Shown here one piece after another: positions 1 to 64,000 of a stretch of 64,000 nucleotides of DNA. Location of the stretch: NCBI GenBank assembly GCA_018830645.1, contig JAHJSA010000088.1, positions 124,001 through 188,000 of the forward strand, given 5' to 3'. The stretch is from Actinomycetota bacterium. Lineage in GTDB: Bacteria > Actinomycetota > Thermoleophilia > RBG-16-64-13. How positions within the stretch are numbered: position 1 is the first letter of the stretch; every line of letters starts with the position of its first letter. The translations under genes were made by a program, and so were the position numbers. The notes under the pieces were generated by a model, which saw nothing but the letters and a program-made list of their open reading frames with translations, was not told the DNA's origin and searched no databases.

Positions 1-297
1 CACCAGCGAGACGCACGGCAGCACACTGCGCACTTTGCGGCTCTGCAGGTGTCCGATGAAATGAAACTCGAACATCTCCGAGAACGCACCCCACTTCCGA
101 TCGAGCTCTTCAGCCCTGTTCTCTCCCACCAGACGGACGCCCGCCTGTGCGAGCGACCCCATCTCGTCGAGACCCACATACTTCGTGGCCACGAGCAGCC
201 GTACCTGCTGCCCGCGCCCGCTGCGACGCCGCGCTTCTTCGATACGCGCCTCCGCCGCGGTCACGTTCATCCTCATCTGTTCGATGTCGATGGCCAT
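1..297 (-). CDS. yggS: YggS/PLPBP-family pyridoxal-phosphate homeostasis protein (3' part beyond window)
   Basis: Partial gene; the N-terminal 99 codons are visible and the rest lies beyond base 1. Reading the minus strand from ATG at 297-295 gives a protein with the family's early motifs: ATKYV (the PLP-binding lysine), VGENRAEEL and FHFIGHLQSRKV. Family members bind PLP without known enzymatic activity and help keep cellular PLP and amino acid pools balanced. A purine-rich AGAGGGG precedes the start. It lies 32 bp after pgeF, and the ftsZ-pgeF-yggS order is the usual one downstream of the dcw cluster in Actinobacteria and Firmicutes, where sepF would be expected next. The family call is secure; the full length cannot be judged. 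Confidence 0.9.
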   Translation of the reverse strand, partial: MAIDIEQMRMNVTAAEARIEEARRRSGRGQQVRLLVATKYVGLDEMGSLAQAGVRLVGENRAEELDRKWGAFSEMFEFHFIGHLQSRKVRSVLPCVSLV

Positions 298-329
298 TTC
301 CCCTCTTGCTGCCAGACGGATCGTCTCGT

Positions 330-1151
330 TCAGACGCCTGTCGCCCACAGGGCGGCGCCGTGTCTGCCGGTGCCGGCCCCGTCGGCCCTGTGAGAGAAGA
401 AGAGGTCTCGATTGCACATGGTGCAAAGGCGCGGGTTCACCACGTTCTGCCGGGCGACGCCTACCTCGCCCGCAGCTTTCGTGGCTACCTCCCACAAGTC
501 CAGATAGCCTTCCCGTGGAACGATCTCGGAACCGAACCGCCGCCGGAAGCCCGCCGTCAACTGAGAGTCCACCTGGTAGCAGCACGGGCCGATGCTCGGC
601 CCGATCACCGCGAGGCCGGGCGGTCCCGTCATTGTGGCGGCACCCTGTTGGACGATGCCGTCGAGGAGACCGCGCCATCCGCCGTGCACGAGTGCCGCGT
701 CCACCTCCCCCACCAGGATGACGGGGACGCAATCAGCGAAGACCAGGAGTGCGGCAAGACCCGCGTCGAGGCCCGGGTTGACCACGAGCCCGTCGCAGGG
801 AGCTTTCGTCCCCTCGCGCATGTACTCCGCCGCGCCGGCGACTCGCACCCCATGCACCTGCTGAGGAGACACGAGGACGGGATCCGGATCGGCCCCCCCG
901 GCCAGGCAGCCGAGAACACCGGCCAGGATTCCTCGGGCGGCGCACCCCGCTTCATCTCTGAGATCGAAGGGTCGGGCCTCCGACAGATGCGGCGAGTCCC
1001 AGCGTGTGGTGAACACGGCGCGGAACGGCTCGGGGAGCTCCACCGACAACAGGGGTATCTCGCCGGCGACCATGGGACGCACCCGCTCGGCCGCGAGTTC
1101 ATGTACCCGTTCTCCGAGAGAGGCCGGCACACTCCCAGCGGATGACAGCAT
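330..1151 (-). CDS. pgeF: Laccase-domain protein, PgeF/YfiH family (peptidoglycan editing factor)
   Basis: 273 aa with the three metal-site motifs of the family: ADCVP near the middle, HGGWRG after it, and GPSIGPCCYQV further on; together these carry the His/Cys zinc ligands. Family members act as purine nucleoside phosphorylase/adenosine deaminase-like enzymes, and in E. coli PgeF removes mis-incorporated L-Ser from the peptidoglycan stem, which fits its place after ftsZ. The frame stays open upstream, but the ATG at 1151 follows CGGAG by 5 nt and begins just after the ftsZ stop (1165), so the longer version, which would overlap ftsZ by over 100 bp, is rejected. The exact substrate here is inferred, not shown. 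Confidence 0.9.
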   Translation of the reverse strand: MLSSAGSVPASLGERVHELAAERVRPMVAGEIPLLSVELPEPFRAVFTTRWDSPHLSEARPFDLRDEAGCAARGILAGVLGCLAGGADPDPVLVSPQQVHGVRVAGAAEYMREGTKAPCDGLVVNPGLDAGLAALLVFADCVPVILVGEVDAALVHGGWRGLLDGIVQQGAATMTGPPGLAVIGPSIGPCCYQVDSQLTAGFRRRFGSEIVPREGYLDLWEVATKAAGEVGVARQNVVNPRLCTMCNRDLFFSHRADGAGTGRHGAALWATGV

Positions 1152-1164
1152 CGTCACTCCGCGG

Positions 1165-2262
1165 CTAGTCCTTGTCCCGCAGGAACGGGGGGATGTCGAG
1201 GATGTCCTCGTCCATCTCGAAGTGCGGGCGTTCCAGGTCCAAGCCCACCGGGTCCGCGTCGGCCGCTGCGTCAAGCGCGACCTCCTCCACACCACCCTCG
1301 ATGCCGAGCACCGCGCGAGGGTCGAAACCCGTGGCGATCACGGTGACCCGCATCTGGTCGCCCAGAGTCTCGTCGATCACGGCGCCGAAGATCACGTTGG
1401 CTTCGGAGTCGGCGGCGCCGGAGATGATCTCGGCCGCCTCATTCACCTCGAAGAGGCCCATGTCCTTCCCGCCCGTGATGTTGAGCAAGATACCGGTGGC
1501 GCCCTCGATAGATGACTCCAGCAGAGGCGACGAGATGGCCGCGCGGGCCGCCTCTACTCCACGGTTCTCGCCGGCGGAGATCCCGATGCCCATCAGGGCC
1601 GACCCGGCGTTCCGCATGATCGTGCGGACGTCCGCGAAGTCAAGATTGATGAGCCCGGGCACGGTGATGAGGTCGGTGATGCCCTGGACTCCCTGACGCA
1701 GCACGTCGTCGGCCACCTTGAAGGCCTCAATGATCGAGGTGCGGCGTTCCACGACCTGCAGGAGCCGGTCGTTCGGGATGATGATCAGTGTGTCCACCTT
1801 GCGACTAAGGGCTTCGATGCCCATCTCAGCCTGAGAGGCGCGTTTGCGTCCCTCGAAGCTGAACGGACGCGTGACGACCCCGACGGTGAGAGCGCCCAGT
1901 TCGCGGGCCAACTCAGCGATCACCGGAGCGGCGCCGGTGCCGGTTCCTCCGCCTTTGCCGGCAGTGACGAACACCATGTCGGCGCCCTTCAGGGCCTCAC
2001 GCAACTCGTCCCGGTTCTCCTCGGCGGCTTGACGACCCACCTCGGGATTGGCTCCCGCGCCCAGACCACGAGTGATCTTGCCGCCGATGTGGATCTTGAC
2101 GTCGGCGTCGCACATCAGCAGTGCTTGGGCATCGGTATTCACGGCGATGAACTCAACGCCCTTCAGGCCCGCATCAACCATGCGGTTGACGGCGTTCGTG
2201 CCCCCGCCGCCTACACCCACGACCTTGATCACCGCGAGGTAGCTCGAACCGGTGTCGCTCAT
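1165..2262 (-). CDS. ftsZ: Cell division GTPase FtsZ
   Basis: Tubulin-like GTPase that forms the Z-ring. 365 aa from ATG 2262. It shows the N-terminal [15 protein letters not shown] loop, the tubulin signature [12 protein letters not shown], the T7-loop region around [11 protein letters not shown], a short linker, and the C-terminal peptide [10 protein letters not shown] that docks membrane tethers such as SepF or FtsA. The ORF extends 25 codons upstream, but GGAGG lies 10 nt before this ATG and family homology begins just after it; a GTG one codon upstream is an alternative. It is separated from ftsQ by 154 bp with no ftsA between them, as in Actinobacteria, so SepF is the likely tether. That gap may hold an ftsZ promoter. 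Confidence 0.97.
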
Positions 2263-2416
2263 CACTGCCGAACCTCCATCTGCGTATCGGATGTCGGACA
2301 GTTCGCCGCGTTGGCGCGGACTTCCTGCCTCGACCATTGCTCGAACCTGACAGCGGGAACCCTACAGAGATACCTTAGCCTTCTCCCAGCTCCTGCACCC
2401 ATGCACAATACCACGG
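2263..2416 (-). other. ftsQ-ftsZ intergenic gap without ftsA
   Basis: 154 bp with no credible ORF. It contains a short perfect inverted repeat (CCGCG-CCAA-CGCGG) and the ftsZ ribosome-binding site. It is the widest gap inside the otherwise overlapping dcw cluster, so a local ftsZ promoter is plausible, but I could not find a convincing -35/-10 pair. Confidence 0.4.
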
Positions 2417-3193
2417 TCATCGGGCCTTCGCTACGACCCTGGTCGGTACCCGAACGTCCACGTAGTCGAGGCTCTTTCCATCCCTCAAGTAACGGTCGAT
2501 GACCTCGAGAGATACAGTCAACTTCTCATCGAGCTTGGTGGGATCGCCCAACCGAAGCTCACCCCCGCCCTCCAGGACGACGATGAGTTCCCCCGCGTCG
2601 GATACTCCCACGTACTCTACGGGATGCCTCGCGATGGGCCACGCAGTCGAATCGGCCAATGTCCGGGCAAGCGGTATGGCGGCGACCACCTGGGGAGACA
2701 CGTGCCCCCCCACCCGCGGTACGGACACCTCGACGGGCAGGATAAAGAGTAGAGTGGATACCCCCGTCGTATCCTGCTCGAGCACTCGACCGTCATCGGC
2801 GATCAACCACGCTCCGCCCTCTTCGTCACGCACGCGCGCCTCAGGCACGTACTCCCGCACGTGCACTTCGAGGGCCTCGGGGAAGCTCCGATACACCGCG
2901 GCCTCTCTCACATACGGGATCGAACGGATACGCTCCTCCAATTCACTGGTAGAGACCCGAAGGAGATTCACTCCCCTGGCCGGCATCACAGCCGCCCTTA
3001 GATCGCCCTCTGGCACGCGCTCGGTCACCGGCACGAACACCCGCTGCACGGCGAAGACGTCCGATGAGCGCACGAACAGGTAGCCGACCGCCGCGAGCGT
3101 GACTACGGTCGCGACGAGGGCGGCAACCAGCCGGTGCCGGCCACGTCGCTGTTGCACTCCCCTCCTGCGGTCTTTGACTCGGGGATCCATCAA
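2417..3193 (-). CDS. ftsQ: Cell division protein FtsQ/DivIB
   Basis: 258 aa, bitopic. A basic cytoplasmic N-terminus (about 25 residues) is followed by one membrane segment (about residues 24-42, VAALVATVVTLAAVGYLFV), a POTRA domain starting near VQRVFVPVTERVPEGDL, and a beta domain ending in VDVRVPTRVV. It bridges FtsL/FtsB-type proteins and the FtsW-FtsI synthase at the septum. The TTG at 3193 lies 7 nt after GGAGG and overlaps the murB stop; an ATG at 3190, one codon in, would serve equally. Length and topology are typical. Confidence 0.92.
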   Translation of the reverse strand: MMDPRVKDRRRGVQQRRGRHRLVAALVATVVTLAAVGYLFVRSSDVFAVQRVFVPVTERVPEGDLRAAVMPARGVNLLRVSTSELEERIRSIPYVREAAVYRSFPEALEVHVREYVPEARVRDEEGGAWLIADDGRVLEQDTTGVSTLLFILPVEVSVPRVGGHVSPQVVAAIPLARTLADSTAWPIARHPVEYVGVSDAGELIVVLEGGGELRLGDPTKLDEKLTVSLEVIDRYLRDGKSLDYVDVRVPTRVVAKAR

Positions 3194-4152
3194 TCAGATA
3201 CCTCCGCCCCCTGATCCCAGAGAAACGAGCCTCCGAGCACACGCACCTCGGGGTCCAGCACCACCTCGTGCCTCGTCCGCACGGTGCCCCGCATCATCGA
3301 CATCAGGCCGAGTACGTCGCCCGCGGTCGCGTCACCAACATTGGAGATGAAGTTGGCATGCACGGCCGACACCTGGGCGCCGCCTCGCCGCACACCCTTG
3401 AGGCCGCAACTCTCGAGAAGGCGACCCGCGTAGTCGCCCGGCGGGTTGCTGAACGTGCTCCCGAACGACCGAGTGGCCCGAGGCTGCGTGCGTCGCCGCA
3501 CTCCAAGCAAGGTCCGATGATGTTCGAGGATCTCAGCGGATACTCCTCGCGTGAGCCGAAAACTCGCCGCCGTCACCACCATGTCGCCAGGCAGACCAGA
3601 CCGACGGTATCCCCAATCCAACAGCTCGGCCTGGAGCCACCCGCTGTCGGTGGGGCCCACCACGTGCACCGCCTCAAGGACCCCTGAGACCGAACCCGAA
3701 TGTGCTCCGGCGTTCATGACGACGGCGCCACCCACACTACCGGGTATGCCACATGCGAACTCCAAGCCGGACAGCCCCGCCTGCGCTACGTGCGCCGCGA
3801 GGCGGGACAGCGGAAGGCCTCCCCCAGCCACCACCCGCATCGAACGACCTCCCACGCCCACCGGGGTCTCCACGTAGTGGAACGCATCATCGAGCTTCAC
3901 GACCACTCCCGCGAAGCCCGAGTCGGCCACCAAGAGGTTGCTGCCGCCGCCCAGGATCGACCACGGAACGCCGGCGTCGGCCACCACACGAAGCGCCTCT
4001 GCCAGAGCCGCCGAAGACGCCGCGGTCAATAGGATGTCGGCCTTCCCCCCCACCCCTATGGTCGTGAAGGGCCCCAACGGGGCGTCGCGCCACGTACGAG
4101 CGTCGGGGATAGCGCCCAGCCGGGCGGCCATTTCAGGCGATAGACCGCGCAT
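3190..4152 (-). CDS. murB: UDP-N-acetylenolpyruvoylglucosamine reductase
   Basis: FAD enzyme that reduces UDP-GlcNAc-enolpyruvate to UDP-MurNAc with NADPH. 320 aa. FAD-binding motifs are visible: TTIGVGGKAD, SILGGGSNLLVAD, and ACGIPGSVGGAVVMNAGA. The proton-donor serine lies in GSTFSNP and is followed by the C-terminal HANFISN segment. It lacks the Tyr loop region of the E. coli-type enzyme, so it resembles the shorter Gram-positive type (inferred from length and the GSxFxNP motif). It starts at ATG 4152 immediately after the murC stop, and its own stop overlaps the ftsQ start. Confidence 0.96.
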   Translation of the reverse strand: MRGLSPEMAARLGAIPDARTWRDAPLGPFTTIGVGGKADILLTAASSAALAEALRVVADAGVPWSILGGGSNLLVADSGFAGVVVKLDDAFHYVETPVGVGGRSMRVVAGGGLPLSRLAAHVAQAGLSGLEFACGIPGSVGGAVVMNAGAHSGSVSGVLEAVHVVGPTDSGWLQAELLDWGYRRSGLPGDMVVTAASFRLTRGVSAEILEHHRTLLGVRRRTQPRATRSFGSTFSNPPGDYAGRLLESCGLKGVRRGGAQVSAVHANFISNVGDATAGDVLGLMSMMRGTVRTRHEVVLDPEVRVLGGSFLWDQGAEVSD

Positions 4153-5559
4153 CTACTCTGAACACGTGCCCAGGAAGCTCTCGCCCACGCGGTGCACGTC
4201 GCCGGCACCCATGGTGAGCACCAGGTCGTCCGAGCGCGTGGTACTTCCGAGGTACTCCACTACCTGAGAGAGTCTCGGAAGATAGACGACAGGAAAGCGG
4301 GGAGACTCCCTCAGCAAGCTGTCCACGATGAGCTTTCCACTCACGCCGGGTTGGGGTTCCTCGCGCGCGCCGTACACGTCGGTGACCACGGCGATATCGG
4401 CTTCGAGAAGGGCCTGTGCGAAGTCGTGATGCAGGAAGCGGGTGCGCGAATAGAGGTGCGGCTGGAAGACGGCGATCACGCGACTCCACTCTCCCGTGCG
4501 CGCCGCACGAAGAGTCGCCTTGAGTTCCGTGGGATGGTGGGCGTAGTCGTCGACGACGCTAACACCGGCCCGCTCGCCTTTCCACTGGAACCGGCGCGCC
4601 GCGCCGGTGAATCCGCGCAGGGAGGCGGCGATGCGCGCCGGAGAGATCCCGATACCGCCGAGCACCGCGAAGCACGCCATGGCGTTCAGGATGTTGTGCA
4701 ACCCAGGCACGACGAGCTCCGCACTCGTGAGCCGGTGCCCGCGCCGCCATACCTCGAACCGACTCCCGCGGTGGTGCAGGCTCACCTCGCGCGCTTGATA
4801 GTCGGCGCCGGGGCTGACCCCGTAGGACGTCGTGTGGCAGTGAGCGTCGGCCGCCAGAGCGGCGAGCCTCGGGTCGTCGGCCCAGTAGATCATGCGTCCG
4901 GTCTCCGGAAGCAGCGACACGAACGACCGGAACACCCCGGCGACGTCCTCCACGTGCTGATAGTGGCTGTGGTGATCGAGTTCCAGATTGGTGAACACCG
5001 ATATCTCGGGGCGCAGGTACAGCAGCGTTCCGTCGGATTCGTCGGCTTCGCACACCATGAGATCGCCCTCGCCGTGACGCGCGTTCGAACCGAAGTCGTT
5101 GAGCTCCCCGCCGATGAGGAACGAAGGATCACGCTCGGCGTCGATCAGCGCCCGGCTGATCATCGAAGTCGTCGTGGTCTTCCCGTGGGTGCCACACACC
5201 GCGATACCCCGCCGTCCCTCCATGACCCAGGCGAGCGCCTGGGCGCGCCGCACCACGGGGATCCCGCGCTCCCGTGCCGCCGCGAGCTCTCGATTGTGCT
5301 CGGGGATCGCGGTAGAGATCACGACGACGTCGGGTTGGTCGACGTTGGCGGGATCGTGACCCAGGGCGACATGCACTCCCGCATCTTCCAAGAGCGTGAC
5401 GTAGCGGGAGGGTTTCAAGTCGGAGCCCGACACCTCGAACCCACGCCGGTGAAGTACGAGGGCTATGCCGCTCATCCCCGCGCCGCCGATGCCGATGAAG
5501 TGCAGGCGCCGCACGTCGGCAAGCTTGAGTCCTGGGTTGGAGAGTGCGATGTGGGTCAT
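4153..5559 (-). CDS. murC: UDP-N-acetylmuramate--L-alanine ligase
   Basis: Adds L-Ala, the first residue of the peptidoglycan stem, using ATP. 468 aa. The N-terminal nucleotide-sugar fold has HFIGIGGAGMSGIA (residues about 20-33). The Mur ligase P-loop GTHGKTTTTSM lies near residue 118, EADESDGT near 165, and DDYAHHPTE in the C-terminal domain. It starts at ATG 5559, overlapping the murG stop by 4 nt, and ends flush with the murB start. Length is normal. Confidence 0.98.
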   Translation of the reverse strand: MTHIALSNPGLKLADVRRLHFIGIGGAGMSGIALVLHRRGFEVSGSDLKPSRYVTLLEDAGVHVALGHDPANVDQPDVVVISTAIPEHNRELAAARERGIPVVRRAQALAWVMEGRRGIAVCGTHGKTTTTSMISRALIDAERDPSFLIGGELNDFGSNARHGEGDLMVCEADESDGTLLYLRPEISVFTNLELDHHSHYQHVEDVAGVFRSFVSLLPETGRMIYWADDPRLAALAADAHCHTTSYGVSPGADYQAREVSLHHRGSRFEVWRRGHRLTSAELVVPGLHNILNAMACFAVLGGIGISPARIAASLRGFTGAARRFQWKGERAGVSVVDDYAHHPTELKATLRAARTGEWSRVIAVFQPHLYSRTRFLHHDFAQALLEADIAVVTDVYGAREEPQPGVSGKLIVDSLLRESPRFPVVYLPRLSQVVEYLGSTTRSDDLVLTMGAGDVHRVGESFLGTCSE

Positions 5560-6647
5560 GGTGTGGGTGCCTGCGACAGGCCCGCCAATTGTACTATCTC
5601 GTCGGCGATGCGAGTAGCGGCGTCCGGACGCGCCAAACTCAAGGCACGCGCGCTCATCTCCGCCCGCGTCGCCGGCACGAGGATACCCTCGACCTCAGCG
5701 GCGAGGCGGCGGCCGTCGAGCTCGGCGTCGGGCACCATCACCGCCGCCCCATGGTCCTCCAGGGTGCGGGCGTTCTTGGTCTGGTGGTCGGCGGTCGCCG
5801 CCGGGAAGGGCACCAGCACCGACGGGATCCCTCGAGCGAGAAGCTCCGCCACCGAACCCCCAGCCCGCGACACCGCCACGTCGGCCGCGGCGAGGGCGAG
5901 CTCGAAATCGTGCAGGTACGCATGCGCCTGGTACCTGGGGTTCCCCCCGGTTTCCGACGCGGCGAGAGCTGCTTCGTAGCCCTGCTGACCCGTGACGTGC
6001 AGCACGGAGTACGGCGTGCTCGTGCCGACGAACGCCTCGGTCGCGGCGGTGTTCAGGCTTCGGGCGCCCAGACTCCCACCGAACACCAGCACCACCGGAA
6101 CGTCCGGATCGAGCCCGAACCTCCTCAGGCCATCCTCGCGACGAGCGGTCAGGAGTCCTGGTCTGATCGGTCGGCCCGTGTACACGTACTTGCCCTCCTC
6201 CCGGCCGGGCACCGGAAAAGAGAGGCAGACGCGATCGACCAGCATGCTCAAGATGCGGTTGGTCCAGCCGAGATGAGCGTCCATTTCGAGCGCCAGAGTG
6301 GGGATGCCGAGCACCGACGCCTCTGCCACGACCGGCCCCGACGCATATGCGCCCACCCCGACCACGCACGCGGGCCGCACCCGCCGCAGCACTCTCCACG
6401 CGTCCACCGCCGCGACGGGCAGAGAGGCCAGCGTACGGAGGGTGGTCAAGCCCAGTCTGCGTTCGAATCCGCGGATGCGCACCGTGGAGAAGTCGTAGCC
6501 GGCCCTGGGCACCAGCTCACCCTCCATGCCCCGCGGCCCCCCACAGAACGAGACCGACAGTCCGCGCTCGGTCAGGACATCAGCGATCGCGAGAGCCGGA
6601 ACGACGTGACCCGCCGTACCGCCGCCGGCTATCAATATGCGTGACAT
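5556..6647 (-). CDS. murG: Undecaprenyl-PP-MurNAc-pentapeptide GlcNAc transferase
   Basis: Peripheral membrane GT28 enzyme that turns lipid I into lipid II. 363 aa. The N-terminus MSRILIAGGGTAGHVVPAL is the canonical glycine-rich loop, which fixes the start at 6647 (GGAG 8 nt upstream). The C-terminal donor-binding half shows VSRAGGSVAELLARGIPSVLVP. Its first 68 nt overlap the 3' end of ftsW in another frame, longer than the 4-nt overlaps that are usual in this cluster. Confidence 0.97.
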   Translation of the reverse strand: MSRILIAGGGTAGHVVPALAIADVLTERGLSVSFCGGPRGMEGELVPRAGYDFSTVRIRGFERRLGLTTLRTLASLPVAAVDAWRVLRRVRPACVVGVGAYASGPVVAEASVLGIPTLALEMDAHLGWTNRILSMLVDRVCLSFPVPGREEGKYVYTGRPIRPGLLTARREDGLRRFGLDPDVPVVLVFGGSLGARSLNTAATEAFVGTSTPYSVLHVTGQQGYEAALAASETGGNPRYQAHAYLHDFELALAAADVAVSRAGGSVAELLARGIPSVLVPFPAATADHQTKNARTLEDHGAAVMVPDAELDGRRLAAEVEGILVPATRAEMSARALSLARPDAATRIADEIVQLAGLSQAPTP

Positions 6648-8031
6648 CAGCAGTCTCCAGAGGCTGAGGATGAGCGCCCGACGCTACGACGATCGGACCG
6701 AAGCGGGCCACCGAAAGCATCAGTCCCACCGCCACCAGCACCACAAGGAGGTTCATGCGGCCGTAGCTGATGAAGGGCAGAGGTACGCCGGTGAGCGGAA
6801 GGGCTCCCATCACCCCGCCCATGTTGACGGCGGCTTGGCCGACCACGAGGAAGGTGCAGCCGGCCGCGAGCAGACGCCCGAACGGATCGCGGCACCGTAA
6901 CGCCAGAAGAACACCGCTGATGGCGAACGCGACGAACAGGGCGGCCAGCACGATCACGCCCACCAGACCCCACTCCTCGCCGAGCACGGCCAAGATCATG
7001 TCGGTGTGGGCTTCCGGCAAGTAGCTGAACTTCTGCACGCTGAGTCCGGGCCCAACCCCGAACCACCCGCCGCTCCCGAGTGCGATGAACGATTGCACGA
7101 TCTGGAAGCCGGAATCCTGAGGGTCCGCAAAGGGTTGAAGAAAGGCGAGGAAGCGCTCCCTCCGATAGTCCTCGGCGAAGATGGCAACCAGCGTGAGGGC
7201 CAGGCCCGCGAGACCGAGGCCCAGCCAGTCCCGGGCCCTCATGCCGGCCACCCACAGCATCCCCATGGTGGTCACCCCGATCACCAGAGCGGTGCCGAGG
7301 TCTCGCTGCATGAGGATGAGCCCACACACAGCGGCGACCACGATCCCGAGAGGCCACATGAGGTCTTCGAACGCGCCCGAACGCGCCCGCCTCGTGGCGA
7401 GCAGGTGCGCGGCCGCGAGGATCACCGCCAGCTTGGCGAGTTCGGACGGCTGTAGGGAGAGTGGCCCCAGACCGATCCAACGAGACGCACCGCCGGCTTC
7501 GAGTCCGACCCTGGGAACGTGCACGACGAGAAGGAGGGCGCACGTTCCCACGACGCCGACCAGCGAGAGCATGCGGAATCGCCGGTAGTCGAGTCGCGAG
7601 ACAATCAGCATGATCACGAGCCCGGCACAGGCCACGAGCGTCTGTTGCCGGGCATAGAAGAACAGATCGCCGTCTTCGCGGAAGAGCCCCACCGCCGTTG
7701 AGACCGAGAACACCATGACGAGACCCATGACGAGCAGGGCGAGGGAGACCCCAACGAGGATCTGGTCATGCTTGATCCACCCGCCAGGCTCAGCGTCGCC
7801 GTGGTCGGATCTCCGATCCTCGAACGGTACATCGGGCGCGTCGCGAGGGGTGACCCGGAGTCCCTCGAGGGGCTTCGACCTCGAAGCAGGTCCGCTCTTG
7901 TGCCGAAGGGGCCGCTCAGGCCGCAGCGGACGGGGCCGCTCATGCCGGAGTGCGTCCTCCCAGCCCGAGGCGGTGTCTCGGTCTCGTCTCTCCCCTGGGG
8001 GGCGACTCCCTTCGACGTGGCGCCTACTCAC
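6580..8031 (-). CDS. ftsW: SEDS-family septal peptidoglycan glycosyltransferase FtsW
   Basis: Lipid II polymerase that works with FtsI at the septum. 483 aa if begun at GTG 8031, whose GTGA overlaps the murD stop and follows GGGGGAG. The SEDS core starts near GGWIKHDQILVG and has about ten membrane segments. The catalytic-loop motif HTDMILAVLGEEWG and the final PLPFISYGRMN are present. The core is preceded by an Arg/Pro-rich cytoplasmic tail of about 85 residues; a second well-placed GTG at 7854 (after GAGGGA) would remove most of it. The C-terminus is a basic tail running 68 nt into murG. Confidence 0.95.
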   Translation of the reverse strand: MSRRHVEGSRPPGERRDRDTASGWEDALRHERPRPLRPERPLRHKSGPASRSKPLEGLRVTPRDAPDVPFEDRRSDHGDAEPGGWIKHDQILVGVSLALLVMGLVMVFSVSTAVGLFREDGDLFFYARQQTLVACAGLVIMLIVSRLDYRRFRMLSLVGVVGTCALLLVVHVPRVGLEAGGASRWIGLGPLSLQPSELAKLAVILAAAHLLATRRARSGAFEDLMWPLGIVVAAVCGLILMQRDLGTALVIGVTTMGMLWVAGMRARDWLGLGLAGLALTLVAIFAEDYRRERFLAFLQPFADPQDSGFQIVQSFIALGSGGWFGVGPGLSVQKFSYLPEAHTDMILAVLGEEWGLVGVIVLAALFVAFAISGVLLALRCRDPFGRLLAAGCTFLVVGQAAVNMGGVMGALPLTGVPLPFISYGRMNLLVVLVAVGLMLSVARFGPIVVASGAHPQPLETADVTHIDSRRRYGGSRRSGSRDR

Positions 8032-9452
8032 CTGCCGCTCTCCCCCATGCGTTTCACGATCTCCATGAAGTGGCGGCCTCTCTCTTCGAAGTCCGCGTAT
8101 TGATCGAAGCTGGCGCACGCAGGTGCCAGCAGGACGGTCTCGCCGTGCCCGGCCGCCGCCCCTGCCGCGGCGAGCGCGGTCTCGAGGTCGGCGTGCACCG
8201 ACGGCCGCGGAACGCCCACGCGCCCCTCGTCCACCCGCACGCGCTCGAACGCCTCCCCGATAAGCGGAGCCGCCTCACCGATGAGGTAGACGGCTCGGCA
8301 TCCATCGACGCAGGCTCGCGCGATGGGCCGATAGTCGGAAGCCTTGTCTCTTCCACCCAAGATGAGATGCGTGCCCGCAGGGTACGCGGCGATCGCTTTC
8401 AGAGTCGCCTCCACGTTGGTAGCTTTGCTGTCGTTCACATACGCCACACCCCGCACTACTCCTGCCGACTCGAGGCGGTGCGGGACTCCCGGGAAGGTGC
8501 GCAACCCCTCGAGCACCGCCTCCACAGGCACCGATCGCACCAGGGCCATCGTCGCAGCCGCCAGGCAGTTCTCCATGTTGTGCCGCCCACGCAGAGGAAG
8601 GTCGCTCACGGCCACAGTCGCCCCGCCGAGAAGGTGCAGGTAGCCGTCTTCAAGCCACGAGTCGGCGCCGACGCGAGAAAGGGTGGAGAAGAAGGTCACC
8701 CGCGGTCCGTCGGCGCGCGAACGCACGTCGTGGCCCAACCCGGAGACCCACGGATCGTCGAGATTGAACACCGCGTGATCCGCCGCCACCTGTCGCGCGA
8801 ACATCTTCGCCTTGCAGTCTAGGTAGCGCTCCATCGTGCCGTGACGATCCAAGTGATCGGGAGTGAGGTTCAACAGGACGCCGGCTGCAGGCCGGAACTC
8901 GTGTACGTCCTCGAGTTGGAAGCTCGACAACTCCACGACCAGCTCCTGGCCTGGCCCGATCTCAGAGGCGACACCGGTGATCGCGGTCCCGATGTTGCCC
9001 AAGACCCTCACGGGGATGCGTGCGGTTTCGAACATGTGACCCAAGAGGGCGGTCGTGGTGGTCTTGCCATTCGTGCCGGTGACCGCGTTGAAGGTGACCG
9101 GAAGCGTGCGGAAGGCCAGCTCCACTTCGCTCCACACCGGTATCCCGGCCTCGTGCGCCGCGACGATCAACCCGACTTCCCCGGGCACCCCGGGGCTCTT
9201 CACCACGAGGTGCACTCCCTCCAGGTGGGCGGCGTCTTGAGGTAGGGGCAGCACACGGGCGCCGGCGGCTATGGCCGCCTCGAGGCCGGGAGGGTCGGCG
9301 CATTCCCGAGCGTCTGAGAGCAGCACGCGGCGACCGATCGACGACAACAGACGCGCCGCCGCCAGCCCCGATCGACCCATCCCGACCACCAGGACCGTCT
9401 GCAGGCCCGTCTCGAGTCTCAGGTGGTCGGCTCCGATGTCGTCGGCCCTCAA
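8028..9452 (-). CDS. murD: UDP-N-acetylmuramoyl-L-alanine--D-glutamate ligase
   Basis: Adds D-Glu to UDP-MurNAc-Ala. 474 aa. The N-terminal Rossmann-like motif VLVVGMGRSGLAAARLL lies near residue 20. The Mur P-loop NAVTGTNGKTTTTALL lies near residue 120. HLDRHGTMERYLDCKAKMF and YVNDSKATNVEATL (ligand and Mg contacts) follow. The TTG at 9452 is preceded by GAGGG 6 nt upstream and sits 10 bp after the mraY stop. Length is normal for the family. Confidence 0.97.
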   Translation of the reverse strand: MRADDIGADHLRLETGLQTVLVVGMGRSGLAAARLLSSIGRRVLLSDARECADPPGLEAAIAAGARVLPLPQDAAHLEGVHLVVKSPGVPGEVGLIVAAHEAGIPVWSEVELAFRTLPVTFNAVTGTNGKTTTTALLGHMFETARIPVRVLGNIGTAITGVASEIGPGQELVVELSSFQLEDVHEFRPAAGVLLNLTPDHLDRHGTMERYLDCKAKMFARQVAADHAVFNLDDPWVSGLGHDVRSRADGPRVTFFSTLSRVGADSWLEDGYLHLLGGATVAVSDLPLRGRHNMENCLAAATMALVRSVPVEAVLEGLRTFPGVPHRLESAGVVRGVAYVNDSKATNVEATLKAIAAYPAGTHLILGGRDKASDYRPIARACVDGCRAVYLIGEAAPLIGEAFERVRVDEGRVGVPRPSVHADLETALAAAGAAAGHGETVLLAPACASFDQYADFEERGRHFMEIVKRMGESGR

Positions 9453-9462
9453 CGAACGCCCT

Positions 9463-10428
9463 CTAGAAGAAGTCGACGTAGAAGACGGTGAAGCCCGCGG
9501 CGGCGAAGATAGCCGTGACGATCCAGAAGCGCACCATGATCTTCGTCTCCGACCAGCTCTTCAGCTCGAAATGGTGGTGTATCGGCGCCATGAGGAGCAC
9601 TCTGCGGCCGAACACCCGGAAGCTGACCACCTGGATGATCACACTCAGGCCCTCGACCACGAAGATGCCGCCGATGATCACCAAGAGCAGCTCGGTGCCG
9701 GTGACCACGGCGAAGCCGGCCAGTGCAGCGCCCAAGGCTAGAGAGCCGGTATCCCCCATGAACAGGTCGGCGGGGAACGAGTTGTACCAGAGGAACCCCA
9801 CGCACGCGCCCATGAGGCTCGCGGCCAGCACGGCCAGATCGGGCTCTTTGAGCATGAACGTGATCCCGGTGTAGGCGAGCAGACAGATGGCCACAGTGCC
9901 GGCCGCCAGGCCGTCGAGGCCGTCGGTGATGTTGACGGTGTTGGCCGTTCCGGAGATGACGAAGAACACAACCAGGAAATAGACCCCGCCGAACGGGATC
10001 TCCATGTTCAGGAGCGGCACATGCACGTTGCTGTCGACGCCGGCGAAGCGGATAGCCACCCAGCCCACCACGAGCACCAGGAGGAGTTGCAGCAGCATCT
10101 TCGTCTTACCGTTCAGCCCGAGCGATCGACGCTGCCGGACCTTGGCGAGATCGTCGAGGAACCCGATCGCCCCTGAGCCGAACGTGAGTACGAACACCAC
10201 CAGACTCGGCACCGTCTTGCTGGCAAAGATCATGTAGGGGATCGCCGCCGCAGCCAAGATGAGCAGGCCTCCCATAGTGGGCGTTCCCTGTTTCTCCTGG
10301 TGGCGCTCCGGGCTGAGGTCGCGGATGTTCTGCCCGATGTTCCTGCCGCGCAGCCAGCGGATGAACCGCGGCCCGGCCACAAGGGCGAGCAGCATGGCGA
10401 GCAGGCCGGCGGCAAGGATGCGGGTCAT
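9463..10428 (-). CDS. mraY: Phospho-N-acetylmuramoyl-pentapeptide transferase
   Basis: Integral membrane enzyme that transfers phospho-MurNAc-pentapeptide to undecaprenyl phosphate, forming lipid I. 321 aa with about ten membrane segments. Family signatures are GTPTMGGLL near the N-terminus, FLDDLAK, NITDGLDGLAAG (Mg-binding aspartates), FMGDTGSLALG, and APIHHHFEL. The start is ATG 10428, which overlaps the murF stop by 4 nt; upstream in-frame codons lie inside murF and lack homology. Confidence 0.97.
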   Translation of the reverse strand: MTRILAAGLLAMLLALVAGPRFIRWLRGRNIGQNIRDLSPERHQEKQGTPTMGGLLILAAAAIPYMIFASKTVPSLVVFVLTFGSGAIGFLDDLAKVRQRRSLGLNGKTKMLLQLLLVLVVGWVAIRFAGVDSNVHVPLLNMEIPFGGVYFLVVFFVISGTANTVNITDGLDGLAAGTVAICLLAYTGITFMLKEPDLAVLAASLMGACVGFLWYNSFPADLFMGDTGSLALGAALAGFAVVTGTELLLVIIGGIFVVEGLSVIIQVVSFRVFGRRVLLMAPIHHHFELKSWSETKIMVRFWIVTAIFAAAGFTVFYVDFF

Positions 10429-11951
10429 GCCAGCGTCCCGCCTTCGCGCTTTTCCCCAGACTCGGGACTCGGGGCGCCTTCTCGCAGTCGCTCGATCAAG
10501 GCACGGACGAGACCATCGAGCTTGATGCCTCGCGATCCCTTCACGAGGATCATGTCGTCGGGTTCGAGGGAGGCAACGAGCTCCTCGAGCGCGTCCTCCC
10601 AACGCGAAGCCCACCCGACTCCAGTCTGTCCCTCTCTCCCTGGTTGAGACGCAGCCGCGTCACTCTCCACCTCAACCGAAGCGTGGGAGTCATAACCCTC
10701 GAGCATCGCTCGAGAGAACGGCCCGATGCCCCACAGGAGTTCAACGCCCACCGCCGCGGCGTGCGCGCCCACTTCCCGATGGTACGCGTGGGCTTCCGAA
10801 CCGAGTTCCAGCATGTCGCCCAGCACCGCGACCGCACGCCGTCCGGTGTCTGCCGCGGCGATCACCAGATCGTCAAGCGCCAGCCGCACCGCGGCCGGGT
10901 TCGCGTTGTACGTGTCGTCGCGTACCACCACACCACCCACGCGTACTTCTTCGCCCCGCAAGGGCGTGAACGCAACATCGGGCAACCGACTCAGGCAGTC
11001 TTCCACAGGCAGACCGGCCGCGTAGCAGGCGGCCGCTGCCGTGACGGCGTTCCTGATGCGGTGGGCGCCCGTGAAGGGCACCGGCACTACCCCGGATCCG
11101 CCCGGCCACTCGACTTCCAGGACCATGCGACCTTCGCCGGTGCGACGGGCTACCCCCCGCACCTCAGCATCCGGAAGTCTGAGAGCCCCTCCGCGGGCGT
11201 CCGCGAAGGCGAAGCGCAGTACGCGGACCCCTAACCGCCGGGCCGCGTCGATGATGGCTGCCTCGTCAGCCGGCACCACCGCCACGCCGCCCGGCCGCAA
11301 CCCCTCGAAGATCTCCGCCTTGGCCGCGACGATGCCGGCCAGAGTCCCGACAGCCTCAAGGTGCACCGGCGCTATGGCCGTGACCACGGCAACATCGGGC
11401 TCAGCGGTGAGTGTGAGCAGTCGTATCTGGCCCCGCCCCCGCATGCCCATCTCCACCACCACGGTAGCAGTGTCGTCGGAGACCTTGAGCAAGGTGAGGG
11501 GCACGCCTATCTCGTTGTTCTCATTGGCGGTGGTTCCCACCACAGGACCCGCGACCTCTGCCATGCACCTGATCAGGTCCTTGGTGCTCGTCTTGCCGAC
11601 ACTGCCGGTGATCGCGATCACCTTGGCTTCCGATGCGCGGCGCACCTCTCTCGCCAGACCGGCGAGAGCCGCCCGCGTATCGGGCACACGGTAGATCGGA
11701 ACGTGGCCACGCGGCGACTCGTAGTCCATGTCACCGGCGATCGCGATGCCCAGCTGAACGACTACGCAGGAGGCGTCTCTGGCCAAAGCCGCGGGCACGA
11801 ACTGGTGGCCGTCATAGCTCTCGCCCTTGATGGCCACGAACAGATCGCCCGGGCGCAGCGTCCTCGTGTCGGTGGAGACACCCACCACGGGCGCGCTGAG
11901 CGTCGGCACGCCGATGGCGACCGCGCCCTGGCTGCGAGACAGCTCTATCAT
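10425..11951 (-). CDS. murF: UDP-MurNAc-tripeptide--D-alanyl-D-alanine ligase
   Basis: Adds D-Ala-D-Ala to complete the UDP-MurNAc-pentapeptide. 508 aa. The N-terminal domain has VGVSTDTRTLRPGDLFVAI. The P-loop is ITGSVGKTSTKDLI, followed by TTANENNEIGVPLTLL, typical of MurF, and DDTYNANPAAV in the C-terminal domain. It starts at ATG 11951, overlapping the murE stop. The last 75 residues, with many charged residues, run slightly past the usual end. Confidence 0.96.
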   Translation of the reverse strand: MIELSRSQGAVAIGVPTLSAPVVGVSTDTRTLRPGDLFVAIKGESYDGHQFVPAALARDASCVVVQLGIAIAGDMDYESPRGHVPIYRVPDTRAALAGLAREVRRASEAKVIAITGSVGKTSTKDLIRCMAEVAGPVVGTTANENNEIGVPLTLLKVSDDTATVVVEMGMRGRGQIRLLTLTAEPDVAVVTAIAPVHLEAVGTLAGIVAAKAEIFEGLRPGGVAVVPADEAAIIDAARRLGVRVLRFAFADARGGALRLPDAEVRGVARRTGEGRMVLEVEWPGGSGVVPVPFTGAHRIRNAVTAAAACYAAGLPVEDCLSRLPDVAFTPLRGEEVRVGGVVVRDDTYNANPAAVRLALDDLVIAAADTGRRAVAVLGDMLELGSEAHAYHREVGAHAAAVGVELLWGIGPFSRAMLEGYDSHASVEVESDAAASQPGREGQTGVGWASRWEDALEELVASLEPDDMILVKGSRGIKLDGLVRALIERLREGAPSPESGEKREGGTLA

Positions 11952-13528
11952 GAGCGCAGGCTGCCCGACTCCCACAGGGCTTCGCGGGCGACGACTCTAT
12001 CGTCGAAGGGCGTGACGACGCCGAGGGATTCCTGACCGCTCTCGTGTCCCTTCCCCAAGATCAGAACGAGATCCCCCGGTTCTGCCATGGCGATGGCTGC
12101 CTCTATCGCCTTGCGCCGGTCGACTTCGATGCGGACGGTCTCAGGGTGCTCGAGTGCAGCCGTCATCTCTTCGATGATCGCCGCCGGGTCTTCGCTCCGT
12201 GGGTTGTCGGACGTGAGGATCGCTACGTGGGCACCCTTTTCCATGGCGAGGCCCATGAGCGGCCGCTTGGTGCGGTCGCGATCGCCCCCGCACCCAAGGA
12301 CAGCGATGACACGGCCCTCCGCGATCACGCGACCCATCGCGAGGATGCGCTCGACCGAATCGGGGGTGTGCGCGTAGTCCACGGCGACGGTGAAGGGGCC
12401 TCCTTCGTCCACCCGTTCCAGCCTGCCGGGCACGCCCGGGAACATCGGGAGGGCATCGACCATGCCCTCCAGATCGAGACCGAGCGACACGCCCAAGCCG
12501 AGAGCCACAAGGACGTTCTCGACATTGTGCCGGCCAAGAAGCTTCATCGAGAGGTCAAGAGTCAAGAGGTCACCCTTGACCACAGGTTCACCCCGGCCTC
12601 TGCGTACCGCGCCGAGCGCCCGACCGCTCACGATGAGGGAGCCGGTCACACCCCGCCCGTCGATGACGAGGTCGGCGACCCCTAAGTCCGCCCCGACACC
12701 CGCTTCGTCCGCACCCCCGTCCGACGCACTCACCCCTATCACCCTGTCCGGCGTGAGCCGTTCGGCCAGGAGGGCACCGAACGCGTCTCCCACGTTGATC
12801 ACGGCTGAGGGGCGATTCCGGGCGTACGCCGGATCGAGAAACAGACGGCTCTTGCACGCGAAGTAGGCGTCGAGCGTACCGTGATAGTCGAGGTGATCCT
12901 GAGTAAGGTTCGTGAACGCCACGGCGGCGTAGGTCGTCCCCAGGACACGGTCCAGGTCGATGGCGTGTGACGACACCTCCATCACAGCGGCCTGGTCGCC
13001 GGCGTCGACCATCAGTGCGAGGTCCTGCTGCACGTCCACCGCCTCGGGGGTGGTGCGCTCGGTGGGGAAGGTCTCTCCGCCGATGCGTCTCTCTATGGTG
13101 CCGAGTAGACCGGCCCGTCTGCCCGCTTCCCCCAGAAGATACGCAAGGAGGAAGGACGTGGTGGTCTTGCCGTTGGTGCCCGTGATCCCGACCGTGGCCA
13201 GTCTGGCGCTCGGATGCTCGTAGAGCGCCGACGCGACCGGCCCCATGGCCCGACGAACGGAGGGCACCACTACCTGGGTCACCGGCAGGTCGAGGGTACG
13301 CTCGACGCACAGAGCCGAGGCGCCCCGCTCCAAGGCCTCGAGGGCGAAGTCGTGCCCATCGCGCACGAAGCCGGGCACGCAGAAGAACAGGTGCCCGGGG
13401 CCCGCCTGGGAGCTTCGGTACGACAGGTGCGAGATATCCGTCGACGGGTCTCCCTCGACGTGGAAACCCCCCACCTCACGGAGAAGATCTGCGAGTCTCA
13501 CGGCCCTCGATTCTACCATAGCGGTCAC
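11948..13528 (-). CDS. murE: UDP-MurNAc-L-alanyl-D-glutamate--2,6-diaminopimelate ligase
   Basis: Adds the third stem residue. 526 aa. The P-loop is GITGTNGKTTTSFL, HLDYHGTLDAYFACKSRLF carries the carbamylated-lysine region, and TSDNPRSEDP holds the DNPR signature that binds meso-diaminopimelate (lysine enzymes have DDPN-type motifs); KGHE near the end is a second diaminopimelate contact. The wall is therefore predicted to be of the meso-DAP type. The start is uncertain: GTG 13528 or ATG 13519, neither with a strong ribosome-binding site. It lies 21 bp after ftsI. Confidence 0.96.
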   Translation of the reverse strand: MTAMVESRAVRLADLLREVGGFHVEGDPSTDISHLSYRSSQAGPGHLFFCVPGFVRDGHDFALEALERGASALCVERTLDLPVTQVVVPSVRRAMGPVASALYEHPSARLATVGITGTNGKTTTSFLLAYLLGEAGRRAGLLGTIERRIGGETFPTERTTPEAVDVQQDLALMVDAGDQAAVMEVSSHAIDLDRVLGTTYAAVAFTNLTQDHLDYHGTLDAYFACKSRLFLDPAYARNRPSAVINVGDAFGALLAERLTPDRVIGVSASDGGADEAGVGADLGVADLVIDGRGVTGSLIVSGRALGAVRRGRGEPVVKGDLLTLDLSMKLLGRHNVENVLVALGLGVSLGLDLEGMVDALPMFPGVPGRLERVDEGGPFTVAVDYAHTPDSVERILAMGRVIAEGRVIAVLGCGGDRDRTKRPLMGLAMEKGAHVAILTSDNPRSEDPAAIIEEMTAALEHPETVRIEVDRRKAIEAAIAMAEPGDLVLILGKGHESGQESLGVVTPFDDRVVAREALWESGSLRS

Positions 13529-13549
13529 TGGGGACCGCAGCCACCCGAC

Positions 13550-15211
13550 TCACTGGGAGATCGTTGGGGGGATCTCCAAACGCCTCAGAGCGAAGTCGGC
13601 GATCTGGGCGAATGCCGGGGCCGCGACGATGGAGCCATAGTATTCCAACGTCGGCTCATCTACCACGACCAGCACCACCACTGCGGGGTCATCTGCCGGT
13701 ACCATCCCGATGAACGAGGCGATGAAGCGGTCGTTGGAGTAGCCGCGTCCGTCCTCGGCCGCCTTCTGCGCCGTCCCCGTCTTTCCCGCCACACTGTACC
13801 CCTTGACCGCCGCGGCCTTCCCCGTTCCAGCGGATACGGTGACCAGAAGCATGTCGCGAAGCTGCCGAGCCACCTCGGGGCTGACCGCCTGGTGCGAAGG
13901 TCGGAGCTCAGTGCCCTTGGCAAGGTGCGGCTGAACGTAGACACCGTCGTTCGCGATCGCCCCGTACGCGGCGGCCAACTGCAACGGCGTGACCGAGATA
14001 CCCTGCCCGATGGGGATGTTGGCGATAGTGGTGCCGGACCAATCTTCCTGAGGGAGCATGTACCCTGCCGCCTCGCCGGGGAAATCGACGCCCGTCTTCC
14101 TCGTGAAGCCGAACCTCTCGATCATGTCGACCAGACCCTTTTCACCCACCTCCAGCCCGAGGGTCACCGCTCCGACGTTCGAGGACTGGGCAAGGATCTC
14201 CGTCACGCTCATGGTACGGACCGCGGGGATGTCCTCGTGAGCTTCGTGCACCGTGCGATCGTATAGGGTGATCGACGGCCCCAAGGCGAAGGTTGTTTCC
14301 GGATCGACGAGGCCGGCCTCAAGTGCGGCGGCGACCACGACCATCTTGAAGGTGGAGCCGGGCTCGAACTGGTCGGTCACGGCCGAGTTCCTCCTCATGC
14401 TCTCGTCTTCGGCTCCATAGCGGTTGGTGTCGAAGAGCGGCACGTTCGCCATGGCAAGGATCTCGCCCGAGCGCGGATCAAGCACCACAGCCGACGCTCC
14501 CAGCGCGCCATACCGCTCGACCACGTTCATCAACTCGTGCTCCGCCGCGTACTGGATATCCTCGTCTATGGTGAGCACAAGGGAGTCACCCTCACGGCCC
14601 GATCGGTCGAACAGCACACCGAGCGTCCGCCCGAACGGATCCCCGATGATACTCCGTCGCCCGGTCTCCCCGCGCAGGTGTTCGTCGTACTGGAACTCCA
14701 ACCCGGCCAACCCCTTGTTCTCCATGCCGACGAACCCGAGTACCTGTGGGGCCAACGAGCCCTTCGGGTAGACGCGCTTCTCCTCTGGCTGCACCGCTAC
14801 CCCGCGGATCTTGAGCGCAGACACCTGCTCGCCGGTCGATGGTTCGAGCTTGCGGGCCAGGTAGACGAAGCGGCCTGCCGCCTCGAGCTTCTCCTCGAGG
14901 AGTGCCTGCTCCACTCCGAGGATCGGGCTGAGGGCGGCGGCCGCGGCGGCCGCGTCTTCGATCATCTGCGGATCGGCGACAACGGTCGCCATGCGTTGAC
15001 TGACGGCCAGCTCTTCCCCGTTGCGGTCGTAGATGACCCCGCGCTTCGCGGACGTGTCGAACTCGCGGATGTGCTGGCGGTCGGCCCTCGCGGCGTATTC
15101 CGCGCCTTGGACCACCTGGATCTCGACGGCGCGAGCGATGAGGAGCGCGAAGACGACTACGACGAACACGATGGAGCTCCGCAGACGCTTGTTCGTCGTG
15201 CGGAGGCTCAT
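13550..15211 (-). CDS. ftsI: Septal class B penicillin-binding protein FtsI (PBP3-type transpeptidase)
   Basis: Cross-links septal peptidoglycan as partner of FtsW. 553 aa. It has a short cytoplasmic tail, one membrane anchor (about residues 13-31), a dimerization/pedestal domain with RGVIYDRNGEELA, and a transpeptidase domain with the catalytic SxxK in PGSTFKM (Ser286, Lys289), an SSN motif, and KTGTAQ. No PASTA repeats follow the catalytic domain. It starts at ATG 15211, overlapping the ftsL-like stop by 4 nt. A class B lateral-wall homologue (mrdA) is present elsewhere in the window. Confidence 0.96.
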   Translation of the reverse strand: MSLRTTNKRLRSSIVFVVVVFALLIARAVEIQVVQGAEYAARADRQHIREFDTSAKRGVIYDRNGEELAVSQRMATVVADPQMIEDAAAAAAALSPILGVEQALLEEKLEAAGRFVYLARKLEPSTGEQVSALKIRGVAVQPEEKRVYPKGSLAPQVLGFVGMENKGLAGLEFQYDEHLRGETGRRSIIGDPFGRTLGVLFDRSGREGDSLVLTIDEDIQYAAEHELMNVVERYGALGASAVVLDPRSGEILAMANVPLFDTNRYGAEDESMRRNSAVTDQFEPGSTFKMVVVAAALEAGLVDPETTFALGPSITLYDRTVHEAHEDIPAVRTMSVTEILAQSSNVGAVTLGLEVGEKGLVDMIERFGFTRKTGVDFPGEAAGYMLPQEDWSGTTIANIPIGQGISVTPLQLAAAYGAIANDGVYVQPHLAKGTELRPSHQAVSPEVARQLRDMLLVTVSAGTGKAAAVKGYSVAGKTGTAQKAAEDGRGYSNDRFIASFIGMVPADDPAVVVLVVVDEPTLEYYGSIVAAPAFAQIADFALRRLEIPPTISQ

Positions 15212-15858
15212 CTACCGGCTGCGTCGCCCCCGGACGCCGCCGAGGCCACGTCTTGCCGGACAGGTTCTGTCGAACCGAGGACCGCCGGCACCGACAACTC
15301 GGGCGCCGCCCGAGCGGCTGACGTCACCTGGGCGACCGACACCGCTCCGGCGAGGTCGATGAACACCACTTCCGCCGGAGTGACCATGCCGAGCCGGTCG
15401 GCCGTCTCTTTGACACGCTGCGTGGCCGAAAGAGTCGCCTGTTGGGCGCGAAGAGCACTGCGTTGCGCTACCAGATCGTCCTGCCGGCGCTGCAACTGGG
15501 CGATGTCTATCTGCGTGCGCACCAGCAGCGTATTCAAGGCCACCGGAAGCAGCAGAGAGAGCGCTAGGGTCAGGGTCAACAGGAGCGTGCTCCCCAACCG
15601 TGTGCGCGACCGGGGAACCAATCGCAGCCCGGGAGCGGACACCGGCTCCCGAACGGCCACCGGCGCTCTTCGTCGATCGACGGTCGTGCGGGCCGATTGC
15701 GACTGCGCCCGTGCAGGCTGTGACTGAGCGCGGAGCGCACGCGGAGCATCGACCTGTCGCCGAGTCTGAGCGCGGGCCGCGCTACGGCGCGCTGCCTCAG
15801 AGCCACTCTCGTCGTATTCCCAACGGGGGTGTTGCCAGGACCGCGCCGCCACCGCCAT
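15208..15858 (-). CDS. FtsL-like bitopic division protein
   Basis: 216 aa with FtsL position and topology but weak sequence signature. About 88 basic, Ala/Arg/Gln-rich residues are followed by one membrane segment (about 89-112, TLLLTLTLALSLLLPVALNTLL), then a coiled-coil stretch rich in Gln/Leu (TQIDIAQLQRRQDDLVAQ) and a segment KETADRLGMVTPAEVVFIDL that resembles the conserved end of FtsL/DivIC proteins. A near-perfect duplicated heptad (RAQSQPA, RAQSQSA) lies in the N-terminal tail. It sits between rsmH and ftsI, overlapping both starts and stops, as ftsL does in most dcw clusters. The function is inferred from place and topology. Confidence 0.75.
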   Translation of the reverse strand: MAVAARSWQHPRWEYDESGSEAARRSAARAQTRRQVDAPRALRAQSQPARAQSQSARTTVDRRRAPVAVREPVSAPGLRLVPRSRTRLGSTLLLTLTLALSLLLPVALNTLLVRTQIDIAQLQRRQDDLVAQRSALRAQQATLSATQRVKETADRLGMVTPAEVVFIDLAGAVSVAQVTSAARAAPELSVPAVLGSTEPVRQDVASAASGGDAAGR

Positions 15859-16784
15859 CAGATCCTCCGAGCCGCGCGCAGCTTCGCGCTGCTCGACCGC
15901 GGATTCGCCTCGATCTCATGGGAGTCAGGAGTGATCGGCTTCGTGGTCACGATCTCCATGCTCGGCTGCTTCCCGCAGACACACACCGGGAAGTCGGGAG
16001 GGCACGTGCACGGGTGGGCCTGGGCCGCAAAGAACTCCTTGACGATGCGGTCCTCCAAGGAATGGAAGCTGATCACGGCGAGCACCCCACCCGGTTTCAG
16101 CAGAGCGGCCGCGTCCGGCAGCGCCCGCTTCAAGCTGTCGAGCTCGTCGTTGACCGCGATCCTCAGGGCCTGGAACACCCGGCGCGCCGGGTTCCGAGCA
16201 CCGAAGCGGGCCGGAGCAGGCAACGAGGCCTTCACCGTATCGACGAGCTCACTTGTGCGGACGTACGGCGCTTGTGCCCGCCTGCGTACAACGTTCCTGG
16301 CGATACGCGAGGCGTACCGCTCTTCCCCGAATTCACGGAACAGCCACGACAGCCGGTCCTGGTCCCACCCGTTCAGGATGTCGGCGGCGGTGAGTGCCAT
16401 GCGCGGGTCCATCCGCATATCGAGCGGGGCGTCGTAGGAATACGAGAACCCGCGCTCCTCCGTGTCTATCTGCATGCTGCTCAGGCCGAGGTCCATGTAG
16501 ATGCGGTCCACCTTCTCCCCCGCGCCGACGAACTCAGCGAGCGTGTCGGCGAAGTCGCCCTGGTAGAAGGCGGCCGGCGTGGAGAGCGAGCGCTTCAACT
16601 CGTCGAAGTAGCTTCGCGCCACCGGGTCGCGATCGCAGGCGAGCAGCCTGCCCGAAGGGCCAAGGAGCCCAGCGACCGCCGAGGCGTGCCCTCCACCGCC
16701 GAACGTGCAATCAACCACCGCACTGTCCGGCCGCACATCGAGCACCTCGAGGAGAGCATCGGTGAGAACGGGGATGTGAGCCAT
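15858..16784 (-). CDS. rsmH: 16S rRNA (cytosine-1402-N4)-methyltransferase
   Basis: SAM-dependent methylation of C1402 in 16S rRNA. 308 aa, the usual length, if begun at ATG 16784 (MAHIPVLTDALL), which has GGAG 6 nt upstream; the longer in-frame ORF overlaps mraZ and is not supported. SAM-binding motif VVDCTFGGGGHASA, then LACDRDPVA, DLGLSSMQID, and RVFQALRIAVNDEL, FHSLEDRIVK. The family is also called MraW. Its stop overlaps the ftsL-like start by one base (TGATG). Confidence 0.97.
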   Translation of the reverse strand: MAHIPVLTDALLEVLDVRPDSAVVDCTFGGGGHASAVAGLLGPSGRLLACDRDPVARSYFDELKRSLSTPAAFYQGDFADTLAEFVGAGEKVDRIYMDLGLSSMQIDTEERGFSYSYDAPLDMRMDPRMALTAADILNGWDQDRLSWLFREFGEERYASRIARNVVRRRAQAPYVRTSELVDTVKASLPAPARFGARNPARRVFQALRIAVNDELDSLKRALPDAAALLKPGGVLAVISFHSLEDRIVKEFFAAQAHPCTCPPDFPVCVCGKQPSMEIVTTKPITPDSHEIEANPRSSSAKLRAARRI

Positions 16785-16830
16785 ATTCATCTCCATCTCG
16801 AACGCGAGTGACTGAGCGCCAAGGGCCACG

Positions 16831-17271
16831 TCACACCCCCTCTTCGTCCTGGGCGGACTGATAGGCATAGAAGGTCTCGGGGTCCCATATCTCGAAGTGG
16901 TCCCTATGACCCACCAGAAGTACTCTTCCCGAGAGCCTGAGCTCATCGACGACCCCGCTGGGCAACATGATCCGGCCGCCCTTGTCGACGGTCACCTCGT
17001 CCATCGAGCCGTAGAGGTCGCGGATCAGGCTGCTGACCTGGTCGGCTTCGAACTCGTTCAGAGCTTCGATGTACTTGGCGTCGTACTCGTCCCACGACTG
17101 CATGTTGTAGACGCGCACGCACGGTTCGCCGTGCGCGGCGGGCACCAGGTATGCCGTGGAATCGGGAAAGTGCTTGCGATAGCGGACGGGCAGGGTGACC
17201 CTCCCTTTGTCGTCGAGCGCATGCTCGAATCGACTGGTGAAGAAGGCCTTGGTGCGGGGGCGCTCATCCAT
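16831..17271 (-). CDS. mraZ: Transcriptional regulator MraZ
   Basis: 146 aa with two AbrB-like swapped-hairpin repeats: ALDDKGRVTLPVRYR (near residue 20) and VDKGGRIMLPSGVV (near residue 95). MraZ forms a ring and binds TGGG-containing repeats upstream of its own operon, regulating dcw transcription. The ATG at 17271 is chosen over a TTG 12 codons upstream because homology starts after it. No proper Shine-Dalgarno is present, and a promoter-like pair places transcription at or next to the ATG, so the mRNA may be leaderless. Confidence 0.95.
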   Translation of the reverse strand: MDERPRTKAFFTSRFEHALDDKGRVTLPVRYRKHFPDSTAYLVPAAHGEPCVRVYNMQSWDEYDAKYIEALNEFEADQVSSLIRDLYGSMDEVTVDKGGRIMLPSGVVDELRLSGRVLLVGHRDHFEIWDPETFYAYQSAQDEEGV

Positions 17272-17278
17272 GACCCCC

Positions 17279-17307
17279 AATGTAGTCCCATCAGGACGTA
17301 ATTGCAA
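17279..17307 (-). promoter_or_regulatory. Candidate mraZ/dcw promoter (leaderless)
   Basis: On the minus strand, TTGCAA (17302-17307) is separated by exactly 17 bp from TACATT (17279-17284). Each matches four of six sigma-70 consensus bases. The expected transcription start is 7-8 nt downstream, at the A of the mraZ ATG. Confidence 0.5.
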
Positions 17308-17316
17308 CCCTTATCG

Positions 17317-17333
17317 ATGCAATTTCATTGCAT
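17317..17333. promoter_or_regulatory. 17-bp perfect inverted repeat upstream of the mraZ promoter
   Basis: ATGCAAT-TTC-ATTGCAT, 7-bp arms, ten bases upstream of the candidate -35 box. Its size and place suit a repressor or activator operator. The TGCAA...TTGCA core recurs at 17456-17471. No regulator is assigned. Confidence 0.5.
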
Positions 17334-17348
17334 TTCGCGCCACTTCGC

Positions 17349-17394
17349 CCCACTGGTGCACGATGGGGACCCAAAACCTGTGTTCGGGGACCCA
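17349..17394 (-). promoter_or_regulatory. Candidate MraZ-binding boxes (three TGGG repeats, 21-bp period)
   Basis: Minus-strand TGGG motifs end at 17352, 17373 and 17394, exactly 21 bp apart. The two distal copies share the nine bases TGGGTCCCC; the proximal one is TGGGGCGAA. MraZ is known to bind TGGG-type direct repeats upstream of mraZ, usually about 10 bp apart; here the spacing is two helical turns. Confidence 0.6.
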
Positions 17395-17399
17395 CGAAC

Positions 17400-17422
17400 C
17401 CCCGTATCAGCCGGATACGGGG
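17400..17422. terminator. Perfect 9-bp hairpin between pcrA and the mraZ boxes
   Basis: CCCCGTATC and GATACGGGG flank a 5-nt loop. It lies about 100 bp past the pcrA stop, where a terminator is expected, but no T-run follows on either strand. It may be a U-less terminator or part of the mraZ control region. Confidence 0.4.
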
Positions 17423-17455
17423 AGTCATGCAGTGGATCGTGCTTTTCGATCTCGC

Positions 17456-17471
17456 TGCAACGTCTGTTGCA
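17456..17471. promoter_or_regulatory. Second TGCAA...TTGCA inverted repeat
   Basis: TGCAAC-GTCT-GTTGCA, 6-bp perfect arms, 50 bp past the pcrA stop. It shares the TGCAA-N5/6-TTGCA core with the repeat at 17317-17333, suggesting two sites for one unknown regulator. Confidence 0.35.
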
Positions 17472-17521
17472 CGTGGTGAGCGAGCCGCATGTTTGTTGTC
17501 CGGCGGAGGTTCGGATCCCTG

Positions 17522-19891
17522 CTAGAGCTTCCTGAGCGGCGCGTAGTCCACGAGGAGTTTCTTCTGCTCGCCCAAGCCCCCGAAGAACACGCGCACGACC
17601 CCACCGGACTCCACCGCCAACACCATGCCCTCGCCGAACTTCGCGTGCACGACCTTGTCGCCCACCGCGAACCCGGCTTCGACAACCCGGCCGTCCGTCT
17701 CTTCGACTCGGGCTCCGCGGGTGGCGGCGCCGGAACCGGCCGGCCCGGCGGCGGGGCTACCGGGAGCCCTTCCGACCCCGGCTCGAGACCCGCCCGCCCT
17801 GTCCGGTGACTCCCGGCGACGTGTCGTCTGACCACGGGCTCCGCGAGATTCGATCAGCTCGGGAGGAATCTCCTTCAAGAAGCGGCTGGGGAGCTGATAG
17901 CCCGCACTGCCGTAGATGGACCTCTGGCGGGCAAACGAGAGGTGCAGCCGCTCCCGTGCCCTTGTGATGCCCACGTAGCACAGCCTGCGCTCTTCCTCCA
18001 GGTTCCGTTCGTCGAGAGCACGGCTGTGGGGGAACATGCCCTCCTCCATCCCCGTCATGAAGACCACGGGGAACTCGAGACCCTTAGCGTTGTGCAGCGT
18101 CATGAGCGTGACCAGGTCCTCCACGTCTTGCATCGAGTCGGCATCGGCGTAGAGACTTATCTCCGCGAGGAAGTCGACCAACCCGCCCTCCGTGTTGTGG
18201 CTGTCGTACTCCTGCGCCACGCCGACGAACTCGCTCAGGTTCTCGAGCCGTCCCTCGGCTTCGAGGGTCCGCGCTTCCTGTAAGGTGGTCAGCATCCCGC
18301 TGTCCTCGAGCACCGCACGCACGATCTCGGCCACAGAGGCCCCCTCCGCCAAGCGTTCCTCCCATGCCCGGAAGGCGGAGTCGAGCCCGAGGTAGGTGGC
18401 ACGGCTGGCCGACGAGAGGTCCTCAGCTTCCTCGGTGAGCGCCAGCGCGGCTCGGTACGAGACGCCCTCCGCGGCCGCCAGCGCCTGCAGACGTCCTTGG
18501 GCGACGGCTCCAAGGCCGCGCTTCGGCGTGTTGACCATCCTCTGGAAGGAGATGTCATCGGAGGGGTTGACGATCACCCGGAGGTACGCAAGCACGTCCT
18601 TGATCTCGGCGCGTTCGTAGAAGCGGGTGCCCCCCAATACTTGGTAAGGGATCTTGTAGCGCACCAGGATGTCTTCCAGCACGCGCGATTGCGCGTTCAC
18701 TCGGTAGAAGACGGCCACCTCACCGGCGCGGCGCCCCGAACGGACGATGGTCTGGATCTCTCCCGCGACACGTCGCGCCTCTTCGTGCTCGTCGCCGCAT
18801 TCGAGCACCACGACTTTGTCGCCCTGGCCACGGTCGGTCCACAGATGCTTCGGCTTCCGACCTCGGTTGTAGGCAACGACGGCGTTGGCGGCATCCAGGA
18901 TCGTGGTGGTGCTGCGGTAGTTCTGTTCCAGCTTCACCACCGTGGCGTCGCCGAAGTCCTCCTCGAACCCCAGGATGTTCTGGATATCCGCGCCACGCCA
19001 CGAGTACACCGACTGATCGTCGTCGCCCACCACGGTGATGCGGCGATGGCCTTCGGCCAGCAACTTCACCAGGGTGTACTGGGCATGGTTGGTGTCCTGG
19101 AACTCGTCCACCAGGACGTAGCGGAACGTCTCACGCAGGTGCTCGAGACGCGAGGGGAACAAGCGCAGGACGTCGACCATGCGCATGATCAGGTCGTCGA
19201 AGTCCATGGCGTTCAGCTCGTACAGCTTTCGCTGGTAGGCGCGGTATGCGGCAGCGGCCACCTCGAGGTAGGCGGACGTCGTCGACTGCACATCCCACGA
19301 GGCCTCCGTTTCCGGGCTTCCGAGCGCGGCGAAGTCGTCCACGTCGACCAGACGGTTCTTGGCGTCGGAGACACGGGCCAGGATCGCCCGCGGCTGAAAA
19401 CGACGCACGTCGTGTCCAAGGTCCTCCAGGACGCGGCGCATCAGGCGCACCTGGTCGTCCTGGTCGTAGATGGTGAACCCCTGCTTGTAGCCGAGCCGCT
19501 CGGCGTCGCGGCGCAGGAGCCGCGCGCAGGCGGAGTGGAAGGTGGAGACCCACATGGTCTGCGCGACCGGGCCCACGAGGTCGACCACCCGCGACCTCAT
19601 CTCGGCGGCGGCCTTGTTGGTGAAGGTTATGGCCAGCACCTCGTATGGCCCGGCCTTACCGCTCTCGATCAGATGACCGATCCGGTGCGTGAGCACCCGG
19701 GTCTTCCCGGAACCGGCGCCGGCCAGCACGAGCAACGGCCCGTCTCCGTGGAAGATCGCAGCCGCCTGCTGATCGTTGAGACCCTCCCCCAGCCGCGAGT
19801 CGGTACTGGTGACGCCCTGGTCCGAAGGAGGCGGCGCGGCGGCGCTGTCGCGCACGGGGGGAGAAGGTCGGTTCTGATCGAAGGGTGCCAC
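17522..19891 (-). CDS. pcrA: ATP-dependent DNA helicase, PcrA/UvrD type
   Basis: Superfamily 1A 3'-5' helicase used in nucleotide excision repair and replication conflict resolution. 789 aa. After a Pro-rich tail of about 35 residues come motif Q (LNDQQAAAI), Walker A (LAGAGSGKTRVLTHR), Ia (ITFTNKAAAEMR), motif II (VDEFQDTN), III (VVGDDDQSVYSWRGA), IV (LEQNYRST), V (TLHNAKGLEFPVVF) and VI (YVGITRARERL). The C-terminal Tudor-like domain (GDKVVHAKFGEGMVL) known to contact RNA polymerase is present. It starts at GTG 19891 without a good ribosome-binding site; TACCAT lies 6 nt before it, so a leaderless mRNA is possible. Confidence 0.96.
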   Translation of the reverse strand: MAPFDQNRPSPPVRDSAAAPPPSDQGVTSTDSRLGEGLNDQQAAAIFHGDGPLLVLAGAGSGKTRVLTHRIGHLIESGKAGPYEVLAITFTNKAAAEMRSRVVDLVGPVAQTMWVSTFHSACARLLRRDAERLGYKQGFTIYDQDDQVRLMRRVLEDLGHDVRRFQPRAILARVSDAKNRLVDVDDFAALGSPETEASWDVQSTTSAYLEVAAAAYRAYQRKLYELNAMDFDDLIMRMVDVLRLFPSRLEHLRETFRYVLVDEFQDTNHAQYTLVKLLAEGHRRITVVGDDDQSVYSWRGADIQNILGFEEDFGDATVVKLEQNYRSTTTILDAANAVVAYNRGRKPKHLWTDRGQGDKVVVLECGDEHEEARRVAGEIQTIVRSGRRAGEVAVFYRVNAQSRVLEDILVRYKIPYQVLGGTRFYERAEIKDVLAYLRVIVNPSDDISFQRMVNTPKRGLGAVAQGRLQALAAAEGVSYRAALALTEEAEDLSSASRATYLGLDSAFRAWEERLAEGASVAEIVRAVLEDSGMLTTLQEARTLEAEGRLENLSEFVGVAQEYDSHNTEGGLVDFLAEISLYADADSMQDVEDLVTLMTLHNAKGLEFPVVFMTGMEEGMFPHSRALDERNLEEERRLCYVGITRARERLHLSFARQRSIYGSAGYQLPSRFLKEIPPELIESRGARGQTTRRRESPDRAGGSRAGVGRAPGSPAAGPAGSGAATRGARVEETDGRVVEAGFAVGDKVVHAKFGEGMVLAVESGGVVRVFFGGLGEQKKLLVDYAPLRKL

Positions 19892-20007
19892 CGCTCAATG
19901 GTACCGCACGACGCGGCCGGCGACCCGTCCGCCCACCGTGCCGGCCGACACCCGCACTGTGGCAGCCGACACCTGACGCATCCGACCACGCCGGCCGGAT
20001 CGCCGAT

Positions 20008-20841
20008 CTAGATGCCCGACCCTTGGAAGAACCCGGTGAGGTTGCAGATCTCGTCGTCCAGCTGAGCCCGCTGGTTCTCCATACGCTTCTTGTGAGGCGG
20101 GCAGATCTCCTCGAGCTCGTTCTCGAGCTGGACCATGCGCCGCACTACGCACTTCATGGCTTCGGCCACGGGATCGGGCAGATGGGTATAGTCAATGTCG
20201 GCCACGCCGACCCGTGCGCCGTCGGTGATCACCGGTCGGCCGGGGTTGCCCACCACGGTCGTGTTCGGCGGCACCGGCTGCACCACCACAGCGCCCGCGC
20301 CGATCTTCGCGTTGCGCCCCACAGTGATGGAGCCGAGGACCTTCGCCCCCGTCCCGATGATCACGTTGTCTTCGATAGTGGGATGACGCTTGCCGGTCTC
20401 CTTGCCGGTGCCTCCCAGCGTGACTCCTTGGTACAGGGTCACGTTGTCACCGATCTCGCACGTCTCGCCGATGACCACTCCCGCCCCATGGTCGATGAAG
20501 AAACCCTCTCCGATGACCGCCCCGGGGTGGATCTCGATCTGGGTGAGGAACCGGCTCAGCTGCGATATCAGCCGCGGCACCAAGGGGACTTCCCGTTGCC
20601 ACAGAGAATGGGCGATGCGATGGAGCACTATGGCGTGCAGGCCGGAGTAGCACGTGACGACCTCGACGATCCCGCGGGCAGCGGGATCCCGCTCCTTGAT
20701 CGCCTGCACATCGCCGGCCATGGCGCGACGGATGGCGCCGCCCCCGGGCGTGAGATACAGGTAGCCCAGCGTCCCCGCCGTGACCAGGCCGAAGAGAACG
20801 CCTCCCGCGCCGCCATCCGCAGATCTGGAGCCACGGCTCAT
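20008..20841 (-). CDS. cysE: Serine O-acetyltransferase with N-terminal hydrophobic anchor
   Basis: Makes O-acetylserine from serine and acetyl-CoA, the first step of cysteine synthesis. 277 aa. The left-handed beta-helix hexapeptide repeats run through [20 protein letters not shown] and [20 protein letters not shown], with the catalytic [18 protein letters not shown] region and the usual N-terminal [16 protein letters not shown] helix. Unlike ordinary CysE, about 40 residues precede the core, including a hydrophobic stretch [18 protein letters not shown]. The ATG at 20841 has AGGAG 5 nt upstream and overlaps the larE stop, so the longer form is favoured over the internal ATG. Co-transcribed with rrf2 and larE. 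Confidence 0.92.
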
Positions 20842-21689
20842 CGCCACTCCTCTCCCAGTACCTCGTTCATACTGCCGCTTCTGAAGCCCTGGAGGTCCAG
20901 GGTGACGTAGTGATAGCCGATCTTCTTGAGCTCCTCGACCAGGCGAGCGCGGGTCTCGGCGTCGGCCACCAAGCCGGGTAGAGCCTCCTGCGTGACCTCG
21001 ATCCTGGCCATCGAGCCGTGGTGCCGCACACGCACCTCACGCAGGCCGTAGTCGTGCCGCAACAGCGCCTCGGCCCTCGCGACCATGTGCAGCTTCTCGC
21101 GGGTGATAGTCTCCCCGTAGGGGAAGCGTGACGACAGGCAGGCCATGGCCGGCTTTTCACAGTTGGCCAGGCCGAGCCGTCGGGCGACTTCGCGTACCTG
21201 ATCCTTGCCCACACCTGCCTCCATGAGCGGGTGACGCACGCCCAGCTCATCGCCCGCGCGGATGCCGGGGCGGAAGTCCCCGCGATCGTCGGCGTTGGCT
21301 CCGTCGACCACGCCACCGAACCCCTCATCTCGTGCGATGTGCAGTGCGGCGCCGAACAGCTCGGTCTTGCAGTGATAGCAGCGATCTGGAGGGTTCTCGG
21401 CGAATCCCGGGATGTCCAACTCGAGGGTCTCGATCACCCTGTGCGCGACCCCGAGGGCCGACGCGACCTGGCGTGCGGCAGCCAGCTCCTCGTCGAGGTA
21501 GGTCTCGCTGTTCGATGTCACCGCCAGCACACCTTCGGGACCGAGCTCTGCCACGGCCAAGGCCAGCACCACCGACGAATCGACTCCGCCCGAGAAGGCC
21601 ACCACCACAGACCCACACTCACGGATCACCGCGCGGGCTGCCTCCTCACCACGCGCCGCGGAAGCGACGATGCTCACGGGCTCCTCCAT
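20838..21689 (-). CDS. larE: LarE-type ATP-dependent sulfur transferase
   Basis: 283 aa PP-loop protein. SGGVDSS (33-39) is the adenylating loop. A CYHC pair lies at 104-107, Cys177 follows, and Cys184 sits in [10 protein letters not shown], the place of the sacrificial cysteine of Lactobacillus LarE. LarE sulfurates the pyridinium-dicarboxylate mononucleotide precursor of the nickel-pincer cofactor of lactate racemase. No larA, larB or larC is in the window, so this is either a remote part of that pathway or a sulfur transferase of another pathway. It begins directly after the rrf2 stop and overlaps cysE, indicating one operon. Confidence 0.9.
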
Positions 21690-22124
21690 CTAGATGTAGT
21701 ACATCGACGCGCCGTCGAGAGACGATTCCCTCAAGGCGAGTTCCTGGATGGTCACACCGGAGAGGACTTCCTCGACCGACAGCTTCGCCTGCACCCATAC
21801 GTCACCCACCGAGCAGATGGCCCGCTTGTCGCAGGCGTCATCCGAAGTGCACACGGCCGGCTCGATGGGACCGTCGAGTATCTCGACGATATCCAGCACC
21901 GTGATCTGATCCGGGGGGCGATTGAAAGAGAAACCCCCATAGACTCCACGGAACGACTGCAGGATGCCCGCCCGACGAAGGGCCGAGAACAGCTGCTCGA
22001 GGAACTGGCTCGGGATGCCCCGCGCCTCCGCCAGCACGATGAGCGGCACCGGCACGTCAGAGTTCCGCCGTGCCAGCTCGACAAGCGCCCGTACCGCGTA
22101 CTTGCTCTTGGTGGTGATGTTCAT
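21690..22124 (-). CDS. Rrf2-family (IscR/CymR-like) Fe-S or redox sensing repressor
   Basis: 144 aa winged-helix regulator, starting MNITTKSKYAVRALVELA. The wing and recognition region is VYGGFSFNRPPDQITVLDIVEIL. Three cysteines at 92, 98 and 104 have the same numbering and CX5CX5C spacing as the cluster ligands of E. coli IscR, but the fourth ligand (His107 there) is Gly here. It probably binds an Fe-S cluster or senses sulfur status and controls the downstream larE and cysE as well as itself; this target is inferred from the operon. A good promoter lies upstream. Confidence 0.9.
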   Translation of the reverse strand: MNITTKSKYAVRALVELARRNSDVPVPLIVLAEARGIPSQFLEQLFSALRRAGILQSFRGVYGGFSFNRPPDQITVLDIVEILDGPIEPAVCTSDDACDKRAICSVGDVWVQAKLSVEEVLSGVTIQELALRESSLDGASMYYI

Positions 22125-22166
22125 GCCGAAGGATGTAATCCTGACTGAATAGGTGAGGTTTTGTGG

Positions 22167-22194
22167 ATTCTAGCAGCGCGCGGGAATTCGTCAA
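22167..22194 (-). promoter_or_regulatory. Promoter of the rrf2-larE-cysE operon
   Basis: Minus strand TTGACG (22189-22194), 16-bp spacer, TAGAAT (22167-22172), each matching five of six consensus bases. It lies about 45 bp upstream of the rrf2 ATG, leaving room for an operator. Confidence 0.65.
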
Positions 22195-22281
22195 GGGTGG
22201 TCCGCCGGTCGAGGTGGTCGCTGCGACAGTTCGGCGGGGCCGGCGCACGCGCCGGGAGCCATCCTCCGTAGCGGAGGCGGG

Positions 22282-23310
22282 CTACTGGCCCACGTACCGC
22301 GAGTAGAGGACCCGACCGACCGAGATGTCATCGGTACCCTTGATGATGGCGCGCCCGTCGGGGAACACGGTGATGGTCTTGCCCTCGACGTCGACCTCCA
22401 CCAGGTAGGGGTTCGCCCGCACCTCCCCCACCGCCTCCAGGCGGGCCCGCAGCTGATCGAGGTGCACTGAACCTCCGGGCCGCGGTACGATCTGCACCGC
22501 ATCCCGTCCGCAGAGCGACACGGCCGTCTCCTCCTCCCGGGCCTCCAAGAACGGGAACAGACGACGGCCGCACGCCGGGCAGTCGGGGTCGCGGGCGATA
22601 TCAACCGACTCGAACACCAGGCTCCGTAGGTCGATGGTGAGCAGGCCGCGGTTCCGCGCCTCCGGCTCGACGATCAGCTTCAAGACCTCGTTGGCTTCCA
22701 GGCTCCCCACCACGCCCACCGCCGTGTTCAACACGCCCACGGTGTCGCACGTGGGCGTGGAGCCGGGGGGAGGGATCTCGGGGAACACGCAGCGCAGGCA
22801 GGGCCCCTCGCCCGGGACGAAGGTCATGGTCATACCGCTGGACATGATCACGCCTCCGTAGACCCACGGCAGGCCCCGGCTCACCGAGAGGTCGTTCACG
22901 AGGAACCTCGTGGAAAAGTTGTCGGTGCCGTCCACGAGGAGGTCGCGACCTTCCGCAAAGGCCACGATGGAGAAGGGATCCACGTTGCCCACCACCGGCT
23001 CCACAGTCACCTCGCTGTTCGCGGCACGCAGGTGCCGGGCGGCGGCGACGGCTTTCGGCAGGCGGTCGGTGACGTCGGCTTCGGTGTAGAGCATCTGTCG
23101 CTGCAGGTTGTTGAACTCCAGAAAGTCACGATCGATGATGCGCAGGTGCCCGACACCTGCCCGCACCAGATGGCCGGCGATCACCGAACCCAAGGCGCCG
23201 CATCCAACCAGCCCCACGCGCGCGGCCGCAAGCCGGCGCTGCCCTTCCCGGCCGAACCCCTCCACGAGCATCTGTCTGTGGTAGCGGGAGTCCCACGCTT
23301 CCGTCATCAT
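22282..23310 (-). CDS. ThiF/MoeB/HesA-family E1-like adenylyltransferase
   Basis: 342 aa. The N-terminal E1 fold has RYHRQMLVEGFGREGQ, the nucleotide loop GCGALGS (36-42), an Arg finger region FNNLQRQMLY, and DGTDNFSTRFLVND. Two zinc CxxC pairs (CLRC, CPAC) are present. A C-terminal domain of about 80 residues follows (from VSLCGRDAVQI to YSRYVGQ). Such enzymes adenylate the C-terminal Gly of ubiquitin-like sulfur carriers (ThiS, MoaD, CysO). No carrier protein is nearby, so the partner is unknown. The start overlaps the LytR_C stop by 4 nt, and the Rrf2 sulfur operon is next downstream. Confidence 0.9.
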   Translation of the reverse strand: MMTEAWDSRYHRQMLVEGFGREGQRRLAAARVGLVGCGALGSVIAGHLVRAGVGHLRIIDRDFLEFNNLQRQMLYTEADVTDRLPKAVAAARHLRAANSEVTVEPVVGNVDPFSIVAFAEGRDLLVDGTDNFSTRFLVNDLSVSRGLPWVYGGVIMSSGMTMTFVPGEGPCLRCVFPEIPPPGSTPTCDTVGVLNTAVGVVGSLEANEVLKLIVEPEARNRGLLTIDLRSLVFESVDIARDPDCPACGRRLFPFLEAREEETAVSLCGRDAVQIVPRPGGSVHLDQLRARLEAVGEVRANPYLVEVDVEGKTITVFPDGRAIIKGTDDISVGRVLYSRYVGQ

Positions 23311-24482
23311 CGGCCACCCGTCCCGGGAAGGTCGTTCACGTCGAGGTCCTTTCCTACGATAACCACGATCCTGCCCGACGGCAGGGAGCCCTGCTTGACC
23401 ACCGTCCCCTTGCCCAGAGCCCCCCGCAGGTGATCGGCTTCGGCCGCGGCGTCGCCGGCCGTGAAGATCTGAGTCTGCTCTACGTCGGGGAACCCGTCGG
23501 CGTTCCTGGGAGGCAACAGGGTGTAGCCGAGCGGGGCGATCGCATCGGACACCTTCTGGGCGGCACCGACCACCCCCGAACCGTTCTGCACCTCCACGGT
23601 GATGTCCGACTCCCTCGGCTCACCGCCCAACAGAGTCTGTATGGCCGTCATGTCCGGCTCGTAGTAGGCGAAGCCCGTCCCCTCGACGGGTCGGCCCGGG
23701 ATGCCGGCGATCACCTGGGCGCCGGCGGACAGGGCCCTGACCGTGACGCGGAACGCCCCGGCCTCTCCGGTGAGGACCAGCTTGTCGAGCGCGTCGGACC
23801 CTTTCGCCGTCGCAGACGCACCGGCGAGCGAAGCCACGGCCGACGCGACCACTGCAGCGACGTCACCGTCGTCGGACGGCAACACATCGACGCCGGGCAG
23901 CGTCAGACCCGCGGCCGCGACAGCTTCGATCAGCTGCGCCCATTCTGTTGAGGCGCGGACCGTCGGCCGCACGCCTAGAACCGCCTCCACGCCCGCGGCT
24001 GCTTCATCGGAGAGGGCGCCCCCCGCGCCACCCGCGGCCAGAAGTGAGTCGAGGGGCTCGAAGCCCGAGGGAGCGCGCACCAAGGTCTGGCCAGGCAGGC
24101 CCACGACCATCGTGGGAGTACGCTCGGGCGCCAGAAGGACCAACACCGCGACCTTCTCGTCCTGCAGCACTTCCAACAACACCACGTGGACGGGCAAGGG
24201 GGCGGTCGAGGAGGTGCCGGCGGCTTCCCCGCTCTTCCTGAAGCTCAACCAGGAGTCCTCAGCCGCGATGCGCCCCACCCCCCAGTAGGCCACGACCACG
24301 AGGGCGCAGAGCATCAGGAGCACCACGACCCGGCGGAGTCGGAGCCGTCTGCGACGAGCCCGTTCATACGCCCGCCGGCGCTGCCGGACCCCCGACGACC
24401 GCCCACGATCGGAGCGACCCGAGCCCCCTGACGCCTCAGACAGCGTCGACCGCCTCCTTCCCTGTGGAGCGTCGTCCGTCAT
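23307..24482 (-). CDS. Membrane-anchored LytR_C-domain protein
   Basis: 391 aa. A 50-residue Arg/Ser-rich cytoplasmic tail precedes one membrane segment (about 51-70, RVVVLLMLCALVVVAYWGVG). The extracellular middle part vaguely resembles a degenerate LytR-CpsA-Psr core but lacks its conserved Arg/Asp catalytic residues. A C-terminal domain (about 295-385) starts with ITVEVQNGSGVVGAAQKVSDAI, the LytR_C signature. It may scaffold cell-wall polymer attachment rather than catalyse it. It lies between nadD and thiF with 4-nt overlaps; in many Actinobacteria rsfS is found near nadD, and it is absent here. Confidence 0.75.
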   Translation of the reverse strand: MTDDAPQGRRRSTLSEASGGSGRSDRGRSSGVRQRRRAYERARRRRLRLRRVVVLLMLCALVVVAYWGVGRIAAEDSWLSFRKSGEAAGTSSTAPLPVHVVLLEVLQDEKVAVLVLLAPERTPTMVVGLPGQTLVRAPSGFEPLDSLLAAGGAGGALSDEAAAGVEAVLGVRPTVRASTEWAQLIEAVAAAGLTLPGVDVLPSDDGDVAAVVASAVASLAGASATAKGSDALDKLVLTGEAGAFRVTVRALSAGAQVIAGIPGRPVEGTGFAYYEPDMTAIQTLLGGEPRESDITVEVQNGSGVVGAAQKVSDAIAPLGYTLLPPRNADGFPDVEQTQIFTAGDAAAEADHLRGALGKGTVVKQGSLPSGRIVVIVGKDLDVNDLPGTGGR

Positions 24483-25153
24483 CCGTGGCCCGGGTCACGG
24501 CCGCCCTGGCTCTGAGCTACCGGCAGGCGGTAGAGGTCAGATTTGGCGATGAGGGCGGCGACACCCTCCGTCACCAAGTAGCGCACGCTCTTCCCCTGTG
24601 CAAGCCGCTCGCGGATCATGCTCGACGAAACAGCGAGTGCGGGGATCTCCATCACGTGCACGTTCTCCTTGTGGGGTAGATCAGCGAGCACGCCTGCCAG
24701 GCGGCCCAGATCGTAGCCCGGTCTCGTGGCGGCGATCACCTCACAGAGACCCAGCAGGCGCTCCGGCTCCTTCCACGTCAGGATGTCGAGAACCGCGTCC
24801 GCACCGGTGATGAAGAAGAACTCGACTTCTGGACGGCACTCGGCGTGCAACCTGTCGAGTGTATCGACCGTGTAGTCCACCCCGGGAACGTCGATCTCGA
24901 GCCGCGACACCCAGAAACGTGGATTGGTGGCGGTGGCGACACTGGCCATCATGTATCGGGCTTCCGGCGAAGCTACCTGCCTCGTCTTGTGCGGAGGCTC
25001 GCCCGTGGGCATGAAGACGATCTCGTCCAGCTCGAACTGCAGCAGAGCTTCCTCGGCTGTGACGAGATGCCCGATGTGGATGGGATCGAACGTACCTCCC
25101 ATGATGCCCAGCCTGAGCCCGGGACGGTCCTGCAGGCGTTCTAAGGGGTCCAC
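24479..25153 (-). CDS. nadD: Nicotinate-nucleotide adenylyltransferase
   Basis: Forms deamido-NAD from nicotinate mononucleotide and ATP. 224 aa. The class signature GIMGGTFDPIHIGHL (HxGH adenylylation motif) lies near residue 16, VFMPTGEPPHKT near 49, and SSSMIRERLAQGKSVRYLV near the end. The start is placed at GTG 25153 because GGAGG lies 6 nt upstream; the longer ORF adds 18 residues without homology. It is separated from proA by 120 bp in which no strong promoter was recognised. Confidence 0.94.
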   Translation of the reverse strand: MDPLERLQDRPGLRLGIMGGTFDPIHIGHLVTAEEALLQFELDEIVFMPTGEPPHKTRQVASPEARYMMASVATATNPRFWVSRLEIDVPGVDYTVDTLDRLHAECRPEVEFFFITGADAVLDILTWKEPERLLGLCEVIAATRPGYDLGRLAGVLADLPHKENVHVMEIPALAVSSSMIRERLAQGKSVRYLVTEGVAALIAKSDLYRLPVAQSQGGRDPGHG

Positions 25154-25273
25154 AGCCGTCCTCCCGATCGGGTCATCACGGCACGTCGGGTCCCTTGCGG
25201 GACGCACGTTCTCGGTCTGGCCTGTCGACTATTCGCGGTCGGCGCCTTCGGTGCGTGCCGCGTCACGCGCGCG

Positions 25274-26530
25274 TCAGCGCACGTGTCCCGAGCCCATCAC
25301 GACGAACTTCGTGGAAGTGAGTTCCCGCAGACCGAGGGGGCCCCGTGCGTGCAGCTTCTGGGTCGATATGCCGATCTCCGCGCCGAGGCCAAAGACGTTA
25401 CCGTCGGTGAAGCGGGTCGATGCGTTCACGTACACAGCGGCGGCGTCCACGGCCTCCGTGAAGCGGCGGCTCGCCGCGAGGTCCTGCGTCACGATCGCTT
25501 CCGAGTGACCGGTGCCGTATCGCGTGATGTGCTCGATCGCCTGCTCGACGTCGTCGACCACGCGAACGGCCATCTTGAGGTCGAGGAACTCTGTGGCGTA
25601 GTGCTCTTCGGTCGCCGGCATCGTACGCGCCGCCATCTCGGGCTCGAGGGCCCCCCGAGAGCGGTCGTCCACGAACAGCTCGACCTTTCGGTCGGTGAGC
25701 TCCTTGACTACGCGGGGCAAGAACTCCCCCGCTACGGCCTCATGCACGAGAAGGCTCTCGGCCGCGTTGCACACCCCGGGACGCTGCACCTTGGCGTTCA
25801 CGGTGATCTCGACCGCCTGCTTGAGGTCTGCCGCCTTGTCCACGTAGATGTGGCAGTTGCCACCGGCGGCGTAGATCACCGGCACCCGAGCGTGCTCGAC
25901 GAGGAACTGTTTGAGCTGCTCGCCGCCGCGCGGGATCACCAAATCGACGATGCCGGTGAGCTGCAGAAGGCGCACGAGCACCTCCCGGTCGCGGGAGCCG
26001 ACGAACTGGATGGCTTCACTCGGCAACCCCGCCTCCAGAAGCGCTCCGGTCACCACTTCCGCCAAGATGCGATTCGAGTGGTACGCGTCGCCGCCCCCGC
26101 GGAGGATCACGGAATTCCCTGCCTTCAGACACAGGGCGGCGGCGTCGACGGTCACGTTCGGTCGGGCCTCGTAGATCACGGCCACGACGCCGAAGGGCAC
26201 GCGCACGCGTTGCACCTGGAGTCCCTCAGAAGTGCGCCGTCCTTCGACCACCTCTCCGATCGGGTCCGGGAGCGCGGCCACCTCCCGAAGGGCGTCGGCC
26301 ATGCCCCGCACTCGGTCTTCGTCGAGTCGCAGTCGATCGAGCAGGGCGTTCGTCAGACCCCGTTTCCGCCCCTCCGCCATGTCGATGGCGTTCTCCTCGA
26401 GGATCTCGCCCATCCGAAGTTCCAGAGCTTCGGCCATCTCGAGAAGAGCGCGGTCCTTGCGTGCGGACGACAGCGTCGCCAACCGGCGGGAAGCCAGCTT
26501 GGCGTCGGTCGCGAGTCTCTCTATGTTCAA
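25274..26530 (-). CDS. proA: Glutamate-5-semialdehyde dehydrogenase (gamma-glutamyl phosphate reductase)
   Basis: Second step of proline synthesis: NADPH reduction of gamma-glutamyl phosphate. 418 aa. The catalytic cysteine lies in RPGVCNAAESLL; other family blocks are VPFGVVAVIYEARPNVTVDAAALCLKAG-like segments near 115-140, VIPRGGEQL, and the C-terminal STRFTDGNVFGLGAEIGIS. The start codon is TTG 26530, four bases after GGAGG. It follows proB by 16 bp, so the two form a proBA pair downstream of obgE. Confidence 0.97.
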   Translation of the reverse strand: MNIERLATDAKLASRRLATLSSARKDRALLEMAEALELRMGEILEENAIDMAEGRKRGLTNALLDRLRLDEDRVRGMADALREVAALPDPIGEVVEGRRTSEGLQVQRVRVPFGVVAVIYEARPNVTVDAAALCLKAGNSVILRGGGDAYHSNRILAEVVTGALLEAGLPSEAIQFVGSRDREVLVRLLQLTGIVDLVIPRGGEQLKQFLVEHARVPVIYAAGGNCHIYVDKAADLKQAVEITVNAKVQRPGVCNAAESLLVHEAVAGEFLPRVVKELTDRKVELFVDDRSRGALEPEMAARTMPATEEHYATEFLDLKMAVRVVDDVEQAIEHITRYGTGHSEAIVTQDLAASRRFTEAVDAAAVYVNASTRFTDGNVFGLGAEIGISTQKLHARGPLGLRELTSTKFVVMGSGHVR

Positions 26531-26546
26531 TGGGCCTCCGATCCCC

Positions 26547-27653
26547 CTACTCTACCAGCACAAGGTAGTCTCGGTGGATCGCTTCGGGAGACGCTTGGGG
26601 CAGTCGTTCCGCCACCTCATGACTACGCAGGCCTTTGACGATCTCGAGCTCGCTGCGGGAATAGTTGACGATGCCTTTGGCGACCTCACTGCCGGCCTCG
26701 GTAATGACCGTGACCGCCTGACCCGCCTCGAAGTCTCCCGTGGTGGCGACGATGCCCACCGGGAGGAGGCTACCCCGGTCGCGCAAAGCGCGGGCTGCTC
26801 CGGCATCCACGATCACAGCGCCGTTCGTGGGCTTCCCGTAGAGCAGCCAGAGCTTGAACGCCCCCAGGCCGAGGTCGCGGGGCGCGAAGCGGGTGCCCAC
26901 AGGTTCCCCCTTGACGCATGCCTGGAGCACCCCCGGCCGGGTGCCGCGGGCGATCACCGTGGTGACTCCCCCACTCGTTGCTACACGCGCGGCGCCGACT
27001 TTGCTCCGCATGCCACCCAACCCGAGCGCGCCTTTGGATTCCATGCTGACCTCGGCGATGTCACGAAAGTCGTCCACCTGGGCGATGAACTCCGCCGAAG
27101 AGTCGCGCGTGGGGTCCGCCGTGTAGAGCCCATCGGTGTCGGTGAGCAGCACGAGAAGGTCGGCGCCCACGAGAAGTGCCACTTGCGCCGCGAGGATGTC
27201 GTTGTCTCCGAAGCAGAGCTCGTCGGTGCTGGTGGTGTCGTTCTCGTTGATGATCGGCACAACGCCCAATTCCAGAAGGCGACGCAGCGTGTTCCTGGCG
27301 TTCAGGTACTGAGTGCGGGCGGCCACGTCGAACGTGGTGAGGAGCACCTGGGCGGTCACGACCTCTTCGTGCCCGAACAACTGACTGTAGGTATGGTAGA
27401 GACGACCCTGGCCTACGGCCGCCGTCGCTTGAAGGTCGACGACCTCGGTGGGCCGGTTGGTCATGCGGAGAGGGCCCATGCCCGAGGAGACCGCCCCCGA
27501 AGACACGAGCAGCATCCTGTGCCCACGGGAGTGCAGGTCGCAGATCTCCGCAACCAGGCCGGCCATGGGCCCAAGGCGGAACTTGCCGCGCCCGTCGGTG
27601 AGGGTGCTCGAGCCGATCTTGGCCACCACGGTCATCTCACGCTGATGCGTCAC
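26547..27653 (-). CDS. proB: Glutamate 5-kinase with PUA domain
   Basis: First step of proline synthesis: ATP-dependent phosphorylation of glutamate. 368 aa. The amino acid kinase fold begins VVAKIGSSTLTDGRGKF, with VSSGAVSSGMGPL, NENDTTSTDELCFGDNDILAAQVA and LLTDTDGLYTADP following. The C-terminal PUA domain (about 280-365) includes GAVIVDAGAARAL, as in E. coli, where proline feedback acts on the kinase. GTG 27653 with AAGGAG 6 nt upstream is chosen; the ORF's much longer upstream part lies inside obgE. It begins 16 bp after the obgE stop. Confidence 0.96.
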   Translation of the reverse strand: MTHQREMTVVAKIGSSTLTDGRGKFRLGPMAGLVAEICDLHSRGHRMLLVSSGAVSSGMGPLRMTNRPTEVVDLQATAAVGQGRLYHTYSQLFGHEEVVTAQVLLTTFDVAARTQYLNARNTLRRLLELGVVPIINENDTTSTDELCFGDNDILAAQVALLVGADLLVLLTDTDGLYTADPTRDSSAEFIAQVDDFRDIAEVSMESKGALGLGGMRSKVGAARVATSGGVTTVIARGTRPGVLQACVKGEPVGTRFAPRDLGLGAFKLWLLYGKPTNGAVIVDAGAARALRDRGSLLPVGIVATTGDFEAGQAVTVITEAGSEVAKGIVNYSRSELEIVKGLRSHEVAERLPQASPEAIHRDYLVLVE

Positions 27654-27669
27654 CCGCTGCTCCTTGTGG

Positions 27670-29076
27670 CTACTGGTATTCGAACGCGAGGCCTTCGATC
27701 TCCACATCGTCGCCAAGCTGCGCGCCCTCGTTGCGAAGCGCCTCGTATACGCCCATGCGTTCGAGGCGTTCTCCAAGATACCGGACCGCTTGATCGTTAT
27801 CCAAGTCGAAGCGTCGGACGAGCTTCGCCACGGAGTCTCCTTCGACCACGAACCCGTCGCCCTCACGACGCACGGTGAAGCCCGCCTCGTGAAGCCCGGC
27901 GGGGCGAAATACCACGTGGCCCGGGATCGAAGACTCCACGGCTCCGGGGTCGGAGGGCGCGGCGCCGAAGCCAAGAGGGGAGATACCGGCCTCGCCGGTC
28001 GCCTCGAGCAGCTCCCGCCGCGCCGCCACCGCGGCCCCCACGAACGTGAGCAGCGGAGCCAACCCATCACCCGTGGCCGCCGAGACCACCCACACCAACC
28101 GCTCTTCGGGCACCTCTTCTCCGTCGAGCTCCCAGACGAACCCTGGGTGATCCTGGCCCTTCAGTTGACGCACGCGCTCTAGGAACTCTCGGCGGCGCGT
28201 AGCCACAGCCGCCGGCGGCAGAAGATCGCTCTTGTTCAGCACCACGATCCGCGGCTTGCCCGCAAGAGGCGATTCTCCCGCCTCCAACTCTCCAAGGAGC
28301 ACCTCGAAGTCGACGAGGGGCTCCTGCCCGTTGTAGCCGCCTATTTCGACCACCTGCAGCAGGAGGTGACACCGTTCGAGATGCGCGAGGAACTCCATCC
28401 CCATGCCGACCCCCTCGCTCGCACCCTCCAAGAGCCCGGGCACGTCGGCTACCGTGAAGGGTTCCTCCACCCCGAGAGCCTCCACGACCCCTAGAAGGGG
28501 TTCGATGGTGGTGAACGGATAGTCGGCCACCTTCGGAGTAGCGTTAGAGACGCGACGCAACAGAGAGGATTTCCCGGCGTTGGGCAGACCGGCCAGGCCG
28601 ACGTCTGCCATCAGCTTCAGAGAGAGTTCGATCCACCTCTCTTCACCGGCTCCGCCCAGTTCGCAGAAGCGAGGAGACTGGCGGGAGGACGTGGCGAAGC
28701 GGGCGTTGCCGCGCCCGCCCATGCCGCCCTCGGCCAGCAGTACGCGCTGACCCGGCACGATGAGGTCGGCCAACAACCCTCCGTCGCGAAATACCTGGGT
28801 ACCGAGAGGTACGCTGATCTCGGCCGGCGTTCCGGCCGCGCCGTTCTTGCGCGAACCTTCGCCATGCCGACCGGATACCGCCTTGAAGTGGACCTTCCGC
28901 GCGAACGGGCCCAGGTCGCGGAGCTGGGGATCCGCTACCGCCCACACGTCACCGCCTGGGCCGCCGTCACCGCCGTCGGGCCCACCCCTCGGCACGTGCT
29001 TCTCGCGGCGGAACGAGGTGCTCCCGTCCCCGCCCCGGCCGGCTGCTACGTGAATCTTCGCGTGATCTCTGAACAT
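27670..29076 (-). CDS. obgE: Obg/CgtA GTPase with OCT domain
   Basis: Ribosome-associated GTPase involved in 50S maturation and stress control. 468 aa. The glycine-rich Obg fold (1-160: GRGGDGSTSFRREKHVPRGG, GGDGGPGGDVW) is followed by the G domain: G1 GLPNAGKSSLLR, G2/G3 with DYPFTTIEP and DVPGLLEGA, G4 NKSD, G5 SAATGDG. The OCT domain, seen in Gram-positive Obg proteins, covers the last 90 residues. It sits downstream of rplU and rpmA, the standard L21-L27-Obg order. Confidence 0.97.
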   Translation of the reverse strand: MFRDHAKIHVAAGRGGDGSTSFRREKHVPRGGPDGGDGGPGGDVWAVADPQLRDLGPFARKVHFKAVSGRHGEGSRKNGAAGTPAEISVPLGTQVFRDGGLLADLIVPGQRVLLAEGGMGGRGNARFATSSRQSPRFCELGGAGEERWIELSLKLMADVGLAGLPNAGKSSLLRRVSNATPKVADYPFTTIEPLLGVVEALGVEEPFTVADVPGLLEGASEGVGMGMEFLAHLERCHLLLQVVEIGGYNGQEPLVDFEVLLGELEAGESPLAGKPRIVVLNKSDLLPPAAVATRRREFLERVRQLKGQDHPGFVWELDGEEVPEERLVWVVSAATGDGLAPLLTFVGAAVAARRELLEATGEAGISPLGFGAAPSDPGAVESSIPGHVVFRPAGLHEAGFTVRREGDGFVVEGDSVAKLVRRFDLDNDQAVRYLGERLERMGVYEALRNEGAQLGDDVEIEGLAFEYQ

Positions 29077-29158
29077 GAGCGGACCATCCGAGGATCGGGC
29101 GCCACCCGCTCGCCTGCGGGACCTACCGGAGGGCCTGCCGCGGACCCTGCCGCACGAC

Positions 29159-29410
29159 CTACTGAGGGACTATGCTGATCGTGCGCCCGATCTTCCCGAC
29201 AGCGAACACCACGCGCCCGTCGATCTTCGCGAAGAGCGTGTCGTCGGAACCAAGGCCGACGTTCACGCCCGGCCGGAAACGGGTGCCCCGCTGCCTGACC
29301 AGGATAGAACCCGCCGTGACGACCTGACCACCGAAGGCCTTCACTCCCAGACGTTTTGCATTCGAATCGCGGCCGTTCCTTGAACTACCGCCGCCCTTCT
29401 TATGAGCCAT
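29159..29410 (-). CDS. rpmA: 50S ribosomal protein L27
   Basis: 83 aa, full length. It starts [20 protein letters not shown], followed by [21 protein letters not shown] and [10 protein letters not shown], all standard L27 blocks. The N-terminal tail reaches the peptidyl-transferase centre; there is no Firmicutes-type cleavable extension before it. It lies 14 bp after rplU, with an 82-bp gap to obgE. Confidence 0.98.
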
Positions 29411-29424
29411 GTTCCGACCCCTTC

Positions 29425-29724
29425 CTAGCCTATCTTCTCGATCGACAGGCGCGTGAGCGCGCTGCGGAACCCGTTCTTACGCTTGAAACCCCGCTTGGGC
29501 TTGAACTTGAACACGATGAGCTTCGGGCCCCTGAGGTGCTCGACCACGGTCGCGGTGACACCGCCCAGCGATTCTCCGCTCAGCTTCGTGCCATCGTCCC
29601 CGGTCACCAACACGGCCTCAAGCTCGACCGTGGCGCCTTCCTCGGCGTCGAGGCGGTCCACCACCAGCTCCCGACCGACTTCGGCCCGGTACTGCTTCCC
29701 GCCTATGTCAACGATGGCAAACAT
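29425..29724 (-). CDS. rplU: 50S ribosomal protein L21
   Basis: 99 aa, full length. It starts [17 protein letters not shown] and ends with [20 protein letters not shown] and a short tail. It is the first gene of the L21-L27-Obg unit; GAGGAG lies 6 nt upstream of the ATG. An extended -10 promoter lies about 67 bp upstream, so the unit can be expressed apart from rng. Confidence 0.98.
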
Positions 29725-29791
29725 CCGATCTCCTCAGGGTGTTAGACGATCCACAGGCGACTCTCGGACGGCCGAGTGCCGCGAACGAGGT

Positions 29792-29797
29792 AGTATA
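29792..29797 (-). promoter_or_regulatory. Extended -10 box upstream of rplU
   Basis: Minus-strand TTGCTATACT contains TATACT (five of six consensus bases) with the TG extension. No good -35 is seen. It would give a leader of about 60 nt containing a small CTCGG-ACGG-CCGAG hairpin (29763-29776). Confidence 0.5.
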
Positions 29798-29845
29798 GCA
29801 AGGCCCCGAGACGGCGACCAGCGAAGCTCCGAGAGGTGCGTCGAT

Positions 29846-31513
29846 TCAGTTGTTGGCCAGCCGCCCGTATGCACAGTAGCGGGTGGCCTCTTCGATCAGC
29901 ACACTCGACTTCCGGCCGACGACCCCCGCGGCTCCGGTGACACACACGGGGTATCCGTTCACCCGGGCGATACCGTCGCGCCGATTGTAGACGTGCTCCT
30001 CCTCTATCGTGAGTTCGAGGATCTGACCGGCCACAACCGGGAGCGACACCCTCTCGATCACCTCACGCGAGCCCTCGGCGCTCACACGCAACTCGTCGCC
30101 GCTTAGGTGAGCCACGCCCTCCAGGCTGAACAACTTGCCCGTCTGCTTCTCGAGTTCGCGCACGCGAGACCCGTCGCCTTTCAGCAGGACCCCGGCGACC
30201 TTGGGGTGCACTTCCACAAGGAAGGCCTCCGCCGAAGCGGATTCGGCCAGCCGGCGGAGGCGTCGCTCCACGGAGATGGCAAGCGTCTCGCCTCCCAGCA
30301 CGACGGCGTCGCCCCGGCAGGTGGGACAGCGCTCGGTCATGACCCCGCGCAGGCCGTCGGTGACGTTCTGCCGGGTCATCTCCACGAGGCCCAACGGCGA
30401 CAGCTCTACCACGTAGGTCTTGGTGCGGTCCTTGGCCAGCTCCGCCTCGAGCTCTCCGAGCACCTGCTCGCGGTTCTCGCGAGTGGAGAGATCGATGAAG
30501 TCGATGACGATGATGCCGCCGATATCGCGCACCCGCAGTTGGCGCACCACCTCGCGGCATGCCTCCAGGTTCGTCCTGAGGATGGTGTCCTCCAGGTACT
30601 TCTTGCCCACGTAGCGGCCGGTGTTCACGTCGATCACCGTCAACGCCTCGGCTTTGTCGATGACGAGGTAACCTCCCGAGGGAAGATCCACCCGCCGCTG
30701 CAGAGCGGCCTCTATCTCCACGTCGATGCCGTGCGTCTCGAAGAGCGGCGCGCGGCCACGATACAGCTCCACTCGATCCGCCAACTCGGGGGTGGTTGCC
30801 TGAAGGAAGCCCAGGATACGACGATGCGTCTCCTCGTCGTCGACGAGGATCTGACTGAAGCTCTCGTTGAACATGTCGCGCACCACGCGCACCGGCAATT
30901 CGGCCTCGGAATAGACGATCGCCGGAGCCTTCGCAGTCTCGAGGCGGCGCTCCACCGTCGACCACAACTTGCTGAGGAACTTGAGGTCGCGGGCGACCGA
31001 CTTGTCCCCGGCCCCTTCGGCGGCCGTGCGGATGATCACCCCCGCCCCTTCAGGCTTAAGCTCCTGACAGAGCGTGCGCAGACGTTGGCGCTCGTTGTCG
31101 GGGAGCTTCCGTGAGACCCCACACGTGGTGCCGCCCGGCAGGTAGACCATGTAGCGACCGGCCAAACTGAGCTGCGTGGTGAGTCGAGCGCCCTTCGTGC
31201 CCATGGGATCCTTGAGCACCTGCACCGTGATCTCCTGCCCCGCGCGCAAGAGCTGGGTTATCTTCCGCGGACCGGCTTCTGCGTCGTCGGGCACCTGCAC
31301 TTCGTCGACGTAGAGGAACCCGTTCTTCCCTAGGCCGATGTCGACGAAGGCGGCGTCCATGCCGGCGAGTACGTTCTCCACCCTCCCCCGGTAGATATCG
31401 CCCACCATGGACCTTCGCGCGCGTCGTTCCGTGTAGAGCTCAGCAAGTTTGCTGTTCTCCAAGAACGCGACCCGATTCTCTCGTGGGTCGCACGAGATGA
31501 CCAACTGCTTCAC
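29846..31513 (-). CDS. rng: Ribonuclease E/G family endoribonuclease
   Basis: 555 aa. An S1-like domain lies near 35-120 (GDIYRGRVENVLAGMDAAFVDI, GFLY). The catalytic DNase I-like core has LPSGGYLVIDKAEALTVIDVNTG with metal-binding Asp, and VIDFIDL. The zinc-link CPTC (near 395) supports dimerisation. The last 60 residues (VAGQILELTIEEEHVYNR...) look like a TRAM-type RNA-binding domain. There is no long disordered degradosome scaffold, so the protein is closer in layout to RNase G. It processes rRNA and turns over mRNA. The start is GTG 31513. It follows the radical SAM gene by 69 bp. Confidence 0.93.
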   Translation of the reverse strand: MKQLVISCDPRENRVAFLENSKLAELYTERRARRSMVGDIYRGRVENVLAGMDAAFVDIGLGKNGFLYVDEVQVPDDAEAGPRKITQLLRAGQEITVQVLKDPMGTKGARLTTQLSLAGRYMVYLPGGTTCGVSRKLPDNERQRLRTLCQELKPEGAGVIIRTAAEGAGDKSVARDLKFLSKLWSTVERRLETAKAPAIVYSEAELPVRVVRDMFNESFSQILVDDEETHRRILGFLQATTPELADRVELYRGRAPLFETHGIDVEIEAALQRRVDLPSGGYLVIDKAEALTVIDVNTGRYVGKKYLEDTILRTNLEACREVVRQLRVRDIGGIIVIDFIDLSTRENREQVLGELEAELAKDRTKTYVVELSPLGLVEMTRQNVTDGLRGVMTERCPTCRGDAVVLGGETLAISVERRLRRLAESASAEAFLVEVHPKVAGVLLKGDGSRVRELEKQTGKLFSLEGVAHLSGDELRVSAEGSREVIERVSLPVVAGQILELTIEEEHVYNRRDGIARVNGYPVCVTGAAGVVGRKSSVLIEEATRYCAYGRLANN

Positions 31514-31582
31514 ATCTCACCAATACCTTTCAGACGCCGTACGCCGCCCCGGTTCCTCCGAGGCGCGAAGAGCCGCAGGGCC

Positions 31583-34186
31583 CTAATTCGCAGCGTCGTT
31601 CAATTCTATGAAAAGTCGTTCCACCCGATGCGGCTTGAGCGGGACCCCTGCTAGTTCGGCGAGCGCGGCCACCACCTCTTCGGGGCGAGCCGTTCCTGCC
31701 GGCGTGACCTTCGCAGTGAACCCGATGACCGCCGTGTCTCCGTGCGCCGTGACCATGATGCGTTCTACGTACGCGCGGACGTCCACCTGCCGCACGCCGT
31801 CGGGTCGCACCCGCTTCACCTTGATTTCCGAAGAGTGAGTATACCTTGTCGCCGCCTCACGCAGCACCTGCGCATCGAGGGGCACTCCGCCCACGCCGGC
31901 GTCTCCGGTGTGCCCTGCTTCGCCGCTCACCACTCCCACCCGATAGGCCGCCCCCACTACGCGGGCGCCTAGGGCACGTCGATGGTGATACGGCTCCAGA
32001 CCACGCACCACGAACCCATCAGGCAGGGCGTTCTGCAGACGATCGAGGAACCCCGAGCCCGGGTCCTCCGCAAGGGTCATCTCGGCGAGTTCGGCCAGCC
32101 CCTCCACTCCCACCGCCCGCGGCAGCGCGACGGCAAGCAGGGGTTTCGGCCTGAGGCCCCCCGAGAGCGCAAGCCTGCCACCGGCGCGACGCACGGCCCG
32201 GCGCAGTAGCTCCGTGGAGTCCAGATGAGCCAGGTAGCGGGCACGGCCCCGCACCGAAAACGTGAGAGCGTAGCGGAAGGCCCCCGGCGCACCCTCCCTC
32301 GTCTCGGCCATCGCCGCGGCGGCACGCGGCCGCACCACCTCGAGGCCCGCGCCCTCAGTTCCATCTCCAGACTTTCCAGACTTCGCAAGGTCGATGCGCA
32401 AACCGTCGAGACACGCCCCACACTCCCCGCAGGCGGCCATACGACAGTCAGGCGTGAGGAGACCCTCCAGGGCTCGACCCCGCTCGCGGCGTAAGTAGTC
32501 CTTGGTGACCACGCCCTCGATCACGTCCCAGGGCAACGGTCCGTCGGGATCGAGAACCGTTGTCGCCAGGTCTTCCGCCGACCGTCCGTGTTCCGCGAGC
32601 GCCGCGGCCCAGGCTTCCGGACGCGCGTGCTCGGTCCACGAATCGAACCTCGCGCCCTTCTCCCACGCGCGGTGGACGACCTCACCCATGTCCTCGCCCC
32701 CGCGCGCAAGGGCCGCTTCCACGTGGCTGGAGTCCACACCGTGCAGAGCGAGGCGTACCCCTTTCACGTTCAGGCGGCGCCGCAGGATCTCCTGGCGCCT
32801 GCGGAGAGTGGGCCGATCGGCCATCGGCTCCCACTGGAACGGGGTGAAGGCCTTCGGGATGAAGTTGGTCACGCTCACGTTCAGCTTGAGGCGGGAGGCG
32901 CGCGATCCAAGCGACCGCTTTCCCAGGTCGCGCAGGCGGAGGCTGAGCTCGGCGATCGCCTCCACATCGTCGTCGGTCTCCGTGGGCAGGCCGATCATGA
33001 AGTACAGCTTCAGAGTGGTGTGCCCGCCCGCGAAGGCTTCGCGCGCGGCCTCGAGCACGTCGTCCTCGGTGACGTTCTTGTTGATCACGTCGCGCATACG
33101 CTGACTCCCGGCCTCGGGGGCGAGAGTCACCGAGGGGCTGGTGGGAGACGTGAGGTGACCCAGTTTCACTGCGGCACTGTCGACCCGCAACGAGGGAAGC
33201 GCGACGCGCACCTGTGGATGCTCGCGGGCCATGCCGGCCAGGACCTGCCCTATTGCTGAGTGGTCGGTGACGGAGAGGGACCCCAGACTCACCTCCTGGT
33301 GACCCGTCGCCGCAAGACCCGCTTCAGCGGCAGACAGCACCTCGCGCCACCCCCGCTCTCTCACGGGTCGGTACCACATGCCCGCCTGACAGAAACGGCA
33401 GCCGCGGGAGCATCCTCGAGCGACCTCCACCCACGCGCGATCGTGCACGCCCTCCGTGAGCGGCACCAGGCATTCGGCGGGGTACGGCGCGCCCGCGAGC
33501 CGGGGAAGCACCGCCCTCTTGACGCTGCCACTCACACCCGGTACGAAGACTCCGCGCACCCCGGCCAGACGTTGCAGCCGGGCACTGCGCGACGCCCCCT
33601 CCGCCAGCGACGCGCGCAGGTCGTAGAGCACCTCTGCGAGCACCTCCTCCCCATCACCCACGACCACAGCGTCGAGGAAGCGACTCATGGGAAGGAAGTC
33701 GGCGGTCGCGGGGCCGCCGCCCATGACGATCGGATCGCCCTCCACCCGGTCGGCGCTCCGCACTGGGATGCGCGCGAGGTCGAGGAACTCCAGGACGTTC
33801 GTGAAGTTCAGTTCGTGTTGGAGTGAGATGCCCACGACGTGGGCGCTCGCCACGGGAGTCCACGTCTCGACAGTGAGAAGCGGCAGATCGGCCGAGCGCA
33901 TCTCGGCGATCAGGTCCACCCAGGGAAGATAGGCGCGCTCGACCTCCACCCCGGGGAGTCCGCGCGCCACGTGGTACAGAATCTGGATGGCCTGGCTCGA
34001 GATGCCGATCTCGTACGCGTCGGGGAACGCCAAGACGGTGCGGAGCTCGCCGGGCGCCCACGTGAAGCCCGGGCCCGACCCGATCTCTCCCCCCACCCAC
34101 CGAGCCGGATTCTGGACCCGGCTCAAGGTGTCTTCGAAGCGGCGGCGGATGCCGTCGAACGCCGAAGGCTCCGTAGAGCCGCTCAC
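31583..34186 (-). CDS. B12-binding-type radical SAM protein fused to DUF2344 (TIGR03960-TIGR03936 type)
   Basis: 867 aa. The N-terminal 240 residues look like a B12-binding-type domain (VLAFPDAYEIGISSQAIQIL, VMGGGPATADFLP). The radical SAM core has CxxxCxxC at Cys259/263/266 (CSRGCRFCQAG), then LAPEAGSQRMRDVINK and MIGLPTETDDD. A second cysteine group (CGECGAC) lies near 585. The last 230 residues form the DUF2344 domain (YALTFSVRGRARYLAHLDSTELLRRAVRRA). Such proteins are found next to RNase E/G genes; the substrate is unknown. GTG 34186 overlaps the preceding gene's stop. Confidence 0.88.
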   Translation of the reverse strand: MSGSTEPSAFDGIRRRFEDTLSRVQNPARWVGGEIGSGPGFTWAPGELRTVLAFPDAYEIGISSQAIQILYHVARGLPGVEVERAYLPWVDLIAEMRSADLPLLTVETWTPVASAHVVGISLQHELNFTNVLEFLDLARIPVRSADRVEGDPIVMGGGPATADFLPMSRFLDAVVVGDGEEVLAEVLYDLRASLAEGASRSARLQRLAGVRGVFVPGVSGSVKRAVLPRLAGAPYPAECLVPLTEGVHDRAWVEVARGCSRGCRFCQAGMWYRPVRERGWREVLSAAEAGLAATGHQEVSLGSLSVTDHSAIGQVLAGMAREHPQVRVALPSLRVDSAAVKLGHLTSPTSPSVTLAPEAGSQRMRDVINKNVTEDDVLEAAREAFAGGHTTLKLYFMIGLPTETDDDVEAIAELSLRLRDLGKRSLGSRASRLKLNVSVTNFIPKAFTPFQWEPMADRPTLRRRQEILRRRLNVKGVRLALHGVDSSHVEAALARGGEDMGEVVHRAWEKGARFDSWTEHARPEAWAAALAEHGRSAEDLATTVLDPDGPLPWDVIEGVVTKDYLRRERGRALEGLLTPDCRMAACGECGACLDGLRIDLAKSGKSGDGTEGAGLEVVRPRAAAAMAETREGAPGAFRYALTFSVRGRARYLAHLDSTELLRRAVRRAGGRLALSGGLRPKPLLAVALPRAVGVEGLAELAEMTLAEDPGSGFLDRLQNALPDGFVVRGLEPYHHRRALGARVVGAAYRVGVVSGEAGHTGDAGVGGVPLDAQVLREAATRYTHSSEIKVKRVRPDGVRQVDVRAYVERIMVTAHGDTAVIGFTAKVTPAGTARPEEVVAALAELAGVPLKPHRVERLFIELNDAAN

Positions 34187-35034
34187 GCGCGAAGTCGTCG
34201 CGCCAACCCCGAGAGGCGCCCGGGGGTGGCGGGCGCGCCCACTTCGAAGTACCGGAGGGCGGCTTCACCGAGAGCCTTGGTGCCGGTGTAGCCTATGGCG
34301 CCCTTGAGTATCCATCCTGGGCCGGGCACGAAGTCGAGCACCTGGCGCGCGGCCGCACGCATGCCGAAGCCCGTGCCCACGACCCCAAGCAACTCGAACG
34401 CCCGTTCCGTGGTGATCTCCTCGCCATATATCGCGGCGACCGAAAGCACCATCTTGATCTGATTCAGGGTCATGACCGGCATATCGGTGCCTGGAATTAT
34501 AAAGGCGGCCCCGACCAGACCGTTCTGCCTGGCCGTCTTGCTGATCACCTTGCGTGCGGCGAGGCTACGCAGCACCGGGAAATGGCGCCCCAGCGGCACC
34601 GCGTGATCGCCGCCCACGTCCACGACGGCCTTCCACACAGCCCGCCAGCCTTGCGGCGAAGGGGCGAAGGAAGCGCGTGCACGTTGCTTCTCGTACCACG
34701 TCACGCGGAGGGTGGCCGCGGGGCCCTCGTCCACGGCCACGACGACACCCGTGGGAAGCGAGACGCCGCGGAGTGCACCTAGCCAGGCGTCCTCTTCGGC
34801 CGGATGTGTCAGCACCACGAGCACATCGGAAGCCCCGAGCCCGATGCCCGCCGCCGACATCGGGCCACCTTCGTGGTCGCGAACCCATGACCCGGGGCCC
34901 GACAGCGCCTCTCGGGCCTCGGCTGCGAGGGTCGCATCCCCGGCCAGCACGATCGTGGTTTGAGCGGTGCTCGCCGCCGCGATCTCCTTGAAGGCGACCC
35001 ATACCTTATTGGGATCAAGCGGCCATCGGGCCAT
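34183..35034 (-). CDS. DUF697-like membrane-associated protein
   Basis: 283 aa. The N-terminal 130 residues resemble a nucleotide-free, P-loop-like fold (TTIVLAGDATLAAEAREAL, DVLVVLTHPAEEDAWLG), but no Walker motif is intact. The C-terminal half (about 165-270) looks like a DUF697 domain: AAFIIPGTDMPVMTLNQIKMVLSVAAIYG, then two weakly hydrophobic helices. The start is ATG 35034 with GAGGAG 6 nt before it, overlapping the rodA end by 20 bp; its stop overlaps the radical SAM start. Function unknown. Its place between the rod-shape polymerase and the radical SAM/RNase pair suggests membrane-linked work. Confidence 0.65.
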   Translation of the reverse strand: MARWPLDPNKVWVAFKEIAAASTAQTTIVLAGDATLAAEAREALSGPGSWVRDHEGGPMSAAGIGLGASDVLVVLTHPAEEDAWLGALRGVSLPTGVVVAVDEGPAATLRVTWYEKQRARASFAPSPQGWRAVWKAVVDVGGDHAVPLGRHFPVLRSLAARKVISKTARQNGLVGAAFIIPGTDMPVMTLNQIKMVLSVAAIYGEEITTERAFELLGVVGTGFGMRAAARQVLDFVPGPGWILKGAIGYTGTKALGEAALRYFEVGAPATPGRLSGLARRLRA

Positions 35035-36232
35035 GCTGATCTCCTCGCAGGCGCCCACCATACAGCGCCGTTCGTGAATGCACGTGCACACTCTGGAGTA
35101 ATCCGATCGCGGTCAAGAATACCACCAGGCTGCTGCTCCCGAAGCTCACGAATGGTAGCGGTATGCCGGTGATGGGCATTATTCCGAGGGTCATGCCCAC
35201 GTTGACGAACACCTGGAAGAGCAGGATGGCGATCACTCCCGAGGCGATCAGTGTACCGTGGAGGGTCTTCGAGGCCGAGGCGATTCGGAAGGCCCTCCAT
35301 AGCACCACCAGGAACAGCAGCAGAAGGATCGCGGATCCCAGGAAGCCGAACTCCTCACCGATCACGGAGAAGATGAAGTCGGTATGATGGGCCGGTAGGA
35401 AGTTCAAGTTGGTCTGGGTGCCGTCCATGTAGCCCTTGCCGGAGAACATGCCGCTCGCTACGGCTATCTTGCTCTGTGAAAGCTGGTATGCGGCTCCAGA
35501 GGTATCCTGACTGGGATTCAGGAAGACGGTGAGTCTCTGTATCTGGTAGGGCTTGAGGAGTTCGAGACCGAAGGTCTGCGGTAGCACCCGCACCACGAGC
35601 GTCGTCGCCAGCAGCGCGCCTCCCCCCAGCAGGGCGGCGTGCGTCCATCTGATGCCCCACACCAAGAGCATCACTCCGAGCACGGCGACGAACACCAGCG
35701 CGGTGCCGAGATCGGGTTGAACGAACACCAGGAACGCGGGCAGAGCGACGTATGCCACCGACTTGAGCAGAAACCGCAGGCGGCCGCGCAACTCCACCCC
35801 CTCAGCGAGGAGGGCCGCTAGGGCGAGTACGACCAGAAGTTTGCTGAGTTCCGAGGTCTGCACATCGAACAGCGGAGTCGCGATCCACCTGCGCGCCCCC
35901 ATCCGCTCCGCACCCACTACGAGGGTGAGCCCGAGCAAGGCCACGTTGCCCCAGTACAGATACCGCTTCAGGCCCACGAACCAGCTGAAGTCCACGAGGC
36001 TCACCACCACCAGGGCGAAGAGGCCGGCCGCGAGCCCCAGCGCCTGGTCGTTCACGTACTGCGTGGGCGAAGAGATGTTCCTGTCGGCGTGGGTCGCCGA
36101 GTAGATCATGGCCATGCCGAAAGCCACCAGCGAAAGGGTCGCTACGAGCAGGATCCAATCGATATTGGAGAGATACCGACCCACGCTGAAACCGGCGGAA
36201 GGACGATCGGTGCCCCTCTGAAGGACACTCAT
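35015..36232 (-). CDS. rodA: SEDS-family lateral-wall peptidoglycan glycosyltransferase RodA
   Basis: Polymerises lipid II for cell elongation with the class B PBP encoded just upstream. 405 aa with about ten membrane segments. Motifs: GARRWI, VFVQPDLGTAL, the catalytic-loop HTDFIFSVIGEEFGF, and MPITGIPLPFVSFGSSSL. It is distinguished from FtsW by the mre/mrd neighbourhood. The start is ATG 36232, overlapping the mrdA stop by 4 nt. Confidence 0.97.
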   Translation of the reverse strand: MSVLQRGTDRPSAGFSVGRYLSNIDWILLVATLSLVAFGMAMIYSATHADRNISSPTQYVNDQALGLAAGLFALVVVSLVDFSWFVGLKRYLYWGNVALLGLTLVVGAERMGARRWIATPLFDVQTSELSKLLVVLALAALLAEGVELRGRLRFLLKSVAYVALPAFLVFVQPDLGTALVFVAVLGVMLLVWGIRWTHAALLGGGALLATTLVVRVLPQTFGLELLKPYQIQRLTVFLNPSQDTSGAAYQLSQSKIAVASGMFSGKGYMDGTQTNLNFLPAHHTDFIFSVIGEEFGFLGSAILLLLFLVVLWRAFRIASASKTLHGTLIASGVIAILLFQVFVNVGMTLGIMPITGIPLPFVSFGSSSLVVFLTAIGLLQSVHVHSRTALYGGRLRGDQHGPMAA

Positions 36233-38118
36233 TCCGTCACCTCCACCTGTGTGGGTCCGGCCGATTCGGTGTGGAAGTACTGATCGAGCACCCTTCTCAC
36301 TACGGGCGCCGCCACCGAACTACCGTGCCCGCCTTTCTCGATGATCGCCACCACGAGTATCTCCGGCGCCGACGCCGGAGCGTAGCCCATGAACCAAGCG
36401 TAATCGTCGTCGGGCGGCCTCTCTGCCGTCCCGGTCTTCCCGGCCACCGCGATCGGGAACCCACGGAACGCCCCATAACCCGTGCCGTTTGGATCGGACG
36501 TGACAAGTCGAAGTCCACGCCGTATGGATTCGAGCTCCTCGGGGTGCAGTTCAACGCGCCCCCTCATCTCCGTCTCGAACTCCTTGATCACGTTCCCCGA
36601 ACCATCCGTGATCTGACGCACAATTCGTGGGACAAGCACGTCGCCGCCGTTGGCTAGTGCCGCGGAGGCCACGGCGAGTTGGAGCGGGGTGACCAGGAGG
36701 TCGCCCTGCCCGATCGACAGGTTCACGTCGTCGCCCGGCTTCCAAAGACGTTCTTCCTCGCTCTTTCCTGTCTCTCGCTTCCAGTCCTTGTCAGGGACCC
36801 GACCGGCTGCTTCCCCCAGAAGATCGATGCCGGAAGCCCTCCCGAACCCGAACTCCTCGAGACCGTCCTGAAAGATCGGACCCTCCATGTCGTAGAACAT
36901 GGACCCGATGTTGTAGAAGTACGTGTCGCACGAGACCATCAACGCCTCGACCAGGTTGACGTCGCCGTGCCCGTCGTCCTTCCAGCACTTCCAACGCTGT
37001 GCCCCTATCTTGAAGCTGCCGGGGTCATTGAAGACCGTGGTCCAGTCAACCACATCGTTGCGCAGAGCCGCCGCGGCCACGAACGGCTTGAAGACGGAAG
37101 CGGCCGGATACAGACCCTTGATGGCGCGATCGAAGAACGGCTTGTTGCCTTCGGGGCTGGTGAGGTCCCGGTAGGTATCGGTCTTCATACCACCGACCCA
37201 GCTTGTGAGGTCGTAGTCGGGGTACGAGGCCATGGCAAGGATCTCACCGGTGCGTGGATCGAGGGCCACGATGGCGCCCGCTGCCGCGTCTGTGAAGCCC
37301 TCCTGGTGAGCCCGCTCGATGCCCTCCACGACTGCGAGCTCGGCCACGTCCTGTAGCTCGTTGTCGAGTGTGAGCACCAAGTTGCTGCCCGGCTGCGGCT
37401 GGATCTCCTGGATCATCCGTCTAGGGCGGCCGGCGGCGTCCACCTCGACGGTGCGGGTACCATCGACGCCCCGCAACTTCGAGTCATAGACAGCCTCCAC
37501 GCCGTCCTTGCCGACCATGGCTCCAGGCCCAAGCGTTCGGAACTGCTCCTTCTCGAGATCATCGTAGGAGACCTCACCCACATAGCCCAAGATATGGGTC
37601 GCGAACGCCTGCCGAGGATACGACCGCAGGTAGGACTTCTCAATCCTGACTCCGGGGAACTCGAGGCTGTGCTCCTTCAGGTAGCTTACTACCGGGTTCT
37701 CCGGCACGTCGGCCTGGATCACGGTGACCCGGTACGGGTCAGACTTCCCCTTCTCGAGCTTCTGCCAGATCTCGTCTTCCGGCATGCCCAGCACCTCTGC
37801 GAGCCGAGGTATCACCATCTCTGGAGATCGGAGGTCCATGGGCAGGATGCCCACGCTGAGGCCGGCCCGGTTCACGACCAGGGGTTCACCATCGCGGTCG
37901 TACACGACCCCCCGCGGAGCCGAGATCGAGACAGTGCGCAATCGTTGGTCGTCCGCCTGCGTCGAATACCAGTCGCCGGAGAGGATCTGCAAGAACCAGA
38001 GGCGGAACAACAGCACGGCGAACAGGATCACGGCCGCGGCCGCAAGCACCGCCAGACGCGCGGCGACGGAGGTATCGTCGCTCGGAGCTCGTCGCTTCCG
38101 CATCGGTTCGAGATACAT
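36229..38118 (-). CDS. mrdA: Class B penicillin-binding protein 2 (lateral-wall transpeptidase)
   Basis: 629 aa. One N-terminal membrane anchor (about 25-48, VLAAAAVILFAVLLFRLWFLQIL) precedes the pedestal domain (SAPRGVVYDRDGEPL). The transpeptidase domain has SxxK in YPAASVFKPF, an SCD motif in MVSCDTYFYN, and KTGTAERP. It cross-links lateral wall made by RodA. The start is ATG 38118, 10 bp after the mreD stop, with a weak ribosome-binding site and an AT-rich TATTTA just upstream that could belong to an internal promoter. Length is normal. Confidence 0.96.
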   Translation of the reverse strand: MYLEPMRKRRAPSDDTSVAARLAVLAAAAVILFAVLLFRLWFLQILSGDWYSTQADDQRLRTVSISAPRGVVYDRDGEPLVVNRAGLSVGILPMDLRSPEMVIPRLAEVLGMPEDEIWQKLEKGKSDPYRVTVIQADVPENPVVSYLKEHSLEFPGVRIEKSYLRSYPRQAFATHILGYVGEVSYDDLEKEQFRTLGPGAMVGKDGVEAVYDSKLRGVDGTRTVEVDAAGRPRRMIQEIQPQPGSNLVLTLDNELQDVAELAVVEGIERAHQEGFTDAAAGAIVALDPRTGEILAMASYPDYDLTSWVGGMKTDTYRDLTSPEGNKPFFDRAIKGLYPAASVFKPFVAAAALRNDVVDWTTVFNDPGSFKIGAQRWKCWKDDGHGDVNLVEALMVSCDTYFYNIGSMFYDMEGPIFQDGLEEFGFGRASGIDLLGEAAGRVPDKDWKRETGKSEEERLWKPGDDVNLSIGQGDLLVTPLQLAVASAALANGGDVLVPRIVRQITDGSGNVIKEFETEMRGRVELHPEELESIRRGLRLVTSDPNGTGYGAFRGFPIAVAGKTGTAERPPDDDYAWFMGYAPASAPEILVVAIIEKGGHGSSVAAPVVRRVLDQYFHTESAGPTQVEVTE

Positions 38119-38128
38119 AAATAGACGC

Positions 38129-38656
38129 CTAACTGAAAAGAGGCCCCGCCGAGCGGGGCTGATGTACCAGCTTGAGTCGCACCAACCCCAGATACAGGGG
38201 AGCGGCGAGCAGGCCGTCGAACAAGGCGGAGGGGATCATCTGGCGACGGACCATGGAGAAGAGCGACCCCTCCGCGCCCATGGCGATCTGCATGACCCCG
38301 TACACGCCTTGCGACCCCAGCGAGGCCGCGGCGGCCAGGATGACAACGACCCACGCACTGGCGAGGCCGAACTCCTCGACGTACCTACCAACGCCATACC
38401 CGGCCAGGAGGTACATGAAGGCCCGTGTGCCCACAGGCTCGAGAAAGACCACGTCGGCGGTGAGACCGGCGATGAACCCGAAGATCAGACCCGTGTTCGA
38501 TCCGGCTCCCACCGCCACAAGCACCACCGTGATCACGAAGATATCGGCCCGTACGCCGAGGAGCGGCAACTGCGATGCGAACACGGCCTGCAGGAACACG
38601 GCCAGCAGCACCAGGAGAGTGTACCTGCCGATCTCGATGAGTCGTGCTCGGATCAT
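38129..38656 (-). CDS. mreD: Rod shape-determining protein MreD
   Basis: 175 aa, about five hydrophobic segments. It shows the family's early pattern LLVLLAVFLQAVFASQLPLLGVRADI and IFGFIAGLTADVVFLEPVGTRAF. MreD is an inner-membrane part of the elongasome linking MreB/MreC with RodA-PBP2. The last codons coincide with a stable hairpin followed by a T-run. It lies 10 bp after mreC. Confidence 0.9.
   Translation of the reverse strand: MIRARLIEIGRYTLLVLLAVFLQAVFASQLPLLGVRADIFVITVVLVAVGAGSNTGLIFGFIAGLTADVVFLEPVGTRAFMYLLAGYGVGRYVEEFGLASAWVVVILAAAASLGSQGVYGVMQIAMGAEGSLFSMVRRQMIPSALFDGLLAAPLYLGLVRLKLVHQPRSAGPLFS
38134..38159 (-). terminator. Intrinsic terminator-like hairpin at the mreD end
   Basis: GCCCCGC-TCG-GCGGGGC on the minus strand (38143-38159), followed by CCTCTTTTC. 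The hairpin lies inside the last mreD codons and upstream of mrdA, so it may weaken read-through from mreBCD into mrdA-rodA. Confidence 0.5.
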
Positions 38657-38666
38657 ACGGCTCGCC

Positions 38667-39596
38667 TCACTGTCCCTCGGACGCGGTGTCCTTGGGCACC
38701 ACGGTGCTCATGCCCGCGGGATCCTCCGCAACCGCGAGAGGCGTGGTGAGCACCATCACCTCTTCCAGAGTCTCGAAATCGACGAAGGGCCGTACCTCGA
38801 TCTGCTTGTAGATGCTCACGTCGACCTCCCCCACGCTGAGCACGATGCCCACCGGGATGCCCTTCGGGTAGATCTGCCCGAAACCGGAGGTGATGACGAT
38901 GAACTTCTCCTCGACCGGTTGGTCTCGCTCCACGAAGTCCATGATGAGTCTGCCGGCGAGGGTCCCCTCGAGGATGCCCTCAGCGCGAGTACCCTGGATC
39001 AAGGTGGCCACGCTCGACGTCGAGTCGACGATGAGTTGCACGCGCGCCGACCGCTTGCCCACGGCGATGACCTTCCCCACGAGGCCCTTGCCGGAGAGTG
39101 ACTTGTCGCCCGACACGGTGGCCCCAACCACGGGCTGGTTGAGGCGGATCCCGTCGTCCTCCCCGCGGTCGATCTGCACCCACGCCTGCCACTTGGTGGG
39201 TGATTTCCCGATCACCCGCGCGGTGACGAAGGTCGAGCCGGCCGGGAATATCTCGGCCTCGCGAAGGTCGAGCAGTTCCTTCAGGCGGAGGTTCTCTTCC
39301 CTGGCCTCGTTGAGGCGCACGAGCTCGCCACGTAGCGCCTCGAGTTCGGCCTCCAGGCGCTCGTTCCGCGCGTTGGCGCCGAGTACTTCTCGACCCCACT
39401 GGTACCCGTCGCGGAAGGGCTGTACCGCCCGCGTCGCGAAGGACTGCATGGGCGAGAGAGTGTCCGATCCGCCGAGCTGGACGCTGTGGAGCAACCCCGC
39501 GGCCGGTTCACGGAAGTAGGCGGTCAACAAGACCAACGAGAGTACGATCGAAGCGGCGAGCAACAGTCGCCGCCGGAGTACGACATTTCGCGGCAT
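38667..39596 (-). CDS. mreC: Rod shape-determining protein MreC
   Basis: 309 aa. A short basic tail is followed by one membrane segment (about 10-26), a coiled coil rich in Glu/Leu (about 75-112, NERLEAELEALRGELVRLNE), and two beta domains (VTARVIGKSPTKWQAWVQIDRG; GLVGKVIAVGKRSARVQLIVD; KGIPVGIVLSVGEVD). It scaffolds the elongasome outside the membrane and activates PBP2. It lies 17 bp after mreB. Confidence 0.95.
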   Translation of the reverse strand: MPRNVVLRRRLLLAASIVLSLVLLTAYFREPAAGLLHSVQLGGSDTLSPMQSFATRAVQPFRDGYQWGREVLGANARNERLEAELEALRGELVRLNEAREENLRLKELLDLREAEIFPAGSTFVTARVIGKSPTKWQAWVQIDRGEDDGIRLNQPVVGATVSGDKSLSGKGLVGKVIAVGKRSARVQLIVDSTSSVATLIQGTRAEGILEGTLAGRLIMDFVERDQPVEEKFIVITSGFGQIYPKGIPVGIVLSVGEVDVSIYKQIEVRPFVDFETLEEVMVLTTPLAVAEDPAGMSTVVPKDTASEGQ

Positions 39597-39613
39597 GCGA
39601 GCCCTCCGCTAGC

Positions 39614-40681
39614 CTAGTAGCGGCGCCTTCTGGTCCTCTGCGAACTGCGGTGAAGGGCCTCGAACTCTTCGAGCGACCGGCCGGAACCCACGGCTACACA
39701 CGTGAGTGGGGATTCGGCGAGATGCACGGGCATCTGAGTCTCCTGACGGATACGTTCAGTCAAGCCTTTGAGCAAAGAACCGCCGCCGGCCAGCATGATC
39801 CCGCGATCCATGACGTCGGAAGCAAGCTCCGGCGGGGTCTTGTCGAGGGTCGCCTTGATGGCGTCGACAATCGCAGTGACCGGCTCCGCGATGGCCTCCC
39901 GCACCTCCTCGGAGGAGATCACGAGGGTCTTCGGAAGCCCGCTCACGAGGTCTCTCCCGCGTATCTCGGCGTGCTCCTCGTCGCCGATGGCGCAGGCCGA
40001 ACCGATCTCCAGCTTCAGCTCTTCGGCGGTCTGACTGCCGATCATGAGCTTGTACTCTTTCTTCACGTAGGCAATGATCGCTTCATCCAGTTCGTCGCCG
40101 CCGATGCGCACCGACTGCGCCACGACGATGCCTCCCAGGGAGATGACGGCGACCTCGCTGGTGCCGCCCCCGATGTCCACGATCATGCTGCCGGTGGGTT
40201 CGCTCACGGGCAACCCCGCTCCGATGGCTGCGGCCATGGGCTCTTCGATCAAGTAGGCCGCGCGCGCCCCGGCGGTGATGGTAGCCTCCTCCACCGCCCG
40301 ACGCTCCACGCCGGTCACGCCGGACGGCACGCACACGACCACCCGTGGATGCGCCCACCGATTCTGGTGCACCTTCTGGATGAAGTGACGGAGCATCTGC
40401 TCGGTCACGTCGAAGTCGGCGATGACCCCGTCCTTCAACGGACGGATCGCTGTGATAGTGCCGGGAGTGCGACCCAACATGCGCTTCGCCTCCGCCCCGA
40501 CCGCGTGCACTTCGCCGCTCCGCGAGTCGATAGCCACCACCGATGGCTCGGAGAGCACGATCCCTCGGCCCCTCACGTAGACCAGGGTGTTGGCCGTACC
40601 CAGATCGACGGCCATATCGCGACCGCCGAAGCCAGTTATGAAGCTCAAGAAGCTGATGAAGCGACTCCTCTTCGGTGACAC
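39614..40681 (-). CDS. mreB: Rod shape-determining protein MreB (bacterial actin)
   Basis: ATP-dependent filament that guides lateral wall synthesis. 355 aa. The actin-fold motifs are clear: MAVDLGTANTLVYV (phosphate 1), RPLKDGVIADF, VVCVPSGVTGVERRAVEEA, MIVDIGGGTSEVAVISLGG (phosphate 2), and IMLAGGGSLLKGLTERI (adenosine). The start is uncertain: GTG 40681 gives an N-terminal tail of about 22 residues before the core, longer than the usual MreB start by a few residues. No strong ribosome-binding site decides it. Confidence 0.97.
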   Translation of the reverse strand: MSPKRSRFISFLSFITGFGGRDMAVDLGTANTLVYVRGRGIVLSEPSVVAIDSRSGEVHAVGAEAKRMLGRTPGTITAIRPLKDGVIADFDVTEQMLRHFIQKVHQNRWAHPRVVVCVPSGVTGVERRAVEEATITAGARAAYLIEEPMAAAIGAGLPVSEPTGSMIVDIGGGTSEVAVISLGGIVVAQSVRIGGDELDEAIIAYVKKEYKLMIGSQTAEELKLEIGSACAIGDEEHAEIRGRDLVSGLPKTLVISSEEVREAIAEPVTAIVDAIKATLDKTPPELASDVMDRGIMLAGGGSLLKGLTERIRQETQMPVHLAESPLTCVAVGSGRSLEEFEALHRSSQRTRRRRY

Positions 40682-40709
40682 GGCGACACAGTCGCCTCCA
40701 AAGCCGGGA

Positions 40710-41420
40710 TTATACCGGTAATCGGGCCGAGCGCCATACCTCGGTCCTCCACGAACCGGTCACCACGTCGAACCCCTCCTCGCGGAACATGGCCCCCACG
40801 AGGGCCAAGGGAAGCCCCACCACGTTCGCGTAGTCGCCCACGATGCCTTCTACGAACAGCGCGGCGCGGCCTTGGATAGCGTAGCCGCCCGCCTTGTCGG
40901 TCCATTCGCGCGACGTGACATAGGCGGAAACGTCCGAGGGGGTGAGACTCCTGAAACTCACCGTGGTGACCGCATGCGCCACCCGTTCGGTTCCTCCGGC
41001 CCCTTCCCGCGCCGACAGGCTCCCTGCCTCCGCCACGCGAAGCAGTGCGACGCCGGAGACCACCTCGTGGCTCCGCCCGCTCAGGCGTTCCAACATGCCT
41101 CGAGCGTGGTCTTCGTCTTCGGGCTTCCCGAGCGCCCGTCCATCTACCACGACGACCGTGTCAACGCCGAGGACGAAGGCTCCGGCGGGCGTACCCGCTG
41201 GGAGGGACGCGCCCCGGGCCTTGGCAAGGGCATTCCGCTCGGCGAGCGCGGTCGCCGGACCTCCGTCGAGCACCTCATCCGCAACGGAAGGAACAATGTC
41301 GAACGGAATGCCGACGGCCGCCAGCAGATCGCGTCTGCGCGGCGACTGTGAGGCGAGGAACAGGCGGAAATCTTCGGGATATCGAGGCAGTATCGCCACC
41401 CTCATCATCGGGCCGGCCAC
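40710..41420 (-). CDS. maf: Maf-family nucleotide pyrophosphatase
   Basis: 236 aa. Signature LASQSPRRRDLLAAVGI near residue 22; DTVVVVDGRALGKPED, then SGRSHEVVSGVAL, and EWTDKAGGYAIQGRAALFVE in the C-terminal half. Maf proteins hydrolyse non-canonical or canonical NTPs to NMPs, and are linked to septum control in Bacillus. The start could be GTG 41420 or ATG at codons 5/6. A loop of about 20 extra residues (EAGSLSAREGAGGTERVAH) interrupts the usual spacing. It stands directly upstream of mreB, a common arrangement. Confidence 0.92.
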   Translation of the reverse strand: MAGPMMRVAILPRYPEDFRLFLASQSPRRRDLLAAVGIPFDIVPSVADEVLDGGPATALAERNALAKARGASLPAGTPAGAFVLGVDTVVVVDGRALGKPEDEDHARGMLERLSGRSHEVVSGVALLRVAEAGSLSAREGAGGTERVAHAVTTVSFRSLTPSDVSAYVTSREWTDKAGGYAIQGRAALFVEGIVGDYANVVGLPLALVGAMFREEGFDVVTGSWRTEVWRSARLPV

Positions 41421-41458
41421 GCCGACTCGCGCGACCGTGGAATCGCTCAGTCCTGTGA

Positions 41459-41881
41459 CTACGGCAGGAGTTCGGACGCTGAGAAGTACAAGGCAATCTC
41501 GCGCTCGGCGCTGGCTACGCTGTCGGACCCGTGCACCACGTTCTCGCCGATCTCGAGGGCGTAGTCACCACGGATCGTGCCCGGAGCGGCGCTCACCGGG
41601 TCGGTGGCACCCATCATGCTGCGGGCCACCTGCACGGCCGACACGCCTTCGACCACCATGGCCACGATCGGCCCAGAGGTGAGGAAGGCGACCAGCTCGC
41701 CGAAGAAGGCCTTCTCACGGTGTTCCTCGTAATGTTCCTCCGCCAGTTCGGGCGCGGCACGCAGGAGCTTGAGGCCCTTGAGCACGAAGCCCCGACGCTC
41801 GAAGCGCGCTGTCACCTCGCCCACCAGCCCGCGTTCGACACCGTTCGGTTTGACCAGCACCAAGGTGCGTTCGATTGCCAT
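41459..41881 (-). CDS. ndk: Nucleoside-diphosphate kinase
   Basis: Exchanges gamma-phosphates among NTPs and NDPs. 140 aa, standard length, with [19 protein letters not shown] at the N-terminus, the MMGATDP substrate loop, and the phospho-histidine in [16 protein letters not shown] 41881 with GAGGAGGAG 4 nt upstream is chosen; the longer ORF adds 20 residues without homology. 138 bp separate it from the zinc-ribbon gene; that gap has no ORF and no convincing promoter. Confidence 0.97.
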
Positions 41882-42019
41882 GCTCTCCTCCTCTTCGGTT
41901 CCAGAAGTGGTTCGGGGATGTTCGGGGAAGCTCGTGTGCACACCCCGGCGACCTTGGCCGGCGACAGTGGAAGACGGGAATGGTCGCAGCAGCTGCGCCC
42001 AGACCCGGTCCTGCTCGTG

Positions 42020-42514
42020 TCAGCGGAGGCTCACCTCGGTCACGCTGGACGCGCCGGGCGTGGCGATGACGTCCGTGGTGCAGTACGGGCAGATCTTCCA
42101 CGAGCACTCGAGCGGACGCTCGCACGCCGGGCATACGTGCCGCAAAGCCTTGCGGCACTTGGGACAGGCGATGTAGTCCTCGCGCACGGGCTCGCGACAG
42201 TTCGGGCAGGCCCGAACGGCGCTCAGCTCCATCTCCACCGCGCGCATCTCGAGCTCACGCTCCCGTACGTCGACCAGGTATTCAGGGGGCCGAAGGATCG
42301 TGTAGACGAGCGTGCCGATGAAGGGAAACACCAAAGACGTGGCTACGGCGACCGCCGTGATCAACCCGTCCTCGATCCTCTTCCGAGCATCCTTCAGCGT
42401 CCAGAAGACCAGTGAGAGCCACAGCACGACCACAGAGAACCACACGAGGTACCAGGCGAGGGTCCAACCTTCCCACCCGATGATGTTCTGTATGGTCTGG
42501 AGAGCGTTGTCCAA
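42020..42514 (-). CDS. Two-TM zinc-ribbon membrane protein
   Basis: 164 aa. Two membrane segments (about 18-40, TLAWYLVWFSVVVLWLSLVF; and 51-73) are followed by a short charged helix (RERELEMRAVEMELSAV) and a double zinc ribbon with CxxC pairs at 103/106, 117/120, 128/131 and 142/145. Tail-type double zinc ribbons are found in many anchored proteins of unknown role. The start is TTG 42514 with GGAG 6 nt upstream, overlapped by the preceding small gene's stop region. Not assigned to a named family. Confidence 0.7.
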   Translation of the reverse strand: MDNALQTIQNIIGWEGWTLAWYLVWFSVVVLWLSLVFWTLKDARKRIEDGLITAVAVATSLVFPFIGTLVYTILRPPEYLVDVRERELEMRAVEMELSAVRACPNCREPVREDYIACPKCRKALRHVCPACERPLECSWKICPYCTTDVIATPGASSVTEVSLR

Positions 42515-42523
42515 GCCTCGCTC

Positions 42524-42658
42524 CTACACGAGTCGTGTGCCCACCACGTAGCCGATCACGAAGAATACCACGACGATCACCAGCAGCACGAGGACCGTGA
42601 ACAGCATCACGTCGCGGGTCTGCCTGCCGCCCGACGATCTGCGACGTTCACGCACCAT
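42524..42658 (-). CDS. 44-residue single-span membrane protein
   Basis: Too short for usual gene finders. Minus-strand ATG 42658 to TAG 42524 encodes an Arg-rich N-terminus (MVRERRRSSGGRQTRD), one strongly hydrophobic span (about 17-37, MLFTVLVLLVIVVVFFVIGY), and a short VGTRLV tail. The first 11 bases overlap the folC end, and the stop codon is part of the ribosome-binding region of the next gene, 9 bp away, so translation coupling through all three is likely. No strong ribosome-binding site is seen for its own start. Function unknown. Confidence 0.55.
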   Translation of the reverse strand: MVRERRRSSGGRQTRDVMLFTVLVLLVIVVVFFVIGYVVGTRLV

Positions 42659-43949
42659 GAAGAGTGCGTTTCAGATCGGCGATGAGGTAGAGCGAACCTG
42701 TGACGATGACCACCTGGCTCGACGTGGCCAGTTTGAAGGCACTGCGCAGAGCCGAGCGGGGGTCGGGGTCGATGAACACTTCCGGTGCGTCTTCGAGCTC
42801 CTCCACGATGGCCGCCAACTCCTCAGCCGGGTAGGAACGAGCGTTGCTGTTCTCGGTCACGAAGAGGACGTCGCAGCGGGGAGCGAGGTCGCGCAACATA
42901 TCGAGGGCACCCTTATCCCGCAGGATCGACACCACCGCGATAAGGCGCCTCCGTGCGAGGAGGTGGTCGAGTGAGCGCAGCATCTCGGCCATCCCAGACG
43001 GGTTGTGGGCGCCGTCGAGCACGCAGTACGGCTGCTCGCTGATCACCTCGAGTCGGCCTGGTATCGCCGTGGAGAAGAGCGAGCTTCGCACCTTCCCTGG
43101 ATCGAGGGAACGCTCCAGGAAGAGCTCGGTCGCCGCGATGCCCAGCGCCGCGTTCGAACGCTGGTAATTGCCGAGCACGCTGAGCCGGATACCGGGGTAC
43201 AGGTCGTGGATACCGAACACGTCGAAGGAGTCCTGGTGGAGATCGGTCAGAAGTGAGACTTCATCCCCTAGAAGGTGCAGGGCGGCGCCTCGCTCGGCGC
43301 ATATCTCCCGAAGCCGGGCGCGCACATCGGCGTCGAGCACGCCCGCAGCCACGGTGCCGCCCACTGGGATCACGGCCGCCTTCTCCTCCAGGATCAACAA
43401 GGTGGTGTTGCCGAGATGTTCGGTATGCTCCAGTCCGATGGAAGTGACCACCTGCACCTTCGATTCGATGATGCTCGTGGCGTCCCAGCGTCCGCCCAGG
43501 CCGGCTTCGACCACAGCGACCTCACAGCCGCGCTCCTGGAAATGCAGGTAGGCCGCCGCTGTGAGCACCTCGAACTGGGTGAGCACCTCCCCCTCGGGCA
43601 GAGAAGCGTTCAGCTTCTCGGCCACCGGCATGATGCGGGCGACGAGGGCGTAGAACTCCTCCTCGGTGGACGGGACGCCATCGATCAACTGCCTCTCGGC
43701 GAGGCTCACCAAGTGGGGCGACACGTACGTGCCAACGCGCAGGCCATGGGCTCGGAGAAGGGAGGAGATGAAGCGCGTGGTCGACGACTTGCCGTTGGTG
43801 CCCACCACGTGGATGGTTTCGTAGGCCTTCTGCGGATCGCCCAGGCGCGCGGCCAACTCTCGTACGCGGTCGAGACCCAGGCGCATTCCGAACATCTCGA
43901 GCCCGACGACGTACTGCCGCGCTTCGTCGATGGTAGGCGTTTCGCTCAC
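42648..43949 (-). CDS. folC: Folylpolyglutamate synthase / dihydrofolate synthase
   Basis: Mur-ligase-related enzyme adding Glu to folates (and dihydropteroate in the bifunctional form). 433 aa. P-loop VVGTNGKSSTTRFISSLL near residue 48, SPHLVSLAERQLIDG, VEAGLGGRWDATSI, and LDGAHNPSGM in the C-terminal domain. GTG 43949 overlaps the valS stop. It could be mono- or bifunctional; sequence alone does not tell. Confidence 0.94.
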   Translation of the reverse strand: MSETPTIDEARQYVVGLEMFGMRLGLDRVRELAARLGDPQKAYETIHVVGTNGKSSTTRFISSLLRAHGLRVGTYVSPHLVSLAERQLIDGVPSTEEEFYALVARIMPVAEKLNASLPEGEVLTQFEVLTAAAYLHFQERGCEVAVVEAGLGGRWDATSIIESKVQVVTSIGLEHTEHLGNTTLLILEEKAAVIPVGGTVAAGVLDADVRARLREICAERGAALHLLGDEVSLLTDLHQDSFDVFGIHDLYPGIRLSVLGNYQRSNAALGIAATELFLERSLDPGKVRSSLFSTAIPGRLEVISEQPYCVLDGAHNPSGMAEMLRSLDHLLARRRLIAVVSILRDKGALDMLRDLAPRCDVLFVTENSNARSYPAEELAAIVEELEDAPEVFIDPDPRSALRSAFKLATSSQVVIVTGSLYLIADLKRTLHGA

Positions 43950-46645
43950 GAGGGCAACTCCTCCCCTAGACGCTCACGATACTGCCGCTCCGCCTCGGCT
44001 AAGAGCTGCTCACTCGCCTGCAGTCGCTCGCGCATCTGCTCGACCACCTCCACCGGCGCATTCACTACGAAGCCCTGATTGTCGAGCTTGGACGTAGCTC
44101 GGTCGATCTCAGTTCGTGCCTTCGCGGCGCGCGCGAGGAGTCGGGCGCGCTCCTTGTCCATGTCGACCAATCCCTCCAACGGCAACAGCACCTTCACACC
44201 CGGAGCCTGGATCGACGTGTAGCGGCCGGGTGGCACCTCCTCGTCGTGGGTCGCGAGGCCGCCCACCTCGCAGCCGCATAATTGGCGAAAGGCCGCCTCG
44301 TGCTCGGTCATCGCCACCGTGCGCGCGGGTTCCGCAGCCACCACCCACACACGACCCGCCAAAGAACGAGGTAGCTCGAGTTCCTCTCGGGTTGACCGGA
44401 TGCCGTTCACCGCGTCCATGAACGCGTCCATGGCCTGTTCGGCGACCGGATCGTCCCACGCGGGATCGGCGTCTGGGAAGTTCGCCTCCAAGATGTCGGA
44501 GCCGGGGGCTCCGTCTTCCGCGGCGCTCACGGGCGACCCTGCCACGCCACCGGCCCGCGGCAGGTTCCGATACAGCTCCGCGGTGACGAAAGGCATCATA
44601 GGATGCAGTAGACGCAGCGTGTTATCGAGGAGCGCGAGGAGATTGCAGCTGACGTTGAGGCGCTCGGTTTCGTCCTCTCCGTAGAGCCGCGATTTGGCCA
44701 CCTCGAGATACCAGTCGCACACCTCGTTCCAGACGAAGCGATACCCCACCCGCGCGGCCTCGGCGAGATCGTACGACTCGTAGAGGCCGGCCAACTCACG
44801 GGTCACGGCTCCGAGTCGGCTGAAGATCCACCGATCTGCCGACGTGCGCGGCTCCGCGACCGGAGTCGCGTCGGGATGAACACCGGACAGGATGAGCCGT
44901 GAGGCGTTCCAGAGCTTGTTCGCGAAGTTGCGCCCCATCTCGATGCGCTCCGCGCTGAAGCGCACGTCCTGCACGGAACTCATGTAGAGCAGGCCGAAGC
45001 GGGTGGCGTCGGCGCCGTACTCCGCGATCAACTCGAGAGGGTCGATGCCCGTACCAAGGCTCTTGCTCATGCGCCGACCGTCGGAAGCGAGGATCGTGGG
45101 GTGCACGATCACCGAACGGAAGGGGATGTCGTGCGCGTACTCGATCCCCATCATGATCATGCGGGCGACCCAGAGGTAGAGGATATCGCGGGCCGTCGAC
45201 AGCACCGACGTCGGATAGTACGCGGCGAGTTCGGGAGTCTCCTCCGGCCAGCCAAGGGTCGCGAAGGGCCACATAGCCGAGCTGAACCACGTGTCGAGCA
45301 CGTCTTCGTCCTGCCGCACGCTCCCGCCGCACTCAGGGCAGGCCGACGGAGGCTCCATGCTCACGGTCACGTTCTCGCACTCGTCGCAATACCACACCGG
45401 GAGCCGATGGCCCCACCACAGCTGCCGGCTCAGACACCATGGGCGGATACCGCGCATCCACTCGACATACACCTCGGCCCAACGATCGGGCGAGAAAGAC
45501 ACGCGCCCGTCTTCGACGCATTCGATCGCGGGCGCGGCCAATCGCTGCATGTTCATGAACCACTGGAGCGACAGGAGCGGCTGGATCACGGTGCCGCAGC
45601 GATAGCAGGTGCCCACGGAGTGGCGATAGTCCTCCTCCCGCTCGGAGAGCCCGAGGTCGCGCAGGCGCTGGACCATGTCCTCTCGCGCCTCCTCGGCGTC
45701 GCGGCCCGCGAACTCACCGGCCTCGGCGTTCAGGCGGCCGTCGAGATCGATGGCCGACACGGTCGGCAGCCCATGACGTTGCCCGATCTCCCAGTCGTTC
45801 GGATCGTGACCGGGGGTGATCTTGAGGGCGCCGGTGCCGAACTCAGGATCGACATGGTCGTCGGCGATGATGGGCACTTCTCTGCCCACCAGCGGGACCA
45901 CGGCGGTCATGCCGACGAACCCGCCGTAGCGCGGGTCTTTGGGATGCACCGCCACCGCCGTGTCGGCGACGATAGTCTCCGGGCGGGTGGTGGCGACGGT
46001 GAGGTGGTCGCTGGTGCCCACCACCGAGTAGCGCACGTAGTAGAGCTTGTCGGTGCGCTCGACGTGCTCCACTTCCAGGTCTGATATGGCCGAGCCACAG
46101 CGCACGCACCAGTTGACCAGGTAGAGGTCGCGGTAGATGTCGCCCTTATCGTAGAGATCGACGAATATCCGCAGGACGGCGGCGTGGTACGCCTCGTCCA
46201 TGGTGAATCGCTCCCGCTCGTAGTCGCAGGCGCAGCCCAAGCGCTTCAGCTGGTGGATGATCGTGAAGCCGAACTCCTCCCGCCACTCCCACACCCGGCG
46301 CGCGAACTCCTCGCGACCGAGGTCTTCCTTGCGCAGCCCCTCTTCCGCGAGGCGGGCCTCGACCTTGTTCTGGGTGGCGATACCCGCGTGGTCGGTGCCG
46401 ACCAGCCACAGGGTCTCGTGCCCGCGTAGCCGGTGATACCGCACCAGCACGTCCTGGATGGTTCCGTTGAGGGCGTGTCCCATGTGAAGAGACCCGGTGA
46501 CGTTCGGCGGCGGGATGACGATCGAATAGGCGGGCTTGTCGGGAGTCGCCGAAGCATGGAACGCTCCACTCTCCAGCCAGCCGCTCATCAGCCGCTCCTC
46601 CACCTCATGGGGGGAGTAGCGCGCGGACATCGTCACATCTGCCAC
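43946..46645 (-). CDS. valS: Valine--tRNA ligase
   Basis: Class I aminoacyl-tRNA synthetase. 899 aa. HIGH motif as PPPNVTGSLHMGHALN near residue 48; the editing domain has TTRPETIVADTAVAVHPKD; the KMSKS motif is RRMSKSLGTG. A C-terminal coiled-coil arm ends the protein (MDKERARLLARAAKARTEI...). It starts at GTG 46645, 5 nt after GGAGGAG, overlapping the lon end by 13 bp. No T-box leader is present, since it follows lon directly. Confidence 0.97.
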   Translation of the reverse strand: MADVTMSARYSPHEVEERLMSGWLESGAFHASATPDKPAYSIVIPPPNVTGSLHMGHALNGTIQDVLVRYHRLRGHETLWLVGTDHAGIATQNKVEARLAEEGLRKEDLGREEFARRVWEWREEFGFTIIHQLKRLGCACDYERERFTMDEAYHAAVLRIFVDLYDKGDIYRDLYLVNWCVRCGSAISDLEVEHVERTDKLYYVRYSVVGTSDHLTVATTRPETIVADTAVAVHPKDPRYGGFVGMTAVVPLVGREVPIIADDHVDPEFGTGALKITPGHDPNDWEIGQRHGLPTVSAIDLDGRLNAEAGEFAGRDAEEAREDMVQRLRDLGLSEREEDYRHSVGTCYRCGTVIQPLLSLQWFMNMQRLAAPAIECVEDGRVSFSPDRWAEVYVEWMRGIRPWCLSRQLWWGHRLPVWYCDECENVTVSMEPPSACPECGGSVRQDEDVLDTWFSSAMWPFATLGWPEETPELAAYYPTSVLSTARDILYLWVARMIMMGIEYAHDIPFRSVIVHPTILASDGRRMSKSLGTGIDPLELIAEYGADATRFGLLYMSSVQDVRFSAERIEMGRNFANKLWNASRLILSGVHPDATPVAEPRTSADRWIFSRLGAVTRELAGLYESYDLAEAARVGYRFVWNEVCDWYLEVAKSRLYGEDETERLNVSCNLLALLDNTLRLLHPMMPFVTAELYRNLPRAGGVAGSPVSAAEDGAPGSDILEANFPDADPAWDDPVAEQAMDAFMDAVNGIRSTREELELPRSLAGRVWVVAAEPARTVAMTEHEAAFRQLCGCEVGGLATHDEEVPPGRYTSIQAPGVKVLLPLEGLVDMDKERARLLARAAKARTEIDRATSKLDNQGFVVNAPVEVVEQMRERLQASEQLLAEAERQYRERLGEELPS

Positions 46646-49191
46646 CGGTTCTCCTCCGCGAATACGTGCGCAACAACATCCTTGAACTCAGCCACGTACA
46701 CGATCTCGAGCCCGCGCGTGAGTTCCGCGGGCACCTCCTTGATCTGGGGGCGCACGTCGGCGGGCAGGACGACCTTCTGCACGCCCTCACGCAGTGCGGC
46801 CAACAGCTTCTCTTTGAGCCCGCCCACGGCCAGCACCTGGCCGGTGAGGGTGATCTCACCGGAGAGCGCCACCTTCGGAGCCAAGGGGATCAGGGTAAGC
46901 GCCGAGAGTAGGGAAGCTGCGACGGCGATACCCGCGGACGGCCCCTCCTTGGGCACTCCGCCTTCGGGCAGGTGCATCCGTACCTCGAGCGCGGCGAGGA
47001 GTTCGTGGTCGGTGGGGGCGGGCGGCTCGCACGCAGGCGGCAGATCGTCGCCGATCTCCACCTCGAGCGGCGCGACCCCCTCTTCCAGCAGCACCCCCAT
47101 GTCCGTTCCGACGGCCTCGATCATGAGCCCCGGCTCGCCGCCGTCGGCGGCGGCGGCGAGGTTCTCACCGGGGCTGTAGTGCTCCAAGAGGTAGGCTCTA
47201 CCCTCCGACGCCCGCCAGAGCGACGCGAGGTCCTCGTCGCGGGCGAGCGAGGTCTTGAGATAGCCCCATGCGGCAGTCACGCTCTCCTGCATCACCTCCC
47301 CCAGCTGGCCGGTGAGATGAAAATCGCCCTTCCCCGGCCCGACCACGGTCTCGATGCGCAGGATGTCGCCGCCGGCACCCGTGTAGGCCAGCCCGATGCT
47401 CACCCCGACCTTCGGCTCTCTCTCGACGCGGGCCCGCAGGAATGGCGGGGCACCCAGGTGGCGTTCTGTTTCCCGCGGGCCGAGGCGGCCCGGCACGGGC
47501 TTGCCTTCGACGCGGGAGCGGGCCAGCTTCCGATAGACCTTGCCGATGAGTCGCGCCAGCTCACGCACCCCCGCTTCGCGGGTGTATGAGCCTATCAAAG
47601 CCCGGAGCGCCGGCCGGGAGAAGACGTCACCCAAGTCGGCCAGCCCGTTCTCCTCAGCCAGGCGTGGCACCAGATGGCGCCGAGCTATCTCCTCTTTCTC
47701 ACGTTCAGTGTATCCGGGGAGCCTGATCATCTCGAGACGGTCGTGCAGGGTCTCGGGGATGTCTTCCTCGTAGTTGGCCGTAGCCACGAACAGTACCTTG
47801 GAGAGGTCGTACTCCAGCTCCAGGTAGGTGTCACGGAAGGTGTGGTTCTGCACGGGGTCTAGTACCTCGTTGAGAGCCGCCGCCGGATCTCCCCGCCAAT
47901 CGGACTCCAGCTTGTCGAGTTCGTCGAGCAACACGACGGGATCATCGACCGACGCACGTTTGAGCGCATCCACGATACGACCCGGCATGGCCCCGACGTA
48001 GGTCTTGCGGTGCCCCCGGATCTCGGCTTCATCGCGCACCCCGCCCAGACTGATGCGTTGCAGCGGGCGACCCAGGCCCTTCGCGATGGCCATGGCGACC
48101 GAGGTCTTCCCTACTCCGGGCGGCCCGATGAGGCACAGTGTGGTATTAGGAGGTGTGCCGCCCCGCAGGCGGGCTACCGCCAAGTACTCGATGATGCGGT
48201 CCTTGACGTCCTTCAGCCCGTAGTGCGTCTCGTCGAGCACGCGGGCCACCTTCTCCACGTCGGGCAGGTCGGCACCGGAGAGCTTCCCCCAGGGGAGTCC
48301 GAGCACGTGGTCGAGGTAGGTCTTCGCCACCGCCACTTCGGCGGAGAACGGCGGCAGCTCCCCCAAGCGGCGGATCTCCTTGTTGATCGCGGCCAAGGCC
48401 GCTTCCGGAAGGTGCTTGTCCTGCAACAGCTTGGTGTACTCGCCGCCTTCGGCACCCTCGTCGTCCTCGTCGCCCAGTTCCTCGCGCAGTACGCGCATCC
48501 GCTCTCGCAGGAACACTTTGCGCTGGTGGCGCTCGAGGTTCTCGTGCACCTGGTCGGCGATCTCGTTCTCGATCGCCATGAACTCGCTCTCCTGGATCAA
48601 GATCTCCAGTAGACGGAGCAGCCGCTCTTCGGCATCGTCACCCTCGAGCAGAGATTGCTTGCGATCGGGGGCGATGTCGAGATGCGAGGCCACGAGATTG
48701 GCCACATCCTCAGGGTCCGTGACGTCGTCGAGCGCAGTCTCGGCTTCTTCCGGGAGTTGGGGCGATTGCGCCACGTACACCGAGAACTCGCGGGCCACGG
48801 AATCGACGAGCGCCCGCGTCCGCGACCAATCCCGAGCCGGTTTGGTGCGCAGGTCGCGCACCTTCACCGTGAAGAGAGGCGTTTCGGAGACGAAGGACTC
48901 GATCTCCACCCTGTGCAACCCCTCGATCACGGCCTTGATCGTGCCGTCGATGAGGCGATGGAGTTGAACGACCTTGCAGAGCGTGCCCACCGTGAAGATG
49001 TCGGAGGGTCCGGGGTCCTCGATCGCGCCCACCTTCTGCGCGGAGATCACGAGCACACCGTCGGCGGAGTGCGCGCGCTCCAGCGCCCGGGCGCCGTGTT
49101 CGCGTACCTCGAAGATCGGAGTCAACATCCGGGGGAAGACGATAAGGTCCCGTGTCGCCAGGAGCGGCAGCGTGCGCTGCGGGTCGGTCAA
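46633..49191 (-). CDS. lon: ATP-dependent protease Lon with an insertion in the protease domain
   Basis: 852 aa. The N-terminal substrate-binding domain (1-200) starts TLPLLATRDLIVFPRML. The AAA+ module has Walker A GPPGVGKT (356-363) and Walker B VVLLDELDK. The protease domain has the catalytic dyad Ser752 (PKEGPSAG) and Lys795 (GGLKEKLL), 43 residues apart as in E. coli. Between QESVTAAWGYL (about 635) and MHLPEGGVPKEG (about 740) there are roughly 70 more residues than in E. coli Lon, with an acidic and Pro-rich segment. It starts at TTG 49191 after GGAG. It lies between clpX and valS. Confidence 0.96.
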   Translation of the reverse strand: MTDPQRTLPLLATRDLIVFPRMLTPIFEVREHGARALERAHSADGVLVISAQKVGAIEDPGPSDIFTVGTLCKVVQLHRLIDGTIKAVIEGLHRVEIESFVSETPLFTVKVRDLRTKPARDWSRTRALVDSVAREFSVYVAQSPQLPEEAETALDDVTDPEDVANLVASHLDIAPDRKQSLLEGDDAEERLLRLLEILIQESEFMAIENEIADQVHENLERHQRKVFLRERMRVLREELGDEDDEGAEGGEYTKLLQDKHLPEAALAAINKEIRRLGELPPFSAEVAVAKTYLDHVLGLPWGKLSGADLPDVEKVARVLDETHYGLKDVKDRIIEYLAVARLRGGTPPNTTLCLIGPPGVGKTSVAMAIAKGLGRPLQRISLGGVRDEAEIRGHRKTYVGAMPGRIVDALKRASVDDPVVLLDELDKLESDWRGDPAAALNEVLDPVQNHTFRDTYLELEYDLSKVLFVATANYEEDIPETLHDRLEMIRLPGYTEREKEEIARRHLVPRLAEENGLADLGDVFSRPALRALIGSYTREAGVRELARLIGKVYRKLARSRVEGKPVPGRLGPRETERHLGAPPFLRARVEREPKVGVSIGLAYTGAGGDILRIETVVGPGKGDFHLTGQLGEVMQESVTAAWGYLKTSLARDEDLASLWRASEGRAYLLEHYSPGENLAAAADGGEPGLMIEAVGTDMGVLLEEGVAPLEVEIGDDLPPACEPPAPTDHELLAALEVRMHLPEGGVPKEGPSAGIAVAASLLSALTLIPLAPKVALSGEITLTGQVLAVGGLKEKLLAALREGVQKVVLPADVRPQIKEVPAELTRGLEIVYVAEFKDVVAHVFAEENRWQM

Positions 49192-49203
49192 TTCAGGCTC
49201 CAG

Positions 49204-50475
<1,272 letters not shown>

Positions 50476-50486
50476 TGGCCTACTCC

Positions 50487-51071
50487 CTACCTGTGTTCGA
50501 TGATCTTGTCGACGATCCCATATGCAAGTGCGTCCTCTGAGTTCATGAAGTAGTCACGCTCCGTGTCTTTCTCCACCTTCTCCAGATCCTGCCCGCTGTG
50601 CTTAGCAAGGATCTCGTCGAGCCTCCGCCGCAGGGCCAACGCCTCTCGGGCGTGGATCTCGATATCCGTGGCCGGACCCTGGAATCCGCCGGACACCTGG
50701 TGTATCAACACCTTGGAGTTCGGCAACACGTACCGCTTTCCCTTCGCCCCGCCGGCGAGCAGCAATGCTCCCATCGACATCGCGACGCCGATGCAGATGG
50801 TGGAGATGTCCGGCTTGACGAACTGCATGGTGTCGTAGATGGCGAGGCCGGCGTAGACGCTACCGCCCGGGCTGTTGATGTACAGAGCGATGTCTTTGTC
50901 CGGGTCTTCGGACTCGAGATGCAGTAGTTGCGCAACGATCAGATTGGCTACCTGGTCGTTGACGGGTGTGCCGAGAAAGACGATGCGCTCGTTGAGGAGT
51001 CGCGAGTAGATGTCGAACGCGCGCTCTCCGCGGCTGGTCTGCTCGACGACCATGGGGATCAATGGGCTCAC
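50487..51071 (-). CDS. clpP: ATP-dependent Clp protease proteolytic subunit
   Basis: 194 aa serine protease that forms the double-heptamer chamber. It starts [25 protein letters not shown]. The catalytic serine lies in [11 protein letters not shown], the histidine in [11 protein letters not shown], and the aspartate in [13 protein letters not shown] 51071 is used, with AAAGGA upstream; this gives the N-terminus found in other ClpPs. It lies 39 bp after tig. Only one clpP is in the window, though Actinobacteria often have a second. Confidence 0.98.
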
Positions 51072-51110
51072 CCTGCCATCCTTTCGCTCGGGTAGACGGG
51101 GCCTACGAGG

Positions 51111-52493
51111 CTATTCACCCGCCGGAGACTCTTCCGGGCCGCCCTCTTCTATGGGCTCCTCATCGGGCTCCCCGGGCGAGGCGACCTCGGCCTCTGACGG
51201 CGCCACGGGCACCGCGTTCTCTACCAGGAATTCCGCCGCGTTCTCGCGCAGGATCTGCTCGCGAATCTCCTTGATTCTACCAGACTCTTCGAGGCGCGAC
51301 CGCAGTTCGGCAGGGTTGACCTTGCCTGCGACAGCTAGCTTGCCCAGCCTCTCTTCCAGCTGTTCCTCGGAGACTTCCATCCCCTCCGCCGCCGCAACGC
51401 CGTCGAGAGCCAAGGTCGTGCGTACCGCCGACTCGGCCTCAGGCAGCATCTGCTTGACGAGGTCTTCCGGTTCGTTACCGGTGGCCTGGAGGTACTTCCT
51501 GATGTCTCCGCCCTGCATAGAAAGCGAGCGGGCGAAGTCTTCCACCATCTCCCGCGCCTGGCTCTCGATGACAGCGGGAGGAAGGTCTACCACGATGCCG
51601 GCAGCCACCTTCTGCACCACGGCGGCCCGGAACGCCCGCCCCACAGCCGCGACGCGGCCTGCCTCGAGCTTCTTTCGGATATCGAGGCGCAACTCCAACA
51701 AGGTCTCGAACTCGCTCGCATCCTTGGCGAACTCGTCGTTCAGGACGGGGAGGTTCTTCTCCTTGATCTCCTTCACGGTCACCTGAAACTCCAAGGTGGC
51801 GCCCTGAAGTTCCTCGGCGTGGTAATCCTCAGGGAACTCCACCGGGACGGCGCGCTCCTCCCCCACATCCATGCCGAGGATGCCGGTCTCGAGATCGGGT
51901 AGCAGGTAGCCGGCGCCCACCTCGAACAAGTAATCCTCGAGGTTGGTGTTCTCGATGAACTCACCATCGCGGTACCCTTTGGCGTCGATGGACACGAAGT
52001 CGCCCTCGGCCACCTGGCGGCCTTCCACAGCCTTGAGTTCGCCGAACTGCTCGCGTAGCCGTTCGACGTACTCGTCGACTTCCGCATCGGCAACGACCGG
52101 CTCCTCGCGTGGCGCCTCGACCCCCTTGTACTCGCCCAACTCGGCGATAGGCATCACGGTGATCAGAGCGGTGAACGTGAACGGGTGGCCGCGCACAGGG
52201 GGTTCCTCGAAATCCACCTCCGGACGATCCACGGGATCGATCTGTGCCTGCGTCAACCCAATCGCGTACCACGGCGACAGATGATCATCGAGCATCTGAT
52301 GGACGATGGCCTCCATGCCGAAACGCTGCACCACGAGGTGCGAGGGAACCTTCCCCTTGCGGAACCCGGGCACACGGACCTCACTGCCCAGCTGCTTGAT
52401 CGTGACGTCGATCCCGCGATCGACGGCCTCGGCCGGGACCTCGATCTCGAGCCGAATGCTGTTTCCTTCCCTCTCACCGACAGTGGTCTTCAA
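51111..52493 (-). CDS. tig: Trigger factor (ribosome-associated chaperone and prolyl isomerase)
   Basis: 460 aa. The ribosome-binding N-domain has the signature VPGFRKGKVPSHLV near residue 40. The FKBP-type isomerase domain runs about 150-235 (GDFVSIDAKGY, GMDVGEERAVPVEFPEDYHAEELQG). The helical C-domain follows, ending in an acidic Pro/Glu-rich tail (about 30 residues). TTG 52493 follows AAAGGA by 5 nt. It heads the tig-clpP-clpX-lon block, downstream of five tRNA genes. Confidence 0.96.
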   Translation of the reverse strand: MKTTVGEREGNSIRLEIEVPAEAVDRGIDVTIKQLGSEVRVPGFRKGKVPSHLVVQRFGMEAIVHQMLDDHLSPWYAIGLTQAQIDPVDRPEVDFEEPPVRGHPFTFTALITVMPIAELGEYKGVEAPREEPVVADAEVDEYVERLREQFGELKAVEGRQVAEGDFVSIDAKGYRDGEFIENTNLEDYLFEVGAGYLLPDLETGILGMDVGEERAVPVEFPEDYHAEELQGATLEFQVTVKEIKEKNLPVLNDEFAKDASEFETLLELRLDIRKKLEAGRVAAVGRAFRAAVVQKVAAGIVVDLPPAVIESQAREMVEDFARSLSMQGGDIRKYLQATGNEPEDLVKQMLPEAESAVRTTLALDGVAAAEGMEVSEEQLEERLGKLAVAGKVNPAELRSRLEESGRIKEIREQILRENAAEFLVENAVPVAPSEAEVASPGEPDEEPIEEGGPEESPAGE

Positions 52494-52554
52494 CTCGGTC
52501 CTTTCTACGATCGATGGGCCGGCGGTCTCGAGCCGCCCTCAGGCTGGGGGTAGG

Positions 52555-52634
52555 TGCGGGTGAGAGGACTCGAACCTCCACGTCAAAGACACATGATCCT
52601 AAATCATGCGCGTCTGCCATTCCGCCACACCCGC
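52555..52634 (-). tRNA. tRNA-Leu (anticodon UAG)
   Basis: Minus-strand cloverleaf: 7-bp acceptor GCGGGTG/CACCCGC, anticodon stem CATGA/TCATG with loop TTTAGGA (anticodon TAG), a long variable arm, T-loop GGTTCGAGTCC, discriminator A. The 3' CCA is not encoded. Last of five tRNA genes and nearest to tig. Confidence 0.95.
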
Positions 52635-52763
52635 ACAGCGCGGAGCGCTCCCGCACTCCGACGGTCGAACCACACGCGACCCCTGCCGGAGTCGCAACAA
52701 CGCGCGACCCTCCACCGCATTCGCCGGCCGAGCCGACGGCGTGAAGGGTCACCGGTCTCAAAG

Positions 52764-52837
52764 GGTGAACGACGGGATTTGAACCCGCGACCGCTGGAGC
52801 CACAATCCAGTGCTCTACCGACTGAGCTACGTTCACC
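52764..52837 (-). tRNA. tRNA-His (anticodon GUG)
   Basis: Acceptor GTGAACG/CGTTCAC with an extra G at position -1 and discriminator C, both hallmarks of tRNA-His. Anticodon stem CTGGA/TCCAG with loop TTGTGGC, T-loop GGGTTCAAATCCC. No encoded CCA. Confidence 0.96.
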
Positions 52838-52885
52838 ATGTGTCACCCGACGCTCTTCCGGCCCGCGGTGACTCTCCGCCTCAGG

Positions 52886-52959
52886 CGCGCCTGGGAGGAT
52901 TCGAACCCCCGGCCCACGGATTAGAAGTCCGTTGCTCTATCCACCTGAGCTACAGGCGC
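52886..52959 (-). tRNA. tRNA-Arg (anticodon UCU)
   Basis: Acceptor GCGCCTG/CAGGCGC, D-arm TAGCTCAGGTGGATAGAGC, anticodon stem ACGGA/TCCGT with loop CTTCTAA (anticodon TCT), T-loop GGGTTCGAATCC, discriminator G. No encoded CCA. Confidence 0.96.
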
Positions 52960-52997
52960 CTATACCACCCCGAGCCGAGGACCGGCGGGGCTCGAGG

Positions 52998-53070
52998 AGC
53001 GGGCGACGGGATTCGAACCCGCGGCCGACGGCTTGGAAGGCCGACGCTCTACCAGCTGAGCTACACCCGC
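52998..53070 (-). tRNA. tRNA-Gly (anticodon UCC)
   Basis: Acceptor GCGGGTG/CGCCCGC with one G-U pair, D-arm TAGCTCAGCTGGTAGAGC, anticodon loop CTTCCAA flanked by CGGC/GCCG, T-loop GGGTTCGAATCCC, discriminator T. No encoded CCA. Confidence 0.94.
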
Positions 53071-53100
53071 CCGCTACGCCTCCCACCCCTCCGCTCGAGG

Positions 53101-53174
53101 TCGGGACGAGAGGATTCGAACCTCCGACCCTCTGCTCCCAAAGCAGATGCGCTACCAGGCTGCGCCACGTCCCG
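53101..53174 (-). tRNA. tRNA-Pro (anticodon UGG)
   Basis: Acceptor CGGGACG/CGTCCCG, anticodon stem TCTGC/GCAGA with loop TTTGGGA (anticodon TGG), T-loop AGGTTCGAATCCT, discriminator A. First gene of the tRNA cluster in transcription order. Confidence 0.96.
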
Positions 53175-53203
53175 ACGCAATGCCCTACAGCATCGGAAGC
53201 GGA

Positions 53204-53209
53204 ATTATA
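53204..53209 (-). promoter_or_regulatory. Perfect -10 box for the tRNA cluster
   Basis: Minus-strand TATAAT about 30 bp upstream of tRNA-Pro(UGG). The -35 position is weak (GTGGAA or TGGAAT, depending on spacing). Confidence 0.6.
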
Positions 53210-53265
53210 GCGTATCCACCGCTCGATTCCACCACGATCGGGGTTCGAGCCGGCCTCTCCGCGGA

Positions 53266-53271
53266 TAGAAT
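53266..53271 (+). promoter_or_regulatory. -10 box upstream of the Lrp-like gene
   Basis: TAGAAT (five of six consensus bases) 45 bp before the start of the plus-strand gene; divergent from the tRNA promoter about 60 bp away. No clear -35. Confidence 0.45.
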
Positions 53272-53316
53272 GGGCCTACGGGTCTACTCGTGCGGCGAAC
53301 CGGAAGGGAGCGAACG

Positions 53317-53550
53317 ATGGTGCGGGCATACGTTCTCGTAAAGATCGAAGCCGGAAGGGCCAAGGAGATACTTGATCACCTACGCGGGTTACCGAGCGTT
53401 AAGGTCGCCGACGCGGTCACCGGGCCGGTCGATCTGATCGTGCAGGTGTCGGCCGAGGACCCACGGGCACTGGCCGAGCTCATCTTCAGATCTATCCAGA
53501 CCACCTCTGGAGTCAAAGAGACCGACACGCGCATCGTGATCGAGGACTGA
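53317..53550 (+). CDS. Stand-alone Lrp/AsnC effector-binding domain protein
   Basis: 77 aa consisting only of the RAM/effector domain of Lrp/AsnC regulators: VRAYVLVKIEAGRAKEILDHL, then KVADAVTGPVDLIVQVSAED and TTSGVKETDTRIVIE. The DNA-binding helix-turn-helix is missing, as in other short homologues that may bind amino acids or modulate full-length partners. ATG 53317 lies 6 nt after GGAAGGGAG; the ORF's upstream nine codons are not supported. It stands alone with its own -10 box. Confidence 0.9.
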   Translation: MVRAYVLVKIEAGRAKEILDHLRGLPSVKVADAVTGPVDLIVQVSAEDPRALAELIFRSIQTTSGVKETDTRIVIED

Positions 53551-53712
53551 GCCCAGGGTTGATACAATCAAAGCACTGACGGTCCGGAGCATCCGGCGGA
53601 CGAGTTCGCTGGGTATGCGCCGTGAGGAGATGATAGTCAGGCGGCGCAGGGTCTGCGCGCCGCCGCTGTCCACCCACAGCCACCATGCCACACCCCCGTC
53701 CGAGGAGGATCA
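53551..53712 (+). other. Leader region of the epimerase gene with hairpin
   Basis: 162 bp without a credible ORF. It holds TACAAT, a possible -10 box, right after the preceding gene, and a hairpin GGCGGCGC/GCGCCGCC with a 9-nt loop at 53640-53664 (no T-run). GAGGAGGA precedes the epimerase GTG. Confidence 0.4.
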
Positions 53713-54639
53713 GTGCGAGCACTCGTCACCGGAGGAGCCGGCTTCATCGCGTCTCATGTAGCCGACCGTCTGCTCGAAGAGGGGCATGACGTCGCCATCG
53801 TCGACAACTTCGCCACCGGCAAACGCGCCAACCTCCCCCCGAGCGCCCGCTTCCATGAGCTCGACATCAGGGATCCCGCTCTCGCCGACGTGTTCGCCGA
53901 GGAGCGGCCGGAGATCGTGATCCACCACGCGGCGCAGATGGACGTGCGGAGATCGGTGGAAGAGCCTGCCTACGACGCCGATGTCAACCTCCTCGGCACT
54001 CTCAATCTCCTCGAGCGCTGCCGCGAGCACGGCACGCGCAAGGTGGTGTACGCGGGTACCGGAGGTGCGATGTTCGGCGAGGCCGCGTACCTGCCTGTGG
54101 ACGAGCGGCACCCAGTCATGCCCATCTCGCCCTACGGAGTGAGTAAGCACACGGTGGAGCACTATCTCCACGCGTACCACGTCAACTTCGGCCTCGACTT
54201 CACGGTACTGCGCTACCCGAACGTCTACGGACCCCGCCAGGACCCACACGGCGAAGCCGGGGTAGTGGCCATCTTCGCGCTCCAGATGCTCGACGGCCGG
54301 CAGCCGCTCATCTTCGGTGATGGGTCGAAGACCCGTGATTACTGCTTCGTCAGCGACATCGTCCAGGCCAACATGCTGGCGACCGAGCGCGGTGGAGCCG
54401 GGCTCTTCAACATAGGTCGGGGCGTGGAGGTCTCAGACCTCGAGGTCTTCGAGACCGTGAGAGCGGCCGTGGGTTCGACGGTGGAGCCGCAGTACGCGCC
54501 CACGCGGCCCGGTGAGGTGGAGCACATCGCACTCGACGCGGCGCTGGCAGGCCGGGAGCTGGACTGGGAGTGGAAGGTGGGGTTCCAGGAAGGGGTCGAG
54601 AAGGCAGTAGAGTTCTACAGGTCTAAGAGGGAGAGGTAG
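53713..54639 (+). CDS. NAD-dependent epimerase/dehydratase (GalE/UDP-sugar epimerase type)
   Basis: 308 aa extended short-chain dehydrogenase. NAD-binding motif LVTGGAGFIASHVADRLL, DNFATGKRANL, HHAAQMDVRRSVEEP, and the catalytic YGVSK (Tyr-x3-Lys) with upstream GTGGAMFGE in place of the usual Ser/Thr-rich strand. Conserved RYPNVYGPRQDPHGEAGVV and GDGSKTRDYCFVSDI point to a nucleotide-sugar epimerase; the sugar (Glc, GlcNAc or uronic acid) cannot be fixed. Starts at GTG 53713 after GAGGAGGA. It ends 5 bp before the next small gene. Confidence 0.92.
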   Translation: MRALVTGGAGFIASHVADRLLEEGHDVAIVDNFATGKRANLPPSARFHELDIRDPALADVFAEERPEIVIHHAAQMDVRRSVEEPAYDADVNLLGTLNLLERCREHGTRKVVYAGTGGAMFGEAAYLPVDERHPVMPISPYGVSKHTVEHYLHAYHVNFGLDFTVLRYPNVYGPRQDPHGEAGVVAIFALQMLDGRQPLIFGDGSKTRDYCFVSDIVQANMLATERGGAGLFNIGRGVEVSDLEVFETVRAAVGSTVEPQYAPTRPGEVEHIALDAALAGRELDWEWKVGFQEGVEKAVEFYRSKRER

Positions 54640-54644
54640 GCAAG

Positions 54645-55010
54645 GTGGCAGAGAGACGACGTCGCGACGGGCGAAGCGAGGGACGAGGCGAAGGACGGGG
54701 CGAACCTCGCGACAGAGACGGTCAGGGTCCCGAGCGCGATCCCGGCCCGCAGGAGCCGGAACGAGAGGTTCTGACCGCCCTGAAGACCATCCTGGTGAAG
54801 GTGGCTGGAGTCGTCAAGCCGCTCGGCCTGACTCCGGCCGAATCGACCGATCTCGTGCAGCGCATGTACGAAGCTGTGCTCGAGATGGATGCCCGGCTGG
54901 CCAACGAGCCCGACGAGCAACGCAGGAACTCGATGATCGAGTACGTGCGGGACTCGGTGATCCGCCGCGAGGACGACGACATCGTCGTGGACCACCCCTC
55001 GGGGACCTAG
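54645..55010 (+). CDS. Hypothetical protein with Arg/Glu/Gly-rich N-terminus
   Basis: 121 aa, not recognised. The first 40 residues are low-complexity (RGEGRGEPRDRDG, PERDPGPQEPEREV), the rest a helical domain with ILVKVAGVVKPLGLTPAEST and VQRMYEAVLEMDARL, ending in an acidic tail. No membrane segment, no cysteine. GTG 54645 lies 5 bp after the epimerase stop, so it is probably translated from the same mRNA. Codon use looks like that of its neighbours. Confidence 0.65.
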   Translation: MAERRRRDGRSEGRGEGRGEPRDRDGQGPERDPGPQEPEREVLTALKTILVKVAGVVKPLGLTPAESTDLVQRMYEAVLEMDARLANEPDEQRRNSMIEYVRDSVIRREDDDIVVDHPSGT

Positions 55011-55035
55011 GGCCGCCTCGCAAAGACGACACCGA

Positions 55036-55055
55036 GCGCCCCTGGTCGGGGGCGC
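55036..55055. terminator. Hairpin between convergent genes
   Basis: GCGCCCC/GGGGCGC, 7-bp perfect stem, 6-nt loop, in the 89-bp gap between two convergent genes. No T-run, so rho-independent termination is uncertain. Confidence 0.4.
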
Positions 55056-55099
55056 GCCCCGCGCAAAGAGTAGGCGCGCGCCTCGGACCCGCGCCGGGC

Positions 55100-55903
55100 T
55101 CAGAATCGCGCCCCCGTGAGAGCGGTCGCGCACAGGCACTCTCGGGGCCCATCCAACTCCGGGATCACGGCGAACAGCAAGTCGCGCAGCTTCTTGTTGT
55201 TCTTCTCGAACACCTCGACCACTTCCGCGTGTGACACCGCTGGGACGTCGGGGTCGTCGGCGACGCCGACGTCATAGTCGGTGATCAGCGACACGTTCGC
55301 ATAACAGATCTCGAGTTCGCGAGCCAGATAGCCTTCGGGGTATGCGGTCATGTTGATGACTTCCCAGCCGGCTGAACTGAACCACTTGCTCTCCGCACGC
55401 GTGGAGAAGCGCGGCCCCTGGATGGTCACCACTGTGCCGCGATCGTGCATGGTGATGCCGAGAGCCCGGCCCTTCGCTACCAACGCTTCGCGGATGGTGG
55501 GGCAATACGGATCGGCCGCCGAGACGTGGGTGCTCACCGGCCCGTCGTAGAAGGTGTCGCGCCGCGCCGTCGTGCGGTCGACGAACTGATCGCACACCAC
55601 GAACTCGCCGAGGCCCACTTCCCTCTGCAGGCTGCCCGAGGCGCAAGGCCCGATGATCCGGGTGACTCCCAGCGACTTCATACCCCAGACGTTGGCGCGG
55701 TAGTTGATCATGTGGGGCGGCAACTGGTGGCGGCGCCCATGGCGGGGAAGGAAAGCGACACGCTTCCCCCCCACATCTCCGATGAAGTAGCTGTCGCTCG
55801 GCGCACCGTACGGGGTCTCCACGGGCACCTCCTCGACATCTTCCAAGAAGGAATAGAAGCCCGACCCGCCGAACACTCCGATCTCTGCGTGCGCCACGCT
55901 CAC
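55100..55903 (-). CDS. mtnP: S-methyl-5'-thioadenosine phosphorylase
   Basis: Cleaves MTA to adenine and methylthioribose 1-phosphate in methionine salvage. 267 aa. Start motif IGVFGGSGFYSFL, then FLPRHGRRHQLPPHMINYRANVW-type blocks (phosphate and ribose binding), and VINMTAYPEGYLARELEICY with Met of the nucleoside site, and TDYDVG with the base-contacting Asp. It may also act on other 6-aminopurine or inosine nucleosides, as some MTAP-II proteins do. GTG 55903 overlaps the DUF1844 stop. Confidence 0.94.
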   Translation of the reverse strand: MSVAHAEIGVFGGSGFYSFLEDVEEVPVETPYGAPSDSYFIGDVGGKRVAFLPRHGRRHQLPPHMINYRANVWGMKSLGVTRIIGPCASGSLQREVGLGEFVVCDQFVDRTTARRDTFYDGPVSTHVSAADPYCPTIREALVAKGRALGITMHDRGTVVTIQGPRFSTRAESKWFSSAGWEVINMTAYPEGYLARELEICYANVSLITDYDVGVADDPDVPAVSHAEVVEVFEKNNKKLRDLLFAVIPELDGPRECLCATALTGARF

Positions 55904-56322
55904 TCCTTCTCCTCGACGGGAGTCCCCGCCTGGTTCTCGTCCGCGTCGGACGCGCCGACCTCCGTGGCGTTCGCGCTCGCTTCGGCCGCCCCCGGTTCCG
56001 CCCCGCCGGCACCTGCGTCGGACGCCCTCACGTAGGCCATGCGCATCTGGTGCACCGTGGAGCGGTACATAGCCGCATCCTGGTCTCCGACTTTGCCGGA
56101 GAGCACGTTCGCCAACGCCTCGAAGGCGTCGATCGCCATACGCGCCTGAACGAGGTCGCGCTCGGCCACCGTTTCGGGCATCAGCCCGAGTCTCTGGAAG
56201 GCCATGCTCGACAGCGACACGAGCAGATGTGTCAGGTAGTCGGTCACCGTGATCTTCCGCATCTCCTCCTGGAGACGCTCGACCAACTCCTCTTCGCTCA
56301 GAGGCCCCGGTTCATCCACCAT
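55900..56322 (-). CDS. DUF1844-domain protein
   Basis: 140 aa. The core (about 25-95) matches DUF1844: TVTDYLTHLLVSLSSMAFQRLG, then VQARMAIDAFEALANVLSGKV. A 45-residue Ala/Glu/Gly-rich tail follows. Function unknown; the family is small, helical, cytosolic. ATG 56322 lies 6 nt after GGAGGGAG. It is upstream of mtnP with a 4-nt overlap and divergent from the next plus-strand gene, sharing the 98-bp promoter region. Confidence 0.85.
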   Translation of the reverse strand: MVDEPGPLSEEELVERLQEEMRKITVTDYLTHLLVSLSSMAFQRLGLMPETVAERDLVQARMAIDAFEALANVLSGKVGDQDAAMYRSTVHQMRMAYVRASDAGAGGAEPGAAEASANATEVGASDADENQAGTPVEEKE

Positions 56323-56420
56323 CGTGTACTCCCTCCAGCAGTATTCTCTATCACCTTGCCGATAATGCCCGTGATAGTATCGCCTGAGTGTGAGGGACGG
56401 TCAACGTTCGAGGAGCGAAC

Positions 56421-57509
56421 ATGGACTACACAGCCCTTCTTCGGACAGCCTGGGGCATCACGTGGCGGTACAAGTACCTGTGGGTGCTGGGCCTCTTCGC
56501 CGCCGAAGGCGGGGGCTGCAGCTTCTCGGGGAGTTCGCCGAACCTGGGAGGCGATCTGGGGTCGGGCGGCGGCGGAAGCTTCTCCGGCGTCGAGGACTTC
56601 TTCTCGCAATACTGGCCGGTCCTCGTCGCACTCGTCATCGGTCTGATCGCATTGTCGATCGCGCTCTGGGTGATCTCGATCATCGCCACCGGTGGCTTGA
56701 TCGCGGGCACCGACGCCGCCTATCACGAGCGGACGGATTCCGGTCTTGGTGACTCGTGGAGGGCAGGCCTCCGCAGCTTCTGGCGCCTGCTCGGTATGTG
56801 GCTGCTTGTAGGTCTGCTGGTCCTCCTCGCGATACTCCTCGTGGTGCTCGCCATCGGCCTTCCCATCGGTCTCGCTATGTACCGGGATGCGGAGCTCGGG
56901 GCGGGCGCGATCGTCGGAGTCGTCTTGCTCGTCATACTCCTCGCCCTCATCGCCATACCCCTCGGCATCGCCATGCAGATTGTGCTCACGTGGGCGAACC
57001 GCTCGCTCGTGCTGGCAGGCACGGGCATAGTGGACTCCCTGCGGGCCGGCTGGCGTCTCTTCCGCTCGAACCTCGGGGTGAGCCTGATGGTCTGGCTGAT
57101 CGCCGTGGGTGTCTCCATAGGGACGGCGGTGGCGGTCTTGGTCCCCATTGCGATACTTGGCATCCCCATCGGGGTGATGATCTGGAGGATCGCCGTGGAT
57201 GCCAACCCAGCTTTGTGGGCGGGTCTCGCGCTGGCCGGATTGGTGCTCGTGGTGCTGCTGAGCGTGTTCAAGGCGGCGGTCACCACGTACTTCGGAGCGT
57301 ATTGGACGGTGGCGTACCGGCAACTGACAGAGGGGGCGGTGTCGATGTCGGGTGCCGCCGGCGGCGGCGGGCCTTCGGATACCGTGGCGGCGCCGTGGGT
57401 CACTCAGACCCCGGCCTATCCTCCGCCCACACCTCCGACCGCGGACCTCGGCTCGGCCCCGCCGCCCTCGTACCAACCGCCGAACCCCGCGGCTCCACCA
57501 GAGGCGTAA
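56421..57509 (+). CDS. Multi-pass membrane protein with Pro-rich C-terminus
   Basis: 362 aa, no firm family. An amphipathic start (MDYTALLRTAWGITWRYKYLWVLGLF) is followed by a Gly/Ser-rich loop, then six to eight membrane segments between about 65 and 315 (such as VALVIGLIALSIALWVISII, LLVGLLVLLAILLVVLAIG, VVLLVILLALIAIPL). The last 60 residues are Pro/Ala/Gly-rich and probably cytoplasmic. It resembles the broad class of glycerophosphodiester-phosphodiesterase membrane-domain/DUF975-like proteins in layout only. Monocistronic, convergent with the next gene. Confidence 0.7.
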   Translation: MDYTALLRTAWGITWRYKYLWVLGLFAAEGGGCSFSGSSPNLGGDLGSGGGGSFSGVEDFFSQYWPVLVALVIGLIALSIALWVISIIATGGLIAGTDAAYHERTDSGLGDSWRAGLRSFWRLLGMWLLVGLLVLLAILLVVLAIGLPIGLAMYRDAELGAGAIVGVVLLVILLALIAIPLGIAMQIVLTWANRSLVLAGTGIVDSLRAGWRLFRSNLGVSLMVWLIAVGVSIGTAVAVLVPIAILGIPIGVMIWRIAVDANPALWAGLALAGLVLVVLLSVFKAAVTTYFGAYWTVAYRQLTEGAVSMSGAAGGGGPSDTVAAPWVTQTPAYPPPTPPTADLGSAPPPSYQPPNPAAPPEA

Positions 57510-57538
57510 GAGTCACGCAGCGTTCGAACCCGGCGGCG

Positions 57539-57564
57539 TAGGACCCCCGAAGGCCTAGGTCCTA
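57539..57564. terminator. Inverted repeat between convergent genes
   Basis: TAGGACC/GGTCCTA, 7-bp perfect arms around 12 nt, in the 52-bp gap after the membrane protein and reaching the stop codon of the ligase gene. A possible two-way terminator without T-runs. Confidence 0.4.
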
Positions 57565-58755
57565 GGAGTCCACGCGCTTCGAAGCGGTCTCGTGCCGGGC
57601 GGTCGCCATGGTCTCGGCCACCATGGCCCGGTGGATCTCGTCGATCGACAGCCCGTCTCCGAGCATCCGCAGCTGTCTCTGAGCCGAGTTACCGTGAGTG
57701 AGCAGCCGCTCCACGCCCGCCAGCTCACGCTCCAATCCCAGCCGAGCCGCAGCGGTCGCCGCTTCGTCGATCAGTGCCCTGACAACCTCCGTCGCGGGCA
57801 GCTCCACCCGCCGATCCAGGTCGATCAACCGGCCGTCGAGTCCTCCGCGCAGAGCGCGCCACCGGTTCTCCTCGATGAACCTGCCCTCGTGCACGGGCAG
57901 GCTTCCCGTCGCGTCGTACCGATCCATCAGCATGGCTACCAAGGCGACCGTGAGGCCGGCCACCGCCATAGAGTCCTCCCACGAGGGCTGAGCGTCGGCC
58001 ACCCGTATCTCGAGCGTACCGTAGGTGTGATGCGTGCGGATGGTCCACCAGATCTCGGTGGCGTCATCGGCGCACTCCATGTCGAAGAGGAACTGGGCGT
58101 ACTCGGCGTACCCCGCCCAATCGCCATAGATGTCGGGTATGCCGCAGCGAGGGAAGCTCCGTATGAAGACCTGAGCCCGCGTCGAGTGCAGGCCGGTCTC
58201 ACGTCCTTCGAAGAACGGGGAACTCGCCGACAGCGCCAGAAGCACCGGCAACAGCGAACGGAAGGAGTCACTCAGCGCCACGGCCCGGTCGGCCCCCTTG
58301 ACACCCACGTGCACGTGGAGCCCGAAGGTGTTGTTGGTCCACGCCACGTAGCGGAGCTTCTCGACGACGCGCTGGTAGTGCGGGGTCTCGATGAAGCGCT
58401 GGTCTTCCCACTTGCTGAACGGGTGCACCCCGGTGGAACACAGAGTCAGCCCGAGGGACTGCGCGGCCTGAGCGAGGGTCGCCCGCCGCAACCGCATGTC
58501 TTCACGCGCAGCGCTGAACGTGGTGTGCACTCCGGTGTTGATCTCAACCTCGGACTGGATCAGCTCACCCACGACCAGCGGCTCGCCGAACATGCGGTCG
58601 CCCGCGGCCTTCAGGTCGTCGAAGCGGTTGGCCATGTCGAGGGAGGAGCCCTCGAGGATCTGGAACTCCTCTTCGATCCCGATCGTGAGATCCTCTCCGA
58701 GATCGAAGATCCTGCCCACGTCTTCACGCACCCGCACCAGCGACCCCGCCTTCAA
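57562..58755 (-). CDS. Carboxylate-amine ligase, GCS2 family (YbdK-like glutamate-cysteine ligase)
   Basis: 397 aa. Start of the fold: LTIGIEEEFQIL (metal/ATP-binding Glu residues), then QSEVEINTGVH, NTFGLHVHVGVKG, and HHTYGTLEIRVADAQPSWED. Members join glutamate and cysteine weakly or serve as carboxylate-amine ligases with other partners; actinobacterial relatives feed mycothiol or ergothioneine-like thiols in some lineages. No partner gene (gshB, egtB-D) is near. The TTG at 58755 follows GGGGAGAG by 6 nt; GTG codons a little downstream are alternatives. Confidence 0.88.
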   Translation of the reverse strand: MKAGSLVRVREDVGRIFDLGEDLTIGIEEEFQILEGSSLDMANRFDDLKAAGDRMFGEPLVVGELIQSEVEINTGVHTTFSAAREDMRLRRATLAQAAQSLGLTLCSTGVHPFSKWEDQRFIETPHYQRVVEKLRYVAWTNNTFGLHVHVGVKGADRAVALSDSFRSLLPVLLALSASSPFFEGRETGLHSTRAQVFIRSFPRCGIPDIYGDWAGYAEYAQFLFDMECADDATEIWWTIRTHHTYGTLEIRVADAQPSWEDSMAVAGLTVALVAMLMDRYDATGSLPVHEGRFIEENRWRALRGGLDGRLIDLDRRVELPATEVVRALIDEAATAAARLGLERELAGVERLLTHGNSAQRQLRMLGDGLSIDEIHRAMVAETMATARHETASKRVDS

Positions 58756-58932
58756 GTCCGACTCTCCCCGCCGGGGAGAACTGATCGACCGAACGATTCG
58801 TCCCTCGAGGCGCCACGGTGATGCAAAGCCGGGAAGATGACCGGGTATCGCCAGGGTGGTTGCGCCGATCGCTTGGACGCTCTAGTCTACCAGAAGCCTC
58901 TTGCATGGAGCCCAGACAACCGAGGGATCCCT
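58756..58932. other. Divergent intergenic region: GCS2 ligase / sigma factor
   Basis: 177 bp, no ORF that can be supported (the sigma frame stays open but lacks homology). TTGCGC with a 17-bp spacer to TAGTCT on the plus strand is a weak promoter candidate. No ECF-type GGAAC motif was recognised. Confidence 0.35.
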
Positions 58933-59631
58933 TTGACCGAGACGGGCTTCGCCACAGATCCAGATGCCGAGATAGTCGAGCGCGCGCGGCGGGGAGACGA
59001 CGAAGCTCTGAGCGAACTCTACCGACGCCACTCCACACGAGGCTACAACCTGGCCTTGCGCATGCTGGGTGACCCCTGGGACGCGGGCGACGTCACCCAG
59101 GAGGCCTTCATCAAAGCCTTCGCAAACCTGCGCTCCTTCAGGGGCCAGGCCCGTTTCAGCACGTGGCTGCACCGCATCGTGGTCAACGCCGTGTACGACC
59201 ACACCCGTCGGCGGCGACCGGATCCCCTGGACGACGCGATCCTCGACCAACTCGCCGGCTCCGAGAGCTCACGCATGTTCTCCGGGGCCGCGGTGTCGCC
59301 CGCGGAGGACGGTCTTTCCCCCGAAGTGCGCCGGGCGCTCCTGGCTCTGAGCGAGGAGTTCCGCATGACCATCGTCTTGTGCGATCTGCTCGGCTACGGG
59401 TACACGGAAGCCGCCGAGATACTCGAGGTGCAGGAAGGCACCATCAAGTCCCGGGTGTTCAGAGCACGCGCCGAACTAGCGTCGAGACTGCGCGAGGTAG
59501 GCTGGGACGTACCCGAGACGAGGAACCGGCGAGGTCTCGATTCCGTCACACGAGAGACACCCGACGAGCAACCGCGCACCCCACGAGTCGGCGCCGTGGC
59601 GGATCCAGCGGACGATCAAAGGACAGCGTGA
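58933..59631 (+). CDS. ECF-type RNA polymerase sigma factor
   Basis: 232 aa from TTG 58933 (GAGGGA 6 nt upstream); the frame is open 32 codons further, but those lack sigma homology. Region 2 spans IVERARRGDDEALSELYRRH and NLALRMLGDPWDAGDVTQEAFIKAF; WLHRIVVNAVYDHTRRRRP is region 2.4. Region 4 is LLALSEEFRMTIVLCDLLGYGYTEAAEILEV plus GTIKSRVFRARAEL. There is a 45-residue polar tail past region 4. The GTGA overlap with the downstream zinc anti-sigma gene marks them as a pair. Target promoters unknown. Confidence 0.93.
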   Translation: MTETGFATDPDAEIVERARRGDDEALSELYRRHSTRGYNLALRMLGDPWDAGDVTQEAFIKAFANLRSFRGQARFSTWLHRIVVNAVYDHTRRRRPDPLDDAILDQLAGSESSRMFSGAAVSPAEDGLSPEVRRALLALSEEFRMTIVLCDLLGYGYTEAAEILEVQEGTIKSRVFRARAELASRLREVGWDVPETRNRRGLDSVTRETPDEQPRTPRVGAVADPADDQRTA

Positions 59632-60710
59632 ACGATCACCGAGACCTCGAGCACGATATGACTCCGCGGGGCACCGAGTCTCACGGCACCGAGTCTCACG
59701 GCCAAGGCGACTCCGTCGGCGCCGCGGGCCACATCGAGGAGTGGGAGCATCTTGCTCTCGACCTCCTCGAAGGCACGTTGCCCCCCGTGACCCGCGCCGC
59801 GCTCTATTCCCACATCGACCGATGCCCCCGTTGCCGCGAGCTGCTCGACGAACAACAACAGGTGTCGTCCCTGCTCTCCGCCGTGCCGCTCATGGAACCG
59901 CCGACGAGGATCGAGCACAACGTACTCGGCGCCGATCGCCCGGGCAGTGCCGCGCGTGGACTCGAGGATCGGGCGCGGGCGTCGCGCCGCCGGTCGATCA
60001 TGCGCACCTGGCTGCCGGCCGCGGCCGTCCTGGTGATGACTGTCGTCGCCGTGGCCACCTACCAACAGGCGTTCCCTCGAGGCGGGGAAGCCGACCTCGC
60101 GATCAAGGGCCAAACGACCGCCGCTGAGGAGTCACAGGACTCCGGGGCGGCGATGTCCACGGCCCCGGCGGACGAGACAACAGCCACCACTTCGGCCGCC
60201 TCGGAGGCGGCAGTGACTGAGCAACCCACCACCACCAACCTCGCGCCCACCGCGGATCAACGCCTTTCGGTGAGCGCCTACCTGGACGCGCTCCCGCCGG
60301 GCTCCGGCCACGACGTGCCGGTCGTGCTGCTGACGATGCCGGCTTCGGACCTCGACTCGGTCGTGGCGAGCAAGGTAGGGGCTGTCACCGGCCTCAGTCC
60401 ACTGCAGGCGGTCGACTCGAGCGATACGCTCGTGACGTTCGCCGCCCGTGTCGCCCGCACAGAGATCGATGCGCTCGTCGCGCGCCTCGGCGAGCCTGGG
60501 CTCGGTGTGTTCCGCTTCGTGGACAGGACATCAGAATTGCCCCCGGGTGTGGGGGCGGTGGTGGGCGACGACCCGTCCGCGTTCCCCCTGATCGCGGCCA
60601 CGCCGGGCGAGGGAGGCGGCTTCGCCCTTCTAGACGCTGGTTCGAATCTCCGAGCCCTCGACGACGAGGGCTACGTGCTCGTGGTGATCACGTCGAGTGG
60701 TGGTCAGTAG
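59628..60710 (+). CDS. Membrane anti-sigma factor with zinc-binding (ZAS) motif
   Basis: 360 aa from GTG 59628, 4 nt overlap with the sigma gene; AAAGGA lies 4 nt upstream. The cytoplasmic part has the zinc anti-sigma signature H62-x3-C66-x2-C69 (SHIDRCPRCRELL). One membrane segment follows (about 118-138, WLPAAAVLVMTVVAVATYQQ), then a Thr/Ala/Ser-rich linker and an extracellular domain of about 130 residues (from YLDALPPGSGHDV to the end) that I do not recognise and that may sense the signal. A 15-bp tandem repeat in the first codons encodes GTESH twice. Confidence 0.9.
   Translation: MNDHRDLEHDMTPRGTESHGTESHGQGDSVGAAGHIEEWEHLALDLLEGTLPPVTRAALYSHIDRCPRCRELLDEQQQVSSLLSAVPLMEPPTRIEHNVLGADRPGSAARGLEDRARASRRRSIMRTWLPAAAVLVMTVVAVATYQQAFPRGGEADLAIKGQTTAAEESQDSGAAMSTAPADETTATTSAASEAAVTEQPTTTNLAPTADQRLSVSAYLDALPPGSGHDVPVVLLTMPASDLDSVVASKVGAVTGLSPLQAVDSSDTLVTFAARVARTEIDALVARLGEPGLGVFRFVDRTSELPPGVGAVVGDDPSAFPLIAATPGEGGGFALLDAGSNLRALDDEGYVLVVITSSGGQ
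59670..59699 (+). repeat. 15-bp tandem duplication in the anti-sigma gene
   Basis: GGCACCGAGTCTCAC twice in a row, in frame, encoding GTESH-GTESH near residues 15-24. Slippage would keep the reading frame. Confidence 0.85.
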
Positions 60711-60749
60711 ACGCAGGCGCGGTTACTCCCCACCGCAGTGGCCATTGGC

Positions 60750-61370
60750 TCAGGTAAGGTAGAAGTACAGCGCGTACAGCATCTCTTCCGCGGGATTGAT
60801 CGTGTGGACGGTCACGTCCTCGGGCACGTCGAGCAAGGTCTCCGTGTAGTTGAAGAGTATGCTCAGCCCACCATCCACGAGGGCCTCGGCCGCCATCTGG
60901 GCCGACTCGGGGGGCACCGCGATCACACCCAGCACAACGCCGAGTTCGCGACAACGGGCCGAGATGCCGTCCGCGTGCTCCACGGTCAGATCGCCGACTG
61001 CCGTACCGACCTTGTCTTCATCGATGTCGAACGCGGCGGCGATCCGAAAGCCGTGTTCCTTGAAGATAGATGAGGTGGCGATAGCACTGCCCAAGTGCCC
61101 GGCGCCCACCAAGGCTATGGTGTGGGTACCCCCGGTGTGAAGGATCCCCTGGATCTGCGAGGTGAGAGATTTCACGTCATAGCCGACACCACGCTTGCCG
61201 AATTTGCCGAACGCAGAGAGGTCACGGCGCACCTGCGTGGGATTGACGTTCGCGTATTCACTGATCTCCTGAGAGGAGATGCTCTCCGACCCCTGTTTTC
61301 GGTATTGGGTCAGCACTCGGAGATACGTCGAGAGACGCGCCGCAACGCCGAGGGTCAATCTGTCAGTCAC
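60750..61370 (-). CDS. rex: Redox-sensing transcriptional repressor Rex
   Basis: Senses the NADH/NAD+ ratio and represses fermentation or respiration genes at high NAD+. 206 aa. The winged helix (1-78) contains ISSQEISEYANVNPTQVRRDLSAFGKFGKRGVGYDV. The Rossmann domain has VGAGHLGSAI and AAAFDIDEDKVG, then VIAVPPESAQMAAEALVDGG and the C-terminal domain-swapped helix (NPAEEMLYALYFYL). GTG 61370 follows GGAG by 6 nt. A near-consensus Rex operator lies about 80 bp upstream. It converges with the anti-sigma gene across 39 bp. Confidence 0.97.
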   Translation of the reverse strand: MTDRLTLGVAARLSTYLRVLTQYRKQGSESISSQEISEYANVNPTQVRRDLSAFGKFGKRGVGYDVKSLTSQIQGILHTGGTHTIALVGAGHLGSAIATSSIFKEHGFRIAAAFDIDEDKVGTAVGDLTVEHADGISARCRELGVVLGVIAVPPESAQMAAEALVDGGLSILFNYTETLLDVPEDVTVHTINPAEEMLYALYFYLT

Positions 61371-61447
61371 CTGAGACTCCTCACTGCCACCTGTTTCCGG
61401 CCTTCGCGACCGGCCCTATCCACGCTGCACTGAGCGACAGCTGTTAC

Positions 61448-61465
61448 TTGTGAACACTTTCGCAT
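61448..61465. promoter_or_regulatory. Rex operator (ROP box)
   Basis: TTGTGAACACTTTCGCAT. Against the actinobacterial consensus TGTGAAC-N3-TTCACA there is one mismatch (TTCGCA). It overlaps a candidate -10 of rex, suggesting negative autoregulation. Confidence 0.75.
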
Positions 61466-61489
61466 AGTTGGAGCCGGACGACAACACAA
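61461..61489 (-). promoter_or_regulatory. Candidate rex promoter
   Basis: Minus-strand TTGTGT (61484-61489), 17-bp spacer, TATGCG (61461-61466). Both hexamers are only half consensus, but the -10 lies within the Rex box. Confidence 0.4.
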
Positions 61490-61544
61490 TCCTCGCCACG
61501 TGTCCGTCTGGATCCAGCGGCAGGATCTTCAAGGGTTCCGGAGA

Positions 61545-62144
61545 TCAGGGCGGCGGCGGCGGTGTCTCATCGCCGTGTTGGTAGCGGCGCAAAGCGTAAC
61601 GGACCTTTTCGAGTCGCTCTCGCACGGCATCGACCTCCGCGGCGCGGTGGTCAGGCTCGAGGTCGATTGGCTCGAGGTCCGCCAAGGCCTCGTGAAGCTC
61701 GTCCGGGGTGAGATTCGCCAGCGCCTGCAGATCCTGTTGCATCACGGCATCGCTGGCCTCCGCCACCATGTCCAACCGCTCTCGCACAACCGGGTTGTAG
61801 ATGGAGCTTGGGTCCACCCGTGCGGCGATCTCGTCCACTTCCCGGATCATCTCCTCTTCCGAAGCTCCCGGCTTCGGCCGGATAACGACGTGACCGGACT
61901 CATCCTCGTCGACCGACTCGATGGCGAGAAACGACCGGAGGAAGCCTTCGGCGAACGCGACGGGCACCGTGACGGCAGCGCCCACGATCTCGAAGACGTC
62001 GTGGGCGAACTCCGCAAACGTCTGAGTGTGGGCGTAGCTGGACTGGATCATGCTGAAGACCATCGGGCGGAGCGCGGATCCGCCCGTATCCGGCCGTCCT
62101 TCGACCGCGTGAGACTCCGGCTCTTCATGTATTCGGTTCTCCAT
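61545..62144 (-). CDS. Hypothetical acidic protein
   Basis: 199 aa, not recognised. It starts at ATG 62144 (GGGTGGG upstream); the frame is open further but would enter the tRNA-Pro gene. The middle has a hydrophobic helix pair (FAEFAHDVFEIVGAAVTVPVAF and EGFLRSFLAIESV), then an acidic linker, a helical Leu/Asp-rich half, and a run of five prolines at the end. No cysteine, no clear membrane span. It lies between tRNA-Pro and rex, on the same strand as both. Confidence 0.65.
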   Translation of the reverse strand: MENRIHEEPESHAVEGRPDTGGSALRPMVFSMIQSSYAHTQTFAEFAHDVFEIVGAAVTVPVAFAEGFLRSFLAIESVDEDESGHVVIRPKPGASEEEMIREVDEIAARVDPSSIYNPVVRERLDMVAEASDAVMQQDLQALANLTPDELHEALADLEPIDLEPDHRAAEVDAVRERLEKVRYALRRYQHGDETPPPPP

Positions 62145-62165
62145 GAGACCCACCCAAGTCGTGAG

Positions 62166-62239
62166 TCGGGGCGCCGGGATTTGAACCCGGGACCTCATCG
62201 TCCCGAACGATGCGCGCTACCAGGCTGCGCTACGCCCCG
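62166..62239 (-). tRNA. tRNA-Pro (anticodon CGG)
   Basis: Acceptor CGGGGCG/CGCCCCG, anticodon stem CATCG/CGATG with loop TTCGGGA (anticodon CGG), T-loop GGGTTCAAATCCC, discriminator A, no encoded CCA. It begins 12 bp after the helicase stop; TAACAT overlapping that stop may be its -10. Confidence 0.95.
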
Positions 62240-62251
62240 CAGACGCGTATG

Positions 62252-64000
62252 TTACACCATCGTATCAGGTGGGTCTAAGCAGTCCGGGAGCGAGCGGCAC
62301 AACCCACGCCAAGGACACCTTCCACAATGCGCGCCTGCCTCGGTCATCGCGGTGGACGAAGTTCGCTCGATGCTCTCACTGAGCGCGCGGCGCAGGCCCG
62401 CGATGTCCCCGCCTGCGAAGGTCCGGACAACGGCCGCACGCGGCGACTCCAGGAACAGGAGCACCACCTCGACCTCCCGAGCTCCGGAGAGAAGGGCCGC
62501 GAGTGCATAGAGCCGCACCTGGAGGTCGTACTGGGCCGCGATCTCCGCCACCTCGCGCCCTTCGAGGCTGTTGGTCTTGAAGTCGATGACGATCCAACGA
62601 TCGGCCTCCTCCACCACGAGATCCATGAGACCCGTGACAGCGACACCGTCGTGGTCGAACAGGAACTGACGCTCCCGACGTGCCAAGGCATGAGATGCCG
62701 TCCGTCGATAGGGAGAATCCCAGAAGGCGGCTGACAACTCGACCGCGCGGGCGGAGGCGGCGGCGTCGAGAGTCATGCCATCATCGCGCACCACCTCCTC
62801 GACCTCAGATCGCAGCCGACGCCGGTCGACGGTCGCAAGGGATCCGACTCTCTCCAACACCCTGTGCACGACGATGCCCACGACCCGCGCGCCTGGCACC
62901 GCCGCAGCCTCCGCCGGTTCCTCGACGGGTCGAGAGCGACCGCTCTCCCCGTGCCTGAAGTACTCGGGTGGAAGTCGGAGCACCCGCTCAAAATAGTAGG
63001 CCCGAGGGCACTCGGCGGCCCTGCTGAGAAGAGAGAAGCTCACCTGGCGCGGGCGCGGGGTTCCCACCTCGAGGGCGAGCGGCACGGGAGCCGGGGGGGC
63101 AAGCCTCGGCTCCACAGGGGCCTCGGCATCTCGAGCCGTCTCGGCTGTAGCTTCCACCACCATGGAGTACGGAACGAGGACCCCCTCCACCCATATGTCG
63201 AGATGATCGAGAGGGCGCTGGGGGAGCGCCGGCGGCATGTCCGGGCCCATGCCGAGCGCTTCGAGGACATCAGCGAGAGGAGAGCCCCCGGCCACGGGAC
63301 ACCCGGCCTTGGTCGATCCGACGAGGATGAGTCGATGCATAGCCCTCGTGGAGGCGACATAGTAGAGCCGCGCGACCTCATCACGGTCTCGGCTGCGCTC
63401 TTCCAGTTTGCACTCCTCGAACGGACCCAGCGTGATGTGATCGGTCTGGCTGCCGGTGGAAACACCGACGCGTAGAGCCGGGACGCCCGACCTGGCCTTC
63501 AGGAAGGCCCGATCGTGGTCGCGAGGCGCCGTTCCCATGCCGGGTACCACCACTACAGGGAACTCCAACCCCTTGGCCTGATGGATGGTCATCACACGGA
63601 CCACGTCGTCTTCTTCCGACAGGACGTGGGCGCCGCCCTCACGATCACCGGAGATATCGGTGCGAAGAGCGAGGTACTCCAGGAGGCCCCTGAGATCAGG
63701 ACCTTCCACCGATTCGAACTCATCGGCGATCCGCATGAGCTTACGCAGGTTCGCGAATCGCTGCGCCCCCTCGTCCGTTCCAAGCACCACGAGGTCGTAG
63801 TCGAAGGCAATCAGTGCCCCCTCGATGAGGTGCGCCAACCCTGGAGAGCCGAGGCGCGAACGAAGCGCGTTCACGGACGTGACTAGGTGAAGAAGCGCGC
63901 CTCGCGCGCGCGGCGGCACGTGCTCCAGCTCTCCCTTCTCGATCGTCTCCCACAAGAAGCGCTGCCCCTGCCTATCGGCCTGGTCGCGTAGCAGGAGGGC
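62252..64000 (-). CDS. UvrD/Rep-type helicase with C-terminal RecB-like nuclease (AddA/AdnB-like), 5' truncated by window
   Basis: 582 residues are visible; the reading frame continues past base 64000, so the N-terminal Walker A half is missing. The helicase part has VVRVMTIHQAKGLEFPVVVVPG (motif V) and LYYVASTRAMHRLIL (motif VI). The nuclease part has the PD-(D/E)xK signature GLMDLVVEEADRWIVIDFKTN. Four cysteines (one in AAECPRAYYFERV and three in HCGRCPWRGLC) frame the nuclease as in the Fe-S-clamped AddB/AdnB type. It probably processes double-strand breaks as part of an AddAB/AdnAB-like complex; the partner gene should lie beyond the window. Confidence 0.88.
   Translation of the reverse strand, partial: ALLLRDQADRQGQRFLWETIEKGELEHVPPRARGALLHLVTSVNALRSRLGSPGLAHLIEGALIAFDYDLVVLGTDEGAQRFANLRKLMRIADEFESVEGPDLRGLLEYLALRTDISGDREGGAHVLSEEDDVVRVMTIHQAKGLEFPVVVVPGMGTAPRDHDRAFLKARSGVPALRVGVSTGSQTDHITLGPFEECKLEERSRDRDEVARLYYVASTRAMHRLILVGSTKAGCPVAGGSPLADVLEALGMGPDMPPALPQRPLDHLDIWVEGVLVPYSMVVEATAETARDAEAPVEPRLAPPAPVPLALEVGTPRPRQVSFSLLSRAAECPRAYYFERVLRLPPEYFRHGESGRSRPVEEPAEAAAVPGARVVGIVVHRVLERVGSLATVDRRRLRSEVEEVVRDDGMTLDAAASARAVELSAAFWDSPYRRTASHALARRERQFLFDHDGVAVTGLMDLVVEEADRWIVIDFKTNSLEGREVAEIAAQYDLQVRLYALAALLSGAREVEVVLLFLESPRAAVVRTFAGGDIAGLRRALSESIERTSSTAMTEAGAHCGRCPWRGLCRSLPDCLDPPDTMV

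Follow-up and report, generated by a model that had tools for sequence, protein, structure and literature searches.

A probable MraZ operator of six phased boxes at the head of a Thermoleophilia dcw cluster

The gap in front of mraZ in the window, by which we mean the whole stretch of 64,000 nucleotides analysed here, carries six MraZ-type boxes that share one helical phase. We consider it likely that together they form the autoregulatory operator at which MraZ controls the dcw cluster. This bacterial division regulator, conserved very widely, forms a ring, each subunit of which reads one short G-rich box; the operators described for it so far are mostly short arrays with a period of 10 bp. 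The array presented here extends this known type of operator, and is no new kind of system. The split layout of the array, with boxes close to the promoter and a distant cluster upstream, is the unusual trait of this genus. MraZ binding and repression at this putative operator are what we infer from the sequence and its relatives, and the features discussed below are collected in Table 1.

The mraZ gene and its promoter

Both Pfam and the fold identify the protein as MraZ. Its match to PF02381 scores 76.9 bits, against a cut-off of 23, and its TIGR00242 score of 82 bits lies under the equivalog cut-off of 98.35. The AlphaFold2 model of the protein has a pLDDT of 87.5, and a Foldseek search with this model retrieves entries 1n0e, 9qlg, 9r4j and 9sz7 with TM-scores of 0.71-0.85: the structural matches are the MraZ proteins of M. 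pneumoniae and M. genitalium, and for the MraZ entry 1n0e the two scores are 0.81/0.84. Judging by their titles, 9r4j and 9sz7 are cryo-EM entries of MraZ with promoter DNA, and the title of the M. genitalium MraZ cryo-EM entry gives a complex with a four-box promoter. Both half motifs of the DxxxR type, DDKGR and DKGGR, are intact in the window's protein, and residues D20, R24, D96, G99 and R100 are invariant among 16 MraZ sequences of the family.

The gene is the first of the dcw cluster: the open reading frames downstream of it are, by their NCBIfam matches, rsmH, then ftsL, then an ftsI-type penicillin-binding protein. On the other side, a helicase gene of the pcrA/uvrD type ends at 17522, which leaves a gap of 251 bp. 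The core promoter in this gap reads TTGCAA-17-TACATT, with the -10 element 7 nt from the ATG. Since members of the family have the same arrangement, TTGCAT-17-TAAAGT-6-ATG, the mRNA is probably leaderless, with a start point at or next to the ATG. A strict sigma-70 scan of the gap returned no site, the -35 element TTGCAA included, and a search of Rfam returned no known RNA element there.

Table 1. Features of the mraZ upstream region, in window coordinates; boxes and elements are ordered by increasing coordinate, and boxes are named by their position relative to the ATG.
Feature	Coordinates	Strand	Basis and remarks
mraZ CDS	16834..17271	-	146 aa, ATG at 17271; Pfam, TIGR00242, fold match
MraZ-type box TGGG, -8	17276..17279	-	PWM; identical in sister; family boxes at -7/-8
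-10 element TACATT	17279..17284	-	100% conserved in sister; family TANNNT 6-7 nt before ATG
MraZ-type box TGGG, -19	17287..17290	-	PWM; identical in sister; family boxes at -17/-18
-35 element TTGCAA	17302..17307	-	17 bp from -10; 100% conserved in sister; class TTGC-17-TANNNT
17-bp palindrome ATGCAATgaaATTGCAT	17317..17333	-	between the box clusters; fully conserved in sister
MraZ-type box TGGC, -71	17339..17342	-	10-bp partner of the -81 box; pair pattern unique
MraZ-type box TGGG, -81 (third of the trio)	17349..17352	-	strongest match, PWM 12.8
Distal TGGG box, -102 (second of the trio)	17370..17373	-	weak match; TGGGTCC kept in sister
Distal TGGG box, -123 (first of the trio)	17391..17394	-	weak match; same position in sister
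Palindrome TGCAACAGACGTTGCA	17456..17471	.	upstream of the array; family motif TGCAAY-N4-RTTGCA

Six boxes in one helical phase

A sequence-only reading of this DNA had pointed to three copies of TGGG on the mraZ strand in steps of 21 bp, and to a stretch common to the two distal ones. Both are there: the copies start at 17394, 17373 and 17352, that is, at -123, -102 and -81 relative to the A of the mraZ ATG (17271), and the two distal copies have TGGGTCCCC in common. Within the 251-bp gap, the mraZ strand has TGGG five times, at -123, -102, -81, -19 and -8, and the other strand once. A trio with a 21-bp period appears in 0.01% of the dinucleotide shuffles of the gap (about 1e-4), and an evenly spaced trio of any period from 8 to 44 bp in 0.25% of them. 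On the scale of the whole 3.87-Mb genome, both strands taken together, the trio pattern is found 7 times versus 4 times for its reversed control, and three of the seven matches are tandem-repeat sequence: the trio pattern alone is thus not unique, and is no signature by itself.

The array has further boxes beyond this trio, namely a TGGC at 17342 and, over the core promoter, a TGGG at 17290 and another at 17279; of these last two, the -19 box lies within the promoter spacer, and the -8 box overlaps the end of the -10 element and the start point. The -81 box is part of a canonical 10-bp MraZ pair, GTGGGGcgaaGTGGCG, at -82/-72, and the pair's pattern, RTGGGRNNNARTGGNGNNAAA, is matched once in the source genome (G000) and once in a sister genome of the same genus (G006), each time before mraZ. 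Before mraZ, direct repeats spaced by about 10 bp are present in GTGGGGcgaaGTGGCG and in the TGGG copies at -19 and -8.

Boxes were scored with a position weight matrix (PWM) of 14 positions built for the class, for which the 99% and 99.9% background quantiles are -2.4 and 3.6. There are six PWM matches in the interval -220..+15, and they are exactly the six boxes. Their fit to the class consensus aGTGGGG is graded: strong for the -81 box (12.8), good for the -71 and -8 boxes (6.1 and 4.4), and moderate to weak for the -123 box (4.0) and for the -19 and -102 boxes, whose scores of 1.2 and 0.7 are weak. In the boxes of the class, a G precedes TGGG in 93% of cases and a G follows it in 60%; the distal boxes lack features of this consensus, and the -102 box has no consensus G at its position -1.

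The six boxes share a helical phase with a period of 10.42 bp (R 0.99): they sit at turns 0, 1, 6, 7, 9 and 11, and span 115 bp. When the two promoter boxes are placed at random, equal coherence is reached in about 2.4% of the trials, and the phase of the promoter boxes is, on its own, suggestive only. We also considered whether the span of the array points to a ring of 12 subunits, and make no such claim: the span is 115 bp in the window and 113 bp in one family member, but spans in the class do not cluster there.

The sequence-only reading had proposed that 21 bp takes the place of the usual 10 bp, which would put every second subunit of the ring on the DNA. The array itself does not support such a replacement as the rule: the -81 box has a neighbour at 10 bp, and 11 bp separate the two promoter boxes. 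With neighbours at 10 and 11 bp, the mixed array does not imply an alternate use of subunits, and that claim is not needed. The description of the boxes as MraZ-type fared better: location and phase support it, as does the sequence of at least the -81 box and its 10-bp partner, but the distal boxes lack some of the consensus features, and MraZ would be only a presumed ligand there.

Conservation was assessed on one genome of the same genus, the sister G006, whose MraZ is 86% identical; it is the only close relative sampled, and order-level sampling yielded no genomes outside the family. From -130 to the ATG the two genomes align without indels, and the 21-bp spacing is kept; the loss of this spacing in relatives, which the sequence-only reading had named as its refutation, is thus not seen in this genome. 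The sister has TGGG at -123, -102, -81, -19 and -8, and TGG at -71, and the promoter hexamers are invariant between the two. Between -130 and -85, in the distal part, identity is 67%: here, 8 of 8 bases of the distal TGGG copies are kept, versus 22 of the 37 other bases (p 0.027), which suggests a modest excess of conservation for the distal boxes in this one relative. The distal boxes of the sister have PWM scores of -2.4 and -2.2, at about the 99% quantile of the background.

Box spacing in the class, and neighbouring elements

In the same class, 108 regions upstream of mraZ were collected, of which 97 remain once near-duplicates are removed. On the mraZ strand of these 97 regions, the spacing between TGGG copies peaks at 10, 20/21, 30/31, 41/42, 51/52 and 62 bp, and the opposite strand of the same regions has no such peaks. 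There are 73 pairs at 10 bp (1.9 expected), 51 at 20 bp and 13 at 21 bp (1.7 expected), 14 and 23 at 30 and 31 bp, and 24 and 9 at 41 and 42 bp. When boxes are scored with a matrix from which the neighbouring box is excluded, the same phase can be followed over some 60-80 bp, and the period that fits best is close to 10.2.

A promoter is recognisable in 70 of the class regions, and in these the TGG boxes can be placed relative to the first base of the -35 element: they fall at +8, +18, +28, +38, -13 and -23. Slot -3 is almost empty, and the distance from -13 to +8 is 21 bp. Pairs at 21 bp straddle the -35 element in 23 of 37 cases, versus 7 of 124 for pairs at 20 bp (p 1e-12). It follows that two-turn spacing is ordinary in the MraZ operators of the class, and that the 21-bp step mostly reflects a turn yielded to the -35 element of the promoter. 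As this step recurs in the class, two-turn spacing is no proof that alternate subunits are used. A skipped turn without a -35 element is the minority case (in other genomes, 10 of the 32 whose middle slot is empty), and the window belongs here, both 21-bp gaps of the trio being free of a -35 element. Relative to their own -35 element, the six boxes of the window are at +28, +17, -35, -45, -66 and -87, and no box fills the slots +8, -13 and -23, which are usual in the class. The 21-10 module upstream is found again in one family member, L010, whose promoter boxes are also in phase.

Several other elements were seen in and around the gap. The palindrome ATGCAATgaaATTGCAT covers the empty slots -13 and -23, a position beside the -35 element that is taken by boxes in other members of the family; at this place between the MraZ box clusters, another factor may bind. 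The 16-bp motif TGCAAY-N4-RTTGCA, with at most one mismatch, occurs in 11 of 17 mraZ upstream regions of the family (L001-L017), 120-210 bp before mraZ, where 0.06 would be expected. We rejected it as a LexA box: 7 of 8 lexA upstream regions carry GAAC-N4-GTTC instead, and the motif, with the same tolerance, is absent from all lexA and recA upstream regions examined; GAAC-N4-GTTC was not found in the lexA upstream region of G000 itself. A role as the site of a global regulator is not supported either, since with one mismatch it is no commoner than a control in two genomes. Exact copies of the motif lie in frame within an open reading frame for a DnaE-type polymerase, at L136, L137, L146 and L147 (in G000, G006, G001 and G002), about 403-417 residues after FVHLHVHS in the four genomes, in weakly conserved stretches, with three copies in the G001 frame. 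Further copies are found within carB-like open reading frames (L141, L143). A near-palindrome, TGCAACGATTGTTGTA, is identical at L155 (G000:C43:63163) and at G006:C33:97207; in G000 it stands directly before the gene of an RpiR-like regulator.

Just upstream of the array, at 17400-17422, lies a strong hairpin, CCCCGTATC-CGGCT-GATACGGGG, which may terminate transcription of the helicase gene; its counterpart in the sister is only the shorter CCCG-ATA-CGGG. An inverted repeat around the -123 box, GTTCG-N8-CGAAC, is absent from the sister and was taken as chance.

Proposed function and comparison with known operators

Boxes set at whole helical turns would face one side of the DNA, and one ring, or neighbouring rings, could grip several of them. 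In this way MraZ would repress its own gene together with those downstream of it: the boxes near the promoter, over the spacer, the -10 element and the start point, would block RNA polymerase, and the four boxes at 71-123 bp upstream, on the same face of the DNA, would strengthen the complex. The two-turn steps would be part of the design, the class usually skipping the turn of the -35 element, and the window skipping turns without one. That MraZ uses the two distal boxes is plausible, given their phase and the recurrence of such boxes in relatives. In a bolder form, one or two rings would join both clusters over 11 turns, with about 115 bp of DNA wrapped or looped and alternate upstream turns left free. 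We hold this form to be unlikely; if true, the split operator would imply a higher-order MraZ-DNA complex, undescribed for compact four-box promoters.

The distal repeats can also be read as the site of another regulator, for instance a response regulator like MtrA, with MraZ keeping the -81/-71 pair and the promoter boxes. They form a unit, TGGGYCYYC, repeated 21 bp apart, that extends over this length in both genomes, unlike the strong box TGGGGCGAAG, and that occurs in each genome, without mismatch, at this site only. The G before TGGG is missing in three of the four distal copies, versus its presence in 93% of the class boxes, and the mraZ promoter of Dietzia is bound by MtrA (PMC9602371). 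Yet the phase of these repeats is exactly that of the MraZ pair, and no second genomic site points to a separate regulon. In addition, a TGGG placed 21 bp upstream of the first pair recurs in 5 of 16 family members and in 9 of 80 regions from the rest of the class. A separate regulator is, in our judgement, a rather doubtful reading, though one to be kept in mind.

The distal TGGG copies might also be functionless chance matches in a G+C-rich gap, but we find this quite improbable: against it stand the rarity of the trio in shuffles of the gap (1e-4), and the fact that both distal copies are unmoved in the sister although 15 of 37 neighbouring bases differ. The diverged flanks and low scores of the distal boxes do fit it, as does the count over the whole genome, where the trio is not clearly enriched (7 versus 4 for the reversed control). 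There is finally the possibility that the step from -102 to -81 is a relic of an older promoter, whose -35 element occupied the skipped turn before the promoter moved downstream. Both genomes retain a TGCA close to where the class has its TTGC, about 8 bp before a spacer box, and the upstream pair is about 23 bp closer to the ATG in several family members. However, a usable -35/-10 pair is absent there in both genomes, and the step from -123 to -102, also of 21 bp, has no such relic; we regard such an origin as unlikely.

Returning to the preferred reading, an operator of six phased boxes, the class data are of interest in their own right: boxes keep their helical phase over 5-6 turns, interleave with the promoter, and skip the turn of the -35 element. 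MraZ operators can be sought by this concrete and testable rule, which also lets one ask how many subunits of the ring contact the DNA. The split array of this genus would be a natural test of the maximal separation at which boxes are still read jointly. In the open literature, of which our coverage was partial, we found no paper on MraZ operators in this class or on operators with 21-bp steps.

In B. cenocepacia, the operator consists of four repeats of 7 nt with spacers of 3 nt, thus a period of 10 bp, lying downstream of the -10 element and over the start point, and MraZ binds it; the E. coli operator is given as similar (PMC7761207). The operators of Escherichia coli and Burkholderia cenocepacia resemble the present one in having direct repeats of G-rich boxes before mraZ, close to the start point or over it. 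Their arrays are, however, short, contiguous and of 10-bp period, while the array described here is split, extends over 115 bp with steps of 21 bp and one of 52 bp, and has most of its boxes upstream of the promoter. In M. genitalium, MraZ has been shown to repress the dcw cluster (PMC8475190), and autorepression as in these operators is the simplest reading of the window. The operators of Mollicutes, with their AAAGTG[T/G] repeats, have the same type of box (AAGTGG), but the Mollicutes promoter is compact, with four boxes, and the sources consulted on it describe no widely spaced ones. The closest comparison is with mraZ promoters of the same class, which have in common with the window the box, the helical phase, the TTGC-17-TANNNT promoter and the recurrent 21-bp step; in most of them the slots +8, +18 and +28 of the -35 element are filled, whereas the window, without boxes at +8, -13 and -23, has a distant upstream cluster.
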